Origin: Leclercia adecarboxylata
Lineage (GTDB): Bacteria > Pseudomonadota > Gammaproteobacteria > Enterobacterales > Enterobacteriaceae
Length of the DNA: 64,000 bases
Assembly: GCF_006874705.1 (NCBI RefSeq)
Contig: NZ_CP035382.1
Coordinates: 4,340,001 to 4,404,000 of the forward strand
Reading direction: 5' to 3'
Below are positions 1 through 64,000 of this stretch, one piece after another (position 1 is the stretch's first letter; the number at the start of each line of letters is the position of its first letter). The position numbers and the translations under genes were made by a program. The notes beneath the pieces were generated by a model, which saw only the letters and a list, made by a program, of their open reading frames with translations, had not been told where the DNA came from and did not search any database.

Positions 1-242
1 TCCTGTTTGGTGGTGCACGGGAACTTGCGAATGTCCGCGAGCTCTTTGAAATCGTCAGGATGGACCCCCGCCGCATCAAACTTGCGTTTGTACATCGGGA
101 CGTTGTTATAGGCGTGTTCCAGCGTCCACTTCATGCGCTGGGTTTGCAGGGCCTGCAGCTCATCCAGGGAGGCGGTTTCGATCGGGTCAAGCTGAGTGGC
201 CGCTGTCGTTGTCGTTGTCGCTGCTGTCATTGTGATTGTCAT
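1..242 (-). CDS. paaK: Phenylacetate-CoA ligase PaaK, N-terminal part only
   Basis: The gene runs off the left edge, so only about the first 80 residues are visible. PaaK is the cytosolic AMP-forming ligase that converts phenylacetate to phenylacetyl-CoA, the entry step of the pathway. From LDPIETAS onward the sequence matches E. coli PaaK, including the TQRxKWTLxHAY and RKFPCTTK segments. It is the last gene of the leftward paaABCDEFGHIJK run and starts 28 bases after the paaJ stop. The ATG at 242 is chosen; a second ATG lies at 230. Neither has a strong ribosome site. Before the conserved part there is an unusual Thr/Ala-rich leader, coded by ACA/ACG/GCG triplets, that is longer than in E. 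coli. Confidence 0.93.
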   Translation of the reverse strand, partial: MTITMTAATTTTTAATQLDPIETASLDELQALQTQRMKWTLEHAYNNVPMYKRKFDAAGVHPDDFKELADIRKFPCTTKQ

Positions 243-269
243 TGTAGGGTACTCACTTTTTATAATTGT

Positions 270-1475
270 TCAGACACGCTCAAGGATCATGGCAATGCCC
301 TGACCGACACCAATGCACATCGTGCAGAGCGCATAGCGCCCTTTACGACGATGCAGCTCGTTGCTGGCGGCCAGCGCCAGACGGGCCCCGCTCATTCCCA
401 GCGGATGGCCCAGGGCAATGGCGCCCCCGTTAGGGTTCACATGGGTAGCATCGTCCGGCAGCCCCAGCTCGCGCAGCACGCCCAGCGCCTGCGAAGCAAA
501 GGCTTCGTTCAGTTCGATAACGTCCATATCGTTGATGCTCAGACCGGCGCGCTCCAGCACGCGGCGGGTGGCAGGCACCGGGCCCAGCCCCATCAGACGC
601 GGTTCAACACCGGCAGTCGCCATCGCCACGATGCGGGTACGCGGCGTTAAGCCCTGCGCTGCCGCCATCTCTTCGCTGGCGATGATCAGCGCCGCAGCGC
701 CGTCGTTCACCCCGGAAGCGTTACCTGCGGTGACCACGCCCCCGGCGCGGAACGGCGCTTTCAGCCCGGCCAGCATCTCCAGGGTGGTGTCCGGGCGCAG
801 ATGCTCGTCATGCATGACTTCGGTCACTGCCCCTTTTTTGCCTTTAATCATCACCGGGACGATCTCCTGGGCCAGGATGCCGTTGGCCTGGGCCTGGGCG
901 GTGCGCTGCTGGCTGCGATAAGCAAAGGCGTCCTGGTCCTCGCGGGAAATCCGTAACAATTCTGCTACATTCTCTGCCGTTTCCGGCATGCTGTCAGAAC
1001 CGAATTGCTGGGCCATGAGCGGGTTCACAAAACGCCAGCCGATGGTGGTATCAAAAATCTCATTCTGACGCTGGAAGGCGCTGGTGGCTTTGCCCATCAC
1101 GAAGGGCGCGCGGGACATCGACTCCACGCCACCGGCAATCATCAGGTCGCCATCACCGGCACGAATGGCGCGGGCGGCAAAGCCCAGCGCATCGAGGCCG
1201 GAGCCGCACAGGCGGTTCAGCGTAGTGCCGGAGACGGTCTCCGGCAGCCCGGCCAGCAGCAGGGACATTCGCGCCACGTTGCGGTTGTCCTCCCCCGCCT
1301 GGTTGGCGCAGCCAAAAATCACGTCATCAATACGTTCCGCGTCCAGCCCCGGGTTACGCACCAGCAGCTCGCGCAGCGGGATAGCGCCCAGATCGTCCGC
1401 GCGCACGCCGGACAATGCCCCGGCATAGCGGCCGATGGGGGTACGAATCCCGTCACAAATAAAGGCGTCACGCAT
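270..1475 (-). CDS. paaJ: 3-oxoadipyl-CoA/3-oxo-5,6-dehydrosuberyl-CoA thiolase PaaJ
   Basis: This 401-residue thiolase releases acetyl-CoA from 3-oxo-5,6-dehydrosuberyl-CoA and from 3-oxoadipyl-CoA, the two thiolytic steps of phenylacetate breakdown. The acylated cysteine is C90 (LCGSG), followed by NEAF at 323-326, the GHP histidine H357 and the second cysteine C387 in CIG. Length and sequence agree with E. coli PaaJ and every catalytic residue is present. The start codon abuts the paaI stop with overlap, indicating translational coupling. It lies between paaI and paaK in the canonical order. It is regulated with the whole operon from the paaA promoter. Confidence 0.97.
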
Positions 1476-1897
1476 TATGCTTCTCCTGTAATAGTGCCGC
1501 CGATGCGGTGGGATTTCCCACGGAACAGGGCAACGGTTTTCTGCTGTTGGTTAACAATTTCAATGTCGTACACGCCGGTCTGTTTCCCCTGATGGCGCAC
1601 CTGCGCGGTGGCGGTGAGCCTGTCGTGGGCAAAGGCCGGACGCACAAAATCGATGGTGCAGCCCGAGGCCACCGCCGCCAGCCCCTGGCTGTTACAGGCG
1701 TAGGCGAAGGCGGTGTCAGCAAGGGTAAACAGCTGGCCGCCGTGGCAGCTTTTATGGCCGTTGAGCATCTGCGGCGTGACGGTCATGGTCAGTACTGCCA
1801 TGCCCTCATCCATCTCAATAATGTCGATGCCATAGGCCTGGGCGCAGGCATCGTTTTCATACATGGCGTGGGCGTTGCGCCAGGCGTTATGACTCAT
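1475..1897 (-). CDS. paaI: Hotdog-fold acyl-CoA thioesterase PaaI
   Basis: This 140-residue hotdog thioesterase is thought to rescue CoA by hydrolysing ring-hydroxylated phenylacetyl-CoA dead-end products. The start at MSHNAW gives exactly the E. coli length; an upstream in-frame extension is not conserved. The hallmark motif [10 protein letters not shown] is present at residues 52-61 with the catalytic aspartate D61. The start overlaps the end of paaH by 11 bases and the stop overlaps paaJ, so three genes are tightly coupled. Confidence 0.96.
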
Positions 1898-3311
1898 AGC
1901 TACTCTCCAGAAGCGCACGCTGGCGCAGCAGGGATGACGGGCGATAGCGTTCTTCACCGTAGTGGCGTTGCAGGTTTTCCAGCAGGCGCAGCAGACGCTG
2001 CCAGCCAAGCTGTTCTCCCCAGGCCAGCGGGCCGCGCGGGTAGTTCACTCCGAGGCGCATGGCGGTATCGATATCCTGTTCACTGGCAACCCCTTTTTGG
2101 AGGGCATCGAGCGCTTCGTTGACGATCATCGCCACCGTGCGCCAGATCAGCAGGCCGGGATAATCGGCCACCTGCAGGACGCGCTTGCCCTGCTGTTGCA
2201 GGTGCCACACCGCTTTCAGGGTGGCGGAGGCCGGATTGCTGGCCGCAGCCGCAATGACGGCGACATCCCCTTCCTGACGATCGCACACCACCACCGGCTG
2301 GCCGTAACGGTTCGCCAGCATCTGGGCGGTCTCGCCCTGGGTCTCGATCAGCAGCAGGCCGTCAATTTCGGTGACACCGTCACTTCTCCGCTGGTCCTGC
2401 ATCGCACTGTAGGTATCGCTGACGGGCTCCAGCCAGTTCACGGCAGGCTTCTCGTTGCGCCAGCTGTAGACACCCTGACCGCTCTTCCTGCCGAAGCGCC
2501 CGGCCAGGACCAGCTCCTGCTGCACCAGCGACGGCAGAAAACGGCGCTCCTGCCAGAAGGCGTTGAATACCGAACAGGTGACGGCGAAGTTAACGTCCTG
2601 GCCGATCATGTCGGTCAGCTCCAGCGGCCCCATCGGGAAGCCCGCGCCGTCGCGCAGCGCGGCGTCGATAACTTCCGGGGCGGCAACCTGCTCTTCCAGG
2701 GCCCGCCAGGCTTCGGCATAGTACGGACGCGCCACGCGGTTGACGATAAAGCCCGGGGTGGACTGGCAGCGCACCGGCTGTTTACCCCAGTTCACCGCCA
2801 GCTGGCTCAGCTGTTCCACCACTTCGCCGGAGGTCGCCAGCCCGCTCACCACCTCCACCAGCTTCATCACCGGGGCCGGGTTAAAGAAGTGCAGCCCGGC
2901 CACGCGCTCGGGGTGGCGCAGGTTGGCGGCAATGGCGGTAATGGAAATAGAGGAGGTATTGCTGGTCAGCAGCGTGTTGGCCGGGCAGATCTCAGCCAGT
3001 TCGGCAAAGAGCGCTTTTTTGACCGCCATCTGCTCGGAGGCGGCTTCGATCACCAGGTCGGCCGCCGCCAGGGCGTGAATATCGGTCACCGGCATCAGGC
3101 GCTGGAGCGTCTGCTCGCTCGCCTGAGCGCTCAGCTTGCCGCGCGCCACGCGGGACTCAAGCCGGGTGCGGATCCCGTCGATGGCGCGGGAAATCGCGTC
3201 GGCATTGATGTCATACACCAGCACCGGATGGCCGTAGCTGGCCGCCACTTCGGCGATCCCGGCCCCCATGATGCCGCTGCCAATCACCGCCACGGTATGA
3301 ATTGTCGTCAT
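1887..3311 (-). CDS. paaH: 3-hydroxyadipyl-CoA dehydrogenase PaaH
   Basis: This 474-residue NAD-dependent 3-hydroxyacyl-CoA dehydrogenase oxidises 3-hydroxyadipyl-CoA to 3-oxoadipyl-CoA. A Rossmann nucleotide site GSGIMGAGI lies near the N-terminus and the catalytic HFFNP segment follows around residue 140. Two C-terminal 3HCDH domains follow, one of them carrying the NRVARPYY segment. The start at MTTIHTV, one base after the paaG stop region, matches E. coli; the 40 residues upstream in frame are antisense noise inside paaG. The gene overlaps paaI by 11 bases. Confidence 0.97.
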   Translation of the reverse strand: MTTIHTVAVIGSGIMGAGIAEVAASYGHPVLVYDINADAISRAIDGIRTRLESRVARGKLSAQASEQTLQRLMPVTDIHALAAADLVIEAASEQMAVKKALFAELAEICPANTLLTSNTSSISITAIAANLRHPERVAGLHFFNPAPVMKLVEVVSGLATSGEVVEQLSQLAVNWGKQPVRCQSTPGFIVNRVARPYYAEAWRALEEQVAAPEVIDAALRDGAGFPMGPLELTDMIGQDVNFAVTCSVFNAFWQERRFLPSLVQQELVLAGRFGRKSGQGVYSWRNEKPAVNWLEPVSDTYSAMQDQRRSDGVTEIDGLLLIETQGETAQMLANRYGQPVVVCDRQEGDVAVIAAAASNPASATLKAVWHLQQQGKRVLQVADYPGLLIWRTVAMIVNEALDALQKGVASEQDIDTAMRLGVNYPRGPLAWGEQLGWQRLLRLLENLQRHYGEERYRPSSLLRQRALLESSYES

Positions 3312-3312
3312 C

Positions 3313-4098
3313 TTATTTCCCCGTAAACTGCGGCGCACGTTTGTTGAGGAAGGCGCTGACGCCTTCACGGTAGTCGGCGCTGCGTCCGGCCAGGCGCTGA
3401 TAGTCGCGCTCCAGATCCAGCTGGGCATCAAGGGTGTTGGTTTCGGCGGCGTTGATCGCCTGCTTGATCAGCCCCAGGCCAAAGGTTGGCTGCGATGCCA
3501 GATGCACGGCCAGCTGGCGGGCGGTGTCGGTGAGTTCGGCGTCATCCACCACCTGCCAGATCATTCCCCAGGCATGGGCCTGCTCGGCGCTGATTTTCTC
3601 CCCCAGCAGGGCCAGGCCCATGGCCCGGGCGCGGCCGGTCAGGCGCGGCAGCAGCCAGGTCCCGCCGGAATCCGGCACCAGACCGAGCTTGCTGAAGGCC
3701 ATCACAAAGTTCACCGAGCGGGCGGCAATGACGATATCGCAGCCCAGCGCCAGGGTGGCACCGGCTCCGGCGGCCACGCCGTTGACCGCGCAGATCACCG
3801 GCTTAGGCAGTTTTGCAAGGCGCTTAACCAGCGGGTTGTAAAATTTCTCCACCGACATCCCGAGGTCCGGCGCGGGGCTGTTCGGGTCGACGTTGCGGTC
3901 GTTAAGATCCTGCCCGGCGCAAAAGCCGCGCCCGGCCCCGGTCACCAGCAGGCAGCGGATGCTGTCGTCGCGCTCGGCCTGGGTCAGGCACGCCGCCAGC
4001 TGCTGATGCATCTCCTCGTTAAAGCTGTTGAGACGCTCCGGGCGGTTCAGGGTGATCGTCATGACCCCCTGCTCAACGTGACTCAGAATGAAATCCAT
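3313..4098 (-). CDS. paaG: 1,2-epoxyphenylacetyl-CoA isomerase PaaG
   Basis: This 261-residue crotonase-fold enzyme isomerises ring-1,2-epoxyphenylacetyl-CoA to the oxepin form that PaaZ opens. It also moves double bonds in later intermediates. The oxyanion-hole segments GRGFCAGQDLN and NGVAAGAGATLALGCDIV are clear. The usual hydratase glutamate after AGAG is absent, as expected for an isomerase, and the aspartate in LVPDSGGT (D143) is kept. Its sequence is nearly identical in plan to E. coli PaaG. It sits two bases after paaF. Confidence 0.97.
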   Translation of the reverse strand: MDFILSHVEQGVMTITLNRPERLNSFNEEMHQQLAACLTQAERDDSIRCLLVTGAGRGFCAGQDLNDRNVDPNSPAPDLGMSVEKFYNPLVKRLAKLPKPVICAVNGVAAGAGATLALGCDIVIAARSVNFVMAFSKLGLVPDSGGTWLLPRLTGRARAMGLALLGEKISAEQAHAWGMIWQVVDDAELTDTARQLAVHLASQPTFGLGLIKQAINAAETNTLDAQLDLERDYQRLAGRSADYREGVSAFLNKRAPQFTGK

Positions 4099-4100
4099 GA

Positions 4101-4868
4101 TTAGCGTCCTTTAAATTCGGGGGTGCGTTTTTGCAGGAAGGCGGCGATCCCTTCCCGGCGATCGTCGGTGGCCGCCAGCAGGGTAAAGAGCTGACGCTCC
4201 TGGGCCAGCCCGGCCTGCAGGGCCACCTCCTGAGACTGGCGTAACGCCTGCTTCGCCGCCTGCAATGCCAGCGGCGAGTGGCGCGCCATCAGCCCTGCCT
4301 GCCGGAGGGCATATTCCAGGGTCAGGGATTCGGGATAAACGTCGCTCACCAGGCCCGCGGCCAGGGCCTGACGGGCGGTGATGCTTTCGCCGGTCAACAC
4401 CATTTTGCTGGCGAGGGATTTGCCGACGCTGCGGATCAGGCGCTGGGTCCCGCCCGCGCCCGGCATAATGCCCAGCGTGATTTCCGGCAGACCGAAACGG
4501 GCGTTTTCCCCGGCAATCACCACATCACACAGCAGCGCAAGCTCGCAGCCCGCGCCCAGCGCGTAGCCGTTGACGGCGGCAATCAGCGGTTTGCTGAAGG
4601 CGTTGATCCGCGCCCACAGCTGCGGGCGAATGTCGTTCAGGGTGGCGGCCAGATCTTTTTCGGCCATCTCGTTGAGATCGGCCCCGGCAGCAAAGCAGCG
4701 TTCGTTGCCGGTAATTACGCACACCGAAACCTCGCTATCGGTTGCCGCGGCTTCGAGGGTGGTCGCCAGCTCGCTCAGCAGGGCATTGTTCAGGGCGTTG
4801 CGCGCCGCCGGGCGGTTCAGGGTCAGGTGCAGCACCCGCCCCTGACGGGTGATAATCAGGTCGCTCAT
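4101..4868 (-). CDS. paaF: 2,3-dehydroadipyl-CoA hydratase PaaF
   Basis: This 255-residue crotonase-family enoyl-CoA hydratase adds water to 2,3-dehydroadipyl-CoA, giving 3-hydroxyadipyl-CoA for PaaH. Both hydratase glutamates are present: E109 in GAGCEL and E129 in GLPEITLG. That distinguishes it from the neighbouring isomerase PaaG. The oxyanion-hole segment CFAAGADLNEM is intact. The start overlaps the paaE stop by four bases (ATGA), a coupling signature. Confidence 0.97.
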   Translation of the reverse strand: MSDLIITRQGRVLHLTLNRPAARNALNNALLSELATTLEAAATDSEVSVCVITGNERCFAAGADLNEMAEKDLAATLNDIRPQLWARINAFSKPLIAAVNGYALGAGCELALLCDVVIAGENARFGLPEITLGIMPGAGGTQRLIRSVGKSLASKMVLTGESITARQALAAGLVSDVYPESLTLEYALRQAGLMARHSPLALQAAKQALRQSQEVALQAGLAQERQLFTLLAATDDRREGIAAFLQKRTPEFKGR

Positions 4869-5935
4869 GCCATCCCCTTCGCGTCGAAGTCCACCACCAC
4901 GTCACTGGTCAGCGGCAAGGCCTGGCAGCTCAGAACGTAGCCCGCCGCCAGTTCGTCCGGCTCGAGGCTGTAGTTGGTGACCATGTCCACCTTTCCACGC
5001 ACCACTTTGCATTTGCAGGTGGCGCAGACCCCGCCTTTACAGGCGTACGGCAGATCCGCGCCCTGACGCAGGGCGGCGTCGAGAATGCTTTCGTCGTCAG
5101 CGGTGAGGACGATCTCGCGGTCGCGTCCGTCCTGGCGCACCGTCACTTTCTGCCCTTCCACCTGCACGGTGTGGGCGCGTTTCACGCTGGTGCCCGGGGT
5201 GTTAAAGCGTTCCAGATGCAGCGATTTTTCCGGCATCCCCAGCGCTTTCAGCGCCAGCTCAGCTTCGTCCATCATTGCCGCCGGGCCGCAGATAAAGGCT
5301 TCGTCAAACTGGCTGAAGTCGATTAAGTGTTTCGCCAGCGCCTGGAGCTTTTCACCGTCGATGCGGCCATGCAGCAGCTCGCTGTCCAGCGTCTCCTGGC
5401 TGAAGATGTTCACCACCTGGAGGCGCGTCGGGTAGCTGTCCTTCAGGTCGGCCAGCGCCTGGCGAAACATCATGCTCTGGCTGCTGCGGTTGCCGTAAAT
5501 CAGGGTGAACTGGCTGTTCGGTTCGGTTTTCAGGGTGCTGGAGATGATCGCCAGCATTGGGGTGATGCCGGACCCGGCGGCAATCGCCAGGTAGCAGCCC
5601 TCCCGCTCTGCCAGCGGCTGGTAGCCAAAATGGCCCTGGGGCACCATCACCTCCAGCGCCATCCCCTGTTTGATCTCATCCCGGGCATAGCGCGAGAAGC
5701 GTCCGCCGTCGATGGCTTTCACCGCTACGCTGATCTCGCCCGGCTGAACGCTGCGGCAGATGGAGTAGCAGCGACGCAGCTCTTCGCCCGCGAGATGGGC
5801 CTTCAGGGTCAGATGCTGGCCGGGACGGAAGCGATACGCCTCCTGCAACGCCCGGGGAACCGCGAAGGTGATGGTCACCGCATCGCGGGTTTCGGGTTCT
5901 ACTTTTGCCACCGTTAAGGAATGAAACGTTGTCAT
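4865..5935 (-). CDS. paaE: Phenylacetyl-CoA epoxidase reductase subunit PaaE
   Basis: This 356-residue oxidoreductase passes electrons from NADPH to the PaaABC diiron epoxidase. The N-terminal two thirds is a ferredoxin-NADP reductase module with the flavin motif RRCYSICR and the nucleotide segment AIAAGSGITPMLAI. The C-terminal third is a plant-type 2Fe-2S ferredoxin with ligands in CKGGVCATCKC and a final cysteine in LSCQA. The start at MTTFHSL reproduces the E. coli length; a longer in-frame start inside paaD is rejected. It lies 7 bases downstream of paaD. Confidence 0.97.
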   Translation of the reverse strand: MTTFHSLTVAKVEPETRDAVTITFAVPRALQEAYRFRPGQHLTLKAHLAGEELRRCYSICRSVQPGEISVAVKAIDGGRFSRYARDEIKQGMALEVMVPQGHFGYQPLAEREGCYLAIAAGSGITPMLAIISSTLKTEPNSQFTLIYGNRSSQSMMFRQALADLKDSYPTRLQVVNIFSQETLDSELLHGRIDGEKLQALAKHLIDFSQFDEAFICGPAAMMDEAELALKALGMPEKSLHLERFNTPGTSVKRAHTVQVEGQKVTVRQDGRDREIVLTADDESILDAALRQGADLPYACKGGVCATCKCKVVRGKVDMVTNYSLEPDELAAGYVLSCQALPLTSDVVVDFDAKGMA

Positions 5936-5942
5936 GGCGACC

Positions 5943-6440
5943 TCAGATACATTTGAAATAGTCGAAAGGTTCCCGGCAGCTGTCGCAGCGATAAAGCGCC
6001 TTACAGGCCGTGGAACCAAATTCACTGATCATGGTGGTGCGGGTGCTGGCGCAGCGCGGGCAGGTCACCTCGGCGGGCAGATGCGCATGGCAGCTATGAC
6101 CGGCCGGGGGGCTGATGCCGTACTGGCGCAGACGCTCCCGGGCATCCGGGGTCATCCAGTCGGTGGTCCAGGCCGGGTCGAGCTGGATGGTGATCTGCAC
6201 CGGGGCATAGCCGTGGGTGGTCAGCGTGTCGCGGATCGCCCCCATCAGATGGTCGGTAGCCGGACAGCCGGAATAGGTCGGCGTGAAGCCGATAGCCCAG
6301 CCTTCACCCTGCGGGGTAACGCTGCGCACCATGCCCAGATCGGTAATGGTCAGCACCGGGATCTCCGGGTCCGGGATCTGGCTCAACAGGGACCAGATCT
6401 GCGGGACGGCGGCGGGTGTGAGTTCGACGGCATGTTGCAT
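5943..6440 (-). CDS. paaD: Phenylacetate pathway Fe-S maturation protein PaaD
   Basis: This 165-residue protein belongs to the MIP18/SufT (DUF59) family. It is required for phenylacetate degradation, probably for iron-sulfur or diiron maturation of the epoxidase, although its exact role is less settled than that of its neighbours. An N-terminal DUF59 domain (IPDPEIPVLTITDLGMV) is followed by a C-terminal zinc-ribbon-like part with CPRCAS and CDSCREPF. The ATG at 6440 is chosen because GGAGAG lies 6-11 bases upstream and the length equals that of E. coli PaaD. Confidence 0.95.
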   Translation of the reverse strand: MQHAVELTPAAVPQIWSLLSQIPDPEIPVLTITDLGMVRSVTPQGEGWAIGFTPTYSGCPATDHLMGAIRDTLTTHGYAPVQITIQLDPAWTTDWMTPDARERLRQYGISPPAGHSCHAHLPAEVTCPRCASTRTTMISEFGSTACKALYRCDSCREPFDYFKCI

Positions 6441-6454
6441 AGTGCTCTCCTGCG

Positions 6455-7201
6455 TTACCACTGCTGCCCGGGATAAACGCGCTGCAAATACTGCATCTCT
6501 GCCAGCATCGGTCCCAGATGTTCGGTGTGCAGCCCGTTACGGCCGCCGCTGCGGTAGGCGGACTCAGACGGCACGCTCAGCGTCGCCGCGTTCAGCCCGG
6601 TAAACACTTCCGCTTCCCACGCTTCGCGCAGGCTGCGGGGATCGACGGCGATACCTTCCGCCACCAGGGCCTGGTCAATCTCGTCGGCCTCGAACAGCTC
6701 GGCGGTAAAGCGCCACAGGTCGTTGACCGCCTGCTGCATTTTCTGCGCCGAGACGGCGGTGCCGTTGCCCAGGCGTTCCAGCCAGCCGCGGCTGAAGCGC
6801 AGGTGGTAGCGGGCCTCTTTGATTGATTTGGCGGCAATGGCGGCCAGCTGGGGATCGCGACTCTGGGTCAGACGGGTAAACAGCGCCACGTGCCAGGCGT
6901 CAATAAAGTACTGCCGGGCAATGGTGTCGGCGAAGTTGCCGTTCGGCTGCTCCACCAGCAGCAGGTTGCTGAACTGGCGTTCATCGCGCTGGAAGGCCAG
7001 CGTATCTTCGTCGCCCACCCCTTCCAGTTCGGCGGCGTAGGTTAAGAAGTTGCGCGCCTGGCCCAGCAGGTCGAGGCCGATATTGGCCAGCGCGAGGTCG
7101 ATCTCCAGCTCCGGGGCGTGGCCACACCAGGCCCCCAGACGTTGGGAGAGCACCAGGCCGTTATCACCCAGGCGCAGAACATAGTGCGTTAACATTTTCA
7201 T
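6455..7201 (-). CDS. paaC: Phenylacetyl-CoA epoxidase structural subunit PaaC
   Basis: This 248-residue ferritin-like subunit pairs with PaaA in the multicomponent epoxidase. It stabilises the catalytic subunit but keeps only part of the metal-binding pattern. The RLGDN and EARYHLRFSRGWLERLGNGT segments are diagnostic. The start at MKMLTHY aligns with E. coli PaaC; alternative starts at 7195 or further upstream are less likely. It lies 9 bases after the paaB stop. Confidence 0.96.
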   Translation of the reverse strand: MKMLTHYVLRLGDNGLVLSQRLGAWCGHAPELEIDLALANIGLDLLGQARNFLTYAAELEGVGDEDTLAFQRDERQFSNLLLVEQPNGNFADTIARQYFIDAWHVALFTRLTQSRDPQLAAIAAKSIKEARYHLRFSRGWLERLGNGTAVSAQKMQQAVNDLWRFTAELFEADEIDQALVAEGIAVDPRSLREAWEAEVFTGLNAATLSVPSESAYRSGGRNGLHTEHLGPMLAEMQYLQRVYPGQQW

Positions 7202-7209
7202 CCCCGACC

Positions 7210-7497
7210 TCACATGTGCTCGATGCCATCAGGGATGGTGTAGAAGGTGGGATGACGGTAGACCTTGCTCTCCGCCGGATCGAAAAACTCGCCGCGCTCT
7301 TCCGGCTGCGAGGCGACGATTTCGCTCGCCTTCACCACCCAGATGGAGCAGCCTTCGCTGCGGCGGGTGTAGGCATCGCGTGCGTTTTCCAGCGCCATGC
7401 GGTCATCGGCGGCGTGCAGGCTCCCCACGTGACGGTGGGACAGCCCCTGTTTGCTGCGGACAAAAACTTCGTATAACGGCCAGTATGTTTTGCTCAT
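7210..7497 (-). CDS. paaB: Phenylacetyl-CoA epoxidase subunit PaaB
   Basis: This 95-residue subunit bridges PaaAC pairs in the phenylacetyl-CoA 1,2-epoxidase. It is defined by the opening MSKTYWPLYEVFVRSK and the ending FYTIPDGIEHM, both typical of PaaB. The start at 7497 gives the E. coli length; the upstream in-frame extension lies within paaA and is not conserved. It is located between paaA and paaC with 11- and 8-base gaps. Confidence 0.96.
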   Translation of the reverse strand: MSKTYWPLYEVFVRSKQGLSHRHVGSLHAADDRMALENARDAYTRRSEGCSIWVVKASEIVASQPEERGEFFDPAESKVYRHPTFYTIPDGIEHM

Positions 7498-7508
7498 CGT
7501 GATTCCCC

Positions 7509-8438
7509 TTACGCGACCTTGCGGGCGTGTTGTTTTTCTGCGTGCGCCAGGGCGGCTTCGCGCACCCACGTTCCCTCTTCCCAGGCTTTATTCTTGGCGG
7601 CCAGACGCTCGTGGTTACATAGGCCACGGCCGTTGATGACCTCGTCAAACTCCTGCCAGTCGATCTCGCCAAAACGGTAGTGACCGCTCTCGGCATCGAA
7701 GTGCAGATCCGCATCCGGGACGGTCATCCCCAGCATATCCACCTGCGGCACGGTGTTGTCGACAAAGCGCTGACGCAGCTCGTCATTGCCAAAACGTTTG
7801 ATTTTCCAGGCCAGGCTGCGGGCGCTGTTCGGCGAGTTGTCGTCGTTCGGGCCAAACATCATCAGCGCCGGCCACCAGAAACGGTTAATGGCGTCCTGCA
7901 GCATCTGGCGCTGGGCCTCGCTGCCCTGGGCCAGCGCCATGCAGGCCTCAAAGCCCTGACGCTGGTGGAAGCTCTCTTCTTTACAGATTTTCACCATCGC
8001 CCGGGCATAGGGGCCGTAGGAGGTACGGCACAGCGCCACCTGGTTAACGATGGCCGCGCCATCCACCAGCCAGCCAATCACGCCGATATCGGCCCAGCTC
8101 AGGGTCGGGTAGTTGAAGATGGAGGAGTACTTCATCTTGCCGTCGAGCATCTTCTGGTAGATGTCTTCCCGGGCGCAGCCCAGCGTCTCCGCCGCGCTGT
8201 AGAGATAGAGACCGTGCCCGGCTTCGTCCTGCACTTTCGCCAGCAGAATGGCCTTGCGGCGCAGCGTCGGGGCGCGGGTGATCCAGTTGCCTTCCGGCAG
8301 CATGCCGACAATTTCGGAGTGGGCATGCTGACCAATCTGGCGGATCAGCGTCTTGCGGTACGCGTCAGGCATCCAGTCCTGCGGCTCGATGGCCGTCTCT
8401 TGCGCGATTCGCTGTTCAAAGCGTTGTTCTTCCGTCAC
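7509..8438 (-). CDS. paaA: Phenylacetyl-CoA 1,2-epoxidase catalytic subunit PaaA
   Basis: This is the diiron subunit that epoxidises the aromatic ring of phenylacetyl-CoA. Counting from the chosen start, likely iron ligands are E42, E72 and H75 (QDEAGH), D126, and E155 with H158 (EESFH). A GTG start at 8438 is chosen because AAGGGTG lies just upstream and it yields the 309 residues of E. coli PaaA. Another in-frame GTG at 8477 would add 13 residues that E. coli lacks and has no ribosome site. It heads the leftward operon and diverges from paaZ. Confidence 0.95.
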
Positions 8439-8720
8439 GTCATCACCCTTATGATTCGTATAAACAGTAAATTCCACTCAATGATGAATCACTTCGTTTC
8501 TTAAAAGTTACACAAAGGTTAAATATAACCCCAAGGAGTGTTTGCTTATTTTGTGATGTGGCTCGCAAGCCTTTTGCGAAGCCCCTTTGGTGGTGGGAAA
8601 ACTGGAACGGGAATAGCCAGACAAGATCACAATGTTAACAAATCATTAAAACATCACTTGCATTTTATGATTCATAATCAAACTATCTATAGCGAAATAA
8701 CGAACCACCTGGAGAGAAAA
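8439..8720. promoter_or_regulatory. Divergent paaA/paaZ control region with PaaX-like motifs
   Basis: This 282-base region holds the two divergent promoters. Three copies of the TGATTC element known from PaaX operators are visible: ATGATTCGT at 8451-8459, its reverse complement GATGAATCA near 8482-8490, and ATGATTCAT at 8668-8676. In E. coli PaaX represses both promoters and is released by phenylacetyl-CoA; that this holds here is inference. An imperfect inverted repeat (GCTCGCAAG/TTGCGAAGC) lies near 8560. The paaX gene itself is outside the window. Confidence 0.55.
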
Positions 8721-10766
8721 ATGCAGCAGTTAGCCAGCTTTTTGTCCGGCACCTGGCAGTCTGGCCGGGGCCGTGAGCGCACTATTCAGCACGCCATCAG
8801 CGGCGAAACCCTCTGGCAGGTCACCAGCGAAGGGCTGGATATGGCCGCCGCGCGTCGTTACGCCATTGAGAAAGGCGGTGAATCACTTCACGCCATGACC
8901 TTCATCGAGCGCGCCGCGATGCTGAAAGCGGTGGCAAAACATCTGTTGAGCCAGAAAGAGGTGTTCTATGCCCTCTCTGCCCAGACCGGGGCGACCCGCG
9001 CCGACAGCTGGGTGGATATCGAGGGCGGGATCGGCACCCTCTTCACCTTCGCCAGCCTCGGCAGTCGTGAACTGCCGGACGATACCCTGTGGCCGGAAGA
9101 TGAATTGATCCCCCTGTCGAAAGAGGGTGGTTTTGCCGCCCGTCACGTCCTGACCTCGAAATCCGGGGTGGCCGTCCATATCAACGCCTTTAACTTCCCG
9201 TGCTGGGGAATGCTGGAAAAACTGGCCCCGACCTGGCTGGCGGGGATGCCGGCCATCATCAAACCGGCCACCGCCACCGCCCAGGTCACCCAGGCGATGG
9301 TGAAAGCGATTGTCGACAGCGGCCTGGTGCCGGACGGCGCCATCAGCCTGATCTGCGGCGGTGCGGGGGATCTGCTCGACCAGCTCGACAGCCAGGACGT
9401 GGTGACCTTTACCGGCTCCGCGGTCACCGGCCAGATGCTGCGCGTACACCCGAACATCGTCGCCCGTTCGATTCCCTTCACCATGGAGGCCGACTCCCTG
9501 AACTGTTGCGTGCTGGGGGATGACGTCACCCCGGAGCAGCCGGAATTTGCCCTGTTTATCCGTGAAGTGGTGCGGGAGATGACGGCCAAAGCCGGACAGA
9601 AATGTACCGCCATCCGCCGCATCATCGTGCCGCAGGCGCAGGCGGAGGCCGTCAGCCAGGCGCTGATCGCCCGGCTGGAAAAAGTGGCTGTTGGCGACCC
9701 GGCGCAGGAAGGGATTAAGATGGGTTCGCTGGTCAATGCCGAACAGCGCGCTGACGTGCAGGAGAAAGTGGATGCCTTAGTGACGGCGGGCTGCCAGGCC
9801 CTGTTGGGCGGTAAAGCCGACCTGCACGCCGCCGGGGCCTTCTTCCCGCCGACACTGCTGTTCTGTCCACAGCCGGATGAAACCCCGGCGGTGCACGCCA
9901 CCGAAGCCTTTGGCCCGGTGGCTACCCTGATGCCGTATCAAACCCGCGACCATGCCATGGCGCTGGCCCGCGCCGGGGAAGGCAGCCTCGCCGGAACGCT
10001 GGTGACCGCCGATCTGCACCTGGCGCGTCAGTTTATCGCCGGGGCCGCGCGCGCTCACGGCCGTATCCAGATCCTCAACGAAGAGTCGGCCAAAGAGTCC
10101 ACCGGCCACGGCTCCCCGCTGCCGCAGCTGGTGCACGGCGGTCCCGGGCGCGCCGGCGGCGGCGAAGAGCTGGGTGGCCTGCGGGCGGTGAAGCACTACC
10201 TGCAACGCACCGCGATCCAGGGGAGCCCGAGCATGCTGGCCGCCATCAGCCAGCAGTGGGTGCGCGGCGCCCAGGTGCAGGAGGATCGCGTCCATCCGTT
10301 CCGCAAATATTTCGAGGAGCTGCAACCGGGCGACAGCCTGCTGACCCCGCGCCGCACCCTGACCGAAACCGACATCGTCAACTTTGCCTGCCTGAGCGGG
10401 GATCATTTCTACGCCCACATGGACAAGATTGGCGCGGCGGAGTCGATTTTTGGCGAGCGCGTGGTGCACGGTTACTTCCTGATCTCCGCTGCCGCCGGGC
10501 TGTTCGTCGATGCGGGCGTCGGGCCGGTGATCGCCAACTACGGCATGGAGAACCTGCGCTTTATTGAGCCGGTTAAACCGGGCGATACCATCCAGGTGCG
10601 TCTGACCTGCAAGCGCAAAACGCTGAAGAAACAGCGCACGGCGGAAGAGAAACCGACCGGCGTGGTGGAGTGGTCGGTGGAGATCTTCAACCAGCACCAG
10701 CAGCCGGTGGCCCTTTACTCCATCCTGACTCTTGTCTCCCGTCAGCACGGCGATTTTGACGCCTGA
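8721..10766 (+). CDS. paaZ: Bifunctional oxepin-CoA hydrolase/aldehyde dehydrogenase PaaZ
   Basis: This 681-residue fusion opens the oxepin-CoA ring and oxidises the resulting semialdehyde. The N-terminal 500 residues are an aldehyde dehydrogenase with E256 (TMEADSLN) and nucleophile C295 (GQKCTAIRR). The C-terminal part is a MaoC-type hotdog hydratase with D561 and H566 in LSGDHFYAH. All positions coincide with E. coli PaaZ. The ATG at 8721 follows GGAGAG by 5 bases; the reading frame stays open upstream into the promoter region but is not conserved there. It is divergent from paaA and followed by a strong hairpin. Confidence 0.97.
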
Positions 10767-10777
10767 TCCCCCTCCCT

Positions 10778-10804
10778 CCGGGTAACGTCGCGCACGTTAC
10801 CCGG
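10778..10804 (+). terminator. Hairpin terminator after paaZ
   Basis: An 11-base-pair perfect stem (CCGGGTAACGT/ACGTTACCCGG) with a 5-base loop begins 12 bases after the paaZ stop. The run after it is CTTCT rather than pure T, so termination efficiency is uncertain. Confidence 0.65.
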
Positions 10805-10808
10805 CTTC

Positions 10809-10824
10809 TGGCACATCTGACAAA
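10809..10824 (+). promoter_or_regulatory. Candidate FeaR binding site upstream of tynA
   Basis: TGGCA-N8-AAA matches the TGNCA-N8-AAA pattern reported for FeaR in E. coli. A near match (TGGCA-N9-AAA) follows at about 10830. The position, roughly 120 bases upstream of the tynA start, suits an AraC-family activator. Confidence 0.5.
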
Positions 10825-10942
10825 ACATCTGGCAAATGCAGGCAAACGGTACGCACAGCGTTATTGCTATGTTGGCATTGAATAAACCGCGCGCAGAACA
10901 GCGGTCCCGAGTGGATAACAACACATACAACAGAGGTTAATC

Positions 10943-13210
10943 ATGGGAAGCTCCTCAATCTTTTCTCCACGTAAAACGGCGCTGGCCCTGGCCGTTGCTT
11001 GTCTCTTTTCCGGTCAGGTGCTGGCTCACGGTGGTGAAGCGCATATGGTCGAGATGGATAAAACCCTGACCGAATTCGGCGCTGATGTGAAATGGGACGA
11101 CTATGCCCAGATCTACACCATCACCAAAGACGGGGCCTTCATCAAAGTGAAGCCAGGTGCGAATACCGCCATCGTCAACGGCAAGTCGCTCACCCTACAG
11201 GCGCCGTTAGTGATGAAAGACAATAAGGCCTGGATCTCTGATACCTTTGTTAACGATGTGTTCCAGTCCGGCCTCGACCAGACCTTCCAGGTGGAAAAGA
11301 CACCGCACCCGCTGAATGCGTTATCCCCGGATGAAATTAAACAGGCCGTCGGGATTGTGAAAGCCTCGCCGGACTTCAAACCCAACACCCGCTTTACCCA
11401 GATTGCGCTGGCCGAGCCAGACAAAGCCAAAGTGTGGGACTTCGTGCTGAACGGCACGGCGGTGGATGCGCCGCGTGAAGCCAATATCACCATGCTGGAC
11501 GGCAAATTCATTATCGAAGCGCGGGTGGATTTGAAAGATAAGAAAATCCTGCACTGGGAGCCGATCAAGGATGCGCACGGCATGGTACTGCTGGATGATT
11601 TTATGGCGGTACAGAAGATCGTTACCGGCAGCCAGGAGTATGCCGACGCGCTGAAAAAACGCGGGATCAACGACCCGAGCAAGGTGATGACCACCCCGCT
11701 GACCGTCGGCTATTTTGACGGTAAAGATGGCCTGAAGCAGGAAGATCGCCTGCTGAAAGTGGTGAGCTATCTGGATATTGGCGACGGCAACTACTGGGCG
11801 CACCCGATTGAAAACCTGGTCGCGGTGGTGGACCTGGTCGAGAAGAAAATTATCAAAATCGAAGAAGGAGCGATCGTCCCGGTGCCGATGGAGCCCCGCC
11901 CTTATGACGGCCGCGACCGCGAGCCGGTCGCGCATAAGCCGCTGGAGATCACCGAGCCGGAAGGTAAGAACTACACCATTACCGGCAACATGATCCACTG
12001 GCAGAACTGGGACTTCCACCTGAGCCTCGACTCCCGCGTTGGCCCCATCATCTCTACCGTCACCTTTAACGACAACGGCAAAAAACGCCAGGTGATGTAC
12101 GAAGGATCGCTCGGCGGGATGATCGTCCCTTACGGCGACCCGGACGTGGGCTGGTACTTCAAGGCCTATCTGGACTCTGGCGACTACGGCATGGGTACCC
12201 TGACCTCCCCGCTGGTGCGCGGTAAAGATGTGCCGTCCAACGCCGTGCTGCTGAATCAGACCATCCCGGATTACACCGGGGCACCAATGGAAATCCCACG
12301 GGCGATGGCGATTTTCGAACGCTACGCCGGGCCGGAGTATAAGCACCAGGAGATGAACCAGCCGAACGTCAGCACCGAACGTCGTGAGCTGGTGGTGCGC
12401 TGGATCAGCACCGTGGGGAACTACGACTACATCTTCGACTGGATCTTCCATGAAAACGGCACCATCGGCATTGATGCCGGGGCAACCGGCATCGAAGCGG
12501 TGAAAGGCGTGACGGCGAAAACCATGCACGACCCGAGCGCGAAAGAGGATACAAAGTACGGTACCCTGATCGACCACAATATCGTCGGCACCACCCACCA
12601 GCACATCTATAACTTCCGTCTGGATATGGACGTGGATGGCACGAACAACAGCCTGGTGGCGATGGATCCGGAGGTGAAGCCGAACACCGCCGGCGGCCCA
12701 CGTACCAGTACCCTGCAGATCAATCAGTACAGCATTGATACCGAGCAGCAGGCGGCGCAAAAGTTTGACCCGGGCACCATTCGTCTGCTGAGCAACACCA
12801 GCAAAGAGAACCGCATGGGCAACCCGGTCTCTTACCAGATCATCCCGTACGCGGGCGGTACGCACCCGGTCGCCACCGGCGCGAAATTCGCCCCGGACGA
12901 GTGGATCTATCACCGCCTGAGCTTTATGGATAAACAGCTGTGGGTGACCCGCTACCATCCAAACGAGATGTACCCGGAAGGGAAATTCCCGAACCGCTCT
13001 ACCCAGGACACCGGTCTGGGCCAGTTCAGTAAGGACAACGAGTCGCTGGATAATCAGGATAACGTAGTATGGATGACCACCGGCACCACCCACGTGGCGC
13101 GCGCGGAAGAGTGGCCCATCATGCCGACCGAGTGGGTGCATACCCTGCTTAAACCCTGGAACTTCTTCGACGAAACCCCGTCTTTGGGCAAGAAGAAAGA
13201 GGCGCAGTAA
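10943..13210 (+). CDS. tynA: Periplasmic copper amine oxidase TynA (MaoA)
   Basis: This 755-residue enzyme oxidises phenylethylamine, tyramine and similar primary amines in the periplasm to aldehydes, ammonia and peroxide. A signal peptide covers residues 1-28, with likely cleavage after VLA. The self-processing topaquinone tyrosine is Y494 in NYDY, the catalytic base is probably D411 in YLDSGDYG, and copper ligands are H552, H554 (THQH) and H717. The four-domain layout, including the small N-terminal domain, matches E. coli TynA. AGAGG precedes the ATG. A hairpin terminator follows directly, so it is a single-gene unit. FeaB, its metabolic partner, is now separated from it by an alkyl sulfatase gene. 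Confidence 0.97.
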   Translation: MGSSSIFSPRKTALALAVACLFSGQVLAHGGEAHMVEMDKTLTEFGADVKWDDYAQIYTITKDGAFIKVKPGANTAIVNGKSLTLQAPLVMKDNKAWISDTFVNDVFQSGLDQTFQVEKTPHPLNALSPDEIKQAVGIVKASPDFKPNTRFTQIALAEPDKAKVWDFVLNGTAVDAPREANITMLDGKFIIEARVDLKDKKILHWEPIKDAHGMVLLDDFMAVQKIVTGSQEYADALKKRGINDPSKVMTTPLTVGYFDGKDGLKQEDRLLKVVSYLDIGDGNYWAHPIENLVAVVDLVEKKIIKIEEGAIVPVPMEPRPYDGRDREPVAHKPLEITEPEGKNYTITGNMIHWQNWDFHLSLDSRVGPIISTVTFNDNGKKRQVMYEGSLGGMIVPYGDPDVGWYFKAYLDSGDYGMGTLTSPLVRGKDVPSNAVLLNQTIPDYTGAPMEIPRAMAIFERYAGPEYKHQEMNQPNVSTERRELVVRWISTVGNYDYIFDWIFHENGTIGIDAGATGIEAVKGVTAKTMHDPSAKEDTKYGTLIDHNIVGTTHQHIYNFRLDMDVDGTNNSLVAMDPEVKPNTAGGPRTSTLQINQYSIDTEQQAAQKFDPGTIRLLSNTSKENRMGNPVSYQIIPYAGGTHPVATGAKFAPDEWIYHRLSFMDKQLWVTRYHPNEMYPEGKFPNRSTQDTGLGQFSKDNESLDNQDNVVWMTTGTTHVARAEEWPIMPTEWVHTLLKPWNFFDETPSLGKKKEAQ

Positions 13211-13215
13211 CAACC

Positions 13216-13241
13216 AACCGGGCATATTGCCCGGTTTTTTT
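13216..13241 (+). terminator. Rho-independent terminator after tynA
   Basis: A palindromic stem AACCGGGCA/TGCCCGGTT is followed by a run of seven T, six bases after the tynA stop. Confidence 0.9.
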
Positions 13242-13259
13242 ACGCCTGTGCGGTTTGCG

Positions 13260-13352
13260 GTGTCGGGTGGCGGCTACGCCTTACCCGACCTACAAAACCA
13301 TGATTTCGTAGGCCCGTGCAAGCGCAGCGCCGCCGGGCAAAGCCGGGCGGCG
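13260..13352. repeat. BIME made of two inverted REP units
   Basis: Two imperfect REP-type palindromes (GTCGGGTGGCGGCTACGCC and GCAAGCGCAGCGCCGCCGGGC, read on the plus strand) face each other. They lie in the intergenic space between tynA and the alkyl sulfatase gene. A related pair occurs at the other end of that gene. Confidence 0.8.
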
Positions 13353-13533
13353 CTATGTTTGCCGACCTGGACAGACATTAAATTTCCGTTAAGTAGTTTA
13401 TTTTCTGAACAGATATTCTTGCCTATAGTTAATCAACCCCTTTCCGCCTGGGTTGCCTTTCTTAAAACGTTTTTCTGGACATCACGCGAAGTTTTCCCCT
13501 ACGCCGCTGTATGCACATTGAGAGGTTTTCAGG

Positions 13534-15510
13534 ATGAGATTCAACTTGATAGCAAGAAGCCTTGCGCTCGCCGGGCTTTTTATTTCTGCGGGCATTCCTG
13601 CGTATGCCGCAGAAGCGCCCAAAGAAGCCGCCGCCGCCACCCAACAAGCCAATAACGCCCTCTTTAGTCAACTGCCCTTCTCCGATAACACCGACTTTAC
13701 CGATGCCCATAAAGGCTTTATTGCCCCGCTCCCCACGGAGGTGATCAGAGGCGAACAGGGCAACGTGGTCTGGGATCCGCAGCAATACGCGTTTATTAAA
13801 GAGGGCGATAAAGCGCCGGACACCGTGAACCCCAGCTTATGGCGTCAGGCGCAGCTGATTAATATCAGCGGCCTGTTTGAGGTGACGGACGGGGTGTATC
13901 AGATCCGTAACCTCGATCTGTCGAATATGACCATTATCGAAGGCACTACCGGCGTCACCGTCGTTGACCCACTGGTGTCGGCGGAAACGGCGAAAATCGG
14001 GATGGATCTCTATTTTAAAAACCGCGGGCAGAAACCGGTGGTGGCGGTGATCTACACCCACAGCCACGTGGACCATTACGGCGGCGTGCGCGGTGTGGTG
14101 GACGAAGCCGATGTTAAAGCCGGGAAGGTGAAAATCTACGCCCCGGCCGGCTTTATGGAAGCCGCGGTGGCAGAGAACATTATGGCCGGTAACGTGATGA
14201 GCCGCCGCGCCAGCTACATGTACGGCAACCTGCTGAAGCCGGATGCCAAAGGTCAGGTCGGCGCCGGACTGGGCACCACCACTTCCGCCGGGACCGTCAC
14301 CCTGATTGCCCCAACCAATATCATCGAAAAAGACGGTCAGAAGGAGACCATCGACGGTCTGACCTATGACTTTATGCTGGCGCCGGGCTCGGAAGCGCCG
14401 TCGGAAATGCTGTGGTTTATCGAAGAGAAAAAGCTGATCGAATCGGCCGAAGACGTGACCCACACCCTGCACAATACCTACTCCCTGCGCGGGGCGAAGA
14501 TCCGCGAGCCGCTGCCGTGGTCGAAATACATCAACGAAGCCATTGTGCGCTGGGGTGATAAGGCCGAGGTGCTGATGGCACAGCACCACTGGCCGACCTG
14601 GGGCAAAGAGAACGTCAATAACCTGCTGAAAAGCCAGCGCGATCTGTATCGATATATCAACGATCAGACCCTGCGCATGGCTAATCAGGGGCTGACCCGG
14701 GATGAGATCGCCGCCAACTTCAAGCTGCCGGACTCGCTGGCGCACACCTGGGCGAACCGCGGTTACTACGGCTCGGTGAGCCACGACGTGAAAGCGACCT
14801 ACGTGCTCTATCTCGGCTGGTTCGACGGCAACCCGGCGACCCTGGATGAGCTGCCGCCGGAAGACGCGGCGAAGAAATTTGTCGAGTACATGGGCGGCGC
14901 GGACGCCATTCTGCAGAAGGCGAAAACCGACTTCGACCAGGGGAACTATCGCTGGGTGGCGCAGGTGGTGAGTAAAGTGGTGTTCGCCGATCCGAACAAC
15001 CAGGCAGCCCGCAACCTGGAGGCGGATGCGCTGGAGCAGCTGGGCTATCAGGCAGAATCCGGCCCGTGGCGTAACTTCTATCTCACCGGCGCGCAGGAGC
15101 TGCGTAACGGCGTGGTGAAAGGCCCGACGCCGAACACCGCCAGCCCGGATACGGTGCGGGCGATGACCCCGGAGATGTTCTTTGACTATCTGGCGGTGCA
15201 CATTAATGGTGAAAAAGCGGGATCAGACAAAGCGGTGTTCAACATCGATTTGGGCAGCGACGGCGGGAAATACAAGCTGGAGTTTGAAAACGGCGTGCTG
15301 AACCACACCGCCAATGCCGAAGCGACCAATGCGGATGCCACCATTACGCTTAATCGCGACACGCTGAATAAAATCATCCTCAAGGAGACGACCCTGAAAC
15401 AGGCTGAAGAGAGCGGTGCGGTGAAGGTGACCGGCGACAGCGCGAAACTGGATACCATGCTGGGCTATATGGATAAGTTTGAGTTCTGGTTCAACATTGT
15501 GACACCGTAA
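13534..15510 (+). CDS. Secreted SdsA1/YjcS-family alkyl sulfatase
   Basis: This 658-residue protein is predicted to hydrolyse alkyl sulfate esters such as SDS to alcohol and sulfate in the periplasm. A signal peptide ends near residue 25 (PAYA). The metallo-beta-lactamase zinc motif THSHVDH supplies H176, H178, D180 and H181. E287, E306 and H351 sit at the spacings of the remaining SdsA1 metal ligands. A helical dimerisation domain follows, and the last 120 residues resemble an SCP2-like domain that binds the alkyl chain. The gene stands alone, with 150 bases of upstream DNA and BIMEs on both sides. In E. coli tynA and feaB are adjacent, so this is an insertion relative to that order. The exact substrate is unknown. 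Confidence 0.88.
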   Translation: MRFNLIARSLALAGLFISAGIPAYAAEAPKEAAAATQQANNALFSQLPFSDNTDFTDAHKGFIAPLPTEVIRGEQGNVVWDPQQYAFIKEGDKAPDTVNPSLWRQAQLINISGLFEVTDGVYQIRNLDLSNMTIIEGTTGVTVVDPLVSAETAKIGMDLYFKNRGQKPVVAVIYTHSHVDHYGGVRGVVDEADVKAGKVKIYAPAGFMEAAVAENIMAGNVMSRRASYMYGNLLKPDAKGQVGAGLGTTTSAGTVTLIAPTNIIEKDGQKETIDGLTYDFMLAPGSEAPSEMLWFIEEKKLIESAEDVTHTLHNTYSLRGAKIREPLPWSKYINEAIVRWGDKAEVLMAQHHWPTWGKENVNNLLKSQRDLYRYINDQTLRMANQGLTRDEIAANFKLPDSLAHTWANRGYYGSVSHDVKATYVLYLGWFDGNPATLDELPPEDAAKKFVEYMGGADAILQKAKTDFDQGNYRWVAQVVSKVVFADPNNQAARNLEADALEQLGYQAESGPWRNFYLTGAQELRNGVVKGPTPNTASPDTVRAMTPEMFFDYLAVHINGEKAGSDKAVFNIDLGSDGGKYKLEFENGVLNHTANAEATNADATITLNRDTLNKIILKETTLKQAEESGAVKVTGDSAKLDTMLGYMDKFEFWFNIVTP

Positions 15511-15514
15511 CTTA

Positions 15515-15630
15515 TTGCCGGGTGGCGCTGCGCTCACCCGGCGTACGGATTGTGCGGTTTGCTGCCGGGTGGCGGCTTGCCTTACCCGGCCTACGAAACC
15601 GTAGGTCCGTGCAAGCGCAGCGCCGCCGGG
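15515..15630. repeat. BIME with three REP-like units
   Basis: Three GCCGGGTGGCG-type units in alternating orientation fill the convergent space between the alkyl sulfatase gene and feaB. The sequence closely resembles the element at 13260-13352. Confidence 0.8.
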
Positions 15631-15632
15631 CA

Positions 15633-17132
15633 TCAATAACGCACGCACACCGATTTAGTTTCACACCACCCGTCCAGCCAGTCCGGGCCGAAATCGCGGC
15701 CGGTGCCGGACTGCTTCATGCCGCCGAACGGCAGGTTGGCGTCGATCAGGGTGTGGCTGTTGATCCACACCGTGCCGGCCTGCAGGCGATCGCTGTACTC
15801 CAGCGCTTTACTGATGTTTTGCGTCCAGACGCTGGCGGTCAGGCCGTATTCGGTGTCATTTGCCAGGCGCAGGGCCTCTTCACCGTCGGCGACGCGCACC
15901 AGGTTCACTACCGGGCCAAACACCTCTTCGCGGGTCAGACGCAGGCTGGCGTCCGGGTTGACTACCAGGGTCGGCGAGACGTAGTACCCCTCGCCATTCG
16001 GGCCGCGGTTACCGGCGATCAGCTCGGCCTGACGCGACTGCGCTTCGTCGAGGAAGCTCTGCACTTTGTCGCAGTGGGCACGGGACACCAGCGGGTTGAT
16101 GTGCGCCTCCTGGGACATACCCGGCCCGACGCTCAGGGATTTCACCGCTTGCTCAAAGCCGCTCACCACGGTATCAAACAGCGGCGCTTCGATGTAGATG
16201 CGCGAGCTTGCCGCACAGACCTGCCCCTGGTTCAGGAAGCTGCCGGTCATCAGCCCTTCGATAACCCATGACGGATCCGCATCTTTCAGGACGATGGCCG
16301 GGTTTTTACCGCCCAGTTCCAGGGTCACGCCCATCAGGCGGTCGGCGGCGGAGCGCGCAATCTGTTTGCCGGTGGCGGTTGAGCCGGTAAAGCTCACTTT
16401 GGCGATATGCGGATGGTTGGTCAGCGCAGCGCCACACACCGCCCCACTGCCGGTTACCACGTTGAAAACGCCGTCCGGGATCCCGGCTTCGCTTGCCAGC
16501 TCCGCCACGCGCAGCAGGGTCAGCGGCGTGGTCTCTGACGGCTTGATAACGATAGAGCAACCCGCGGCCAGGGCGGGCATCACCTTCCACATGCCGATCA
16601 GCAGCGGGAAGTTCCACGGCACAATCCCGGCCACCACGCCAATCGGCTCTTTGCGGGTCCACGCCTGATAGCGGGCCCCCTGCGGCATCGGAATAGAAAG
16701 ATCCAGCGTTTTACCGGAAATTTTAGTGGTCAGCCCGGCGGTGTAGCGCATCCAGTTCAGGGTGCAGCCCACTTCAAAAGCGCGGGAGATGTTAATAGAT
16801 TTACCCTGCTCCAGGGTTTCAAGCTGGGCCAGCTCTTCGGTGTGCTGCTCCACCAGATCGGCAAAGCGCAGCAGAATACGTTCACGTTCCGCGGGCAGTT
16901 TGCCTGACCAGCTGCGGGCCACGAAGGCGCGCCAGCCGGACATCACCGCGCGGTCCACATCCTGCGCGCTGGCATCGGCCGTCGAGGCAATCACCTGGCC
17001 GGTGGCCGGGTTAAAGATCTCCAGACGCTTTTCGCTGTCGGAGGCGGACTGGCGTCCCTCAATCCAGAGGCCATGCTGGCGATCCAGAAATTGCTGCACG
17101 CTGTGCAGTACGGCGACCTGTGTATCAGACAT
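15633..17132 (-). CDS. feaB: Phenylacetaldehyde dehydrogenase FeaB
   Basis: This 499-residue NAD-dependent aldehyde dehydrogenase converts phenylacetaldehyde to phenylacetate, linking TynA to the Paa pathway. The catalytic cysteine is C306 ([11 protein letters not shown]) and the general base is E272 (LELGGKNP). The NAD-binding segment FTGSTATGK is present. Its length equals that of E. coli FeaB. It is divergent from feaR, with two FeaR-type sites in the gap, and convergent with the sulfatase gene across a BIME. Confidence 0.95.
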
Positions 17133-17192
17133 AGCGATTCCTTATTATTCGCAGGGTGTCAACGCAGTCTAAGATGGCTTTGCCGAATGCGC

Positions 17193-17229
17193 TTTTATCT
17201 CTGTGACATTCGCTTTGTCCGCTGTGACA
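17193..17229 (-). promoter_or_regulatory. Two tandem FeaR-type sites upstream of feaB
   Basis: On the minus strand TGTCA-N8-AAA occurs twice, at 17229-17214 and 17208-17193. The 21-base spacing places both on the same face of the helix. Both match the TGNCA-N8-AAA pattern described for FeaR in E. coli and lie 60-100 bases upstream of the feaB start. Confidence 0.6.
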
Positions 17230-17368
17230 GGCACCGCAAAACGCGACAATATCGCCGTTTCGCTCTGCTGTATGGCGGAGTTTTTTCCGGGATTTCGCCC
17301 CAGGTCACGGGCAATTGGCAACATAAATGCAACAATGTTTAAACATTGACGACGTAGCGGGTAAGACG

Positions 17369-18277
17369 ATGGCATGTGCAAACGAACAGGACAAATACCA
17401 GCACTGGCTGGCGCAGATTAACCAGGTTTGCGGCAGTTTTGCCGCCCGGCCCATGTCCGGCGAGTTTTATGGCGAGCTGGAATCGACCTGGACCGGCAAC
17501 CTTAAACTCAGCACCGTCACCGCAGGCGGCGTGAACCTGTTTCGCTCCCGTCAGGAGATCAAAACCAGCAACGACGCCTGGTTCTACACCGTGTTTCAGC
17601 TGGAAGGCGAAGCGGGGCTCGAGCAGGACGACCGTCAGATCGTGTTGAACGCCGGGGATATCACCCTGATTGACGCCTCCCGCCCCTGCTCAATCTACTG
17701 GCCGGAAAAATCACGCCAGATATCGCTCCTGCTGCCGCGTCAGATCCTCGAGCAGCACTTTCGCTTTCAGGAGGTGACCTGCGCGCAAAAGCTCTCCCAC
17801 AGCCTGCCCACCGTCCAGCTCAGCTACCGCCTGCTGCAGGACAGCATGAGCAACCCGGCGTTGAGCGAAACCGAAAGCGAAGCCGCGCTGGAGGCGATGG
17901 TCTGCCTGCTGCGGCCGGTCTTGCAGCAGCGTGAAAGCGTACAGCCGCGCAAAGAGCGCCAGTTTACGAACGTGCTGACCCTGATCGACGACCATATTCA
18001 GGCCGAACACCTGCGCCCGGAGTGGATCGCTTCGGAGTGTGGAATGTCGGCGCGGAGCCTGTACCGGATGTTTGCCGAGAAAGGGCTGGTGGTGGCGCAG
18101 TACATTAAAAATCGTCGTCTGGATCTGTGCGCGCAGATGCTGCGCGGCGCCCGGGACGATGAAAAGCTGGCGGGCATTGGCTACAGCTGGGGGTTTACCG
18201 ACCACAGCCACTTTTCCACGGCCTTTAAGCAGCGTTTTGGTATTTCGCCCGGCGAATACCGCAAACGCCACCGCTGA
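17369..18277 (+). CDS. feaR: AraC-family activator FeaR
   Basis: This 302-residue transcription factor activates tynA and feaB in response to aromatic amines or their aldehydes. The N-terminal AraC-like ligand domain (about residues 1-190) contains ASRPCSIYW, as in E. coli FeaR. The C-terminal double helix-turn-helix includes WIASECGMSARSLYRMF and GFTDHSHFSTAFKQRFG. The ATG at 17369 gives a length one residue longer than E. coli FeaR and aligns well; the reading frame upstream of it is not conserved. The stop codon directly abuts the stop of ydbL on the other strand. Confidence 0.93.
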   Translation: MACANEQDKYQHWLAQINQVCGSFAARPMSGEFYGELESTWTGNLKLSTVTAGGVNLFRSRQEIKTSNDAWFYTVFQLEGEAGLEQDDRQIVLNAGDITLIDASRPCSIYWPEKSRQISLLLPRQILEQHFRFQEVTCAQKLSHSLPTVQLSYRLLQDSMSNPALSETESEAALEAMVCLLRPVLQQRESVQPRKERQFTNVLTLIDDHIQAEHLRPEWIASECGMSARSLYRMFAEKGLVVAQYIKNRRLDLCAQMLRGARDDEKLAGIGYSWGFTDHSHFSTAFKQRFGISPGEYRKRHR

Positions 18278-18598
18278 TCACTTCTGCAACCACTTGCCGT
18301 TAATCCCCTGGACATACTCGCCGGGGTTGGCGCGCGCGACCAGCTTTGTCCCGGCCATTTTCGCCACTTCATCCACCGGAATATTATTGCTGTCGGCCAG
18401 TTTCTGGTAGCTGTCGGTGCGGGCCTTGTTAATCTGCTCCACCAGCGCCAGCGTCTCGCGATCCTGACTCCGCGGCGCGATATAGCCGCTCAGGGTTTCA
18501 CCGACCCGCCCGGCACTGCGGGCTTCGTTGAGGGTCAGCGCCAGCGCGGGCGCGCAGAGCCCCAGGGATAACATCATCAGCGCAATCAGTTTTCTCAT
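18278..18598 (-). CDS. ydbL: Periplasmic protein YdbL (DUF1318)
   Basis: This 106-residue secreted protein has a signal peptide ending around ALA at residues 19-21. It is the third gene of the ydbH-ynbE-ydbL operon. In E. coli YdbL has been proposed to act as a chaperone or regulator preventing uncontrolled YnbE polymerisation. No catalytic motif is visible. The end abuts feaR in convergent orientation with no intergenic base. Confidence 0.92.
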   Translation of the reverse strand: MRKLIALMMLSLGLCAPALALTLNEARSAGRVGETLSGYIAPRSQDRETLALVEQINKARTDSYQKLADSNNIPVDEVAKMAGTKLVARANPGEYVQGINGKWLQK

Positions 18599-18605
18599 GG
18601 CAGCC

Positions 18606-18797
18606 TCAGAACAGATCGCTGCGTGATTTCAGCAGCGTCTCCACGTCTTTATCCACTTTGATGTGGATTTCATGTTCAATTTTGACGTTCATGTTGATGG
18701 TGATCGGCTCTTTCGACGCCGCGACTTCGATCCTCGGCGTGCAGCCTGTCAGCGTCAGTATCACAATCGCGGTGAACCCACCGGCCAGCTTTTTCAT
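18606..18797 (-). CDS. ynbE: Outer-membrane lipoprotein YnbE
   Basis: This 63-residue lipoprotein has the lipobox LTGC, acylated at C19, and a short beta-rich body (ITINMNVKIEHEIHIKV). YnbE is the outer-membrane partner that extends the YdbH beta-structure into an intermembrane lipid bridge. Its start overlaps the ydbH stop by four bases, and ydbL follows after 7 bases. Confidence 0.93.
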   Translation of the reverse strand: MKKLAGGFTAIVILTLTGCTPRIEVAASKEPITINMNVKIEHEIHIKVDKDVETLLKSRSDLF

Positions 18798-21430
18798 GGT
18801 TGTTCCTTACATTCCTTGCCTGTCGGGCAGCGGTTATCCGGTAATGCTGCGTGTTGCTCCAGCCAGGTCTGCAGATTGTCGCCAAAACGCAGGCTGCGCC
18901 AGAGGGTAAACAGGTTCTCCTGATGGGTGTAGTTGAGGTTGACGGCTTGCGTCTGGCCCCCGGAGCGGCTGGCGCCACGGAGGGTCGACGCCAGGGTTAA
19001 TTCACCCAGGTTATCTACATTGAGTTTTGTCCACGACTGCGAAATTTCCATATAGCGAAGCCAGTTAATCGCCCCCGCCGCCCCATTGTCTTTGACCAGA
19101 GCATCGGCGGTGTCTTTATCAAGACGCAGGGTCATCGGGCCTGAATTGGTCAGCCAGCCATCTTTGATGATCCACCTGTCGTTGTCCAGCCAGAACGGCA
19201 GCGCCCCGCTGAACGGCCCGGACATCGCAAACTGTTTCGGGTTAACGGCGCTAATCAGCTCGCTGGAGGAGATATTATTCACCCGCAACAGGGCCGCGTC
19301 GTGCTGCGGCATCCGCAGCTGCTGCATAGTCACTTTGCCGCCCAGCAGATCCACGCTCACGTCAGTCAACAGCAGCGGATTTGCCTCGCTCCAGGGGTAG
19401 TCTCCCTGCAGATCGGCGGTGATGTTGCGGGCCGTGACCTGATTGATCACTTCGCCAATGCGCAGCGTCACCGGGCCATGAGTACCCAGCGACCAGGTGC
19501 CCTGACTGAAGCGGAACGGCAGGACAAAATCGACGCCATTCACCTTGTTATCCGGCATCCAGACGCTGCCGCTTTTCACTACCCCGTGGCCGCCGGCCTC
19601 AAAGCCCTGATCGGCCGCAGCGGAGAACGCCACCTGGGCATACAGCTCCCCTTCGCGCAGGGTCATTTTCCAGTCCGGCGGGACCAGCGGCTGGAAGACG
19701 GTCAGGGACTGCTTCGGCCACCAGGCCTGGCCACGCAGACGCTCCCCGTCCCAGCGCCCGTTCAGCTGTACCGGGCCGATCGCTTCGGCGTTGAGGGTGC
19801 CTTTGAACTGGAACAGGGTCGGGTCGCTGCCATCGACGCTGAATTTGACCGTCGACGGCGGTAGCACGCTGCCGCCGGTGAAGGTGGTTTCCCCGGCCTC
19901 AAAGGCTAACGCACCGCTGAAGTGCGGCCGGGCGGGATCGCGCTGCCAGCGGATCGGACTCTCCAGCACCATGCGCGGCGCGCTGGCATGCATGGAGCCG
20001 TACTTCAGCTGGTCGAACCCGGTTGAGAGTTCCCGCAGTTCAATCATGCTGTCGCGCCACTCGCCTCTGCCCGCCACGTCCCAGCGGGCCTGCATCGGGG
20101 TAAAGTTGCCCTCGCCCCAGTAGCGCCACTGCCACAGGCCGCGATCCGGCAGGAAGTCATTCGCCCGGCCATCCAGGTGCAGGGTGAAATCCCCCATCTC
20201 CTGCTCGTGGGCGCGTAAAATGGCCTGCAGGCGACCGTCTATGCCGTTGCGGGTCAGCACCACGCCGGCCAGCGGCCAGCGTACTTCGTCGATATTGAGG
20301 GAGTCGATGATCCTGCCGCGGGAGCGCAGCAGCGCCCCCGGCGCAAACGCCAGACGGGGCTCGGCCAGGCTGCCGCTCAGCATGGCGGGCAGCATGGCAT
20401 ACAGAATGAGGTCATTTTGTTTAGCCACGCCGGTGAGCTGTAGCGGCATGGCACTGTTGTCGACGCTCAGCTTGCCGGGACCAAAGGTGAGAACCGCGTT
20501 GCCTTTCCCGGCATCGCCCTGGGTCAGAACGTTCATCCGCCCGCTGATCACCGCCTTCTCCGTGCCCTGCTGCCAGTTATCGATTTTAAGCCCCAGGCGA
20601 CCGCTCAGAGGTATTCCGGCTTGATCCCAGCGCCAGCGCCCGTCGCTGATGGTCAGCTGTTCGGGAGTGATCTGCCAGGGGAGATCCAGCAGCGGCTCGC
20701 CGCTCTCCCGCTCAACCAACACCAGCTGGCCCTGATTGTCCTGCCATGCCAGATCGGCATCCACCAGCGACGGGAGCTGCGGCACCGAGAAGGTCGCCGC
20801 CGCATGTCCCTGCACCGGCAGGCCGTCCGGCACCAGCGGCAGGGTAAATTCCCCCACCAGGGTCACCGGCTGCGGATTATCGGGCAAATTGAGCGTGACG
20901 TCGCTGACGGTCAGGGAACGTCCACGGAGAGTGCCACGCAGGCTAAACCGATCCCCGTGGTAAGTAATATCCTGTCGCGACGGGGTCAACGAGGCGGTTA
21001 ATTTCCCCTGCCATTGTTGCCAGGGAGAGAGCGTAAGACGATCGATATTCAGCCAGGTATTCGGCAGTAGCGACTGCCATTCGGCCAGGGTTCGCGGTGC
21101 GGCGGGTGCAGGCTCGCTGGCGGGGATTTTGCTCAGGCAGGCGCTGTTGAGATCCAGCCCGGCGATGTCGATTTTCCAGCGGCTCGGGTGGCTGAGCGTA
21201 GCGTCTTCGACACGGGCGATTTCGCAGTCGTCAACCAGATAGCGCAGATCGGCAATCACCAGCGCGTTGCGGGTCAGGCGCGGGCTTTTTTCAAAGGCTA
21301 TCCGGGTACCGGCGGGCAGCCAGATGCCGGCAAGCGTAGGTAGCCACTGCGCAAGGGTTAGCAGCAGCGTCAGCGGCAAGAGAACGATCAGCAGCAGTAG
21401 CGCGATTGCGGCTTTATATTTACCCCTCAT
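18794..21430 (-). CDS. ydbH: AsmA/TamB-like intermembrane lipid transport protein YdbH
   Basis: This 878-residue protein has an N-terminal inner-membrane anchor (AIALLLLIVLLPLTLLLTLA) and a long repetitive beta-sheet periplasmic body typical of the TamB/YhdP/YdbH group. These proteins carry phospholipid between membranes and are partly redundant. YdbH works with the lipoprotein YnbE encoded immediately downstream. Two candidate tiny genes and ldhA lie upstream. Confidence 0.94.
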   Translation of the reverse strand: MRGKYKAAIALLLLIVLLPLTLLLTLAQWLPTLAGIWLPAGTRIAFEKSPRLTRNALVIADLRYLVDDCEIARVEDATLSHPSRWKIDIAGLDLNSACLSKIPASEPAPAAPRTLAEWQSLLPNTWLNIDRLTLSPWQQWQGKLTASLTPSRQDITYHGDRFSLRGTLRGRSLTVSDVTLNLPDNPQPVTLVGEFTLPLVPDGLPVQGHAAATFSVPQLPSLVDADLAWQDNQGQLVLVERESGEPLLDLPWQITPEQLTISDGRWRWDQAGIPLSGRLGLKIDNWQQGTEKAVISGRMNVLTQGDAGKGNAVLTFGPGKLSVDNSAMPLQLTGVAKQNDLILYAMLPAMLSGSLAEPRLAFAPGALLRSRGRIIDSLNIDEVRWPLAGVVLTRNGIDGRLQAILRAHEQEMGDFTLHLDGRANDFLPDRGLWQWRYWGEGNFTPMQARWDVAGRGEWRDSMIELRELSTGFDQLKYGSMHASAPRMVLESPIRWQRDPARPHFSGALAFEAGETTFTGGSVLPPSTVKFSVDGSDPTLFQFKGTLNAEAIGPVQLNGRWDGERLRGQAWWPKQSLTVFQPLVPPDWKMTLREGELYAQVAFSAAADQGFEAGGHGVVKSGSVWMPDNKVNGVDFVLPFRFSQGTWSLGTHGPVTLRIGEVINQVTARNITADLQGDYPWSEANPLLLTDVSVDLLGGKVTMQQLRMPQHDAALLRVNNISSSELISAVNPKQFAMSGPFSGALPFWLDNDRWIIKDGWLTNSGPMTLRLDKDTADALVKDNGAAGAINWLRYMEISQSWTKLNVDNLGELTLASTLRGASRSGGQTQAVNLNYTHQENLFTLWRSLRFGDNLQTWLEQHAALPDNRCPTGKECKEQP

Positions 21431-21585
21431 GGGCAGTTAATATCCTGATTTAGCAAAAAAATTAGCCGACAGTATCGAATATTGTGGCATGTTTCGTCAG
21501 GCAGGTGAAGCGAAGGCCTGTTTAAGGATAGATGTGATAACCCTGAATGTGAGCGTTTTTACGCTTCGCGCAAACCCGTTCAGGA

Positions 21586-21610
21586 AAATAAAAAACCGCC
21601 CGGAGGCGGT
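21586..21610 (-). terminator. Rho-independent terminator of a small minus-strand gene
   Basis: Stem ACCGCC/GGCGGT is followed on the minus strand by TTTTTTATTTT. It lies 22 bases after the stop of the 57-codon frame at 21632, showing that frame ends a transcription unit of its own, separate from ydbH. Confidence 0.85.
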
Positions 21611-21631
21611 TTAGAAAAGCGGTGTATGAAG

Positions 21632-21805
21632 CTATCTTCTGATCACATCCGGGTCATCAGGATCCAGCGGGTCATTGACGTCAGGTATGTCATCACCCGT
21701 CAGGGGATCATCTTCATCTTCGTCTTCATCAAACAGCGGATCGCTTCCGCCGGGAAGCGGTTCATCATCAGGAACAGGATCAATATAATCTGGACGATCA
21801 GCCAT
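21632..21805 (-). CDS. Small acidic protein, 57 residues, unknown function
   Basis: The frame starts with ATG at 21805, preceded by a near-perfect ribosome site (ACGGAGG, 5 bases before the ATG), and ends just before a rho-independent terminator. The product begins MADRPDYIDPVPDDEPLPGG and continues as an Asp/Pro-rich, strongly acidic, low-complexity chain with a central EDEDEDD run, ending in IRR. No signal peptide or membrane segment is seen, and it is probably disordered. I do not recognise the family. The ribosome site, terminator and clean coding length make it a likely real gene. Confidence 0.7.
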   Translation of the reverse strand: MADRPDYIDPVPDDEPLPGGSDPLFDEDEDEDDPLTGDDIPDVNDPLDPDDPDVIRR

Positions 21806-21835
21806 AAAGCCTCCGTCAAACTGTGCTATGAAAGG

Positions 21836-21934
21836 TTATTTCGATTTACCCGGTTTCTGTTTGCTCTTTTCGTCTTGATTCTTTTGCGGCTGCTTAGGTT
21901 GTTCTTTAGAAACATGTTGTACGGTGGATTTCAT
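21836..21934 (-). CDS. Small basic protein, 32 residues, unknown function
   Basis: An ATG at 21934 follows TGGAG at a good distance. The product is Lys/Gln-rich (SKEQPKQPQKNQDEKSKQ) with no hydrophobic stretch. It lies 30 bases upstream of the 57-residue acidic frame in the same direction, so the two could be co-transcribed and end at the terminator at 21586-21610. The opposite charges of the two products are notable but prove nothing. I do not recognise it. Confidence 0.5.
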   Translation of the reverse strand: MKSTVQHVSKEQPKQPQKNQDEKSKQKPGKSK

Positions 21935-22263
21935 TTTGAAACTCCAGTTGTAGATGCAGCAAGTCGCCACCCTAAAACTATAAGGTACGCTTATATTTAT
22001 ATCGAGCGCGACGGCAGACAATTAGATTTAACCATCTGTTTTTAATTGCTTTATCGAGAGAAAAAGAGAATTCACCTCCCCCATCACGGGTTGTCGCGGG
22101 ATGGCGCTGCACAAAAAAGCGGTTCAGTTTGAAGATCATAGGGTTATTGTGCAGAGATGTTGTAAAATCTTTATCAGAACTTATTGAATTCAATAATATT
22201 TTAAAATTTGTATGATTATTTTAATCATGCTAACGTAGTTCCAAAATCACTGGAGAAAGTCTT

Positions 22264-23253
22264 ATGAAACTCGCGGTATATAGCACAAAGCAGTACGACA
22301 AAAAGTATCTGCAACATGTTAACGAGGGATATGGATTCGAACTTGAATTTTTCGACTTTCTGCTTAACGAAAAGACGGCCAAAACCGCGCACGGCTGCGA
22401 TGCGGTCTGTATTTTCGTTAACGACGATGGCAGTCGTCCAGTGCTGGAGGAGTTAAAAAAACAGGGCGTGAAGTACATCGCTCTCCGCTGCGCAGGCTTC
22501 AACAATGTCGATCTTGAGGCGGCCAAAGAGCTGGGCCTTCAGGTCGTGCGCGTCCCGGCCTACTCCCCGGAAGCGGTGGCTGAACATGCCATTGGTCTGA
22601 TGATGTCGTTGAACCGACGTATTCACCGCGCTTATCAACGTACCCGTGATGCCAACTTCTCGCTGGAAGGGCTGACCGGTTTCACCATGTACGGCAAAAC
22701 TGCCGGGGTGATCGGCACCGGTAAGATCGGCGTCGCGGCGCTGCGGATCCTGAAAGGCTTCGGTATGCGCCTGCTGGCGTTCGATCCGTATCCGAGCGCC
22801 GCCGCGCTGGAGCTCGGCGTGGAGTATGTCGATCTGTCGACCCTGTATGCGGAGTCAGACGTCATCTCCCTGCACTGCCCGCTGACCGCAGACAATTACC
22901 ATCTGCTGAACCAGAGCGCGTTCGACCAGATGAAAGATGGCGTGATGATTGTTAACACCAGCCGCGGTGGCCTGGTGGATTCTCAGGCCGCCATTGAGGC
23001 GCTGAAAACGCAGAAAATTGGTGCGCTGGGGATGGACGTGTACGAAAACGAACGCGATCTGTTCTTTGAAGACAAGTCTAACGACGTGATCCAGGATGAC
23101 GTGTTCCGCCGTCTTTCCGCCTGCCACAACGTGCTGTTTACCGGTCATCAGGCGTTTTTAACCGCCGAGGCGCTGATCAGTATTTCAGAGACCACGTTGG
23201 GTAACCTGAGCCAGCTTGAGAAAGGCGAAGCGAGTCCGAACGCGCTGTTCTGA
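22264..23253 (+). CDS. ldhA: NAD-dependent D-lactate dehydrogenase (fermentative)
   Basis: This 329-residue enzyme reduces pyruvate to D-lactate during fermentation. The Rossmann motif GVIGTGKIGVA lies near residue 145. The substrate arginine is R234 in NTSRGG and the catalytic histidine is H295 in TGHQAF. Length and sequence match E. coli LdhA. CTGGAGAAAG precedes the ATG. The roughly 330 bases upstream carry two tiny minus-strand genes and an AT-rich promoter region. Confidence 0.97.
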   Translation: MKLAVYSTKQYDKKYLQHVNEGYGFELEFFDFLLNEKTAKTAHGCDAVCIFVNDDGSRPVLEELKKQGVKYIALRCAGFNNVDLEAAKELGLQVVRVPAYSPEAVAEHAIGLMMSLNRRIHRAYQRTRDANFSLEGLTGFTMYGKTAGVIGTGKIGVAALRILKGFGMRLLAFDPYPSAAALELGVEYVDLSTLYAESDVISLHCPLTADNYHLLNQSAFDQMKDGVMIVNTSRGGLVDSQAAIEALKTQKIGALGMDVYENERDLFFEDKSNDVIQDDVFRRLSACHNVLFTGHQAFLTAEALISISETTLGNLSQLEKGEASPNALF

Positions 23254-23261
23254 GTGAACAT

Positions 23262-23285
23262 CCCCCTCTCCCTTCGGGGAGAGGA
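23262..23285 (+). terminator. Hairpin after ldhA
   Basis: CCCTCTCCC and GGGAGAGG pair around TTCG shortly after the ldhA stop. No T-run follows, so it may be a weak terminator or an mRNA 3' end stabiliser. Confidence 0.5.
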
Positions 23286-23388
23286 AACACCTTCCCGCCC
23301 TGTTTTCAGATTATCCCGCAAGACAATTCCCGCCAGCGCAATAGACTATGCATTAGCTATTTATGAAGTGAATATATTGAGAATAACC

Positions 23389-23802
23389 ATGAAAACGCTC
23401 GTCGCGGTAACGATCCTCAGCATGGCGCTGGCAGGCTGTGTCAATCCAGGGAAAGCCTCTGTTCAGGAAGAACAGCTTCAGCAGCACCGCTTTGTGCTGC
23501 AAAGTATTAACGGCACCGCCATCAACCCGGCCAATACACTGCCGGAGATCGCCTTTGGTGAAGACCTGGCGGTGTCAGGCGTGATGTGTAACCGCTTCAA
23601 CGGCCAGGGCAAGCTGTCTGACGGCGAGCTCAAGGTCAAAGCACTCGCCATGACGCGTAAGCTCTGTACCGAGCCGCAGCTCAATGACCTGGATCACGCC
23701 ATCGGCACCATGCTGCGCAACGGCACCCAGGTCGATCTGACGGAAGACGTGTTAACCCTGGCGACGGCTGAGACGACGCTGGTCTTTAAACGCGCAGAGT
23801 AA
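23389..23802 (+). CDS. hslJ: Heat-shock lipoprotein HslJ (META domain)
   Basis: This 137-residue outer-membrane lipoprotein has lipobox LAGC, acylated near residue 17. The META-domain body contains the segment SGVMCNRFNG. In E. coli HslJ is heat-inducible and affects novobiocin resistance; its biochemical role is unclear. The ATG at 23389 starts directly at a lipoprotein signal sequence; the 45 residues upstream in frame are noise. The stop abuts the ydbJ stop on the opposite strand. Confidence 0.94.
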   Translation: MKTLVAVTILSMALAGCVNPGKASVQEEQLQQHRFVLQSINGTAINPANTLPEIAFGEDLAVSGVMCNRFNGQGKLSDGELKVKALAMTRKLCTEPQLNDLDHAIGTMLRNGTQVDLTEDVLTLATAETTLVFKRAE

Positions 23803-24069
23803 TCAGTACGCGCCGCAGGATCCGACGGCAAGCGACTGTTCACTGCAGCGTTTGCCGTTCGGCAGCGCGCACATGCCGATGGCCGAGCCATCCAGCTGAC
23901 GCGCAACGGACAGCGACCCGCCAATCATGGCGCAGTTTGCCTGACCGGAACTGGACATCGCCGCCCTCATCCCCGGCGCGACGTGCGCGGCGGTAGCCTG
24001 CTGTACAGGTTCATTGCTACAGGCCGACAGTAACAAAGCGGCACACCCAACCCAAAATGCTGCGCGCAT
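23803..24069 (-). CDS. ydbJ: DUF333 lipoprotein YdbJ
   Basis: This 88-residue putative lipoprotein has lipobox LLSAC. A small Cys-rich DUF333 body follows (NCAMIGGSLSVARQLDGSAIGMCALPNGKRC). The start at 24069 follows GGGGAGAG by 3 bases and gives the E. coli length. Its function is unknown. It is convergent with hslJ and divergent from nifJ. Confidence 0.9.
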   Translation of the reverse strand: MRAAFWVGCAALLLSACSNEPVQQATAAHVAPGMRAAMSSSGQANCAMIGGSLSVARQLDGSAIGMCALPNGKRCSEQSLAVGSCGAY

Positions 24070-24336
24070 AATCTCTCCCCATATTGAATTGCAAAACCTA
24101 TGCATAATAGGCACCCCACGGCCTGCCGTCGAGAGCCGAAGCGCGGTTTTCTGCGCTGTCAAAACAATTGCAGACTATTTTCAGGCAAAAGTTTGATCAA
24201 ACCATTGATGGCACTAATAAGCAGGACACAAAAGCGAAAATCGTTTCAGCGGCCCTTTGCTAAAATAAAAAGATAACTACAGGACTTGTCGATGTGTCAC
24301 GGGTCTCTCTTTCTTTGCGCAATGTAAGGGTGTCAT

Positions 24337-27300
24337 ATGCAAACTATTGACGGGAATGGCGCAGTCGCGTCCGTCGCGTTTCGCACCAGTGAAGTGATCG
24401 CCATCTATCCCATTACACCCAGCTCGACGATGGCTGAACAGGCCGATGCCTGGGCCGGTAACGGGCTGAAAAACGTCTGGGGTGATGTTCCTCGCGTGGT
24501 CGAAATGCAGTCCGAAGCCGGGGCGATTGCTACCGTCCACGGCGCGCTGCAGACCGGGGCGTTGTCCACCTCCTTTACCTCGTCGCAGGGGCTGCTGCTG
24601 ATGATCCCGACGCTGTATAAGCTGGCGGGCCAACTTACCCCCTTCGTGCTGCACGTCGCGGCGCGCACCATCGCCACCCACGCCCTGTCGATTTTTGGCG
24701 ATCACTCTGACGTGATGGCCGTGCGCCAGACCGGCTGCGCCCTGCTCTGCTCCGGCAGCGTGCAGGAGGCACAGGATTTTGCCCTGATCTCCCACATGGC
24801 GACGCTGAAAAGCCGGGTGCCGTTTATCCACTTCTTCGACGGTTTCCGCACCTCGCACGAAATTAACAAGATTGTGCCGATTTCCGACGACACCATCCGT
24901 AACCTGCTCCCGCAGGCGGAGATCGACGCCCACCGCGCCCGCGCGCTGAACCCGGAACATCCGGTGATCCGCGGCACCTCCGCCAACCCGGATACCTATT
25001 TCCAGTCCCGGGAGGCCACTAATCCGTGGTACAACGCGGTCTATGACCACGTGGAGCAGGCGATGGCCGATTTTGCCGCCGCCACCGGACGCGAGTACAA
25101 ACCGTTCGAGTATTACGGCCATCCGCAGGCGGAGCGCGTGATTGTGATCATGGGTTCCGCCATCGGCACCTGTGAAGAGGTGGTGGATGAGCTGCTGAGC
25201 CGGGGCGAGAAAGTGGGCGTGCTGAAAGTGCGCCTGTATCGCCCGTTCTCCGCGAAACACCTGCTGGCGGTATTGCCGGAGAGTGTGCGGTCGGTGGCGG
25301 TGCTGGATCGTACTAAAGAGCCTGGCGCCCAGGCCGAACCGCTCTATCTGGACGTGATGACCGCTCTGGCCGAGGCCTTTAACGGCGGCGAGCGCGAAAC
25401 GCTGCCGCGGGTGATTGGCGGACGCTATGGCCTCTCGTCAAAAGAGTTTGGCCCCGAGTGCGTGCTGGCCATCTTTAACGAGCTGAGCGCCGCGAAGCCG
25501 AAGCCGCGCTTTACCGTCGGCATCTATGACGACGTGACCAACCTTTCCCTGTCGCTGCCGGAAAACACCCTGCCCTCCACCGCCAAACTCGAAGCGCTGT
25601 TTTACGGTCTGGGCAGCGATGGCAGCGTATCGGCCACCAAGAACAACATCAAAATTATCGGTAACTCCACGCCGTGGTATGCCCAGGGCTATTTCGTCTA
25701 TGACTCGAAAAAGGCCGGTGGCCTGACGGTTTCCCATCTGCGCGTCAGCGAGCAGCCGATCCGCTCGGCGTATCTGGTGTCGCAGGCCGATTTCGTGGGC
25801 TGCCACCAGCTGCAGTTTATCGACAAATACCAGATGGCCGAACGCCTGAAGCCGGGCGGGATTTTCCTGCTCAATACTCCGTACAGCGCCGATGAGGTCT
25901 GGGGGCGTCTGCCCCAGGAAGTGCAGGCGGTACTGAACCAGAAAAAAGCGAAGTTCTATATCGTTAACGCGGCAAAAATCGCCCGTGAATGCGGCCTGGC
26001 GGCACGTATCAATACCGTCATGCAGATGGCGTTTTTCCACCTGACGCAGATCCTGCCGGGCGACAGCGCCCTGATGGAGCTGCAGGGCGCGATCGCCAAA
26101 AGCTACAGCAGCAAAGGCCAGGAGCTGGTGGAACGCAACTGGCAGGCCCTGGCGCTGGCCCGGGAGTCCCTTGCCGAAGTGCCGCTGCAGCCGGTGAATG
26201 CCCACAGCCCGAACCGCCCGCCGGTGGTCTCCGATGCCGCCCCGGACTTTGTCAAAACCGTTACCGCCGCGATGCTGGCCGGTCTCGGCGATGCCCTGCC
26301 CGTCTCCGCCCTGCCGCCGGATGGCACCTGGCCGATGGGCACCACCCGCTGGGAAAAACGCAATATCGCCGAAGCGATCCCGATTTGGAAAGAGGAGCTG
26401 TGCACCCAGTGTAACCACTGCGTGGCGGCCTGCCCGCACTCTGCGATCCGCGCCAAAGTTGTCTCGCCTGAGGCGATGGAGAGCGCTCCGGCCAGCCTGC
26501 ACTCGCTGGATGTGAAATCTCGCGACATGCGGGGTCAGAAATATGTCCTGCAGGTAGCCCCGGAAGACTGCACAGGCTGTAACCTCTGCGTCGAGGTCTG
26601 CCCGGCGAAAGATCGCCAGAACCCGGAGATCAAGGCCATCAATATGATGTCGCGCCTTGAGCATGTGGAGGAAGAGAAAGTAAATTACGACTTCTTCCTC
26701 GACCTGCCGGAAATCGATCGCAACAGCCTTGAGCGCATCGATATTCGTACCTCGCAGCTGATCACCCCGCTGTTTGAATACTCGGGCGCCTGCTCAGGCT
26801 GCGGCGAAACGCCGTACATCAAGCTGCTGACCCAGCTTTATGGCGATCGGATGCTGATCGCCAACGCCACCGGCTGTTCATCCATCTACGGCGGCAACCT
26901 TCCGTCAACGCCCTACACCACCGACGCTAACGGCCGCGGCCCGGCGTGGGCGAACTCACTGTTCGAAGATAACGCTGAGTTTGGTCTGGGCTTCCGCTTA
27001 ACGGTGGATCAGCACCGGGTGCGCGTGATGCGCCTGCTGGAGCAGTTTGCCGATAAGATCCCGGCAGAGCTGAACAGCGCCCTGCACAGCGAGGCCACGC
27101 CGGACGTGCGTCGTCAGCAGGTGGCGGAGCTGCGTCAGCAGCTGGCGGGCGTTGAAGGGGCAGAACAGCTGTTAACCGATGCCGATGCGCTGGTCGAGAA
27201 ATCGATCTGGCTGATTGGCGGCGACGGCTGGGCGTATGACATCGGCTTTGGCGGGCTGGATCATGTCCTGAGCCTGACCGAGAACGTCAATATTCTGGTG

Positions 27301-27861
27301 CTGGATACTCAGTGTTACTCCAACACCGGTGGCCAGGCCTCGAAAGCGACCCCGCTGGGGGCGGTGACCAAGTTTGGCGAGCACGGCAAACGCAAGGCAC
27401 GCAAAGATTTGGGGGTCAGCATGATGATGTACGGTCATGTGTATGTGGCGCAAATCTCGCTGGGAGCACAGCTGAACCAGACGGTAAAAGCCATTCAGGA
27501 GGCGGAAGCTTATCCTGGTCCGTCGCTGATCATCGCCTACAGCCCTTGCGAGGAGCATGGCTACGACCTGGCATTAAGCCACGATCAGATGCGCCAGCTG
27601 ACGGCAACCGGCTTCTGGCCGCTGTACCGCTTCGACCCGCGTCGGGCCGATGAGGGCAAACTGCCGCTGGCGCTGGATTCCCGTCCACCGTCAGATGCGC
27701 TGGCAGAAACGCTGATGCAGGAGCAACGCTTCCGTCGCCTTAACGCCCAGCAGCCCGAAGTGGCAGAGCAGCTGTGGAAAGATGCTGCCGCTGATCTACA
27801 AAAACGCTACGACTTCCTGGCGCAGTTAGCCGGAAAAGCCGAGAAATCGGTAAGCGAATAA
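24337..27861 (+). CDS. nifJ: Pyruvate:flavodoxin/ferredoxin oxidoreductase NifJ (YdbK)
   Basis: This 1174-residue enzyme oxidatively decarboxylates pyruvate to acetyl-CoA and reduces flavodoxin or ferredoxin. The N-terminal domains carry YPITPSS and the core thiamine region. A ferredoxin-like domain has two 4Fe-4S motifs, CTQCNHCVAACP near residue 689 and CTGCNLCVEVCP near 745. The proximal-cluster motif CSGCGETPY lies near 820 and the thiamine-diphosphate motif GGDGWAYDIGFGG near 961. TAAGGGTG precedes the ATG. The palindrome GTTTGATCAAAC at 24191-24202 may be a regulator site. No other nif genes are near, so this is the housekeeping YdbK type. Confidence 0.95.
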   Translation: MQTIDGNGAVASVAFRTSEVIAIYPITPSSTMAEQADAWAGNGLKNVWGDVPRVVEMQSEAGAIATVHGALQTGALSTSFTSSQGLLLMIPTLYKLAGQLTPFVLHVAARTIATHALSIFGDHSDVMAVRQTGCALLCSGSVQEAQDFALISHMATLKSRVPFIHFFDGFRTSHEINKIVPISDDTIRNLLPQAEIDAHRARALNPEHPVIRGTSANPDTYFQSREATNPWYNAVYDHVEQAMADFAAATGREYKPFEYYGHPQAERVIVIMGSAIGTCEEVVDELLSRGEKVGVLKVRLYRPFSAKHLLAVLPESVRSVAVLDRTKEPGAQAEPLYLDVMTALAEAFNGGERETLPRVIGGRYGLSSKEFGPECVLAIFNELSAAKPKPRFTVGIYDDVTNLSLSLPENTLPSTAKLEALFYGLGSDGSVSATKNNIKIIGNSTPWYAQGYFVYDSKKAGGLTVSHLRVSEQPIRSAYLVSQADFVGCHQLQFIDKYQMAERLKPGGIFLLNTPYSADEVWGRLPQEVQAVLNQKKAKFYIVNAAKIARECGLAARINTVMQMAFFHLTQILPGDSALMELQGAIAKSYSSKGQELVERNWQALALARESLAEVPLQPVNAHSPNRPPVVSDAAPDFVKTVTAAMLAGLGDALPVSALPPDGTWPMGTTRWEKRNIAEAIPIWKEELCTQCNHCVAACPHSAIRAKVVSPEAMESAPASLHSLDVKSRDMRGQKYVLQVAPEDCTGCNLCVEVCPAKDRQNPEIKAINMMSRLEHVEEEKVNYDFFLDLPEIDRNSLERIDIRTSQLITPLFEYSGACSGCGETPYIKLLTQLYGDRMLIANATGCSSIYGGNLPSTPYTTDANGRGPAWANSLFEDNAEFGLGFRLTVDQHRVRVMRLLEQFADKIPAELNSALHSEATPDVRRQQVAELRQQLAGVEGAEQLLTDADALVEKSIWLIGGDGWAYDIGFGGLDHVLSLTENVNILVLDTQCYSNTGGQASKATPLGAVTKFGEHGKRKARKDLGVSMMMYGHVYVAQISLGAQLNQTVKAIQEAEAYPGPSLIIAYSPCEEHGYDLALSHDQMRQLTATGFWPLYRFDPRRADEGKLPLALDSRPPSDALAETLMQEQRFRRLNAQQPEVAEQLWKDAAADLQKRYDFLAQLAGKAEKSVSE

Positions 27862-27866
27862 CCTTT

Positions 27867-27890
27867 AAAGCCCGGCATGTCCGGGCTTTT
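27867..27890 (+). terminator. Rho-independent terminator after nifJ
   Basis: AAAGCCCGG/CCGGGCTTTT with loop CATGT begins 6 bases after the nifJ stop. Confidence 0.9.
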
Positions 27891-27899
27891 CTTTGGGCA

Positions 27900-28014
27900 T
27901 AAAAAAACCCGCCAGTCATGTACTGGCGGGCGATCCTGTTCACAAATAAATAATAGTTTATCTATTTAACGTGGATTCAATAAATAACGGATAAGAGGTT
28001 TTGAGACATATAAC
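27900..28014 (-). ncRNA. micC: MicC-like small RNA
   Basis: In E. coli the Hfq-dependent sRNA MicC lies between ydbK and ompN, transcribed away from ompN, and represses ompC. The same position here holds a minus-strand unit. It has a -10-like TAAACT (28027-28022), then GTTATATG, identical to the first eight bases of MicC. It ends in the hairpin CCCGCCAGT/ACTGGCGGG with seven T. The predicted length of about 115 bases is close to the 109 of MicC. Beyond GTTATATG the seed region differs from E. coli, so targets may differ. No protein frame fits it. Confidence 0.65.
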
Positions 28015-28263
28015 GCAGCCAAGTTTAGCGCGTCATCGCAATGAGAAATAATTTTTATTTTATATGGTTTTATTAAATACATTCACGAGAATTATCACTA
28101 TTTCTTCGGCAGCAAATGCTTGAGAATTTACTTACTTAGTAACAATTATGTTTTATCGCGGATAAGAGAGAGTGATTTAGCATGAGACCTCTTTCCAACA
28201 CAGAAAGTTCCATGGAAAGTTAAAAAATTATTAACTATAAAAACAGCATAAGGAATAGTCACA

Positions 28264-29385
28264 ATGCAAAGAAAAGTACTGGCTCTGATGATCCCAGCCT
28301 TGTTGATGGCTGGCGCAGCAAATGCAGCTGAAATTTATAATAAAGACGGCAATAAATTAGATCTCTACGGTAAAGTAGACGGTCTGCATTATTTCTCCGA
28401 CGACAGCACTGCTGACGGCGACCAGACATATATGCGTCTCGGCTTTAAAGGCGAAACCCAGATCAACGATACGCTCACCGGCTACGCCCAGTGGGAATAT
28501 AATATCCAGGCAAACAATACCGAAGGTTCTTCTAACCAGTCCTGGACGCGTCTGGCATTCGCTGGCCTGAAATTCGGTGACTATGGTTCATTCGATTACG
28601 GCCGTAACTACGGCGTCCTGTACGACGTGGAAGGCTGGACCGATATGCTGCCAGAGTTTGGCGGCGACTCCTACACCAAAGCAGATAACTTCATGACCGG
28701 CCGTGCGAACGGCGTGGCGACCTACCGTAATACCGACTTCTTCGGCATGGTTGAAGGCCTGAACTTCGCCCTGCAGTACCAGGGCAATAACGAAGGCACC
28801 GGTAACGGTAACGAAGGCACCAACAACAGTAAAGACCGTGGCGTACGTAATGAAAACGGTGACGGCTTCGGTATCTCTACCTCTTACGACTTCGGCATGG
28901 GTATCAGCGCAGCAGCGGCCTATACCTCTTCTGACCGTACTAACGATCAGGTGAAAAATACCACTGCGGGCGGCGACAAAGCTGACGCCTGGACCACCGG
29001 TCTGAAGTATGACGCCAACAATATCTATCTGGCGGCCATGTACTCTGAAACCCGTAACATGACCCCATACGGTAACGGTGACAACGGAAATACCGTTGCA
29101 GAAAAAACCCAGAACTTCGAAGTGACCGCTCAGTACCAGTTCGATTCCGGTCTGCGTCCGGTGGTATCTTACCTGCAGTCTAAAGGTAAAGACCTGGACA
29201 ACGGTCAGGGCGATCAGGATTTGGTTAAATATGCTGAAGTGGGGGCGACTTACTACTTCAACAAAAACATGTCCACCTACGTTGATTATAAAATCAACCT
29301 GCTGGACGAAGACGATCGGTTCTACAAAGACAATGGCATCGGCACCGATGACATCGTCGCCGTCGGTCTGGTTTACCAGTTCTGA
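28264..29385 (+). CDS. ompN: General porin OmpN
   Basis: This 373-residue trimeric beta-barrel porin of the OmpC/OmpF family has a 21-residue signal peptide ending ANA. The mature protein begins [19 protein letters not shown]. The constriction-loop segment LPEFGGDSY and the terminal VGLVYQF (C-terminal Phe for BAM recognition) are present. Loop regions are Asn/Gly-rich ([14 protein letters not shown]). Position beside nifJ and the MicC locus makes OmpN the best call over OmpC. The roughly 370-base AT-rich upstream region carries the sRNA and the promoter. Confidence 0.92.
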
Positions 29386-29390
29386 TGAAA

Positions 29391-29416
29391 TTAGCCCGTG
29401 TTACGACGCGGGCTAA
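29391..29416 (+). terminator. Hairpin after ompN
   Basis: TTAGCCCG/CGGGCTAA with a 10-base loop starts 5 bases after the stop. The downstream T content is modest. Confidence 0.65.
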
Positions 29417-29521
29417 CGCTTTATATCCCTTTCAGCATTACGTTCAAATCTTGTTGCGCCGTTCGGCCTTTCTGATACAAGATAAATCTCATGTCTGCCG
29501 GGCTGTAGAGGACTCGCTATT

Positions 29522-29734
29522 ATGAACCATCATGCTGTTAAATCTTCGCGCATCGCCTCGATTGCCTATGATAAATGCAACGAAACGCTGGAAGTCCGTT
29601 TTCGGGATCACAGTGCCTGGCAATATCAGCCCGTACCTGCGCGCATTTTTAATGATTTTCTGCATGTGGTTTCAAAAGGGCGTTTCTATGACGGCGTGGT
29701 AAAAGGCAAATTTAAAGAGAGAAAAATTGCCTGA
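29522..29734 (+). CDS. KTSC-domain small protein
   Basis: This 70-residue protein matches the KTSC fold named after its conserved Lys-Thr-Ser-Cys terminus in some members. The pattern is an SSRIASIAYD opening, then LEVRFRDHSAWQYQPVP, then FNDFLHVVSKGRFYDGVVKGKF. Members are widespread small proteins, some fused to nucleic-acid enzymes, and their role is unknown. GAGGAC lies upstream of the ATG. The gene stands alone. Confidence 0.8.
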   Translation: MNHHAVKSSRIASIAYDKCNETLEVRFRDHSAWQYQPVPARIFNDFLHVVSKGRFYDGVVKGKFKERKIA

Positions 29735-29779
29735 GCGCACATCCCCTGTGCCCATGACCTGTCCAGATGAAGGGCTGCG

Positions 29780-30193
29780 CTAGCTGTCGGCAGTGCGGTA
29801 GCTCAGCACGCCAGCCACACCGCCGCCGCCATCATTGGGATGATGCCTTCCCTCCATTACCAGCACCTCCGGGAAATCAAACGGCGAAACGCCCTCAATG
29901 CAGGCGACGTTGACGCCATACTGCTCCGGATTAGAGCGCCGCTGGTGGAAGGTGTAGATCCCACAGACCGAACAAAAATAGTGTACCGCCGCCTGGGTGT
30001 TAAAACGGTACTCGGTCAGCAGTGATTCGCCCTGAACAATCTCGATACCCGATAAGGGCGCGGAGACGGCAATGGCCCCGCGCATCCGGCAGAATGAGCA
30101 GTTGCAGCGCCGGATGGTGTTGAACCCGTCCGAGAGTTCAACGGTAAACCTGACCGCACCGCAGTGACACTGGGCAGAGACTTTGTTCGCCAT
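29780..30193 (-). CDS. GFA-family (CENP-V/glutathione-dependent formaldehyde-activating) protein
   Basis: This 137-residue zinc protein has the cysteine pattern CHCG near the start, CNCSFC near residue 33 and CSVCG near 97, typical of the GFA fold. The archetype catalyses S-hydroxymethylglutathione formation, but most members have no proven substrate. It is a single gene, convergent with the KTSC gene. Confidence 0.85.
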   Translation of the reverse strand: MANKVSAQCHCGAVRFTVELSDGFNTIRRCNCSFCRMRGAIAVSAPLSGIEIVQGESLLTEYRFNTQAAVHYFCSVCGIYTFHQRRSNPEQYGVNVACIEGVSPFDFPEVLVMEGRHHPNDGGGGVAGVLSYRTADS

Positions 30194-30290
30194 AACAGAC
30201 TCCTCTCAGGTAAGCATGACCCACACAGGTGGCGTGACGGAACGCCGCATACCGGCTAAGTGTAAGTCAGCCTCCAGGTTTGCGCTGCCG

Positions 30291-30797
30291 TCACCGGCGG
30301 CTGAACTCCTCCGCACTCTTTTTCAGCCAGGCTTCCTGAAAGAGTTGTTCTGAATAGGTGAGTTTCATGACGGAGGATAAATAGGGCGCATCGAGCTCAA
30401 TTAAATCATTTTCATTCTGGTATTTGGCATATTTGTCCCCGGCAAACGAGATCTGTTTTTTCACCGCGACATATTTATGTTCGAGCATACTCTCAACTTC
30501 ATCAAACCGGTGCTTATCCAGCTCAAGCATAATGGCGGTGATCCGCCCCGACTTATTGAAGATAACTGCATTATTTTTGGCGCCCTCTAATCCCAGCTCG
30601 TTATTCGGAATAGAGAAAATATCGCCGTCGCTCCACTTACTGCGCCCCTCGTGCTGGGCGGTGGGATAGGCTTTGATAAACTGCTGCAGCGTGGTTTTAC
30701 CTAACGTCAGCCCCATCGCCGTGGTGTTCGCCTTTGCGGATGAAAACACTGCTATTAAAACAAACAAGCTCAATAGTAATTGCCACTGTTTACCCAT
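30291..30797 (-). CDS. Unknown periplasmic protein with signal peptide
   Basis: This 168-residue protein has a hydrophobic signal (LLLSLFVLIAVFSSAKA) and a soluble mixed alpha/beta body with GLTLGKTTLQQFIKAYP and ITAIMLELDKHRFDEV. The shape recalls small secreted proteins with a SmpA-like start, but I cannot assign a family. The ATG at 30797 is chosen because GAGG lies 8 bases upstream; an in-frame GTG at 30806 has its ribosome site too close. Confidence 0.75.
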   Translation of the reverse strand: MGKQWQLLLSLFVLIAVFSSAKANTTAMGLTLGKTTLQQFIKAYPTAQHEGRSKWSDGDIFSIPNNELGLEGAKNNAVIFNKSGRITAIMLELDKHRFDEVESMLEHKYVAVKKQISFAGDKYAKYQNENDLIELDAPYLSSVMKLTYSEQLFQEAWLKKSAEEFSRR

Positions 30798-30987
30798 CGT
30801 TAGCACCTCATCGTATCAGTCGTGTTTTTGCTGACCATCGTCTTCAGTACCTGTCTCTTCTCTATCGTACAGAATTGATCTTCAACAACACATGGGCCTT
30901 TTTGATGAGTGCGCAAGGCCGATACAGCACTAGTTACTGAGCCAGGGTAGAAGGTTGTTAGGGTGGAACGTGCCGGGGCGCAGGTAT

Positions 30988-31015
30988 AAAAAAGCCACCA
31001 GCAAATGCCGGTGGC
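30988..31015 (-). terminator. Rho-independent terminator of the tiny genes at 31037-31249
   Basis: On the minus strand GCCACCGGCA/TGCTGGTGGC is followed by TTTTTT. It lies 21 bases past the stop of the 25-codon frame. A close relative of this hairpin occurs in the prophage at 59021-59052. Confidence 0.85.
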
Positions 31016-31036
31016 GTGGGCATGACCTACGGTCAG

Positions 31037-31114
31037 CTATTTTTTGACGGGTTGGGGCTTTTTATCCCCCGATTCCGGGGCCTCGCGCGGGTCATCTTTT
31101 TCAACATACAGCAT
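31037..31114 (-). CDS. Tiny protein, 25 residues, unknown function
   Basis: The ATG at 31114 has a very strong ribosome site (GGGAGGT) at ideal distance, and a rho-independent terminator follows the stop. The product starts MLYVEKDDPREAP and ends KKPQPVKK; it is charged, with no membrane segment. A TATAGT -10-like box lies about 40 bases upstream. A 39-codon frame ends 15 bases before it in the same direction. I do not recognise it. It could also be a leader or small regulatory peptide. Confidence 0.6.
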   Translation of the reverse strand: MLYVEKDDPREAPESGDKKPQPVKK

Positions 31115-31129
31115 GACTACCTCCCGTTT

Positions 31130-31249
31130 TTATGGATGGACTACAACTATAGCCTTGTTGCGTAAAACCAGCCAGGCGGCAGGCGTTTGCTGTAAAACGT
31201 GCTGACATTCACCGCCGTAATCCGTACCATACACGCCATACTTTTTCAT
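31130..31249 (-). CDS. Possible small protein, 39 residues, or the tail of a decayed gene
   Basis: The frame from ATG 31249 reads MKKYGVYGTDYGGECQHVL and ends AIVVVHP. The ribosome site is weak (CAGG). The frame stays open upstream for another 18 codons (VAKAAQAAHRKDGGQQ) to a GTG and then a TAG. It could therefore be the 3' remnant of a longer gene. It ends 15 bases upstream of the 25-codon frame. Confidence 0.35.
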   Translation of the reverse strand: MKKYGVYGTDYGGECQHVLQQTPAAWLVLRNKAIVVVHP

Positions 31250-31658
31250 GTTGACCTGCTGCCCCCCATCTTTGCGGTGGGCCGCCTGGGCGGCTTTAGC
31301 CACAAACGAATTGAGCCACTATTAAATGTCGCAAAATCAAGAAATTAACAAAAAAGACCAGTACAACCTCAACAAGTAGCGCTAACGGTTCCAAGTCATT
31401 GAAAATGGTAATATTCACTCTACTTTCAAAGGCTTAACATTTTAAATTATATACAATAAGTACCGATAAGCTACATTCAGCCTGCCCCATTTCATGCCCC
31501 ATGATGCGTTTTGCCCCAAGGTTTGTCCCACTCACGTCCCATTAACTAAACTTTGCGTAGCTCCTTCCAGAAAACATACCTGCTCGTTTACAACACCAGC
31601 CTACCCTGGCAAAATCGCTACCGATCCGTTTGTAAGATTTAAAGGTGCGCACCGCTTC
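31250..31658. other. Gene-free AT-rich junction between chromosome and prophage
   Basis: No credible gene is seen. The stretch 31320-31480 is AT-rich and unlike the flanking GC-rich core genes. It is followed by five regularly spaced GCCCCA/GTCCCA motifs (31483-31541). The change in composition, and the phage genes that start right after, place the left prophage end here. The exact attachment core cannot be fixed without the other end. Confidence 0.5.
31483..31541 (-). repeat. Five direct copies of TGGG(A/G)C(A/G), candidate integrase arm sites
   Basis: Plus-strand copies TGCCCCA (31483, 31495, 31512), TGTCCCA (31524) and CGTCCCA (31535) are spaced 11-17 bases apart. Clusters of short direct repeats close to a prophage end are typical of arm-type sites bound by tyrosine integrases. 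No integrase lies in the window to confirm this. Confidence 0.45.
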
Positions 31659-31844
31659 TTACACCGGCGAATCATCATCAGCGTCCGTGCTGTTAATGAA
31701 GTAAGTCACCCTGCCCATCACCTCGACTTCTTCCGCCGCAGCCCCCTCGATCGCCTCGCCGTCACTGGTTATCAGCGCACTATTAGCAGATCGGAGAATC
31801 TCGTCGTGTAACGAGGCGAAAGCATATCCCGCTTCATTTGCCAC
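31659..31844 (-). CDS. Small phage protein overlapping the end of umuC
   Basis: This 61-residue frame overlaps the last 73 bases of umuC in another frame and ends before the prophage junction. It reads LHDEILRSANSALITSDGEAIEG and ends VEVMGRVTYFINSTDADDDSPV. The VEVMGRVTYFI part vaguely recalls the C-terminus of S24 peptidases, but the catalytic parts are missing. It would start with GTG at 31844, with no clear ribosome site. The coding character after the umuC stop suggests it is real. Function unknown. Confidence 0.5.
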   Translation of the reverse strand: MANEAGYAFASLHDEILRSANSALITSDGEAIEGAAAEEVEVMGRVTYFINSTDADDDSPV

Positions 31845-33040
31845 TGCTGCTGGATACCCTGCCCCGCGAAGTAGAGTGTTCCTCGCCCATTCTTCGAGTT
31901 CAGGTGATCCAGTACTTCCATCAACTTTTCGCTGTTTCGCCGTGGTGCCGAGTCGTCGAACAGGTTCAGCTGCGCAACACCCTGGCTGAAAAAGTCACCC
32001 AGCATTACACCTGCTTTCTGATACCAGTGACCTTCACGCCAGATGTTATCCAGGCAGCGCACTGCGGCATTGATTATGTCGCGAGTGTCCTGTGTTGGCG
32101 TAAGTAATTTCACAGACACATTATTGCCGTAATACGGCTCGTTTATTGCGAATGGGGAGGTTTTCACGAAAGCGGAAATATACCGGCAGTACTGGTGTTC
32201 ACCGCGCATCTTCTCCGCAGCGCGCGCCGCATGACTGCAGATCGCCTGATGCATCTGCTCGTATTCCGTTACCCGTTCACCGAACGAACGTGAGCAGACA
32301 ATCTCCTGTTTTGATGGTGCAAACTCCTCCAGCTCCAGACATGGTTCGCCGCGCAGCTCCCGCACCGTACGCTCCAGTACCACGTTGAAATGCTTGCGAA
32401 TAACCCAAGGGGAAGTATCAGCCAATTGACATGCATTCGTAATGCCCATTGCAGTCAGTTTTTTGCTGATACGCCGACCCACGCCCCATACGTCTTCCAC
32501 TGGAACGATAGACATTAACCGCCGCTGTCGATCAACGTTCGACAAATCCACCACGCCACCAGTCTGCTGCTGCCACTTCTTTGCAGCATGGTTAGCTAGC
32601 TTCGCCAGGGTTTTGGTTTTCGCGATGCCAATCCCTACCGTGAGATGTGTATTACGTAAAACAGTAGCGCGGATCTCCCGGCCAAAATCCTCCAGGTTCC
32701 GGCAGTTCCTCACCCCTGTCAGGTCACAAAATGCCTCGTCGATACTGTAAATTTCCACGCGGGGGCACATGAGCTCTAGCGTAGTCATCACCCGGTTCGA
32801 CATATCCGCATACAGCTCGTAGTTGCTGGAAAAGGTGGCGACGTTATAACGCCGGAATAATTCCCGCTGTTTAAAGAAGGGCTCGCCCATCTTTATGCCA
32901 ATTTGCTTGGCCTCAGCACTGCGGGCGATAACGCACCCGTCGTTATTCGAAAGCGCGACGACAGGCCTCCCCTTTAAGTCGGGTCTGAACACCGTTTCGC
33001 ACGAAGCATAAAAGCTGTTCACATCCACCAGGGCAAACAT
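31772..33040 (-). CDS. umuC: Y-family DNA polymerase V catalytic subunit UmuC
   Basis: This 422-residue translesion polymerase copies damaged DNA during the SOS response, together with cleaved UmuD. Catalytic acids are D6 (VDVNSFYAS) and D101-E102 (YSIDEAF). The steric-gate region FYASCE is present, and QLNLFDD near residue 357 is the beta-clamp binding motif. It has full E. coli length, so it is likely functional. It starts one base after the umuD stop. Confidence 0.95.
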   Translation of the reverse strand: MFALVDVNSFYASCETVFRPDLKGRPVVALSNNDGCVIARSAEAKQIGIKMGEPFFKQRELFRRYNVATFSSNYELYADMSNRVMTTLELMCPRVEIYSIDEAFCDLTGVRNCRNLEDFGREIRATVLRNTHLTVGIGIAKTKTLAKLANHAAKKWQQQTGGVVDLSNVDRQRRLMSIVPVEDVWGVGRRISKKLTAMGITNACQLADTSPWVIRKHFNVVLERTVRELRGEPCLELEEFAPSKQEIVCSRSFGERVTEYEQMHQAICSHAARAAEKMRGEHQYCRYISAFVKTSPFAINEPYYGNNVSVKLLTPTQDTRDIINAAVRCLDNIWREGHWYQKAGVMLGDFFSQGVAQLNLFDDSAPRRNSEKLMEVLDHLNSKNGRGTLYFAGQGIQQQWQMKRDMLSPRYTTRFSDLLIVR

Positions 33041-33041
33041 A

Positions 33042-33461
33042 TCAGCTTGTTGATTTAACTATGTACGTCACCACCCCGAAGATATCCAGGGTTTCCTCGC
33101 TGCCCACCACGATCGGTGAATAGGCACTATTCATGGGATTCAGCTGCACCGTCGGGCGAAGTTGCAGGACTTTAACGGTAAATTCGCCGCCTACGGCTGC
33201 AATGACTATATCCCCGTGTTCAGCCGTTTTGGAACTGTCCACCACCAGCAGGTCTCCGTCACTGATGCCCGCTTCGACCATGGAATCTCCCGCTGCTTTA
33301 ACAAAATATGTTGCGCTGGGATGCTGGATCATCAGTTCGTTTAAATCGATGCGCTGCTCAACATAATCCGCCGCCGGGGACGGAAACCCACACTGAACAA
33401 GACTTGCGTAAAGGGGTAGCGCGACAATGCCGCGCAACTCTGCTGGCGTGTAAAATTCCAT
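33042..33461 (-). CDS. umuD: SOS mutagenesis protein UmuD (S24 peptidase)
   Basis: This 139-residue LexA-fold protein self-cleaves when RecA is activated, giving UmuD' for polymerase V. With the ATG at 33461 the cleavage pair is C24-G25 and the dyad is S60 (GDSM) and K97 (FTVK), exactly the E. coli numbering. AGGAG lies 9 bases upstream. A group II intron ends 22 bases before the start codon, separating the gene from its LexA-controlled promoter at 35394-35434. Confidence 0.95.
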
Positions 33462-33483
33462 AAACAACCACTCCTGATTTTAT

Positions 33484-35392
33484 GTCGCGGTAGGGATACC
33501 CGTTACCGGATACCCCCCGCACAGATCCCGGCGTGCGCGATTTACGCACCGGGCTCCTGCCTCGGGTGTCTGGCGGTGAACCGCTCCACAGGCCATGGAT
33601 GAAGAACCCGAACCCTTGGTAGCCATGCGGCTGCCAGTTTGTTTGCTTTCGTCCAGGTCGTATCATCCTTCTGGCTCCTGCGCCTGAGCGCCCGGCGCCA
33701 GAGGTTTGTTACGTGTGTCCTGAACTTCTGCATGGTGGGGAAGTTGCCCGGTACCGAGTGATAGTTCAGGTATCCCTGAACCACTCTCCTGAGCCATTTT
33801 CCCTGTTCGGGGATTGAGTAATGCCAGCGCCTTCGCAGACCGTCTTTGATGGCTTTCAGAGTTGCCGTCATCCGATCCCGGCGGGTCTTTCGTATCAGCA
33901 TGAACCTGCCGTTGCGATCTTTCCCGCTGATGTGCGTGAACCCGAGGAAGTTGAACGTTTCTGGTTTGCCTTTTCCCCTGATGGCACGGTTTTCGGCAGC
34001 GAAGCGGCCGAACTCCATCAGACGGGTTTTCTCCGGGTGAACCGTGAGTCCGAACTCCCTCAGTCTGCGCTGCATGGCTATACGGAAGCGCCGGGCATCG
34101 TATCGTTTGTCGAACCCGATGACGATGTCATCGGCGTATCTGACCATTACCACATTGCCTGTGGCATAGCGACGTCGCCACTGATGCGCCCACAGATCGA
34201 AGACGTAGTGGAGGTATATGTTTGCCAGCAGCGGTGAGATGACCGCACCCTGTGGGGTGCCTTCCTCCGTTGCTCGCCATTGACCCTCCTCCGACGTCCC
34301 GGCTGTGAGCCACTTACGTATGAGCCTGATTACCCTCCGGTCGCCGATCCGATGCTCTGTGAACCTGATCAGCCATTCGTGGCTCACCCTGTCAAAGAAC
34401 TGACTGATGTCGGCATCCAGTACCCAGTTTACGTTAGTGCGTACCAGCCCTGTGGCCAGTGCGTCCAGTGCATCGTGCTGGCTTCGCCCGGGTCTGAACC
34501 CGTATGAGAACCCCATAAAGTCGTTTTCATAGACTGCGTTCAGGATTTTCACCAGCGCATACTGGACGATCTTGTCCTCCAGCGAGGCGATGCCGAGCGG
34601 GCGTTGTTTTCCATCCGCTTTTGGGATGTAGTGACGCCTGCCGGGCTGCGCCCTGTAGCTGCCCTGATGTAGCCTCCGGTGCAGATCTGTTATGTTGTTC
34701 TTCATGTTTCCGGCGTAGTCCATCCACCTGATGCCATCCACTCCGGCGGCCGCTTTCCTGCTCAGGGAGAGGAATGCGGCTTCCAGTGCTTCGACTGTCA
34801 GCAGGTGGAACAATGCTGTAAACCGTTCTTTCTTCCGCTGCTTCGCAGCTTCCCGCACGCGTGACAGCCTCTGTGACATGCTTTCCCGGCTCTGTGTCCG
34901 GCGCATGTGTGGCTGTTCCGCGTTCCCCTTGGCCCCGCTCCTTCGCTCCACTGACTCCGCTCCTTTCGGGTTGTTCGCCTGCTTCGCCGCTACTATGAGC
35001 GAGTCCGACTTCTCCTCTCCGTACATCACCGGCTATGACTCCTCGTCTTCCCGGTGCGGGCCATCTCCGACACTGGCAGATGGTCAGAGGGGAGATCTCC
35101 CGGTTCCCGCGTAGAGATCGTATTGACATGCCAGGGTCTCAGACCCCGCCGGGTCCATGTGGCACTCGCAGTATCGCACCCTATGATGTTGCCTTCCGTT
35201 AACAGTACAACGTCGGCACCCGGTAATTTAATATACATTTCGTGGCTCAATGGCTGGCCTGTCAACACCCCTGTCAACGCTTCGCCCCATACCTCGCGGT
35301 ATGCAACGCATGACTCGGGGACCTTGTGGATTGCTGGTCCTTCAATGGTCGGGGACTTTCACCCCTTGATCTCTACCGGTCTCCCGGCGCAC
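33484..35392 (-). mobile_element. Group II intron inserted in the umuDC operator/leader
   Basis: The intron is 1,909 bases and encodes a reverse transcriptase. Its 5' end on the minus strand is GTGCGCC at 35392, the group II consensus GUGYG. Its 3' end carries domain V (GAGCCCGGTGCG...CGCACGCCGGGATC, 33555-33520) and a domain VI stem with a bulged A seven bases before the terminal AC at 33484. EBS1 ACTGTT (35206-35201) is fully complementary to the last six bases of the 5' exon, AACAGT. Excision joins ACAGT to ATAAAATCAGGAG and rebuilds a normal umuDC leader. It lies in the sense orientation of umuDC. The bacterial class is not assigned. Confidence 0.93.
33542..35029 (-). CDS. ltrA: Group II intron reverse transcriptase/maturase
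   Basis: This protein of up to 495 residues supports splicing and retrohoming of its host intron. RT motifs run from GVDGIRW near residue 96, through IPKADGKQRPLGI and GFRPGRSQHDAL, to the catalytic YADD at 298-301 and TFNFLGFT. The maturase X domain follows (WLRRVVQGYLNYHSVPGN). No HNH endonuclease is visible at the C-terminus. The frame is intact. The true start may be an internal Met, since the first 50 residues are less conserved in such proteins. It lies in intron domain IV. Confidence 0.93.
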   Translation of the reverse strand: MMYGEEKSDSLIVAAKQANNPKGAESVERRSGAKGNAEQPHMRRTQSRESMSQRLSRVREAAKQRKKERFTALFHLLTVEALEAAFLSLSRKAAAGVDGIRWMDYAGNMKNNITDLHRRLHQGSYRAQPGRRHYIPKADGKQRPLGIASLEDKIVQYALVKILNAVYENDFMGFSYGFRPGRSQHDALDALATGLVRTNVNWVLDADISQFFDRVSHEWLIRFTEHRIGDRRVIRLIRKWLTAGTSEEGQWRATEEGTPQGAVISPLLANIYLHYVFDLWAHQWRRRYATGNVVMVRYADDIVIGFDKRYDARRFRIAMQRRLREFGLTVHPEKTRLMEFGRFAAENRAIRGKGKPETFNFLGFTHISGKDRNGRFMLIRKTRRDRMTATLKAIKDGLRRRWHYSIPEQGKWLRRVVQGYLNYHSVPGNFPTMQKFRTHVTNLWRRALRRRSQKDDTTWTKANKLAAAWLPRVRVLHPWPVERFTARHPRQEPGA

Positions 35393-35393
35393 A

Positions 35394-35434
35394 CTGTTTT
35401 TATATACAGTAGTTTTAAAGAGAGTGCAGATCAA
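35394..35434 (-). promoter_or_regulatory. umuDC SOS promoter with LexA box, cut off by the intron
   Basis: The LexA core CTGTATATAAAAACAG (35409-35394) is a perfect CTG-N10-CAG box identical to that of E. coli umuDC. TTGATC (35434-35429) lies 17 bases before TACTGT (35411-35406), giving a promoter with the E. coli umuDC layout. The intron begins one base past ...ACAGT, replacing the last base of the 20-base operator. Transcription would start only about 5-8 bases before the intron. Confidence 0.88.
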
Positions 35435-35467
35435 TGCGGCGACGCCTATCAATGCCGCCGTCAGGAG

Positions 35468-35773
35468 TTAAACTGCGGCGACAAAATATACGGCGGTGCA
35501 GGCCAGAACAGGAACGAACCAGTCGAGAAGGCTGGGTATGTTCCATGCCCGCAAGTCGAAACCTCTCCACCACGGCATGTTAGCCCGTTTGCCGCCGCCG
35601 AACTGGGCGATCCAGCGATACTCGGCCTGGGTGTGCTCACGGGCGATGAACCACATGCAACCAAGGGCACCACCAGTAGACCAGACTCCAAAACTCAGAC
35701 CAATTGCGCACTGGATAACCACGCAAACAAGTGCATGCATTAACGGTGAGATATCAATCTTATTCTGCATCAT
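35468..35773 (-). CDS. Phage membrane protein, 101 residues
   Basis: The protein starts MMQNKIDISPLMHALVCVVIQ and has three hydrophobic segments: LMHALVCVVIQCAIGLSFGVW, the short GGALGCMWFIA, and WFVPVLACTAVYFVAAV at the C-terminus. The REHTQAEYRWI and FGGGKRANMPWW loops are polar. Proteins of this type are common near tail fibre genes of lambdoid prophages. Their function is unknown; envelope modification or holin-like roles are possible but unsupported. The ATG overlaps the upstream stop (ATGA). The SOS promoter of umuDC lies 34 bases past its end. Confidence 0.75.
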   Translation of the reverse strand: MMQNKIDISPLMHALVCVVIQCAIGLSFGVWSTGGALGCMWFIAREHTQAEYRWIAQFGGGKRANMPWWRGFDLRAWNIPSLLDWFVPVLACTAVYFVAAV

Positions 35774-36138
35774 ATTCTGTTCGTCGCCATACCCAAGAAA
35801 GTCATCGATATATTGATCGCCGCGCCGGTTCGATTTTCGATGTAGCACTTACTCCCATTTGATGAAATTGTGAGCTTACCATCTGCTCCTGTAATCCCAC
35901 TTAACACGGTATTTGTCAGCACGTCAAAGTTAGCCCCGCCAAAATATTTAACAGCAGATGATCCTCTGATCCATGCCATACCATGATTGCTCGTACTTGA
36001 TTCAGCAACAAACACATGACCGTAATCAACAGGCAAATTTAGCACAGCAGCCTCATCGTCCTGAAGTGCAATAGCGAAAGACCCGAAGGACTGAGCTTCA
36101 TTCGTCGCACACCTCGGGTCGTTATTTACTGTAACCAT
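35770..36138 (-). CDS. Phage protein downstream of the tailspike
   Basis: This 122-residue protein is coupled to the tailspike gene; its ATG lies three bases inside the overlap and GAGG is placed correctly for the ATG at 36138. The sequence is beta-rich, with ITGADGKLTISSNGSKCYIENRTG resembling a virion appendage or a C-terminal trimerisation-type domain. It could be a tailspike accessory or chaperone protein. I do not recognise a named family. Confidence 0.65.
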   Translation of the reverse strand: MVTVNNDPRCATNEAQSFGSFAIALQDDEAAVLNLPVDYGHVFVAESSTSNHGMAWIRGSSAVKYFGGANFDVLTNTVLSGITGADGKLTISSNGSKCYIENRTGAAINISMTFLGMATNRI

Positions 36139-36140
36139 CA

Positions 36141-38243
36141 TCACACCTCGATTTTATAGTTATTCGACACGATGCTCTTTGGAGCATCCAGGCGGGTCGG
36201 GCATGCAATATTCCCACCCGTGCTTCCAGTCGGAATCTCAACTACGTTTCCAGTGATAACAAAATTCGTCGCTGAAACTACAGAAACAGCGGCTGAAGCC
36301 GATACAACCAGATGTTTTATTTCATTGCTCATAATCTTCTGCATACCAGTGCCTGCAGCTCGGAATGCAAAAGTATCGTTTACCTGAATATCATTATCAG
36401 CGGCAGTGAAATCAACGTTGTTATACGCCGACACCGCTGCTGAAACGCCAGTGTTAACAGGCTGCCGGATGGTATTTCTCTCAAAGAGAAGTGTTGATTT
36501 ATAGCCAGCAGGGAAAGTAAATGCAGAACCTCCGCAGCGGGTTACTGTGTTGTCATGCACATCAATAACACCACGAGCAAATTCATACGGCGTATTATCG
36601 GTTATGAATGGATTGCCGCAGTCATATATTTCATTACCAGCAACCTCTATTTCTGCCCAGTATTCACTTAAATAAACTCCGACAGGGCAGTCATGAATTT
36701 TGTTATTCTTAACACTGTTATTAGCAGTACGAACGTTTATGCCATAACGGCAACCAACGATTGTATTGTCGTGAATACTGACATATTCAGCATCTGTATG
36801 CGTGGCAATACCACCATGAGCCCTGATAAACCCAGCAGATCCCAGATCACCATAGTTCGACGTATGGGTATTGTCGTGAATGTCAATAAAACGGCTTATT
36901 CCGTAGTAACCGTAAATGCGGGCCAGATGCGATGAGATAATTCCATGCCGTGCGTTAATGCCGTGGTTACCATGAATTTCTACATGCATTGAAGATGCAT
37001 ACACGATGGCATAAGAAATAACATCGATGGCCCCCAGTGGCGGGTGATCGACGCGGTTATCTGCGATAATCGCACCATAACAAGACACAACAGCCAGTGA
37101 CTGTGTATCCACGTCCTTAACACGGCAATTCTTAATTTGAATGTTACGGCCGAAGAAAAACTTCAGCCCTTGCTCAGCGTTTCCTGCCGGGTTACGGCCA
37201 TTGCCAATAATGCCTAAACCATCAACTATAATATTCTCTACCGGATCGATAATGCGAATACGCGCACTCTTGGCCAGCGTCAACGTTTCGTAGAGTGGCT
37301 CGCTGATAACAATGTTGTTTGTGGCGGGATAGACGCTCGTAACGATAGCAAGTTGGCCTGCAGTGACTACCACACTGGTGTCATTCCATTTACCCTGGTC
37401 ATCCATGCTCAGCTCGATCATATCGCCGACTTTGAACACAGAAGCATCAGGAACGCCTATCTTGTTGCTCCCGACAACCATATCAGCCGTAGGCGTGATG
37501 AACGAACCAGCCGTGCCGTAGTAACCCAGCAACGCCATGTTGTTGTTAGGGGTCAGCCATGGCGCACCACGAAAATCAAGCCAGCTGGTTGAGTCACATT
37601 TTATGGATACCCCTTTGCGTCCATACAGCCGGTCAGAACACTTGATAGTCATTCCTGCTGGGATGAGTAATGTCCCTCCGCCAAGTGCAGCGACACCATC
37701 AATCGCACTCTGAAGTTTTGCGGTTTCATCTGTCCCGTCACCAATCACCCCCCAATCCCGCACGCTGTAGAAATCCCTCAGCGCCAGGCCTGTACCCCTC
37801 CCTCGAATGGGGCCAGCAAGTAACTCACTACGCAGTAACGAGTCGCCAACGCTTAGCCACTTATCCACGCCGAGCCCACCCGATGAAGCAGGTGTGGACC
37901 CTGCCGGAACCACTTTTCCCGATGGCAAGAACGAGCCATCCCAGCGGTAATACTCCCCATCCGTTTCATCTTTCAGTATCTGATTTGGCAGCGTCAGTGT
38001 TGCCCCATCCTGAAACGTACCGACCGGGATCCATCCATATTGAGCAATAGCTTGCTGAGCTAACCAACGCAAACCTTCAATGGTGTGGTGCTGCTGACCA
38101 AAGCGGTCGATATAGGTGTTAACCAGGGAGGTAACAAATTCGTCAACCTTCGCGCCGCCAAATACGTGATCCCGAATGTCTGCACTCGGAACCGGGTTTT
38201 GCGTTGGAGTGGGAACCGGAATATTCAGGTAGGATTTAGCCAT
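36141..38243 (-). CDS. Tailspike with pectate-lyase-like beta-helix
   Basis: This 700-residue protein should bind and possibly degrade host surface polysaccharide. Residues 1-135 form a particle-attachment part (YIDRFGQQHHTIEGLRWLAQQAIAQYG). A neck follows (FYSVRDWGVIGDGTDETAKLQSAI), a hallmark entering right-handed beta-helix domains. Residues 200-640 hold repeated helix rungs rich in xIxxN motifs (IHDNTIVGC, VKNNKIHDC, VAGNEIYDC). The depolymerase specificity cannot be read from the sequence. It is preceded by the tail tip gene and a hairpin. Confidence 0.88.
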   Translation of the reverse strand: MAKSYLNIPVPTPTQNPVPSADIRDHVFGGAKVDEFVTSLVNTYIDRFGQQHHTIEGLRWLAQQAIAQYGWIPVGTFQDGATLTLPNQILKDETDGEYYRWDGSFLPSGKVVPAGSTPASSGGLGVDKWLSVGDSLLRSELLAGPIRGRGTGLALRDFYSVRDWGVIGDGTDETAKLQSAIDGVAALGGGTLLIPAGMTIKCSDRLYGRKGVSIKCDSTSWLDFRGAPWLTPNNNMALLGYYGTAGSFITPTADMVVGSNKIGVPDASVFKVGDMIELSMDDQGKWNDTSVVVTAGQLAIVTSVYPATNNIVISEPLYETLTLAKSARIRIIDPVENIIVDGLGIIGNGRNPAGNAEQGLKFFFGRNIQIKNCRVKDVDTQSLAVVSCYGAIIADNRVDHPPLGAIDVISYAIVYASSMHVEIHGNHGINARHGIISSHLARIYGYYGISRFIDIHDNTHTSNYGDLGSAGFIRAHGGIATHTDAEYVSIHDNTIVGCRYGINVRTANNSVKNNKIHDCPVGVYLSEYWAEIEVAGNEIYDCGNPFITDNTPYEFARGVIDVHDNTVTRCGGSAFTFPAGYKSTLLFERNTIRQPVNTGVSAAVSAYNNVDFTAADNDIQVNDTFAFRAAGTGMQKIMSNEIKHLVVSASAAVSVVSATNFVITGNVVEIPTGSTGGNIACPTRLDAPKSIVSNNYKIEV

Positions 38244-38268
38244 ATTATTCTCTTTCAGACATGAAGAG

Positions 38269-38293
38269 GCCTCGGGATATACCCGAAGCCAGC
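38269..38293 (-). terminator. Hairpin between tail tip gene and tailspike
   Basis: GGCTTCGGG/CCCGAGGCC with loop TATAT lies between the two genes. There is no T-run, so it may only attenuate or protect mRNA. Confidence 0.4.
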
Positions 38294-38307
38294 TTATTGT
38301 TTGCTGG

Positions 38308-40815
38308 TTAGTCGTTCAGATAAATGTCGTCGCTGTACTCAACGAGCGAAAGCGTCTGTGTGTCATCCCCGTTAGGTTTTGAGGATTCGACGCGCCACAG
38401 TGTGGAATTAAGCTCCTCGCTGCTTGCCAGGAAATAGCGGGACGGAGTTTGCACAGTGCGACCATCGTAGATATTCAGATCAAACACCTCTGCGGCAGCT
38501 GTGAACGCTTTCGGGTTCCCGGCGATCGGGTAGGCCCGGTATCGGCCATGGAAATTACCCAGGCTGTCCGTCATCACCACCCACATGTCACCCGTGAAGT
38601 TGAGGCGTTCAGAGGTTTCAAAGACATCACCGGCCCGGCCTTTCAGGTAACCGGTCTGCTGATCGTTGTCGTACATGTCCGGGCACTGCACCACTGCGCC
38701 ACGCACGACCTGCGTTGTCTCGAATACCTTCACTGTCTGGCTGAGGCGAGACTGCACCAGGCGGTTAGCCTCAAGCCAGGCCCGATTGCGCGCCTGCGTG
38801 ACATTTCGGCATCCGGAAAGGCTGACTGTCATAGCGTTTTCTGTCGGTGCTGTGACCTCATGGATACCAGACGTCCCAACCTCGAGATAGATATAGGCTT
38901 TTTTATTGGTGCGCGGCTCGACGTAGTCCAGCGTGATGCCGTCGTAACCATTAGGCAGGCTCATCGAATAACCCATTTTGAAGCCATCCCAGAACATATT
39001 GCTGCGGCCGAAAACAGCTGCGGGGACGATAGCCTTTTCATCCCGCCAGAACGTCAGGACATCACCGATCCAGTTGATATCCACCCGGGCAGCGTTGCAG
39101 ATCACCTGGATACGCTCACCAAGGGACTGCTTAGAATCGGAAAAGGTGTAATCGAAGTACCCGAGTTGCGCATCCGGCAGGCTATCGGCGATCGCATACA
39201 GCGTCGGCAAATCCAGTCGACTAACGTCCTGTTTCGCAACCATCACCCACTCATGCAGCACGGCGTCTGCGAATGAACGTGATGCGCGCAGCGTGGTATC
39301 AACGAGCCCAGTGGTGCGGTTGTACGAAATCATCAGGCGATTGGCCAGCAGGTTATATTTACGATCCTTGATGCCTGAGGCGTTTTCCGTCTCCTGCACC
39401 GTCACTTTAACCAGAGTGTCATCCGGGTACGTCACGTTAGTGCGAATGTTGATGGAGTGGGCCGCGAGGATGTACAGCGTGGAACTGTCGCTGGAGTTAT
39501 TGGTACGTTGCAGGCTAAAGGCGTATCGTGTCTTACCGGCCGCCGGCTGCGCCTTGAACGTGTAATAGACGTAATCCTGACTGCCACTGGTGTTCTTTAC
39601 GTCAACGTCCAGCGACTGCTCGGTTCCGGGAATGATGTCGTTGTCATCATCCACCGCCCACCACTTAATGGTGACCGGGCCACTCTTCCCGCCACCCAGA
39701 TTTCCCGACAGGTGAAACCACAGCCAGGACGACTCAACCGCAGCAAAGAACGGACCAACCACAGTCCCCTCGTACTCGGTCAACTGGAAATACGTGTTAT
39801 TGATCGTGGCGGTTGCTGGCGTCTGCGCGATATCGGCGCCGCCGAGATCGGCAAATACAAACGTATAAAACTGAACGGGGTCAACCAGGGCCCCATCGTC
39901 CATCATCGTGGAGTCAATGAGCGTACCGGTGACGGTAATATTTTTCGTGACATTGCCGGATGCTGCTGGATAGGTCACGTTGAGAATAAACGTCACATAC
40001 AGGGGTTTTACCGCATCGTAGAAGTAATCGAAGTCAGGGTTCCTCTCGATTTTCACAGAGATCTGCCCGCCGGCATATGTGCCCTGCACGATGCTGTTTA
40101 CTGTGGCCTGTTGCTTAATGACCCCGCTATCTTCGTTCAGCCCTGGCAATTCCTGCCCGTCAACATCATCGAAGGCGTAACCCTCGTTAATGGTGCCGAT
40201 CACGTCGCCAGGCTGATAAATCTGATAACTCGCCCCGGCCATTGCGGAGAGGGATGATTCGGAATACCGCACCGAGGACACGTTATATCGACCGTAGCCG
40301 ATCTCCATGAATTCAGTGATGTACTTTTTGTTGTCGATGAATTCGAACAGTGACTCCTGAATCAGGTCCGGGTATGAGCGCACCTGGCCGTAGATGTTTG
40401 GCCTGCCCTTATACAGGCGGGCAACGTTGGTCTGCCCGGTGAGATCGTTGTTTGGCGACTCTCCTGTCGCAACGGACGGCGTTTTCTTTATGTCGCCGAC
40501 CAGCGTCTTCTGCAGCGCGGCCAGTGACTTTTTGGTTAGCTTGATGGGGTTCAGTGCTTCCCACGGTGCTGACAGCTTAATGAGGTCTTTTAATCCACCC
40601 ATGTTCTGGGGCTGGTCGAAAACTGAAAGGTGATCGCCCACTCTGAATCGGTACCCGAGATCGAAGTCGTCACCGAGCTCTTTGCCATTAAGCCTCAGGA
40701 GAACGCAATTATGCAGCTTTTGCCCATCCAGCCAGTCAACCATATGCTGCCCGGGCTCAAGACTCCCGCGTTGTTTCGGCGCACCAGGAAGTCGCTGTAT
40801 ATCAAATGTCGCCAT
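38308..40815 (-). CDS. Tail tip/host-specificity protein (gpJ-like)
   Basis: This 835-residue protein forms the distal tail. The start at MATFDIQRLPG (40815) overlaps the NlpC-like gene; the frame upstream of it is antisense-type noise. The N-terminal part includes a small ubiquitin-like/tip-attachment segment (LNGKELGDDFDLGYRFRVGDHLSVFD). The middle carries beta-sandwich domains (residues about 300-520). The C-terminal half has the tip-core pattern found in gpJ-type proteins, including LGERIQVICNAARVDINW. It probably contacts the receptor together with the tailspike. Confidence 0.8.
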   Translation of the reverse strand: MATFDIQRLPGAPKQRGSLEPGQHMVDWLDGQKLHNCVLLRLNGKELGDDFDLGYRFRVGDHLSVFDQPQNMGGLKDLIKLSAPWEALNPIKLTKKSLAALQKTLVGDIKKTPSVATGESPNNDLTGQTNVARLYKGRPNIYGQVRSYPDLIQESLFEFIDNKKYITEFMEIGYGRYNVSSVRYSESSLSAMAGASYQIYQPGDVIGTINEGYAFDDVDGQELPGLNEDSGVIKQQATVNSIVQGTYAGGQISVKIERNPDFDYFYDAVKPLYVTFILNVTYPAASGNVTKNITVTGTLIDSTMMDDGALVDPVQFYTFVFADLGGADIAQTPATATINNTYFQLTEYEGTVVGPFFAAVESSWLWFHLSGNLGGGKSGPVTIKWWAVDDDNDIIPGTEQSLDVDVKNTSGSQDYVYYTFKAQPAAGKTRYAFSLQRTNNSSDSSTLYILAAHSINIRTNVTYPDDTLVKVTVQETENASGIKDRKYNLLANRLMISYNRTTGLVDTTLRASRSFADAVLHEWVMVAKQDVSRLDLPTLYAIADSLPDAQLGYFDYTFSDSKQSLGERIQVICNAARVDINWIGDVLTFWRDEKAIVPAAVFGRSNMFWDGFKMGYSMSLPNGYDGITLDYVEPRTNKKAYIYLEVGTSGIHEVTAPTENAMTVSLSGCRNVTQARNRAWLEANRLVQSRLSQTVKVFETTQVVRGAVVQCPDMYDNDQQTGYLKGRAGDVFETSERLNFTGDMWVVMTDSLGNFHGRYRAYPIAGNPKAFTAAAEVFDLNIYDGRTVQTPSRYFLASSEELNSTLWRVESSKPNGDDTQTLSLVEYSDDIYLND

Positions 40816-41194
40816 ACTGAAGAAACTCCGTTCTGGTGAATGCCCGCTCGAGAACAGGCAGCGGGTCAATGCGCACGCCCCCGCCCTCTCCGCGAGAATG
40901 CAGGCAGCGGTTACCCTCAATGACCATGCCAACGTGATCCGGGTTATCGCCGCGGTAGAAAACAGCAATATTGCCGTCGAGGCGCGCGCCTGGCCGCCAG
41001 AACACAACATCACCTTCGTAACAGGTGATGAAGTCGCCCCCGGCTTCGTAATCCGGCGTCTGGTGGATCTCAATCCCGGACACATGCCTGTGGTACAGGA
41101 CGATAAGCCCCCAGCAGTCCACCGCATCAAAGCTGCAGGCGCGGTTAGCCCACGGGAGGCCGATGACCTTCCGTATAAAATCGATTTTTTGCAT
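40802..41194 (-). CDS. NlpC/P60-type tail tip peptidase
   Basis: This 130-residue protein resembles the lambda gpK C-terminal domain. The probable catalytic cysteine is C27 in DCWGL and the histidine is H87 in DHVGM. Such tail-associated peptidases cut peptidoglycan stems during DNA entry. It overlaps the next gene by 14 bases and starts at the stop of the DUF1833 gene. Confidence 0.85.
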   Translation of the reverse strand: MQKIDFIRKVIGLPWANRACSFDAVDCWGLIVLYHRHVSGIEIHQTPDYEAGGDFITCYEGDVVFWRPGARLDGNIAVFYRGDNPDHVGMVIEGNRCLHSRGEGGGVRIDPLPVLERAFTRTEFLQYGDI

Positions 41195-41664
41195 CAGAGG
41201 TTGCTCAGGCCGGGGTACAGGTCGACGGTGTAGATGATGTTGGTGGCCACGGTCAGGGGGTTGGTCATCCCAACCGTCACCGAGACGTTTTCAGCAGCAG
41301 AGGCCACATCGCGAACGTACATGGAGTACGACTTTAGCGGGGCCGTGTCGCCGATTTTTTCCCAGATATCGTAGCGGAAGGTGATCGGCTCCATACGTGC
41401 CGGGCCGCGCCACAACTTCAGTCGCTGCTTGATGTCCTGCGACAGGGCCGCAAAGGTAATCGATGCGTTCAGCGTGGTGGTGCCGTCCTGCGCCGGTTCA
41501 GAGAAATCAAACCGCGTCGGCTGGTACTGGCTCCCTGCAAAATTGGCAGGCTGGAACAAGTTGTTCACCAGGCGATCGGTGCCGAAAGCAGAGTGGCTGA
41601 AGGTTACCGTCTGCTTGAGGTCCGACGCCGGGCGGCGCTCTTTCCATTCCCTAAGGGTTGGCAT
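41194..41664 (-). CDS. DUF1833-type minor tail protein
   Basis: This 156-residue protein has the opening MPTLREWKERRPA, then FGTDRLVNNLFQPANFAGSQYQP and FAALSQDIKQRLKLW, typical of DUF1833 phage proteins. Such proteins lie between tape measure and tail tip genes and are thought to belong to the tail tip complex. It overlaps both neighbours. Confidence 0.75.
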   Translation of the reverse strand: MPTLREWKERRPASDLKQTVTFSHSAFGTDRLVNNLFQPANFAGSQYQPTRFDFSEPAQDGTTTLNASITFAALSQDIKQRLKLWRGPARMEPITFRYDIWEKIGDTAPLKSYSMYVRDVASAAENVSVTVGMTNPLTVATNIIYTVDLYPGLSNL

Positions 41665-42130
41665 CTGGGAGGATCTCCGTAACGAGTAAGTCGTACCAGT
41701 AACCGGCGCCCGGCTGCGCGTTTATGATCCAGTCGTCGTAATCTTCCGTGATGTCTTCCAGGAAGTTGCAGATGATATCTGCCGTCCAGGTGACGGTATT
41801 ACCGTTCTTGCTGGTCTGCACAGGCATGGTCAGGAAGTGAACCTCCTGCACCTGCACGCCCTGTGTGTCACCCAGGTCAATCGGGATATCGAACCACGCC
41901 TGCCCGCGATTGCAGTAGTTCGGCGAGCGCAGCCACGACTTGAAGCGCTCGGCTTCAGCCAGTGTGAATATCCAGCTGAGGTTCCAGGACGTTTTCAGGT
42001 CAGTAGTGATCGGCGTGAACACCGAAGGCCCCACTGCCGGGTTGCTCTGCCGGAAGCTGGTGTCCTGGGTCATGTTCTGGTTCGCGCGCTGCGGCAGCGG
42101 CAGGAATGGCGGGTATTTAACGTCTGCCAT
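41651..42130 (-). CDS. Minor tail protein
   Basis: This 159-residue protein lies directly after the tape measure gene, with a one-base overlap at the start. It has no named motif that I recognise. FKSWLRSPNYCNRGQAWFDIPI and the position correspond to distal-tail-like proteins (lambda gpM type). The role is inferred from gene order. Confidence 0.65.
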   Translation of the reverse strand: MADVKYPPFLPLPQRANQNMTQDTSFRQSNPAVGPSVFTPITTDLKTSWNLSWIFTLAEAERFKSWLRSPNYCNRGQAWFDIPIDLGDTQGVQVQEVHFLTMPVQTSKNGNTVTWTADIICNFLEDITEDYDDWIINAQPGAGYWYDLLVTEILPDANP

Positions 42131-45072
42131 CAGTAATCTCCGTTTGCCTGGCGTGAAAGCCCGAATGTACCTTGCAGCGTTGAAGACATAGGACCGCCGG
42201 TATCCATGTCCTGAATAAAGATGTCGATAATCTGGCTGCCATTGTCGCTTCGGCTTTGGGTCTGAACGTCGGAGCCGTTGTAGTTGTTCACGTTAACCAC
42301 AACCCCACCGCCACCGCTTCCACCACCCTGCATATCCTTATTGCTGATGACCCTCCCGTTATCGCCGGGGATCATGTACTGCTTGCCGGTGCTGGCCCGG
42401 TAAATCTCCGGCATCCCACCTTCGCCGACCTGGTACATCCCGCCAGCGCTGACCGGCCCGCCGTTCTTCCGCTTGCCGGCAAGTCCCTTCCCGACCGCCA
42501 TAGCAGCCACAAGAGCACCCACGCCGATCGCCGCCGCAGCACCAAACGAACCTATCGAGGCGACAAGTGCTGCGGGAGTCCACGCTGCTGTAGTGGTGGC
42601 CGCTGATGCTGTGCTGGCTGCGGTGGTCGTTGCAATCCCTGCTGTTTGGGCAGCGGTTGCTGTAGCCGTGGCGGCCACCTGGGCATTCGCCCCCATCACA
42701 GCAGACTTAACCCACTGCATCCCCATCTGGACGAAGGTGTTAACCACGCTGTTCAGAACGGTGCTGCCGATCGAACGAAGAGCATCAGAAGCGGTCATGC
42801 TTTGGGTGATGATGCCTGTGAGAGCATTGGATGCGTTGCCCGCGAAGGAGTCAAATGCTGCCGCGGCGGCCTCATTCGCCAGGCTCTGATTGCGCCAGAT
42901 CTCCCACTGGGCGGCGATGCGCGCCTGCTCATACTCTTTGTCGGCACTGGCGCGCAGCATCAGTGCATTCTGGTGAGTGATCACCCCCTGCTGCTCATAC
43001 TGCTGAATCAGCGCCAGCTGCTGGGCATGCTGGTTCGCCAGTTGCTGCACCGGGTCGACGCCGCCAGCGGCTTCCTGCTGCGGCGTTACCGCCTGCTGCG
43101 CACGGATTTTGGCGAGGTTGTTCTGGTGCGTAGCCTCCAGACGTTCTGCGGTCTCGTTGTATTGCTCCTGACTGATTTTCTTCGCAGTCAGCGCGGTATT
43201 CAGATCCTGAACGTCCTGTTTATAGCTGGCGTTTTCGCGCGCTTCCGGCAGGAGCTTTTCGGCGGCGGCCTGAGCTTTGAGAGCGGCAGCCTTATCCCAA
43301 GAAGCGGCACCATCACGCTCTATCTGGGCAATTTGCTGCGGGCTTGGGTTTATCAGTTTCTGGCGAGCCACCAGGATGGCTTGTTCGCGTGATAGGTTGG
43401 CGGTCGAGTCAGCGGATAGCTCGGCCTTCTGGCGATACTCCTCCAGTACCTTAGCGTTTCGCTCGGCCTGTGATTCGCCTTTTTTCTGCTCTGATTGAAG
43501 GGTCTTCTGTGCCTGAGTGTTACGGTAGGTCGCTGCTGCATCCTGCTCCATCTGCTTAGCATGCGGGTCGTCTTTAGCAAACCCTGCATCCTCAGCTGCG
43601 TATTGCGCCTGAAGTCGCGCTCGCTCCTCACCCTGCAATTTTGACAGTGCTAAGTTGCGCTCTGTCTGCTTGATAAGGTTTTTCTGGCCAGCGGTGAGAT
43701 TATCCATCTCAAGGTTCATACCGGCCAAGTTGACTTTTGCCATCCCAGCCGCACCAACCAATTCCGTTAGTGGTTTCAAAAACTCGATAATCGCGTTAGT
43801 TCCGCTATCTGATGAGCTTTTGGTGTTTTGTAATTCTATGACCAATCTTTGAAGTGCTTCTGTGGATTTGGTCCGCTGCACTTCATCCATTTGTTTAACA
43901 AGCTTAAAGGCAGCTTGCTCAGAGATTGCGAACTTACTCGCGACTGAGCCAACGGTATTGCCGATGCTACTCGCTGTAGCCTGGAAGGCCTGCCCAGCGC
44001 CATAAGCCTGCTTCATTGCCTCTGTGTAGTCATCAGTGGTGATATTCAGCGAGGCAAGTCGATCACTAAAACCTTTAATTGATGCATAACCACCTGTAAA
44101 AGCGCTGAGAGCTTTATCGCCGAAATCAATTACCGATGCTGCGGCATCACCAATAGCCTTCGGGATCTTTGAAACGGCTGAATTGTATTCAATGATGGCT
44201 TGATTGCGGAGAATGGTCGCTGCTTCAGCATTAGTTTTAGCGAGCATTGCATACTTATCTGACAGCGCAGCCACACCATTTTGAGAAATAGTAATGACTT
44301 TATCCATCGCCTCGGCTGCGTCTTTCAGCGCCTCCATGGCGTTTTTTCCGCCATTCAAAGAGGTTATTAAGGCCCCAGCAACAACAGTGCTTAGCGCAAG
44401 CACGGCACCAACCACTGCACCTCCAGGACCAAATGCGCCTGCAAGCTGAGAGCCCTGCTGACTAAACGCCACGAGAGCAGATTGCCCGCCCTGGACCTGA
44501 ACGATAAAGTCCTGCACCTGATAGCCGGCTTGCTGCATGCTGGTTTTCCAGCCCTTATTCCCCCCTGCGGCGGTATCAGCCGTGCGCTTCATATCAAAAA
44601 GCTGGCCGGTAAGTTCGCCGATCTTTTGTTTTTCTTCTTCTGTTGCCTTTGACCCTGCTCGCAACTGGGCGGCCAGCACTGCGGCGCTCCTCGCACCATT
44701 TTCCTGTGCTTCGTCCAACACCGCGAGTTGGTTGCCCAGTGCTTCAATGATGGATTCAGCTCGATTGAACTCGCTGTTAGCGCCTCCAGTGCCGCTCCGG
44801 GCCTCTTCCATTGCCCGAGCGATGCCGCTCACATTGGTATTCAGCTTGCGCAGTTGGTTGTCCATCGAATTGGCATACCCGGCCAGTTCGGTGAATGCTG
44901 ATCCGGTTTGGGATGTGCTCTGGTCAAGTCCATCCAGACCCTTTCCAGATTGCTGTGCTGCGGCATCCAGTTTATCCAGAGCGTCAATGGCCTGCTTTCC
45001 GCCCTGCAGCAGCGGTTCAACATCAGCGCTTATTTCATAGACGATGCTGCCAGCGTTTTTCTCACCTGCCAT
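42130..45072 (-). CDS. Tape measure protein
   Basis: This 980-residue protein sets tail length and probably takes part in DNA ejection. The N-terminal 230 residues are heptad-rich (LDKLDAAAQQSGKGLDGLDQ), a hydrophobic segment LAGAFGPGGAVVGAVLALSTVVAGALI lies near residue 220, and long Ala/Gln-rich coiled coils follow. A second hydrophobic Ala/Thr-rich part lies near 860-910. It ends GLSRQANGDY. It is preceded by two accessory lipoprotein genes. Confidence 0.92.
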   Translation of the reverse strand: MAGEKNAGSIVYEISADVEPLLQGGKQAIDALDKLDAAAQQSGKGLDGLDQSTSQTGSAFTELAGYANSMDNQLRKLNTNVSGIARAMEEARSGTGGANSEFNRAESIIEALGNQLAVLDEAQENGARSAAVLAAQLRAGSKATEEEKQKIGELTGQLFDMKRTADTAAGGNKGWKTSMQQAGYQVQDFIVQVQGGQSALVAFSQQGSQLAGAFGPGGAVVGAVLALSTVVAGALITSLNGGKNAMEALKDAAEAMDKVITISQNGVAALSDKYAMLAKTNAEAATILRNQAIIEYNSAVSKIPKAIGDAAASVIDFGDKALSAFTGGYASIKGFSDRLASLNITTDDYTEAMKQAYGAGQAFQATASSIGNTVGSVASKFAISEQAAFKLVKQMDEVQRTKSTEALQRLVIELQNTKSSSDSGTNAIIEFLKPLTELVGAAGMAKVNLAGMNLEMDNLTAGQKNLIKQTERNLALSKLQGEERARLQAQYAAEDAGFAKDDPHAKQMEQDAAATYRNTQAQKTLQSEQKKGESQAERNAKVLEEYRQKAELSADSTANLSREQAILVARQKLINPSPQQIAQIERDGAASWDKAAALKAQAAAEKLLPEARENASYKQDVQDLNTALTAKKISQEQYNETAERLEATHQNNLAKIRAQQAVTPQQEAAGGVDPVQQLANQHAQQLALIQQYEQQGVITHQNALMLRASADKEYEQARIAAQWEIWRNQSLANEAAAAAFDSFAGNASNALTGIITQSMTASDALRSIGSTVLNSVVNTFVQMGMQWVKSAVMGANAQVAATATATAAQTAGIATTTAASTASAATTTAAWTPAALVASIGSFGAAAAIGVGALVAAMAVGKGLAGKRKNGGPVSAGGMYQVGEGGMPEIYRASTGKQYMIPGDNGRVISNKDMQGGGSGGGGVVVNVNNYNGSDVQTQSRSDNGSQIIDIFIQDMDTGGPMSSTLQGTFGLSRQANGDY

Positions 45073-45088
45073 AGCTTTCTCCGGGCAT

Positions 45089-45111
45089 AAAAAAACCCCG
45101 CCTGAGCGAGG
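45089..45111 (-). terminator. Rho-independent terminator after the first lipoprotein gene
   Basis: On the minus strand CCTCGC TCAG GCGGGG is followed by seven T, just before the tape measure start. It marks the lipoprotein gene as a self-contained insertion in the late operon. Confidence 0.85.
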
Positions 45112-45132
45112 TTGAATAAGTTATTTAATTGC

Positions 45133-45510
45133 TTATTCTTTGCAATGTTTATTGTAAAGGGTGTCGTGTTTAACCATTTCGGTATTATCCAGCAGTGCCG
45201 CGATATCGCCTACATATGAAATATTTTCTGTTTTGATGACGTGTCCTCTAACCTTAAATTCAAAGGTTTTATCATCACGCTTCATAGTGCCATCGCCGCA
45301 AACCCATCCGCTTATAGCTTTGCTGGAGTTTTGCTGGTCTGGTTTGAAAACGAGCCCCTTAAAGGTGAATGGTGGGTGATCACCCTCACTCATTGCTGAT
45401 TTAAACATTGCCACAGCAGTTTCAGAGCCACCATTAACACTTTCATTGCCGCCCGCATCACAGCCGGAAATGAATAAAATTAACGATAAGCATGCCAATG
45501 CTTTCTTCAT
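45133..45510 (-). CDS. Prophage lipoprotein, 125 residues
   Basis: A lipoprotein signal (MKKALACLSLILFISGC) acylates C17. The mature part is polar with a cysteine in SGWVCGDG and a terminal NKHCKE, possibly forming a disulfide. AT content is higher than in the tail genes. It sits between the chaperone and tape measure genes with its own terminator. A superinfection-exclusion role is plausible by position and type but not shown. Confidence 0.75.
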   Translation of the reverse strand: MKKALACLSLILFISGCDAGGNESVNGGSETAVAMFKSAMSEGDHPPFTFKGLVFKPDQQNSSKAISGWVCGDGTMKRDDKTFEFKVRGHVIKTENISYVGDIAALLDNTEMVKHDTLYNKHCKE

Positions 45511-45586
45511 ATACCTATCCCCTCAATAGGGTAAGAACAGAGCAACACAAACCTCAAGCCACATGCTTGCGAGGCAAGCGGGGCTT

Positions 45587-45967
45587 TTAGTCAGCCCACC
45601 CGGATTTGGTGTTAATAGCGGACTCAGCCATTGTGTATTTCTTCACCTTGTCATCGTTAAATAAAACGGTAAGTTCTTTCTTTGTGCCGTTGGTTCCATT
45701 ATGGAATAGACCGTAGAAAGGAATGAATGAAGTGCCGTTGACCTTCACTTTTGCGAAAGAATACTTCCATATTTCATTTCCTCCATCCGTGTAAGAAACA
45801 GCGTCCGGGGATCCGAAAAATGATTTAACCTCAGCTTTAGTCGTTTTCCCTTCCTGAATTTTGGTCTGAACACTTGTTTCAGTCTCATTTTTCAGTTGCT
45901 GATTCCCAGAGGAGGCGCAACCAGCCAAAAGTGCCGCACCTAACGCCATCATTACCATTTTCTTCAT
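45587..45967 (-). CDS. SmpA/OmlA-like prophage lipoprotein
   Basis: From the ATG at 45967 it has 126 residues; further in-frame ATGs lie at 45973 and 45976. The lipobox LLAGC is followed by a body with KIQEGKTTKAEVKSFFGSPD and EIWKYSFAKV, a pattern of the BamE/SmpA-like fold. It lies upstream of another lipoprotein in the middle of the tail module, which no tail assembly role explains. Confidence 0.72.
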   Translation of the reverse strand: MKKMVMMALGAALLAGCASSGNQQLKNETETSVQTKIQEGKTTKAEVKSFFGSPDAVSYTDGGNEIWKYSFAKVKVNGTSFIPFYGLFHNGTNGTKKELTVLFNDDKVKKYTMAESAINTKSGWAD

Positions 45968-46077
45968 TTTCATCATCCATTTGATTGCAATCGGAAGCAT
46001 CTTATCCAAAGAATGACCTGATGCAACGGCAAACGCTGATATATTGATCTCAAGCGGATGCCTGGAAAAATGCCTTA

Positions 46078-46758
46078 CTACGTCTGCCTTGCCCGTTCTC
46101 GCGCCCGGCGCGCCGCCTGCTTCGCCAGGTAGTCATCAGCAACCGCGTCATACTCTTCGCGGGTGAAGCCCTTCTGATCAGGGTATTTCTGCGCCAGCAT
46201 CAGCTGAAACTCGGTCATGGTCAGCGCCGCCGCTTCATCCCGACTCATGCCGAAGTGGCTACGCGCCGCGCTGATGTAGTCGAAGGCCTTAAACTCATTC
46301 GTCGTTTCGCCTGACTCATGCCGCTGCAGGCGGCGCACACTGGCCTTACCTACAACGCCATGCTGCATGAGGTGCTGAGCCAGCACGATGATGTCGTTTC
46401 TCGGCATCTGCCCGGGCCGGTAAACAACATACCGGCTCCACCCTTTCCACTCACCTATCATCGGGGTGAGATCGTCATCGCAGCAGGCCTGCATGATATG
46501 CATGCTCAGGGATAGCAGTCGCTCTGCGATGCGATTCATCGAAGGCGAAAGCCAGTCCGGAAAGCGACCAAGCGTATCAGTACAGAACTGGATGACGGCA
46601 GCAACATCGCTACCGTGCACCGTGGCATAAGCCTGAACAATCTCCGCTGGAGTGCCGATACGCGTCATAGCCATCAGGGATGGTCGCAGCAGGTAGTCTT
46701 TTCCGCCTTCACGGCCATCACTGACAGAAAATTCGCCAATGTCGATTAATGCTGTCAT
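46078..46758 (-). CDS. Tail assembly chaperone-like protein
   Basis: This 226-residue protein has no motif I can name with certainty. Its place between major tail and tape measure genes is that of lambda gpG. The start at 46758 follows AGGAAGG. The C-terminal part AAALTMTEFQLMLAQKYPDQKGFTREEYDAV resembles tail chaperones that end in an acidic helix. No T-like frameshift extension is seen, because lipoprotein genes follow. Confidence 0.65.
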   Translation of the reverse strand: MTALIDIGEFSVSDGREGGKDYLLRPSLMAMTRIGTPAEIVQAYATVHGSDVAAVIQFCTDTLGRFPDWLSPSMNRIAERLLSLSMHIMQACCDDDLTPMIGEWKGWSRYVVYRPGQMPRNDIIVLAQHLMQHGVVGKASVRRLQRHESGETTNEFKAFDYISAARSHFGMSRDEAAALTMTEFQLMLAQKYPDQKGFTREEYDAVADDYLAKQAARRARERARQT

Positions 46759-46818
46759 GGTCCTTCCTGGGTAACGATCATTATCAAGGGCAGCCACGGC
46801 CACCCTTTGGAATGTCCG

Positions 46819-47574
46819 TTAGCTGACGGTGAGGGTGTTAGGCGTTGAGGTGATTGTGTTGCCGTTGTAGTCGGTCACTTTCACCTGACGCACGCCGTTA
46901 TCTGCTGTGGTTGCGTTATCGAAGTCGATGGCGGTGGTACTGGTAGATAATCCGGTATGGATGCCGTTTTTGTACCAGTCGTATTTGTAAGGGGCTACGC
47001 CACCGCTAACCTGCACACCGAGCTGGAAGTCATCACCCACGGCAGCCGTCTTGGTCGATGGCAGATCAGCCACAAACACCAGGGCACTAGCTGCGGAGTT
47101 GTCGATAACCTCAATGGTGCTCGCATCACCTACCTTGAACTCAGTGGAGAACGTGACAATGTCGTTAGTACCGCCATCAGAACTCAGTGCCGTTACTACC
47201 ATGTAGCCGATAAACGTTACCGGACCGTATGGCATGCGAACCCAAATACCAGGCTGACGACGGGCCGCCAATTCTGCAGCAAAGTTAGTGATGAACTTGC
47301 CAATACCGTACTGATCCAACTTATCCTTTTTGCGCACCTCACCTTCAAAACTGATGGTGAAATCGCTGTTGGTGATGATGGATTCAACATAACCGCCACC
47401 GTCATCAGCATCAGAGGTAACGGCGTTAGGGTTGAAGTCGAAGCCTTTATTGGTGCCAGCCGCCAGCGCTAGCCAGTCAGCTTCCAGCGGCTTTGCATCC
47501 TGGCAGCCATCACTTACTTCCAGCACGACAGCACCACCGAACAGGCGTTCGTTCGAATTAGGGCAATTAGCCAT
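46819..47574 (-). CDS. Major tail tube protein with C-terminal Ig-like domain
   Basis: This 251-residue protein has a tube-forming N-terminal part (about residues 1-160). A C-terminal Ig-like fold follows (VGDDFQLGVQVSGGVAPYKYDWYKNG), like the decorating domains seen on lambda gpV-type tubes. Such domains may bind surfaces weakly. A terminator-like hairpin lies upstream. Confidence 0.8.
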   Translation of the reverse strand: MANCPNSNERLFGGAVVLEVSDGCQDAKPLEADWLALAAGTNKGFDFNPNAVTSDADDGGGYVESIITNSDFTISFEGEVRKKDKLDQYGIGKFITNFAAELAARRQPGIWVRMPYGPVTFIGYMVVTALSSDGGTNDIVTFSTEFKVGDASTIEVIDNSAASALVFVADLPSTKTAAVGDDFQLGVQVSGGVAPYKYDWYKNGIHTGLSTSTTAIDFDNATTADNGVRQVKVTDYNGNTITSTPNTLTVS

Positions 47575-47597
47575 GTGAAACTTCCTCGTTAACTTAT

Positions 47598-47622
47598 AAA
47601 AAAGAAAACCCGCCGGAGCGGG
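47598..47622 (-). terminator. Rho-independent terminator upstream of the major tail gene
   Basis: CCCGC TCCG GCGGG is followed on the minus strand by TTTTCTTTTTT, 19 bases after the stop of the preceding gene. The same hairpin occurs at 53044-53062. Confidence 0.8.
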
Positions 47623-47640
47623 TATATTTGGTTGGTATGG

Positions 47641-48024
47641 CTATTCGCCGTAGGTGCAGGCGAACTGGAGTCGGAAGACTATCCGCCCTTCTGACGTAAG
47701 CACCGGCGCAGGGATTGCGCCCATGTTCTGGATATAGCCGACACACTCATCAGCCATAGGGTTGGACTGGACATAATCGACGATGCGCTGCACGGCATTG
47801 GCGGCGTCGCCGCGCTTATCCTTCGCGCCGATCACATCGACGAGGACGTGATGTTCAGAGCCAAGGTCATGACGGATGTTCGAACCACCGTTTGGCCGAA
47901 ACACCATCACGGCCTGGGTCAGATCCTCCGGGTCGTCATACATCAGTTTCTGCACCGTGAACCCGGCAGTCAGGCCAGCATCACCGAACATGTTGCGCAC
48001 CCGCTCATGCATCATGGGTGTCAT
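47641..48024 (-). CDS. Tail terminator/completion protein
   Basis: This 127-residue protein sits between the gp10-like and major tail genes, the usual place of lambda gpU-type terminators. It has the alpha/beta pattern HHVLVDVIGAKDKRGDAANAVQRIVDYVQ. It overlaps the upstream gene by four bases. Confidence 0.65.
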   Translation of the reverse strand: MTPMMHERVRNMFGDAGLTAGFTVQKLMYDDPEDLTQAVMVFRPNGGSNIRHDLGSEHHVLVDVIGAKDKRGDAANAVQRIVDYVQSNPMADECVGYIQNMGAIPAPVLTSEGRIVFRLQFACTYGE

Positions 48025-48461
48025 AGCGAAAGCTCCTTGCGCATCACTGCATCGATAGCATCGCGCTCTTCGTTTGCTCCTTTGGTCAGGAACTGAGGTT
48101 CACCGTGAGGATCCCAATAGTTGCCCGTCCCGGTACCGCCGCCAAACTCCTGCCCTGCTCGTGTGGTACCGAAGTGCGCTCGCGGCTGGCCTTTCAACTT
48201 GCCGGACGCCTCGTGGACATACGCCGCATAGTTGGCCGAATAGCCGACGCGTCCGGTAATAATCACGCCACCCGCATCAATTTCCCGGAACTGGCTGTTC
48301 ACCAGCGTAGAGGTATCGATGGGGGTGTAATACGTAGCCCGGGCACCAATAAGAATCAGCGCTGACTGGATGGCGCGGACAGCTTTCCGACCCTGAACGT
48401 CGTTGATGACGTCGTTGAGATGCTTTTTCGCCTGGCTGATGCCCTTCACTTTGATGCCCAT
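48021..48461 (-). CDS. HK97 gp10-like head-tail joining protein
   Basis: This 146-residue protein has the gp10/minor-tail pattern: KGISQAKKHLNDVINDV, then YTPIDTSTLVNSQ, then GRVGYSANYAAYVHEASGK. It helps join tails to heads. It overlaps the downstream terminator gene by four bases and lies two bases after the upstream gene. Confidence 0.8.
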   Translation of the reverse strand: MGIKVKGISQAKKHLNDVINDVQGRKAVRAIQSALILIGARATYYTPIDTSTLVNSQFREIDAGGVIITGRVGYSANYAAYVHEASGKLKGQPRAHFGTTRAGQEFGGGTGTGNYWDPHGEPQFLTKGANEERDAIDAVMRKELSL

Positions 48462-48463
48462 GA

Positions 48464-48820
48464 TCAGACTCCAGTCAGGATGGCGAAATCGTCAGCCACT
48501 CGTTCGAATGTGTCGGCGTAGCGGATAACCTGCCGTACCTCGTCAGCGCCAGCAGCAACCGGATCCGCGTCGCTGGATTCACCAATTAGCAGGTAATCCC
48601 CGGCGTCGGCCAGCGCGTACTCCGTCCAGACGGTATTCTTCACGACGATTTCAGCGCCCAGGCTGCCGATGCGCTTTGATAGGCCACCCTCGTAATCGAC
48701 CATGATTACTTCCGGAGGGGCATAGCCGTTTATGGGATCGCCGTTTTCGTCCCTGCCGCCTGCACCTTTACGCCAGATAGTGGCTTTGGCCGTGTAGGAC
48801 CAGTTTGCAGTTGCCGACAC
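48464..48820 (-). CDS. Head-tail connector protein (stopper-like)
   Basis: This 118-residue small beta-rich protein has YTAKATIWRKGAGG at the start and GDYLLIGESSDADPVAAGADEVRQVIRY near the end. It starts with GTG preceded by GGAGTGA. Its position in the neck module suggests a head-closure role. The family is not recognised with certainty. Confidence 0.55.
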   Translation of the reverse strand: MSATANWSYTAKATIWRKGAGGRDENGDPINGYAPPEVIMVDYEGGLSKRIGSLGAEIVVKNTVWTEYALADAGDYLLIGESSDADPVAAGADEVRQVIRYADTFERVADDFAILTGV

Positions 48821-48823
48821 GGG

Positions 48824-49060
48824 TCACTCCTTTGGCGCGGTGACGCGCTCAATCTCAAACCACTCGATATTCAGCGCATTGACTTGCTGGCCTTTACCGA
48901 CCGGCACGAAAAGCCCTATGGCATCGCCGCATTCCAGTTGCAAATACCGCTCAATAACCAATGGGGATACCACTGACTCACTGAACGTTTTGACCTCACC
49001 TGCAACGCGGAAAACGACCGTCACATTCAACGCGCTAACCATGCTTGTTACAGTTGCCAT
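48824..49060 (-). CDS. Small neck-module protein, 78 residues
   Basis: A short soluble protein (LNVTVVFRVAGEVKTFSESVV) lies in the neck cluster three bases upstream of the connector gene. No family is recognised. Translational spacing supports coding. Confidence 0.55.
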   Translation of the reverse strand: MATVTSMVSALNVTVVFRVAGEVKTFSESVVSPLVIERYLQLECGDAIGLFVPVGKGQQVNALNIEWFEIERVTAPKE

Positions 49061-49063
49061 GTT

Positions 49064-49216
49064 TCACTCCTTCCAGCGCAGCACAATCGTCACGTTTCCG
49101 CGCTGGCCTTTAAGTTGCTCACTGCGGATGAGAGCGCTCGGTGGGATGAACGATCCCATGACCACTTCGCCAACTCGATAAAACCGGCTGTTTTGCAGTA
49201 ATCCGCCTCGTTTCAT
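49064..49216 (-). CDS. Tiny neck-module protein, 50 residues
   Basis: The ATG at 49216 overlaps the stop of the 56-residue upstream gene (ATGA). The product starts MKRGGLLQNSRFYRVGEVVMG and ends VTIVLRWKE. The sequence LRWKE also ends the preceding gene, hinting at a small local duplication. Function unknown. Confidence 0.55.
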   Translation of the reverse strand: MKRGGLLQNSRFYRVGEVVMGSFIPPSALIRSEQLKGQRGNVTIVLRWKE

Positions 49217-49383
49217 TCTTTCCACCTCAGCACCTTCGCGCCAGTCGCCCGGATGCGCGGGCAGTTGATGAACCACTCGCCGTCCGATTTAACGTAGCCG
49301 GTGGTCTCCCGTCCGGTATCGGTCAGCACCCAGACTCGAACGAATGGCCGGGGCAGGCCCTGCTTAACAGATGTCCTCGTCAT
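49213..49383 (-). CDS. Small neck-module protein, 56 residues
   Basis: The frame from ATG 49383 reads MTRTSVKQGLPRPFVRVWVL and ends VLRWKE. It overlaps the gene before it by four bases (ATGA) and the gene after it by four, so it is firmly embedded in the coupled neck operon. It fills what would otherwise be a 160-base gap. Function unknown. Confidence 0.65.
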   Translation of the reverse strand: MTRTSVKQGLPRPFVRVWVLTDTGRETTGYVKSDGEWFINCPRIRATGAKVLRWKE

Positions 49384-49766
49384 CCGCAGCCCCCAACGAC
49401 GAGGAACAGGCCGACCTTCTGCCCGACATCGATGGGCAGCTCTGACGTGCAGCCGGAGGTGTCCAGCGCCAGCAGAGCATCACGCATGTTGAGCACGCTG
49501 TCGCTGTAGTCGAACGAGCGAGAGGCACCGGACGGAGCGCCCTGCGACTTAATCCGCTGCGTATAGGCCGTCAGGGCCATCAGCGTGACAGCGTAGACCT
49601 GAATCAGCACCATATCGCAATCGTCGTAACCGGCGGCATTCAGGCAGGGCTCAATCTTCGCCATCTTGCACAGGTAGGCGTCGATCATGAAGTCAGGAAC
49701 GGTGGTATAGCCGAGCGCAGACAACTGCTGTTTAACCTGCGCCGCTGTTATCTGCACTACAGCCAT
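49380..49766 (-). CDS. Head-tail adaptor-like protein
   Basis: This 128-residue mainly helical protein (VKQQLSALGYTTVPDFMIDAYLCKMAKIEPCL) lies after the capsid block, as expected for a gp6-type connector. The family is inferred from order and helical content. Confidence 0.6.
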   Translation of the reverse strand: MAVVQITAAQVKQQLSALGYTTVPDFMIDAYLCKMAKIEPCLNAAGYDDCDMVLIQVYAVTLMALTAYTQRIKSQGAPSGASRSFDYSDSVLNMRDALLALDTSGCTSELPIDVGQKVGLFLVVGGCG

Positions 49767-49768
49767 GG

Positions 49769-50104
49769 TTATTTCACCTTCTTCGATTTAGAGGAGGTGT
49801 CTGCCTGCTCTGCCTGCTCTGCCTGCTCTGCCTGCTCTGCCTGCTCTGCCTGCTCTGCCTGCTCTGCCTGCTCTGCCTGCTCTGCCTGCTCTGCCTGCTC
49901 TGCCTGCTCTGCCTGCTCTGCAGGATTATCGCCCGGGGTGGCGACTTCAAGCTCCTGCTCATCGACATCACCGACGACTGACACCCGCCCTGCGAACGCT
50001 GGCGGAACGGATGCCGCGATGAACTCGTGACCTACAGGCAGTTGCTGGAATACGCCATCAATCGCGCCCCAGCAGCCCGATTTATCGATTCTTAACTTTT
50101 GCAT
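49769..50104 (-). CDS. Phage head protein with 13 AEQ tripeptide repeats
   Basis: This 111-residue protein starts at 50104 with AGGAG upstream. Residues 1-61 form a small folded part (LRIDKSGCWGAIDGVF). Residues 62-100 are 13 perfect copies of Ala-Glu-Gln, and the tail is ADTSSKSKKVK. The repeats should form an acidic helix or extended rod. It follows the major capsid gene after a terminator. A surface fibre or head-neck role is possible; the family is unknown. Confidence 0.7.
   Translation of the reverse strand: MQKLRIDKSGCWGAIDGVFQQLPVGHEFIAASVPPAFAGRVSVVGDVDEQELEVATPGDNPAEQAEQAEQAEQAEQAEQAEQAEQAEQAEQAEQAEQAEQADTSSKSKKVK
49805..49921. repeat. Perfect 9-bp tandem repeat, 13 copies
   Basis: The unit CTGCTCTGC (plus-strand phase) repeats without a mismatch for 117 bases inside the gene at 49769-50104. 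Each unit codes for one AEQ. The unit length is a multiple of three, so copy changes keep the frame. It is not a CRISPR array: there are no spacers. Confidence 0.97.
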
Positions 50105-50117
50105 GTTCTCTCCTGAA

Positions 50118-50136
50118 GAAAAGGGGCCGAAGCCCC
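50118..50136 (-). terminator. Terminator directly after the major capsid gene
   Basis: GGGGC TTCG GCCCC followed by TTTTCTTC on the minus strand touches the capsid stop codon. It may limit downstream expression relative to capsid. Confidence 0.8.
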
Positions 50137-51192
50137 TTAACCCTGTGCGTTGAACACTTTTGAGCGACCGTTGAAATCGCGTTTGATCTGCAGACCTACC
50201 GCACTCCATACCAGAGTGTTGTAGTTGTCGAACGGATTCTGGCGCGGGATCATGAAGGTGCCCACCGGCGCGGCGATGCGCGTCTTGATGTACTGCGAAT
50301 TGCGCACGTACGCGATGAAGTGGTTGCCGGTCAGCTTAAAGGTCTGGTTTACAGACTCGATGCGACCGTAGCGCAGGATGTACTCAAGCACGGTGCCTTC
50401 TTTGAAGCCGGCAGCAGAGGAATACGGTTTGCTCATGTTGCGCATGATGTCTGGCGACACCCACACCTTCACCTTCTCCTGCACGTAGTTATCGTCCAGA
50501 AGCTTCGCGAACGGACCGGTGAAGAACGCGACCATCTCGTCAGGGTTGGCGGTGGTCAGGTCGATATTCAGACCGGACGCGCTCAGATCCACCTGATTGG
50601 TGTTGGCGTGGTTGGTGATACCTGCGCCGACGTAGCCTTTCACCTTCACCTTCGCGTCACCAGACAGCATGTAGTCAGCCATGTCTTCGCGGATAGCCGC
50701 AACGTGCGCTTCCTGGTCGTCGGCCATCGCGTCGAGGTTTTCCGACTGCATGCCGTTCCATTCACGCCATTCACGGCTGTAGCCGGTATTGAAGATTGGG
50801 ATCGGGTCGCCTGCTTCGTCGTAGATGACTTTATCCAGCTCTTCCGGAACATGGCCAGTCAGGGTGCGATGTACCTTTCCGGCGTCGCTGGAAACGCGGT
50901 ACAGAGCGGCGGTTTTTCCGATAGATATCGGCGTGCCGAGCCCCAGGAGGTCATCCAGCAGCCCGTTACCTTCGTCATTGCGGAAAACACGAGTGGTGAT
51001 GTTGTCCACTTCGCGCCAGTAGTCTTTAGAGATCAGCGCTGCCTGGTTAACTTCCAGCGCGCCGTTGTACTGGGCGGTGATGGTGTTCTGGTTGATGTTG
51101 AACGCTTCACGCTGCATCAGCAGCTGATTCCACGCCTGCTTAATCTGGTTATGTTCAGTAACCAGCTTTTTGTTGAAAACGATCATGCTCAT
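50137..51192 (-). CDS. Major capsid protein
   Basis: This 351-residue protein lies after decoration and scaffold genes, as expected for the shell protein. It has a central VWVSPDIMRNM segment and a C-terminal NPFDNYNTLVWSAVGLQIKRDFNGR, typical of encapsulin/HK97-like major capsids in DUF1073/DUF2213 phages. Its start overlaps the decoration gene stop by four bases. Confidence 0.85.
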   Translation of the reverse strand: MSMIVFNKKLVTEHNQIKQAWNQLLMQREAFNINQNTITAQYNGALEVNQAALISKDYWREVDNITTRVFRNDEGNGLLDDLLGLGTPISIGKTAALYRVSSDAGKVHRTLTGHVPEELDKVIYDEAGDPIPIFNTGYSREWREWNGMQSENLDAMADDQEAHVAAIREDMADYMLSGDAKVKVKGYVGAGITNHANTNQVDLSASGLNIDLTTANPDEMVAFFTGPFAKLLDDNYVQEKVKVWVSPDIMRNMSKPYSSAAGFKEGTVLEYILRYGRIESVNQTFKLTGNHFIAYVRNSQYIKTRIAAPVGTFMIPRQNPFDNYNTLVWSAVGLQIKRDFNGRSKVFNAQG

Positions 51193-51650
51193 GCGGTTGC
51201 TTTCCCTGATTTGCGAACTTTCACGAGCTGCGCTTCCGCGCCGACAGTGATTTTCTCGCGTGAGTAGAAGAGGATGTGGTCAGTGGCCGGGGTGGTCGAC
51301 TTCGCCAGGGTGCCGTCACCGTTGGAGATCAGACCTTCGTTCTCCAGCAGCACCTCGCCAGCCTTAACCAGCATGTGGTAGTCGACATCGTCTTCGCACA
51401 TGATGGCCGTACCAGTATCACCGGCAGGAACCAGGTCACGGATATCGCCACCGCCAATGTAGTTGTGCTGGAGTGCCAGCGGGACGCCAGTGCCACCGGC
51501 GGTCGCATGGACTGCAATTTTCCCGGTGCTGTCCAGCATCACCAGAGAGCCAGGCTTAACGGCGGCAGCCATCAGCGCCTCAATGACCTGCGGGTCATTC
51601 TTGCGGGCGGGGCCCGCGATTACGGTGTGGAAACGAGGAGCGAGTGCCAT
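51189..51650 (-). CDS. Head decoration/stabilisation-like protein
   Basis: This 153-residue beta-rich protein is located immediately before the major capsid gene. Motifs include ALMAAAVKPGSLVMLDSTG and GDTGTAIMCEDDVDYHMLVKAGEVLLENEG, a pattern of small capsid accessory proteins. It overlaps neighbours on both sides. Confidence 0.65.
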   Translation of the reverse strand: MALAPRFHTVIAGPARKNDPQVIEALMAAAVKPGSLVMLDSTGKIAVHATAGGTGVPLALQHNYIGGGDIRDLVPAGDTGTAIMCEDDVDYHMLVKAGEVLLENEGLISNGDGTLAKSTTPATDHILFYSREKITVGAEAQLVKVRKSGKATA

Positions 51651-53011
51651 TATTCAGGTGCCTCCATGGTGAGAATGTCGCTTTGTGCGCTGTTACCCAA
51701 GAATGCAGGGTTAAGCCCGGTGCTGGTCTGGCACTGCGAGAACATATCGTTCAGCGCTTCGGGGGCCAGAGAGTTGATCGCCGCTTCGGTCATGAACGGG
51801 AACTTGGCTTTCACTGCCTGGCGCTTCTCGGCGGTGTCTTTCTCCGCATTGGCCTGCAGCTGAGTTTCCAGGTGGCTGATTTTGTCGGTCAGCGGAGTGA
51901 GAGCAGCGTTTACCGCTGCGGTAATGGCATCAGTGTTCACCTGAGTGCCCGCCGGATCTCCGTCACCGGTTTTCTTCTGCATCTGCTGGTTGTAGGCATC
52001 CCAGACCTGATCGTCGGTCAGCCCCTCGGTTGTTACGCCTGCGGCATTGAGCGCGGCGATCATCTTCTGTTTCATCGGGTTTTGTTCTCCGTTGGTTTTG
52101 ACTTCGTACTCAGTGGGTTTGCGCACGACTTCGATGGGCTCACCGACCAGCGTTACCGCGTTGTCATCGATGAGGTATTTCTGCTGGAAGAGTTTCGAGC
52201 CCTCTTCGTAGATGAATTTGTCCGGCCAGACGGTCACCACATAGCGATAAACGTCACTGCCCGACGGCGCGCGGATAGCCTCGCGCAGCATCTGGTAGAT
52301 TTCGTCGAATGAGGCGTCGGAGTTGTGGGTGAGGAAGAACTTCACCTTGTTTACCAGGCCGTCCTTGAGGCTGTTCGCCGCGTCGATAAGACTGGCGGTT
52401 TCGACCTCACCTTCTTGTCCGTCAGCATTCACGAACATGCCGACGCCCTCTTCTGGCGTTCCGGCCCCCGGCTCGTCCAGCAGAATGGCGATGTGGTCGA
52501 ACTGCATGTTGCGGGCGATCCAGGTGTACTTCTTCTCCTTCGACTCGCCCGATTTCTTCTCTTTGTTAGTGAGCAGCCCGGTTGAGAGGTGAATCGGGTC
52601 GGTGTTGGTGCCGGCGATCATCTCGTCGAGGCGATTAATCAGGCGCTTGCCATCGGGTTTCGTCTCAGCAACAGCTTTGTTGATGTAAACGTCCATGACG
52701 ACCTGATCGCCTGACTTGCTGACGTTCTGCGCCCAGGCACCAACGTGATAAGCGTTGATGGCGCGCGGGTCGTTGGCGCTGACATACTTGCCATCTACCA
52801 TCGGGTGCGGGAGAGGCATCAGCTTGCCTTCCATCGTCTGGTAGCTGTTGTTAATCTCCTCAGCCGGGTACAGGCCGCCATTCATCACGATGTCATCGAC
52901 GATCGGAACCGCACCACGAATAACGTAGTGTTCCTGGCCATTGATGGTGGTCGTTGAGATGTTGGAGGCGTTGATGGCGAGGGATTTAACGTGGATGCTG
53001 GATAGCTTCAC
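51650..53011 (-). CDS. DUF2213 capsid maturation protease/scaffold
   Basis: This 453-residue protein has an N-terminal DUF2213 domain (residues about 20-200) with the conserved HP in LMPLPHPMVDG, a putative maturation protease. Its C-terminal scaffold-like coiled coil (LTDKISHLETQLQANAEKD) extends to residue about 400. Fusion of protease and scaffold is common. It starts with GTG after AGGAC. An accessory gene with its own terminator lies immediately upstream. Confidence 0.8.
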   Translation of the reverse strand: MKLSSIHVKSLAINASNISTTTINGQEHYVIRGAVPIVDDIVMNGGLYPAEEINNSYQTMEGKLMPLPHPMVDGKYVSANDPRAINAYHVGAWAQNVSKSGDQVVMDVYINKAVAETKPDGKRLINRLDEMIAGTNTDPIHLSTGLLTNKEKKSGESKEKKYTWIARNMQFDHIAILLDEPGAGTPEEGVGMFVNADGQEGEVETASLIDAANSLKDGLVNKVKFFLTHNSDASFDEIYQMLREAIRAPSGSDVYRYVVTVWPDKFIYEEGSKLFQQKYLIDDNAVTLVGEPIEVVRKPTEYEVKTNGEQNPMKQKMIAALNAAGVTTEGLTDDQVWDAYNQQMQKKTGDGDPAGTQVNTDAITAAVNAALTPLTDKISHLETQLQANAEKDTAEKRQAVKAKFPFMTEAAINSLAPEALNDMFSQCQTSTGLNPAFLGNSAQSDILTMEAPE

Positions 53012-53043
53012 GTTGCGTCCTCATTGGTGGATTTCAGGCAATT

Positions 53044-53062
53044 AAAAACCCGCCGGAGCGGG
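53044..53062 (-). terminator. Rho-independent terminator of the accessory gene at 53063
   Basis: CCCGC TCCG GCGGG followed by TTTTTAAT on the minus strand begins at the stop codon. It is identical in stem and loop to the hairpin at 47598-47622. Confidence 0.85.
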
Positions 53063-53698
53063 TTAATCAAATATCTCTGGTAATGACAACAATTTTTGAA
53101 TTGTATCGACGTATCTACTTAATCCCGGGTCTGGATATCCATATGCCCCACCCATCGTCAAGGCATAATATGCTGCGCTTTCTTCGACCCATTCATCTGT
53201 GATGTCGATTACTCGCTGATAAAACTCTTCATTAGGCACTATGATAGCTAATCCTTCAAGAATGCCTAATTCTGGTTCTGGTAGGCGCCACTCCCTCTCC
53301 CATGTAAAATCCACGCCGTAAGGAGTGCGATTTGAAATCGCCAAAGGGTCATGCCGCATGTATCTCCATAACATAGTTTCGTGGATTAAATCTCTCTCAT
53401 GGTCGGGAGTGTAAATAACCGCCCTTCCGCCCATTTTAAAAATATCTTTTTTATGAAATTTGAATCCGAATGGCTGATATTTTGACTTATCGCGATGTGA
53501 AAAGTACTCCGGAGATTCAGTGAAGCAAACACATCGCTCACCTCCGGTTTTAACCACATCACCGTGCTTAATGTAGCCGTCACTTAGAATCTGCAGAAAT
53601 ATCTTAAATGCATTCTCGAAGTCTTTCCGTCTAATCCGCAAATGAGGCTCGGCCTTTACCCAGTGGTAGAGGTAGTGAGTGCTATCGATTCTTTTCAT
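53063..53698 (-). CDS. Accessory (moron) protein resembling AbiGi/DUF2971 proteins
   Basis: This 211-residue soluble protein is inserted between the head morphogenesis and DUF2213 genes. Key stretches are LYHWVKA near the start, GERCVCFTESPEYF (about 53-66), FGFKFHKKDIF, GRAVIYTP and WEREWRLPEPE (about 133). The order CFTExP, then GxxF, then VIYxP, then WEREWR is that of DUF2971 and AbiGi-type proteins, some linked to abortive infection. AGGAG lies 6 bases before the ATG and a private terminator follows. Base composition is AT-richer than its neighbours. Assignment is by pattern only. Confidence 0.6.
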   Translation of the reverse strand: MKRIDSTHYLYHWVKAEPHLRIRRKDFENAFKIFLQILSDGYIKHGDVVKTGGERCVCFTESPEYFSHRDKSKYQPFGFKFHKKDIFKMGGRAVIYTPDHERDLIHETMLWRYMRHDPLAISNRTPYGVDFTWEREWRLPEPELGILEGLAIIVPNEEFYQRVIDITDEWVEESAAYYALTMGGAYGYPDPGLSRYVDTIQKLLSLPEIFD

Positions 53699-53728
53699 GG
53701 CAATCTCCTTTTACCATGACGTTATCGG

Positions 53729-54730
53729 TTAGCTATCGATACTCCAAGCTTTTCTTTCCTTTGCCAGCTTATCCGCCAACCCTTCATTGAAAATGCTGCC
53801 GTCGTCGTTGAGCAGCGCCGGGATCTGGCTGCAGTAGCAGTTGTACCGGTTCCCGTTCACGGCGTAGAAGTCGCGCACCTCTTCGGTGGTGTACACCCTG
53901 CCGTGACGGCTGGCGTGCCAGCTGCGCGTCGTTGGTTTGAGAGCTGATAGCCACAGCAGACCGGTATTGAGCCCCAGCCGGTCGGCGGCCCAGTCCGTTT
54001 CGTTCCACTGCGCCTGCCGCAGTGCGCCGACCTGCTCGGTTTGAGCAATAGCCTTGGCCCGGCTCATCGACACATCGAGACGCTTACTGATTACACTGGC
54101 CGTTTCCCGCGGGTTGACCCCGCGCGCCACCGCATCGGTGATGATGCCTGTCAGGTCTGCCCGGGCGGCATCGCTGATCGCCTTCCAGTCGCTGAACGTT
54201 GTCAGCCTGGCGGAGGAAATCTGGTTTTGATAACCGGGGCTGCTTAAAAGCTGCTGTAGCGTCGTCTGGCTGGCGTAGACCTGCGACTGCTGCGAGAGGT
54301 TATTGAAGGCCTCCAGCGTGCCGCGTTGCGCCTCAGCGACGACGTAATCCATCGCCCACTGGTTCTGTTCGCCGCCCTCCAGCAGGTAATCATCCAGAAT
54401 GCCCTGCACCGCTTCGAGCAGCTCCGCCAGCTCCTGCGGGGTCATGTCATAGATGAACTTCCCGGCATTGACCTGGTAGAGCCTCTGATCGTCGCCGTTG
54501 ACGTGACACAGGAAGTGCCAGTTGTGGCTGTTAACCTCTCGCTCTCGCCCGGTCAGGCGCTGGTCGAATAGGACCTTAATGGCGCGCTTGATGCCGAGAT
54601 ACCGCTCTTCGATATCCCGGAACATCGCGGTGACCTGCTTTGCCGAGCGCGTCGGGTCAACCTTACTGCGCGGAACTATTGGCAGGCCCACCTTCTCCTT
54701 CTGTTCGGGTGTCATCGGCCAGTGGATCAT
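53729..54730 (-). CDS. Phage head morphogenesis protein (Mu gpF/SPP1 gp7-like)
   Basis: This 333-residue minor head protein ends with the family signature TRSWHASRHGRVYTTEEVRDFYAVNG...YNCYC (about residues 270-305). It associates with the portal. It overlaps the portal gene by 68 bases, an unusually long overlap but typical of this phage type. Confidence 0.85.
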   Translation of the reverse strand: MIHWPMTPEQKEKVGLPIVPRSKVDPTRSAKQVTAMFRDIEERYLGIKRAIKVLFDQRLTGREREVNSHNWHFLCHVNGDDQRLYQVNAGKFIYDMTPQELAELLEAVQGILDDYLLEGGEQNQWAMDYVVAEAQRGTLEAFNNLSQQSQVYASQTTLQQLLSSPGYQNQISSARLTTFSDWKAISDAARADLTGIITDAVARGVNPRETASVISKRLDVSMSRAKAIAQTEQVGALRQAQWNETDWAADRLGLNTGLLWLSALKPTTRSWHASRHGRVYTTEEVRDFYAVNGNRYNCYCSQIPALLNDDGSIFNEGLADKLAKERKAWSIDS

Positions 54731-56126
54731 CGGTTGTCACCTTATCGTCCGGTTTCGGCGGTTCTTTTTGTTCAGGCAGCGGTTCAAGTCCGATCACCTT
54801 CCGCAGTTCGTTGATGGTGACCGGCGCCTCACCGCCATACATGCCCGTCGTTTTCTGGACCACATCGGCCAGTTTGGACATGGTCTCGATTTTCTCTTTC
54901 TCGCCGGGCGCCAGCAGATCGCTCCACTGAATTGTGACTTCACCATTAGTGGGCGGGTCAATGATACCCAGCGTCCAGAGGCGCTCGAGCAGCGCGGTAA
55001 TGCGGTCGGTCAGGAAGGTGTTGCGGCGCGTGTTGCGGCGAATGGCCCAGTCGGTTTTGTCCTCGTCGCTCGCCAGGCGTCCGGTCTGCTGACCGAACAG
55101 GATAGTGAACGGGATCTGCACCGATGCGGCCAGCTCGTTGGCGGTGACCTCCCACGTCGGCCTCGGGTCGCCCGGCGTCACGCTGAGGACTCGCATCTGC
55201 CCGGCCTGCATTACGGCTGCGGCGTCGGTGCCGCGGTTCAGCTTGTTGACCTTGTCGCCCATCGCCTGGCCGAGGTCGTCATAACCGGCTGCCTTTGCCT
55301 GGCTGGCAAGCGTGGCCATGTCCGTATCTTTGCTGAACTCAACCGCGATCTGACGGCTGGCGTTCTTCAGGAAGCCCTCGGCACCACCGCCCGATACTTT
55401 CTCGAGGTCCAGCCCTTTGTTATAGCCAGCCTCAAGCAGCGGGATACCAGACAGGACATTTTCATCCTCTGAGCCCTCACAGAACAGGATCACCCGGCTT
55501 GGGTGCACTGGTTCGCCGCGCATAGGCCCGACAAAGTCCTGATCACCAACCGGCTGCTCGTTGAAGTTGAACATCAATGGCTGGCCGAAGGTCGGCGACA
55601 GGCGGTCATTATCCCAGTCAGCGACGGTTAGCTGCGGTTCCCACACCGGGATAAGCTTTACCAGAGCGGATTCACCCAGGCGCTTAACCAGGGCGATGTC
55701 TACTTCCTGGCTCCACTCCCGGTTATCTTTTACCTGCAGCAGCAGCGCGGAATAACGCCCAACCATATTGCGGCGATCGGCGTCTTTAACCTTCGACCAC
55801 AGCTTTTTCATAAATTTGGTGACTTTCTTTTCCCACGGATTGGTCTCTTTCGCCTCTTCCGCTTTGTCACCGTCGATGATGACCGGGTAATCCTGCCAGC
55901 ACCCATCCAGCAGGCGGTGCACAACTGCGAACCCGGCGGCGTTGCGGCGGTACATGTTGTAGAAGTCGCTGAAGGTGATTGTGCGCGGGTAGCCAAACTC
56001 CTGATAGAGCGTTGGGCGCTTTGTGTTACCGCCACCGATGCCGATGGCATTCAGGTAATTCGCTCGCCTCATTTCAGTGGCGAGGTTGTTCACAGCCAGT
56101 TGAAGGCCGTCATCTTGTTCGCTCAC
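54663..56126 (-). CDS. Portal protein (DUF1073)
   Basis: This 487-residue dodecameric portal has TITFSDFYNMYRRNAAGFAVVHRLLDGCWQDYP near the N-terminus and IPFTILFGQQTGRLASDEDKTDWAIRRN later. Both are typical of DUF1073 portals. It starts with GTG after AAGGAG. The C-terminal 50 residues are Pro/Asp/Glu-rich and probably flexible. Confidence 0.87.
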   Translation of the reverse strand: MSEQDDGLQLAVNNLATEMRRANYLNAIGIGGGNTKRPTLYQEFGYPRTITFSDFYNMYRRNAAGFAVVHRLLDGCWQDYPVIIDGDKAEEAKETNPWEKKVTKFMKKLWSKVKDADRRNMVGRYSALLLQVKDNREWSQEVDIALVKRLGESALVKLIPVWEPQLTVADWDNDRLSPTFGQPLMFNFNEQPVGDQDFVGPMRGEPVHPSRVILFCEGSEDENVLSGIPLLEAGYNKGLDLEKVSGGGAEGFLKNASRQIAVEFSKDTDMATLASQAKAAGYDDLGQAMGDKVNKLNRGTDAAAVMQAGQMRVLSVTPGDPRPTWEVTANELAASVQIPFTILFGQQTGRLASDEDKTDWAIRRNTRRNTFLTDRITALLERLWTLGIIDPPTNGEVTIQWSDLLAPGEKEKIETMSKLADVVQKTTGMYGGEAPVTINELRKVIGLEPLPEQKEPPKPDDKVTTDDPLADDTRTEGEGGPANSSAQ

Positions 56127-56138
56127 TGGCGATGCTCC

Positions 56139-57611
56139 TTAGAAGAAAACTGCGCCGACCTGCTTGCGGTTGTTCTTCGTCACTGCGAAGTAACGGAAGC
56201 CGTCAGCACCATGTGAGGTGGCGTCATGGAGGGGCTTATCTTTCCAGCAGCCGCGTTTGTCGTCCCACTCTTTCCGGTAGCCCTCAAGGTGAGAGATACC
56301 TTCCGAGCATTTCTCCTCGTCGAATACGCATTTCGGGAGGATTTCACGCGCCGACTCAATACCGGTATCGATGCCGGCTTTCGGCACCACTTTGAAATTC
56401 AGTGAGTACATCTGACCATCGATTTCGTAACCTTCGCGCGCCAGCTCTTTGCGGGATTTCGCGTCAGCAGCAAACTCGCGGTTCTCGATATCGTGCGGCC
56501 CCCAGTGCTCACCGTAGGTGTACCCGCGGTCCTTAAGCACCTTCATGTAATGCCGGAGGCCCTCACCGGAGTTTTCGTAGTAGTCGATGATGTGGAACTC
56601 TTCACCGACCTCACGAACGAACCAGATTGCCGTGGAGTCACCCACACCGATATCCCAGAACGTGTGTACCGGGAGGTGTGAGTTATCCGGGATTTGGCCG
56701 ATCCGCTTATTGGTGTAGAGCCAGCGGAACTGCTTGGCGTAATACGCACCCTCGACCGACTGCTGGAACGCCTCGGCCGGGATGGTCGGGTACTCACGCT
56801 TCATGTCGTCGCCGAGAGTTTTCTCTTTGGCGTAGTACCAGGCCTTCTGGCGGTCATTAACGACAACGCCGTGCTTCGCCTCCATCTCATCGAAGTAATC
56901 AACCAGACGCTGAGGTAACGGCTCTACCGGGTCGATGGCGTACTGCGGATTCTTCCACCATGAGAAGAAGAAAAACTTCCAGTCCAGCGCGGATAGCGGC
57001 TTGCCTTGAAGCAGCGCCTTCTCTGCTGTCTGGCAGTAATCGAAGAAGTATCCCGCCCGCCCCTCTGCCGTGCTCTCGATAGTGGCGAAGCATCCGGTTG
57101 ATACCGCTTCAAACGCACCAGTGACGATTTCACGGGCTTTGTCCGGATACTTGGCGCATATCTTCCCGAACTCGGAAACATGCAGATAGCGAAGCGTACC
57201 GCCACGAAATGAGGTACTGACGTAGAGTGAGCCACCCTTTTTGAATACCAGCTCACCAGAAGAGTCGTTGCTCGCCGGGTTCGCCGCCCTGATTTCTTTT
57301 GGCAACTTGTCGTATGCGTACTTCACCTTTTCACGGAACAGGCGCTTCGCGTCGTTCAGCGTATGGGCGATCAGCGCACACTTCGCCGACTCAAACAGCG
57401 CCGCGTCCAGCTGGATGATGCATACCTCGGTGGTGAAACCGAGTTGCCGGGCTTTCAGGATGATGTTGCGAGTGTGGATCCCCTCGAAGTATTCCCGCTG
57501 CTCAGGCGTCATCCTGAAGCGTGTGGGCTTACCCTCTTTATCGGTGATCCAGTAGAGATTGTTCAGCCGCCAGTCTTTATCGGACAGCAGCTTGAGGTGC
57601 TCGGGTTTCAT
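56139..57611 (-). CDS. terL: Terminase large subunit
   Basis: This 490-residue packaging ATPase/nuclease has the Walker-A-like NIILKARQLGFTT near residue 50 and a Walker-B-type LHVSEFGKI near 147. The nuclease part includes TFWDIGVGDSTAIWFVR and GPHDIENREFAADAKSR. The ATG at 57611 overlaps the small subunit stop; a GTG directly before it is an alternative. Confidence 0.9.
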   Translation of the reverse strand: MKPEHLKLLSDKDWRLNNLYWITDKEGKPTRFRMTPEQREYFEGIHTRNIILKARQLGFTTEVCIIQLDAALFESAKCALIAHTLNDAKRLFREKVKYAYDKLPKEIRAANPASNDSSGELVFKKGGSLYVSTSFRGGTLRYLHVSEFGKICAKYPDKAREIVTGAFEAVSTGCFATIESTAEGRAGYFFDYCQTAEKALLQGKPLSALDWKFFFFSWWKNPQYAIDPVEPLPQRLVDYFDEMEAKHGVVVNDRQKAWYYAKEKTLGDDMKREYPTIPAEAFQQSVEGAYYAKQFRWLYTNKRIGQIPDNSHLPVHTFWDIGVGDSTAIWFVREVGEEFHIIDYYENSGEGLRHYMKVLKDRGYTYGEHWGPHDIENREFAADAKSRKELAREGYEIDGQMYSLNFKVVPKAGIDTGIESAREILPKCVFDEEKCSEGISHLEGYRKEWDDKRGCWKDKPLHDATSHGADGFRYFAVTKNNRKQVGAVFF

Positions 57612-58213
57612 CACGCCCCCTGAGAGAGCGAATCCATCAGGTCAGACAGCGCGTCAACGACCTTATCTTTTTCGCCTTCGTCCATGCTGTAGGCCTGCCG
57701 TTCGAGGCCAATGAGATTTTTCAGCGTCTCGCTCAGGGCCTTCATCGACTTAACGCGCTCCGGCATGCTGATGATGGCATGGTAAAGCTCGTTCAGTCGG
57801 TCACGCCCGTTCTCATCGGGATCCAGCATCATCTGGCCCAATGTACGCAGCGCCTCAACGTCTGAGCACTCAGCCTCTAGCTCATCAAACAACGCGTTCG
57901 CTAGGGTTCTCGCCCGGCGGATGTCTCCGCGGTGCTCCATGCGTACCGTGGCAATTACCTCGGCAGTGGCTTCTATAAGTACGCGTTCCGATAAAGTTGT
58001 TTCGCTGCGTACCTGTTTGCGTACCTCGGCTTTGCGTACCAGATCGTCAGCGCGTTCTTTCACCTTCGCATTAAGATCACGTGACCATTCATCGCGTTTG
58101 GCGCGCTTACGGATAGCGCCTTCGCTGATGCCGTGCTGCGATGCAATTTCACGGAGGGACATCACCCCGGCCCGGTAAGCCGATTCGATAGCCTCCCAGT
58201 CCGGTTTGCTCAT
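57611..58213 (-). CDS. terS: Terminase small subunit
   Basis: This 200-residue DNA-recognition subunit has an N-terminal helix-turn-helix (SLREIASQHGISEGAIRKRAKRDEW), followed by helical oligomerisation regions and an acidic C-terminus. It overlaps the large subunit gene by one to three bases and begins the structural operon after a roughly 530-base gap. Confidence 0.88.
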   Translation of the reverse strand: MSKPDWEAIESAYRAGVMSLREIASQHGISEGAIRKRAKRDEWSRDLNAKVKERADDLVRKAEVRKQVRSETTLSERVLIEATAEVIATVRMEHRGDIRRARTLANALFDELEAECSDVEALRTLGQMMLDPDENGRDRLNELYHAIISMPERVKSMKALSETLKNLIGLERQAYSMDEGEKDKVVDALSDLMDSLSQGA

Positions 58214-58335
58214 GCTCTATTCCTTTTAGCCCCTGCAGGGCTTATCCGCATTTTATCCCTTAGAAAGGATTTGCCTTTGTCTCTTACAGGAGACGGCCGG
58301 GAAAGTAGGTCGTTACTGATGCACCGTTCATTGGC

Positions 58336-58458
58336 ATGGGGCAGATCCTCTCTTTACACCTGGCTATGGTCATTGCTGGCATGCTGATCGCTTCTACCCA
58401 TTTCATTATTGGGTTTGCGGCTTGTCCAGCGTGTTGGAATTTAGGCCAAGTCATTTAG
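58336..58458 (+). CDS. Possible small hydrophobic protein, 40 residues
   Basis: A plus-strand frame reads MGQILSLHLAMVIAGMLIAS and ends NLGQVI, with one likely membrane helix and a CPAC motif. No ribosome site is visible, and the frame closes 30 bases upstream. It lies in the gap between the lysis and terminase genes, opposite to phage late transcription. It could be chance. Confidence 0.25.
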   Translation: MGQILSLHLAMVIAGMLIASTHFIIGFAACPACWNLGQVI

Positions 58459-58556
58459 GGCCGAGTATAGAACAGAGGAAGCACCAGTCTATTAAGTCAC
58501 ACAATAGATTACACAGAATTCTTCTACCCACTTTTCCTTAAAATCAGGAGGTTTAC

Positions 58557-58667
58557 ATGCAATTTTCGACTCGGACTAAGCTCGCGATTGCCTATGCTCC
58601 AGCCATCAACGCAATCGTGATCACTATCTGCTTCGCGGCAAGATGGGCATTAATTCACGCCGCTTAA
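58557..58667 (+). CDS. Small membrane protein, 36 residues, opposite to the late operon
   Basis: AGGAGG lies 6 bases before the ATG at 58557, one of the best ribosome sites in the window. The product starts MQFSTRTKLAIAYAPA and continues with one hydrophobic helix (INAIVITICFAARWALI). It is transcribed rightward while all surrounding phage genes go leftward. It could therefore be expressed in the lysogen from its own promoter. Function unknown. Confidence 0.65.
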   Translation: MQFSTRTKLAIAYAPAINAIVITICFAARWALIHAA

Positions 58668-58740
58668 TGCCAGAACCTTTACGCCATTACCATGGCAATA
58701 TAGCCCCGAGCAAGCGAGGCCAGTTCATAGAGCGCTGAGG

Positions 58741-58986
58741 TTAACTGCCAGAGGCAGTGTCAAACAGCAGAAGCGCTTCTTCTGACTCTTTGATTGCCTT
58801 CGTCGTTCGAGCCACCAGCCCATTTTCTGTTGTCACACGAGCAAACTGGCTAATGAAGATTTGGTACTTCAGTGGGTCGTCACCCACAAATTTAATTGCC
58901 TCGGCTGTAGCTGCAGTGTCATAGCTGAGGTTATTTAACAGATTCAAGCGGATTTGTTGAGAAGATGTAATTGTGATTTCAGACAT
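58741..58986 (-). CDS. Small phage protein, 81 residues
   Basis: The ATG at 58986 follows AAGGAG by 6 bases. The product (SEITITSSQQIRLNLLNNLSYDTAATAEAIKFV) is soluble and helical and ends ALLLFDTASGS. It is flanked upstream by a terminator, so it may be a separate unit. The family is not recognised. Confidence 0.65.
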   Translation of the reverse strand: MSEITITSSQQIRLNLLNNLSYDTAATAEAIKFVGDDPLKYQIFISQFARVTTENGLVARTTKAIKESEEALLLFDTASGS

Positions 58987-59020
58987 GAACACTCCTTGGG
59001 GTGGCAGGCATCTGTAAAAC

Positions 59021-59052
59021 AAAAGAAAAAGCCACCAGCGGATGCCAGTGGC
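59021..59052 (-). terminator. Rho-independent terminator of the 59119-59744 cassette
   Basis: GCCACTGGCATCCGCTGGTGGC forms a stem-loop followed by TTTTTCTTTT on the minus strand, 67 bases after the cassette. It resembles the hairpin at 30988-31015. Confidence 0.85.
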
Positions 59053-59118
59053 TTGGTGTTTGTGCGGAAGAGGCCTGCCTAGGACAATGGCAATAAAAGC
59101 CGTCTTAGAACGACTTGA

Positions 59119-59394
59119 TTATGGTCTGTTGCCCTTGATATTTCTGAACGTGGCTTCGACAAGTTCACGGCCGAAGTCACCCATGTCTCTATAAATAACA
59201 CTTAAAAACTGTAGAGTATTGGCAGCAGCCCCTTCAAAAGACCATGTGCAATCAGTGAACGTATTGTTAATCAAACTGATCGAACCATTTCCGGTATAAA
59301 CAATTGAGCAACTGAAAAATCCACAATTTTCGTACGTATTCCCATCCAATATAACCTTTTGGTTTTTGTACGTTTTACCTACAATTTTGCTCAT
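59119..59394 (-). CDS. Beta-solenoid-like small protein of a two-gene cassette
   Basis: This 91-residue protein from ATG 59394 has short turns (VILDGNTYENCGFFSCSIVYTG, ISLINNTFTDCTWSFEG) characteristic of a small right-handed beta-solenoid. A helical end follows (NTLQFLSVIYRDMGDFGRELVEATFRNI). Proteins of this appearance are widespread and uncharacterised. It overlaps the end of the membrane protein gene by four bases, so both are coupled. Confidence 0.7.
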   Translation of the reverse strand: MSKIVGKTYKNQKVILDGNTYENCGFFSCSIVYTGNGSISLINNTFTDCTWSFEGAAANTLQFLSVIYRDMGDFGRELVEATFRNIKGNRP

Positions 59395-59744
59395 GGCCAC
59401 TTGATCCCTACGTTTGCATTAGTATCACGCACTTGGTTTCCAATCATCTTCGCATTAGCTTGCATGAAGCCTTTATCATCGTTGTAGTCACTGGGCGCAT
59501 ACAAAACCACATGGTTAAAATTTAGTGTTAAAAAAAATATCAACACCAAGCCAGCAGGAAACAACATTAAGAACCACATATATGTGATTTGCGAAACTGG
59601 TTCAAGCCAAGGCAGGACAAGGTTTGCAGATATTTCAACAATCCCCGCAAAAATGCCGATAATAGTTAACGGATTTTTAATGTGGCTGATGGTGGACACA
59701 ACAGTCTCCATTTTGGATATAGGATTATAGTTCGTCACTGTCAT
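59391..59744 (-). CDS. Two-helix membrane protein of a two-gene cassette
   Basis: This 117-residue protein has two membrane segments (LTIIGIFAGIVEISANLVLPWL and TYMWFLMLFPAGLVLIFFLTL), followed by a cytosolic tail with HVVLYAPSDYNDDKGFMQA. The N-terminal 25 residues are soluble. It is followed, with overlap, by the beta-solenoid-like gene. AAGGGG lies 12 bases upstream and the DNA is AT-rich. The pair ends at its own terminator. Function unknown. Confidence 0.7.
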   Translation of the reverse strand: MTVTNYNPISKMETVVSTISHIKNPLTIIGIFAGIVEISANLVLPWLEPVSQITYMWFLMLFPAGLVLIFFLTLNFNHVVLYAPSDYNDDKGFMQANAKMIGNQVRDTNANVGIKWP

Positions 59745-59805
59745 GTTATATCAAACCCCTTATACTTAACATAGATAACTCGAGCTAAGCTATTGTATTG
59801 CAGTG

Positions 59806-59835
59806 GCGGATTTTCGGATGCGATGGAAAATCCGC
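59806..59835. terminator. Long stem-loop after the Rz/Rz1 genes
   Basis: GCGGATTTTC/GAAAATCCGC forms a 10-base-pair perfect stem with a 10-base loop, 17 bases after the Rz1 stop. There is no strong T-run; it probably ends or attenuates the lysis transcript. Confidence 0.5.
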
Positions 59836-59851
59836 TTTACTGCTTCTTTGC

Positions 59852-60067
59852 TCAATCCTTCTGGCAGTTCTCCTGCCACGCTTTGTTATGCGACAGAATG
59901 TCTTTCTTCGTCTGCTTATCCAGTACATCCCAATCATTGGCCGTACCGTAGATAGGTTTTACCCAGTCGCAGCCGGTGTCGATGAGTTCAACCTTTGCGG
60001 GTCCAGTTTGCGCGCAGCTCACGATCGACATCGTCATCAGGCATATGGCTAATTGTCTGCTGAACAT
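59852..60067 (-). CDS. Rz1-like outer-membrane spanin lipoprotein
   Basis: From the ATG at 60067 it has 71 residues with a lipoprotein signal (MFSRQLAICLMTMSIVSC) acylated at C18. It overlaps the Rz-like gene by 80 bases in another frame, the classical Rz/Rz1 architecture. It pairs with Rz to fuse inner and outer membranes at lysis. It is richer in charged residues and poorer in proline than lambda Rz1. Confidence 0.75.
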   Translation of the reverse strand: MFSRQLAICLMTMSIVSCAQTGPAKVELIDTGCDWVKPIYGTANDWDVLDKQTKKDILSHNKAWQENCQKD

Positions 60068-60260
60068 TGCTGGCCTCCGTGGTGACTTGAACGCGACGTT
60101 CTGCAGCTGCTTTGCTGGCTGCTGCGTTATCGTCGGTTCGCTGCTTATCGGCTTTGGCTTCTGCCTTCTCCCGGCCACGCATGCTGCCCAGTCCAAAAGC
60201 GCCCAGCACCACCAGCAGAGCAGTGACGATAAACGCCAGGATGGCTTTCAGTTTGGTCAT
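59988..60260 (-). CDS. Rz-like inner-membrane spanin
   Basis: This 90-residue protein has an N-terminal membrane anchor (ILAFIVTALLVVLGAFGLGS) and a periplasmic coiled coil (KAEAKADKQRTDDNAAASKAAAERR). It follows the endolysin gene with a four-base overlap and contains the start of Rz1 in another frame. It acts in the last step of lysis. Confidence 0.8.
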   Translation of the reverse strand: MTKLKAILAFIVTALLVVLGAFGLGSMRGREKAEAKADKQRTDDNAAASKAAAERRVQVTTEASNVQQTISHMPDDDVDRELRANWTRKG

Positions 60261-60799
60261 AGGCTTACGCGCTCCCGCATCCAGCCGTAGGCGAATGACT
60301 CGTTAGCCGGGCGCTGCTCTGCCAGTTCGAGATAACGCTGGCCCTGGCTACAGTTCAGAGCTCGGAGCAATACGCCTTCGCCTTCACTACCGCGTTTAGC
60401 CAGGAAGGACTTCAGCGCGCTGATGCTGCGCGGCCCAATCTGACCGTCGGCGATCAGGTCGGGATAGAACTGCTGCTGGTTGTTGAATACGTTCAGCCAA
60501 CGCTGGAACCATTTCACCTGTACCGATGGTCCCATGTTTACGCCCGTATCGCAGAGCTCGGCAGCGATGACCGGGGATACAGCTGCAACCTGGTCGAAGC
60601 GTGGGCCATACCAGTAATCAGCCTCAAGGATGTCGAGAGCCTGCTGACGGGTCAGGTTGCGCATATCACCGGTATAACCGTGGGCACGGGCCGTAGCCTG
60701 GGTAATGCCCCAATTTGTCGGGCCGCCTTTATCATCCGGGTGATTCACATGGCCGCCCTCTTTACCGAGGATGGCGTTGAAGATGTCGTCTTTGGTCAT
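60257..60799 (-). CDS. Endolysin, glycoside hydrolase family 108 muramidase
   Basis: This 180-residue enzyme cleaves peptidoglycan glycan strands. The GH108 signature KEGGHVNHPDDKGGPTNWGIT gives the catalytic glutamate E14. The C-terminal half has the peptidoglycan-binding part (DGQIGPRSISALKSFLA). There is no signal peptide, so release depends on the holin. Confidence 0.92.
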   Translation of the reverse strand: MTKDDIFNAILGKEGGHVNHPDDKGGPTNWGITQATARAHGYTGDMRNLTRQQALDILEADYWYGPRFDQVAAVSPVIAAELCDTGVNMGPSVQVKWFQRWLNVFNNQQQFYPDLIADGQIGPRSISALKSFLAKRGSEGEGVLLRALNCSQGQRYLELAEQRPANESFAYGWMRERVSL

Positions 60800-61077
60800 T
60801 GCCCGGCCTTCTGAAAAACTTTGGCGAGATTACCGCGGGAGCGCCACACCGCGACGCATATGGCGACGTTCAGCATCAGCTCTCCCGGATCAACCTGCAG
60901 ATATTTGCCGTAGAGAATGCGAAACGCCGTGAAGCCGGCGGCCAGAATCATCAGGTACGCCATCAGCGTTACACCTGGTCTGTGCCGCTTACCGCTTTTA
61001 CTGAAGAACATCAGCCTGACGACAATCAGGGCACAGATTATGGCGTTTGCATCCAGAATGATGTTTTGCCATGTCAT
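60796..61077 (-). CDS. Holin, small multi-span membrane protein
   Basis: This 93-residue protein has three hydrophobic segments (IILDANAIICALIVVRLMFF, LMAYLMILAAGFTAFRIL, LMLNVAICVAVW) and a basic end (RSRGNLAKVFQKAGQ). It overlaps the endolysin gene by four bases. It forms inner-membrane holes; whether it or its neighbour is the main holin cannot be decided. Confidence 0.8.
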   Translation of the reverse strand: MTWQNIILDANAIICALIVVRLMFFSKSGKRHRPGVTLMAYLMILAAGFTAFRILYGKYLQVDPGELMLNVAICVAVWRSRGNLAKVFQKAGQ

Positions 61078-61472
61078 TGACCTTCCTCCTCCAGTCCCGG
61101 CATCTTCCCCCGTTTTGATTTGGCGAGGATGCGAAGCAGGACTGCGACAGAGATGGAAGCGGAAACCAGCGCGCCGATGTTCGGGGATACTTCAATGCTT
61201 ACCGGCGGCTGCAACAGGCCGAGGGCGGTGTTAATCACCCCGGCCAGTATCTTCGCCATTGGCACCGAGAAGAACACCCCGCCGACAAAGCTGATGACGG
61301 CGAACAGGAACTGCTTCCACAGTTGGTGTGGATCGGATGTCAGAACGTACATTGCTGCACCGGCCAGCGCGCACAGCATTACGCCGGGCGTTGCCTCGGG
61401 GAACAGGGATGCGAACGTCACTCCGATAGTTGCGGACGTGACACCGCCAGCAATGGTTAGAGGTTCAGACAT
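61074..61472 (-). CDS. Second holin-like or holin-partner membrane protein
   Basis: This 132-residue protein from ATG 61472 has four hydrophobic stretches (TIGVTFASLF, VMLCALAGAAMYVL, FLFAVISFVGGVFFSV, ALVSASISVAVLL) and a charged C-terminus. It overlaps the next gene by four bases. It may be a holin or an antiholin partner. Confidence 0.7.
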   Translation of the reverse strand: MSEPLTIAGGVTSATIGVTFASLFPEATPGVMLCALAGAAMYVLTSDPHQLWKQFLFAVISFVGGVFFSVPMAKILAGVINTALGLLQPPVSIEVSPNIGALVSASISVAVLLRILAKSKRGKMPGLEEEGQ

Positions 61473-61553
61473 AGATGGTCCATGTGTAGAGGTCGGGCTC
61501 TCGGGGTAAATTAACGACAAAACGAGTTGAGGATGATCCCCGGAGCCCTGAAT

Positions 61554-61576
61554 AAAAAAGGCGGGTTCTGGTCCGC
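61554..61576 (-). terminator. Hairpin with T-run upstream of the lysis genes
   Basis: GGCGGACCAGAACCCGCC followed by TTTTTT on the minus strand lies 80 bases before the holin genes. It would block late transcription unless antiterminated by Q. Confidence 0.75.
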
Positions 61577-61640
61577 CAATCGATGGGTGCTGCGTTGCGC
61601 TATGCGCTTATAGTCCCAGGTAGGGATAGTCCAGATACAG

Positions 61641-61662
61641 AAAAGGCCCGCATGTGCGAGCC
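61641..61662 (-). terminator. Second hairpin with T-run upstream of the lysis genes
   Basis: GGCTCGCACATGCGGGCC followed by TTTT on the minus strand lies after the 34-residue frame at 61699. With the hairpins at 61554 and 61917 it makes a series of terminators between Q and lysis. Confidence 0.65.
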
Positions 61663-61698
61663 TCTGAAATTTTATGCCACTTCCCGGAGTGGCCACGC

Positions 61699-61803
61699 TC
61701 ATGCCCTTGAGGTGCTGTCGCTCTTTCGCCGCTGATAACCGGCGCGCGTCTGGCGTTCGCGCTGCTCTTCCGGAGCTTGTTTTGATCTATGACCCTTACC
61801 CAT
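61699..61803 (-). CDS. Small basic phage protein, 34 residues
   Basis: The frame from ATG 61803 reads MGKGHRSKQAPEEQRERQTR and ends DSTSRA. It is very basic and could bind nucleic acid. It starts directly behind the stop of an upstream frame (TAGTGATG), suggesting coupling. It lies in the leader between Q and lysis. The ribosome site is weak. Confidence 0.5.
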   Translation of the reverse strand: MGKGHRSKQAPEEQRERQTRAGYQRRKSDSTSRA

Positions 61804-61805
61804 CA

Positions 61806-61892
61806 CTACACAGGCTCGCCATTACGCGACTCGGGGCAGCATCATAACTGCTGCACTGCCTTTCGGCTGCGGTCTATCCGTTTGGCTGTCAC
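61806..61892 (-). pseudogene. Short frame interrupted by an in-frame TGA
   Basis: A GTG at 61892 follows GGAGGG at good distance and reads MTAKRIDRSRKAVQQL, then TGA (61844-61842). The same frame continues CCPESRNGEPV to TAG at 61808-61806, which touches the start of the next small gene. The compact fit suggests one 28-codon gene broken by a nonsense codon. A real 16-residue product is the alternative. Confidence 0.4.
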
Positions 61893-61916
61893 ATATTTTG
61901 GCCCTCCAGAAACGAC

Positions 61917-61948
61917 AAAGCCCCACGGGGTTAACCGCAGGGCTTTTA
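61917..61948 (-). terminator. tR'-like hairpin downstream of Q
   Basis: AAAGCCCCACGGGG and CCGCAGGGCTTTT pair around TTAA. Both flanks are A/T-rich, so it could act in either direction. It lies about 95 bases after the Q stop, the usual place of the terminator that Q overrides; a late promoter should lie in 61950-62040. Confidence 0.6.
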
Positions 61949-62041
61949 ACGAAGGCAGTAATCCATCGTTGGAACGAAATTAACACAGATTCCGGAAAAG
62001 TAAATAGCTGAAGCTTGAAACGTAAGCTATTTCCGTGAGCG

Positions 62042-62824
62042 CTATCGCGTTATCTGTTTCAGCTGCGCCTCTGCCCAAGCCTCTTCGATATCAAATTTCG
62101 TGATCAGCTGATCGTAGAATGGCTTGACCGACTTTTCCCAGGTGGCGACAGTAATCGCATCAGTGATTAGGCAGACGGCCGCGTATGCCTCAGTCGAAGG
62201 GATTCGCTCATAACCTCGCCCGGCGCAGCGTTTGCAGTCGGCCAGAACCGGAACACCCTGCTGATCGGTCAGTTCTTTGCTTACCGCTTTACCGCGTCCG
62301 CGGCAGTCGCTGCATGCCGCGCTGACCTGGCCTGCGCCATTGCATTTTTTGCAGAGCACCTTAACGGTCTCCTGAACCTTCACCATGCCGGCCACGGTCA
62401 TCTTACCTTCCGGCTTGCGGTATTTATTGGTGAAGACGTCGGCCAGGATGAAGCCGGCTCCAGCACAGCAATCGCACTGCTTAACGCTGGCGGCGCTACG
62501 GGAATAATCCTCGAAAGCGAATGCGGCCAGCTGGCGCATCACCAGTGGCTTAACTCCGGCTTCCAGCTTGCGCAGCGCGGCAACCTTATCGCATTTGGTC
62601 AGCGCGTACTCGGCCAGCAGCGCGATCGCCCTCTCCCGGTCGTTGTTGCTGATCCCCATCTTTCCGAGGAAAGCGCTGTAGCCCATGGCGGCGCGTTCCT
62701 GCGTCATGCCCATGGCAGCCATGATATCTGTGCCGGTGAGCGAGTCTGAACCAGTGGCGCGCGGGGAGTCGCTGATCATCGTGGATTTTGCAAAGTGGTA
62801 TTTCACGGTGTTTTCGAGGTTCAC
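62042..62824 (-). CDS. Late antiterminator Q, phage-82 type
   Basis: This 260-residue protein lets RNA polymerase pass terminators in the late operon. It starts with GTG after AGGAG. Four DnaJ-like CxxCxGxG elements form a zinc-binding region (CCAGAGF, CKKCNGAG, CSDCRGRG, CKRCAGRG) between residues about 115 and 200. That is the type 2 Q (antiterm) layout. It is followed by a hairpin-rich leader and the lysis genes. The GTG overlaps the stop of the preceding small gene. Confidence 0.87.
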   Translation of the reverse strand: MNLENTVKYHFAKSTMISDSPRATGSDSLTGTDIMAAMGMTQERAAMGYSAFLGKMGISNNDRERAIALLAEYALTKCDKVAALRKLEAGVKPLVMRQLAAFAFEDYSRSAASVKQCDCCAGAGFILADVFTNKYRKPEGKMTVAGMVKVQETVKVLCKKCNGAGQVSAACSDCRGRGKAVSKELTDQQGVPVLADCKRCAGRGYERIPSTEAYAAVCLITDAITVATWEKSVKPFYDQLITKFDIEEAWAEAQLKQITR

Positions 62825-62961
62825 GCTGCTGCTCCTGCAATCTGGTAAATGCGGATAAAGTTACGAAGGATGCGATAGTCCACCAGCACACTTCCCGGGT
62901 GGCGATAAATGCGGAGGCGCAGCCAGCGCATGCGAAGCGATTCGATCAGTTCTGGTTTCAT
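62821..62961 (-). CDS. Small basic phage protein, 46 residues
   Basis: The ATG at 62961 overlaps the RusA stop (ATGA), and the stop overlaps the GTG of Q. The product begins [20 protein letters not shown] and ends YQIAGAAA, Arg-rich with an amphipathic character. The double coupling makes it very likely real. Family unknown. Confidence 0.7.
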
Positions 62962-63320
62962 GCTGGCTCCAGCTCGGTGATGGTCAATTCCAGTTTGCCG
63001 CCCTTGACGATCGGCATCCGTTTTACGCGGTAATCGTCAACCTGCTGGTCGTCCTGCCAGAACCCAGCTTTGGTCAGCGCGTCGAATGCAGCCTTCTGCA
63101 GGTTGTCCAGGTCCCGGCGGCGGCGGTCAGGCATGTGGCATTCAATGCGGATCTTTACCGCCGCGGTGATTCCTATATCCAGCATCTCGTCTTTGATGAT
63201 TTGGGCGACGCGGTCGCGGTAGGTCAGCCCTTCGGTGCTGATATGCGTGCGCCCGCGGTTGTGCCGGTAATAGCGGTTATTGCTCGGCGGCCACGGCAGC
63301 GTGATGTTGTAAGTCTTCAT
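62958..63320 (-). CDS. rusA: Holliday junction resolvase RusA
   Basis: This 120-residue endonuclease cuts Holliday junctions during phage recombination. The start [19 protein letters not shown] is typical. Catalytic aspartates fall on D70, D72 and D91, exactly as in E. coli RusA, with the basic run RRRR before them. The ATG at 63320 overlaps the DUF1364 stop. Confidence 0.93.
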
Positions 63321-63607
63321 GCCTTCACCAGTTCCTCTTTCAGCCAGATAACCTGCGTGCGGGCCATGCCTTCCAGCGCGCACTCCTTTGCATATTCCGC
63401 ATCCACCAGGCGGGTGCGTCGGTCTATTTCGTCGTGGCAGCTGCTGCATGCGATGGTGGCGATCAGGTCAGGCGGCTTTATGCCGGTACCGCACAGTCCA
63501 GCCAGGCGAATATGCGCCAGAACGGATGTTTCAGGATTGCCATTGCACACGCCGGGGATCCGCACCTGACATTCGCGGCCGCGGGCCGCTTTGCGTAAAT
63601 CAGCCAT
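63317..63607 (-). CDS. DUF1364 protein (NinG-related)
   Basis: This 96-residue zinc-binding protein reads [21 protein letters not shown], then [33 protein letters not shown]. The Cys and His pattern recalls HNH-type folds. It is common in the nin-like region beside rusA. GGGGGTG supports the ATG at 63607; a GTG at 63613 overlaps the previous stop. Confidence 0.8.
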
Positions 63608-63609
63608 GC

Positions 63610-63810
63610 TCACCCCCAGACCTTTTGGCGGAACGTACGCGGCGTGGGCTCGAGGTACTTCACCTCCTGCCGCTCAACGCTGACGGTCCAGGTGAGGTAA
63701 TCACGATTAAGGCTGCGCGTTACGGCTACCCCGCGCCGCTGGTACTGCCGCTGAAGTTCATCGGCCTGCTCGGTTGTGCATTCGGTGTAGTGGAACCATG
63801 ATTTCGCCAT
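63610..63810 (-). CDS. Small phage protein, 66 residues
   Basis: The product MAKSWFHYTECTTEQADELQ is followed by QRRGVAVTRSLNRDYLTWTV, a compact soluble protein of the nin-like region. It is coupled to DUF1364 by overlap and starts 4 bases after the DUF1367 stop. Function unknown. Confidence 0.7.
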   Translation of the reverse strand: MAKSWFHYTECTTEQADELQRQYQRRGVAVTRSLNRDYLTWTVSVERQEVKYLEPTPRTFRQKVWG

Positions 63811-63814
63811 CTGG

Positions 63815-64000
63815 TCAGCCCCCGAAGCTCAGCAGTTGCGCAGCGGCGTTCTCAGCCTCGCGCTGGTCCCTGAATGAGCGCGACAATATCCAGCGCCAAA
63901 GAACATCGAGCGCGGCTTTGTAGAGCTGCTGAAACTCGGTCTCGTCCATATTGGCGAAGGCGATACTGCGGGGGTGTTTCCGGAGAGTTCCGTCTGGCAG
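63815..64000 (-). CDS. DUF1367 family protein, C-terminal part
   Basis: Only the last 61 residues are in the window. The end (KHPRSIAFANMDETEFQQLYKAALDVLWRW) matches DUF1367 proteins of lambdoid phages, which lie near the replication and recombination genes. The gene continues past the right edge. Confidence 0.7.
   Translation of the reverse strand: MPDGTLRKHPRSIAFANMDETEFQQLYKAALDVLWRWILSRSFRDQREAENAAAQLLSFGG

Follow-up and report, generated by a model that had tools for sequence, protein, structure and literature searches.

Recurrent insertion of a mobile group II intron at LexA operators, examined from a prophage umuDC operon of Leclercia adecarboxylata

The stretch of DNA analyzed in this study (the window) comprised 64,000 nucleotides of Leclercia adecarboxylata contig NZ_CP035382.1 (positions 4,340,001 to 4,404,000) and contained a prophage umuDC operon whose operator adjoined a complete group II intron (Table 1). 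The intron lay directly 3' of CTGTATATAAAAACAGT, the LexA box of the operon, and left the box core CTGTATATAAAAACAG intact; within the 20-bp box, the G of the intron stood in for the final A only. The same-strand genes upstream of the intron were phage tail genes and a PHROG of unknown function, and those downstream were umuD and umuC. The same box is found upstream of E. coli umuD (Table 4 of PMC3009722, in the accessible part of that paper), and in intron-free E. coli umuDC the equivalent junction read ACAGT^A. An earlier note on this DNA had described a full, RT-encoding intron in the sense direction adjoining an intact LexA box before umuDC, with ACAGT joined to ATAA rebuilding the operator. 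Boundaries, domains, and RT were confirmed, intron and box lay at exactly the positions claimed, and the E. coli allele agreed with the proposed junction. Two further copies lay just outside the window: the first was on the other strand, 885 bp past the right end (G000:C3:4404885-4406793), and the second, at a different umuD-type operator, preceded the left end by about 25 kb (4312984-4314892).

Table 1. Features at the prophage umuDC operator (window positions)
Feature	Position	Strand	Basis
umuC (Y-family polymerase)	31772..33040	(-)	
umuD (S24 peptidase, UmuD-like)	33042..33461	(-)	
Group II intron, 1,909 nt, GTGCG...CGAC	33484..35392	(-)	Five genome copies with differing flanks; intron-free alleles
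Domain 6, bulged U-A; candidate branch A at 33491	33487..33520	(-)	Alignment A2 and pair counts
Domain 5, 33 nt, AGC triad, 2-nt bulge	33524..33556	(-)	Alignment A2 and pair counts
Intron-encoded reverse transcriptase/maturase, 495 aa, YADD	33542..35029	(-)	Pfam, TIGR04416, and GsI-IIC RT matches
D1 region matched by Rfam RF02005	35134..35359	(-)	
EBS1 ACUGUU, partner AACAGT (IBS1)	35201..35206	(-)	Covariation, 15 rows
EBS2 UAUA, partner TATA, LexA box centre	35232..35235	(-)	Covariation, 15 rows; loop limits inferred
IBS1 AACAGT, right half of LexA box	35393..35398	(-)	
LexA box core, intact	35394..35409	(-)	Sequence; E. coli umuD box same
IBS2 TATA, box centre	35401..35404	(-)	
Putative -10 TACTGT, left half of LexA box; start predicted at about 35399	35406..35411	(-)	Predicted from spacing peak
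Putative -35 TTGATC, 17 bp before TACTGT	35429..35434	(-)	Spacing peak over 52 LexA sites

In build, the element is an ordinary group II intron. Its GTGCG...GAC ends agreed with the 5' GUGYG and 3' AY consensus, its D1 region matched RF02005 at 186.6 bits and carried EBS1 and EBS2 complementary to the 5' exon, D5 had the AGC triad and bulge, D6 had a bulged A, and the RT/maturase ORF had the YADD motif. Across the last 76 nt of 11 distinct relatives (alignment A2), the D5/D6 structure formed standard pairs in 99.7% of 286 cells, with both-sided change in 12 of 26 pairs, compared with 33-46% when it was slid along the alignment; the structure had been written from these sequences themselves and was thereby favored over the slid versions. 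The third pair of D5, which is usually G.U, was G.A in all 11 aligned relatives (GAG...AUC; window 33524-33556). A Pfam search of the RT returned RVT_1 only (4.6e-47) and detected no HNH/En domain, placing the protein among the En-minus intron-encoded proteins; TIGR04416 matched at 376 bits (cut-off 300), and the best solved relative by sequence was the GsI-IIC RT (8e-43).

All five intron copies in the window genome lay directly after LexA boxes, as did both copies in G023, a genome of the same genus and the sole other one among the 147 searched with full copies; all seven followed CTG-N10-CAGT. Scans with the first 18 bases of the intron, blind to the target (75 genome-contig and 81 viral-contig stretches, with 54 occurrences dropped as not being introns of this kind), were combined with RT-based loci and other records into 204 copies, which reduced to 111 distinct flanks and 67 sites. 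Flank similarity was used to tell sites apart, with orthologous loci in different species counted separately, and diverged members were missed, as copies were found by those 18 bases or by the RT. Membership of the close lineage required the first 100 nt to be at least 85% similar to those of the window intron or of L061 and took no account of the target. Within it, CTG-N10-CAG occurred at one register in 52 of 56 distinct sites (50 CAGT, 2 CAGV), and there, as in the window, LexA binding is predicted. Shifting the threshold gave 49 of 53 LexA sites at 90% and 52 of 57 at 80%, where L156 joins. The four remaining sites were L271 and L122, with a degenerate left half (L271 and L024 were treated together as one such site), L211, which lay behind another copy, and L261, which had no LexA box. 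The last, on a plasmid of E. coli BAA-196, was inserted at AACAGT^A at the 3' end of gltS; no other clean insertion away from a LexA box was found in the close lineage. None of the other 11 sites, all less than 82% similar, had a LexA box (EBS1 was unreadable in two of them, L038 and L071), and the D1-like copies L009 and L013 had a different target.

The pattern held across replicons. Among the plasmid and E. coli records examined, 20 of 21 copies lay at LexA boxes, as did three of three in phage records. Twelve later plasmid copies, spread by rank over the 60 listed of 4,288 records, were all at CTG-N10-CAGT, but by eye they represented no more than about five sites. When viral contigs were scanned for the box followed by GTGYG, 69 stretches were returned, comprising 64 already-known loci and 5 judged by eye not to be introns. 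A match covering at least 80% of the intron was present in 4,098 of 72,556 plasmid records, many of them near-duplicates. The own umuDC operator of E. coli was intron-filled in 13 of 5,369 genomes matching the query, and the istR2/tisB site was filled in 4 of 4,317; the E. coli umuD and istR2 boxes both appear in a table of UV-induced genes (PMC3009722). Genes beside the boxes encoded UmuD-type S24 proteins, DinI-family proteins, ImuA (imuA), and istR2/tisB, and the plasmid boxes lay beside umuD and, in one case, a colicin-like gene. Colicin-like bacteriocin genes are often SOS-regulated; in L311, a small K. pneumoniae plasmid, the copy lay at a LexA-type box upstream of such a gene.

A single chance insertion that abutted a LexA box without any targeting would fit the finding that one or more ectopic sites, such as L261, lack a box. 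It would not account for one register across nearly all close-lineage sites or for the plasmid and E. coli records. In 400 kb of the window genome, CTG stood at -17 to -15 in 0 of 56 ACAGT^A places. We regard the probability of a chance insertion as negligible, and a one-off event was rejected on the site table. We are very highly confident that the window insertion is an instance of a targeting rule in which LexA boxes are the homing site. The earlier note had treated the insertion on its own and overlooked this recurrence, by which the lineage homes to LexA boxes generally and in either orientation. Identical copies at different sites, together with empty alleles, were an indirect sign that the intron may self-splice and retrohome.

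Several copies departed from the simple arrangement. A head-to-tail intron array without spacer was present in L112 (6088-11832), with four starts exactly 1,909 apart and the fourth copy cut at the sequence end, and two head-to-tail copies without spacer were present on the single contig represented by L145 and L211; in both arrays the first copy was at a LexA box. Tandem retro-insertion, recombination, and an assembly effect are alternative origins for such arrays. In L095, L139, L137, L168, and L162, the 5' exon ended in CAGC rather than CAGT while EBS1 was unchanged (ACTGTT), so that the last exon pair was lost; these exon ends perhaps mutated after insertion. In plasmid records H100 and H105-H110, the match began at base 4 or 6, corresponding to altered intron 5' ends, and L314 (H107), with GTTCG in place of GTGCG, is probably splicing-dead.

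The complementarity of EBS1 to the six bases before the junction, as the earlier note had stated, matched and was accompanied by covariation. In a set of 15 rows, which comprised 6 LexA-site introns and 9 other introns and included some close relatives, EBS1 scored 91.0 against the last 7 exon bases (shuffled mean 54.0, maximum 73.0), and the EBS2 loop scored 68.0 against positions -14 to -8 (shuffled mean 50.0, maximum 63.5), with 0 of 2,000 shuffles as good in either case. EBS1 pairing was weak in L067, and EBS2 pairing was weak in L067, L234, L276, and L050. Among the 52 LexA-site introns, EBS1 was readable in 46, all of which contained CTGT, and in L021 it had changed to CCUGUAU along with a box end of ATACAGG. 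EBS1 and EBS2 of the window intron together formed a near-copy of the LexA half-site. Over 55 sites (the 52 plus L271, L122, and L261), TATA with ACAGT was perfect in 33, and UAUA made three or four of four pairs at -12 to -9 in 54, with G-U allowed; the EBS2 loops of the Burkholderiales introns were somewhat different. Pairing alone almost defines the operator, as six of the eight TATA-N3-ACAGT^A places in the window genome (five filled, three empty) were LexA boxes, a number of places with no statistical power on the role of CTG.

Two other accounts of this specificity were weighed. If the intron paired to any ACAGT^A and only insertions into regulatory regions survived, nearly all annotated sites would be intergenic, as they were, and insertions within genes would be harmful; intergenic survival predicts neither a CTG at exactly -17 to -15 nor the near-constant UAUA pairing at -12 to -9, which makes this account very improbable. 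Recognition mainly by protein, either through reading of the left half-site by the RT or through recruitment of the RNP by bound LexA or by an open SOS promoter, is more plausible on its face. No RNA pairing to the left CTG half was found, though CTG was present in 52 of 56 sites, and the intron-encoded protein contributes to target specificity according to the accessible part of a review (PMC4424553). Against it, EBS1, EBS2, and a +1 A alone sufficed to pick out the six boxes among the eight places, sites with a degenerate left half exist, and L261 has EBS1 only; a mainly protein-based choice therefore appears unlikely. We consider RNA pairing to be the main target determinant with good confidence. 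By this mechanism, the excised intron RNA and its RT would find LexA boxes mainly by pairing of EBS1 with the right half-site ACAGT, with EBS2 pairing to the AT centre and A at +1, and the RT may contact the left CTG half in addition. Reverse splicing would insert the intron into either strand of the palindrome, at the T-A step of ACAGT^A, and priming would probably come from a replication fork, as known for the family, given the lack of an endonuclease domain.

The targeting extended to relatives in the Burkholderiales. RTs of Burkholderia, Paraburkholderia, and another Burkholderiales bacterium were approximately 72% identical and also lay in introns at LexA boxes. A single label change (support 79/97) sufficed for the 12 LexA-box introns in a 31-row RT tree. 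The remaining 19 rows carried the label other; a target could be identified for 8 of these (L156, L037, L067, L233, L234, L276, L078, and L072); the intron start was not found in the 11 others, for which the label means "not known to be LexA". The RT of L156, 68% identical and with another target, branched at the same fork as the LexA-box introns, and L156 could lie inside that group. The tree omitted L027, L050, and L009 (partial or broken ORFs) and contained no ORF class references (A-F, ML, CL).

The strongest signal outside the box was TTGA at 17 bp before TACTGT, which occurred in 19 of 52 LexA sites, whereas none of the other spacings (8 to 29) exceeded 2 of 52; at least four of six matches to TTGACA were present at this -35 position in 24 of 52. 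TACTGT is a weak -10, matching TATAAT at three of six positions. A reading in which the intron destroys the -10 (the recA-like CAGTATAAT) was set aside, as the spacing peak points instead, short of proof, to the in-box TACTGT. A strict consensus scan of 33300-35600 returned no sigma-70-like site on the intron strand, a weak negative because the scan also misses the putative SOS promoter, and no paper on the umuDC transcription start was found in the open-licence literature. With TACTGT as the -10, the intron would begin 7 nt into the SOS transcript. The 5' exon, with a predicted length of only about 7 nt (AAACAGU), would be barely long enough to include IBS1, and splicing would give back the usual umuD leader. 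A sense insertion leaves both the operator and the putative TTGAtc-17-TACTGT promoter undisturbed on its upstream side, so that the intron and its RT would be LexA-repressed and damage-induced; SOS-induced expression of the intron at such sites is therefore plausible, and we give it somewhat better than even chances. Control of polymerase V output by splicing, which the earlier note had also put forward, may apply at the window operon.

Orientation varied among sites. A script assigned the 52 LexA sites as 25 sense, 8 antisense, 4 both, and 15 unclear, with errors in its calls (the sense call for L003 is probably wrong). Among the 12 later plasmid copies, 8 preceded umuD-type genes in antisense orientation. 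In antisense insertions, the intron would separate the SOS gene and box from the -35. The claim of the earlier note that the intron sits between an SOS promoter and its genes thus fits the window, with its putative promoter, and does not carry over to the many antisense plasmid copies. The frequency of antisense insertions was also counted against a general SOS advantage. It is compatible with a contrary reading, in which splicing at this locus is inefficient and umuDC is silenced by an intron that simply obstructs the SOS promoter or takes its place; the predicted 7-nt 5' exon lacks IBS2, so that the SOS transcript may be a poor splicing substrate. However, D5, D6, the EBS pairings, and the RT ORF were intact, identical copies were common, and the co-directional prophage genes upstream could supply longer transcripts. 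We consider silencing unlikely, though not dismissibly so.

A further step would be an SOS-gated retroelement, for which the LexA operator is both landing site and promoter and whose mobility is gated twice by LexA. LexA would then repress the sense-inserted intron and cover empty target sites, and damage would at once free intron RNA, expose sites, and supply stalled forks for priming. Retrohoming of Ll.LtrB in a lexA-null strain was 81-87% of wild type, according to the accessible part of PMC3636086, and the SOS state itself is therefore no general requirement. We offer double gating as a tentative proposal, less probable than its opposite. As a whole, the observations are best explained by a mobile group II intron that homes to the LexA operator and is probably Kl.pn.I5, a reading that we hold with high confidence.

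Comparison with known introns placed this targeting in context. Class C introns insert after intrinsic terminators and use EBS1 and EBS3 only, a description from which the window intron departs; assignment to group IIC was rejected, as the sites are LexA boxes and EBS2 is used and covarying. RmInt1 and other En-minus homing introns lack an endonuclease domain and pair through EBS1/EBS2, both of which hold for the window intron; RmInt1-type introns home to one gene or IS, whereas the window intron homes to a dispersed regulatory palindrome. Ll.LtrB and EcI5 are En-plus and combine EBS1/EBS2 pairing with RT contacts to a longer site; they share that pairing with the window intron, in which no D/En domain was detected. 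Group IIC introns resemble it in having an RT without En and a recurrent functional DNA motif, not one gene, as target (PMC4424553, accessible part), and differ in that they target terminators or attC, whereas the window intron targets a repressor operator.

The window intron was 100% identical to one copy in NC_010886.1, the plasmid pK245, which holds the reference copy of Kl.pn.I5 (Zbase name); further copies are reported in K. pneumoniae MGH (PMC3522654). From the plasmid and the place, the window intron is probably this catalogued element. According to the 2012 paper, Kl.pn.I5 lies between genes, its IBS are well conserved, and its homing site takes in some additional bases, which agrees with our observations; the paper differs in reporting no free homing site in MGH, and a word search of its text for LexA or SOS returned nothing (PMC3522654). 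The main text of a 2025 survey of phage-genome introns mentioned neither LexA, SOS, nor Klebsiella, and no report of a group II intron at a LexA or SOS box or at umuD was found in the open-licence literature. The earlier note had known of no described case, which stood as regards the link to LexA but not as regards the element, since Kl.pn.I5 and its conserved homing site were published. The LexA-operator target rule is new to us and well supported.

The accessible part of a 2015 review recognizes three target specificities of bacterial group II introns, namely homing sites, terminators, and attC (PMC4424553), to which a transcription-factor operator would add a fourth. The LexA operator is a short palindrome that exists in multiple copies, is maintained by selection, and occurs on phages, plasmids, and chromosomes alike, and a target carried by so many replicons may help to explain the abundance of the intron in plasmid records. 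The finding raises the question of whether one stress repressor sets both the expression of a retroelement and access to its targets. Should the sampled sites prove typical, the intron would interrupt many operators of plasmid umuDC operons and of other SOS genes in Enterobacteriaceae, which would matter for models of SOS mutagenesis.
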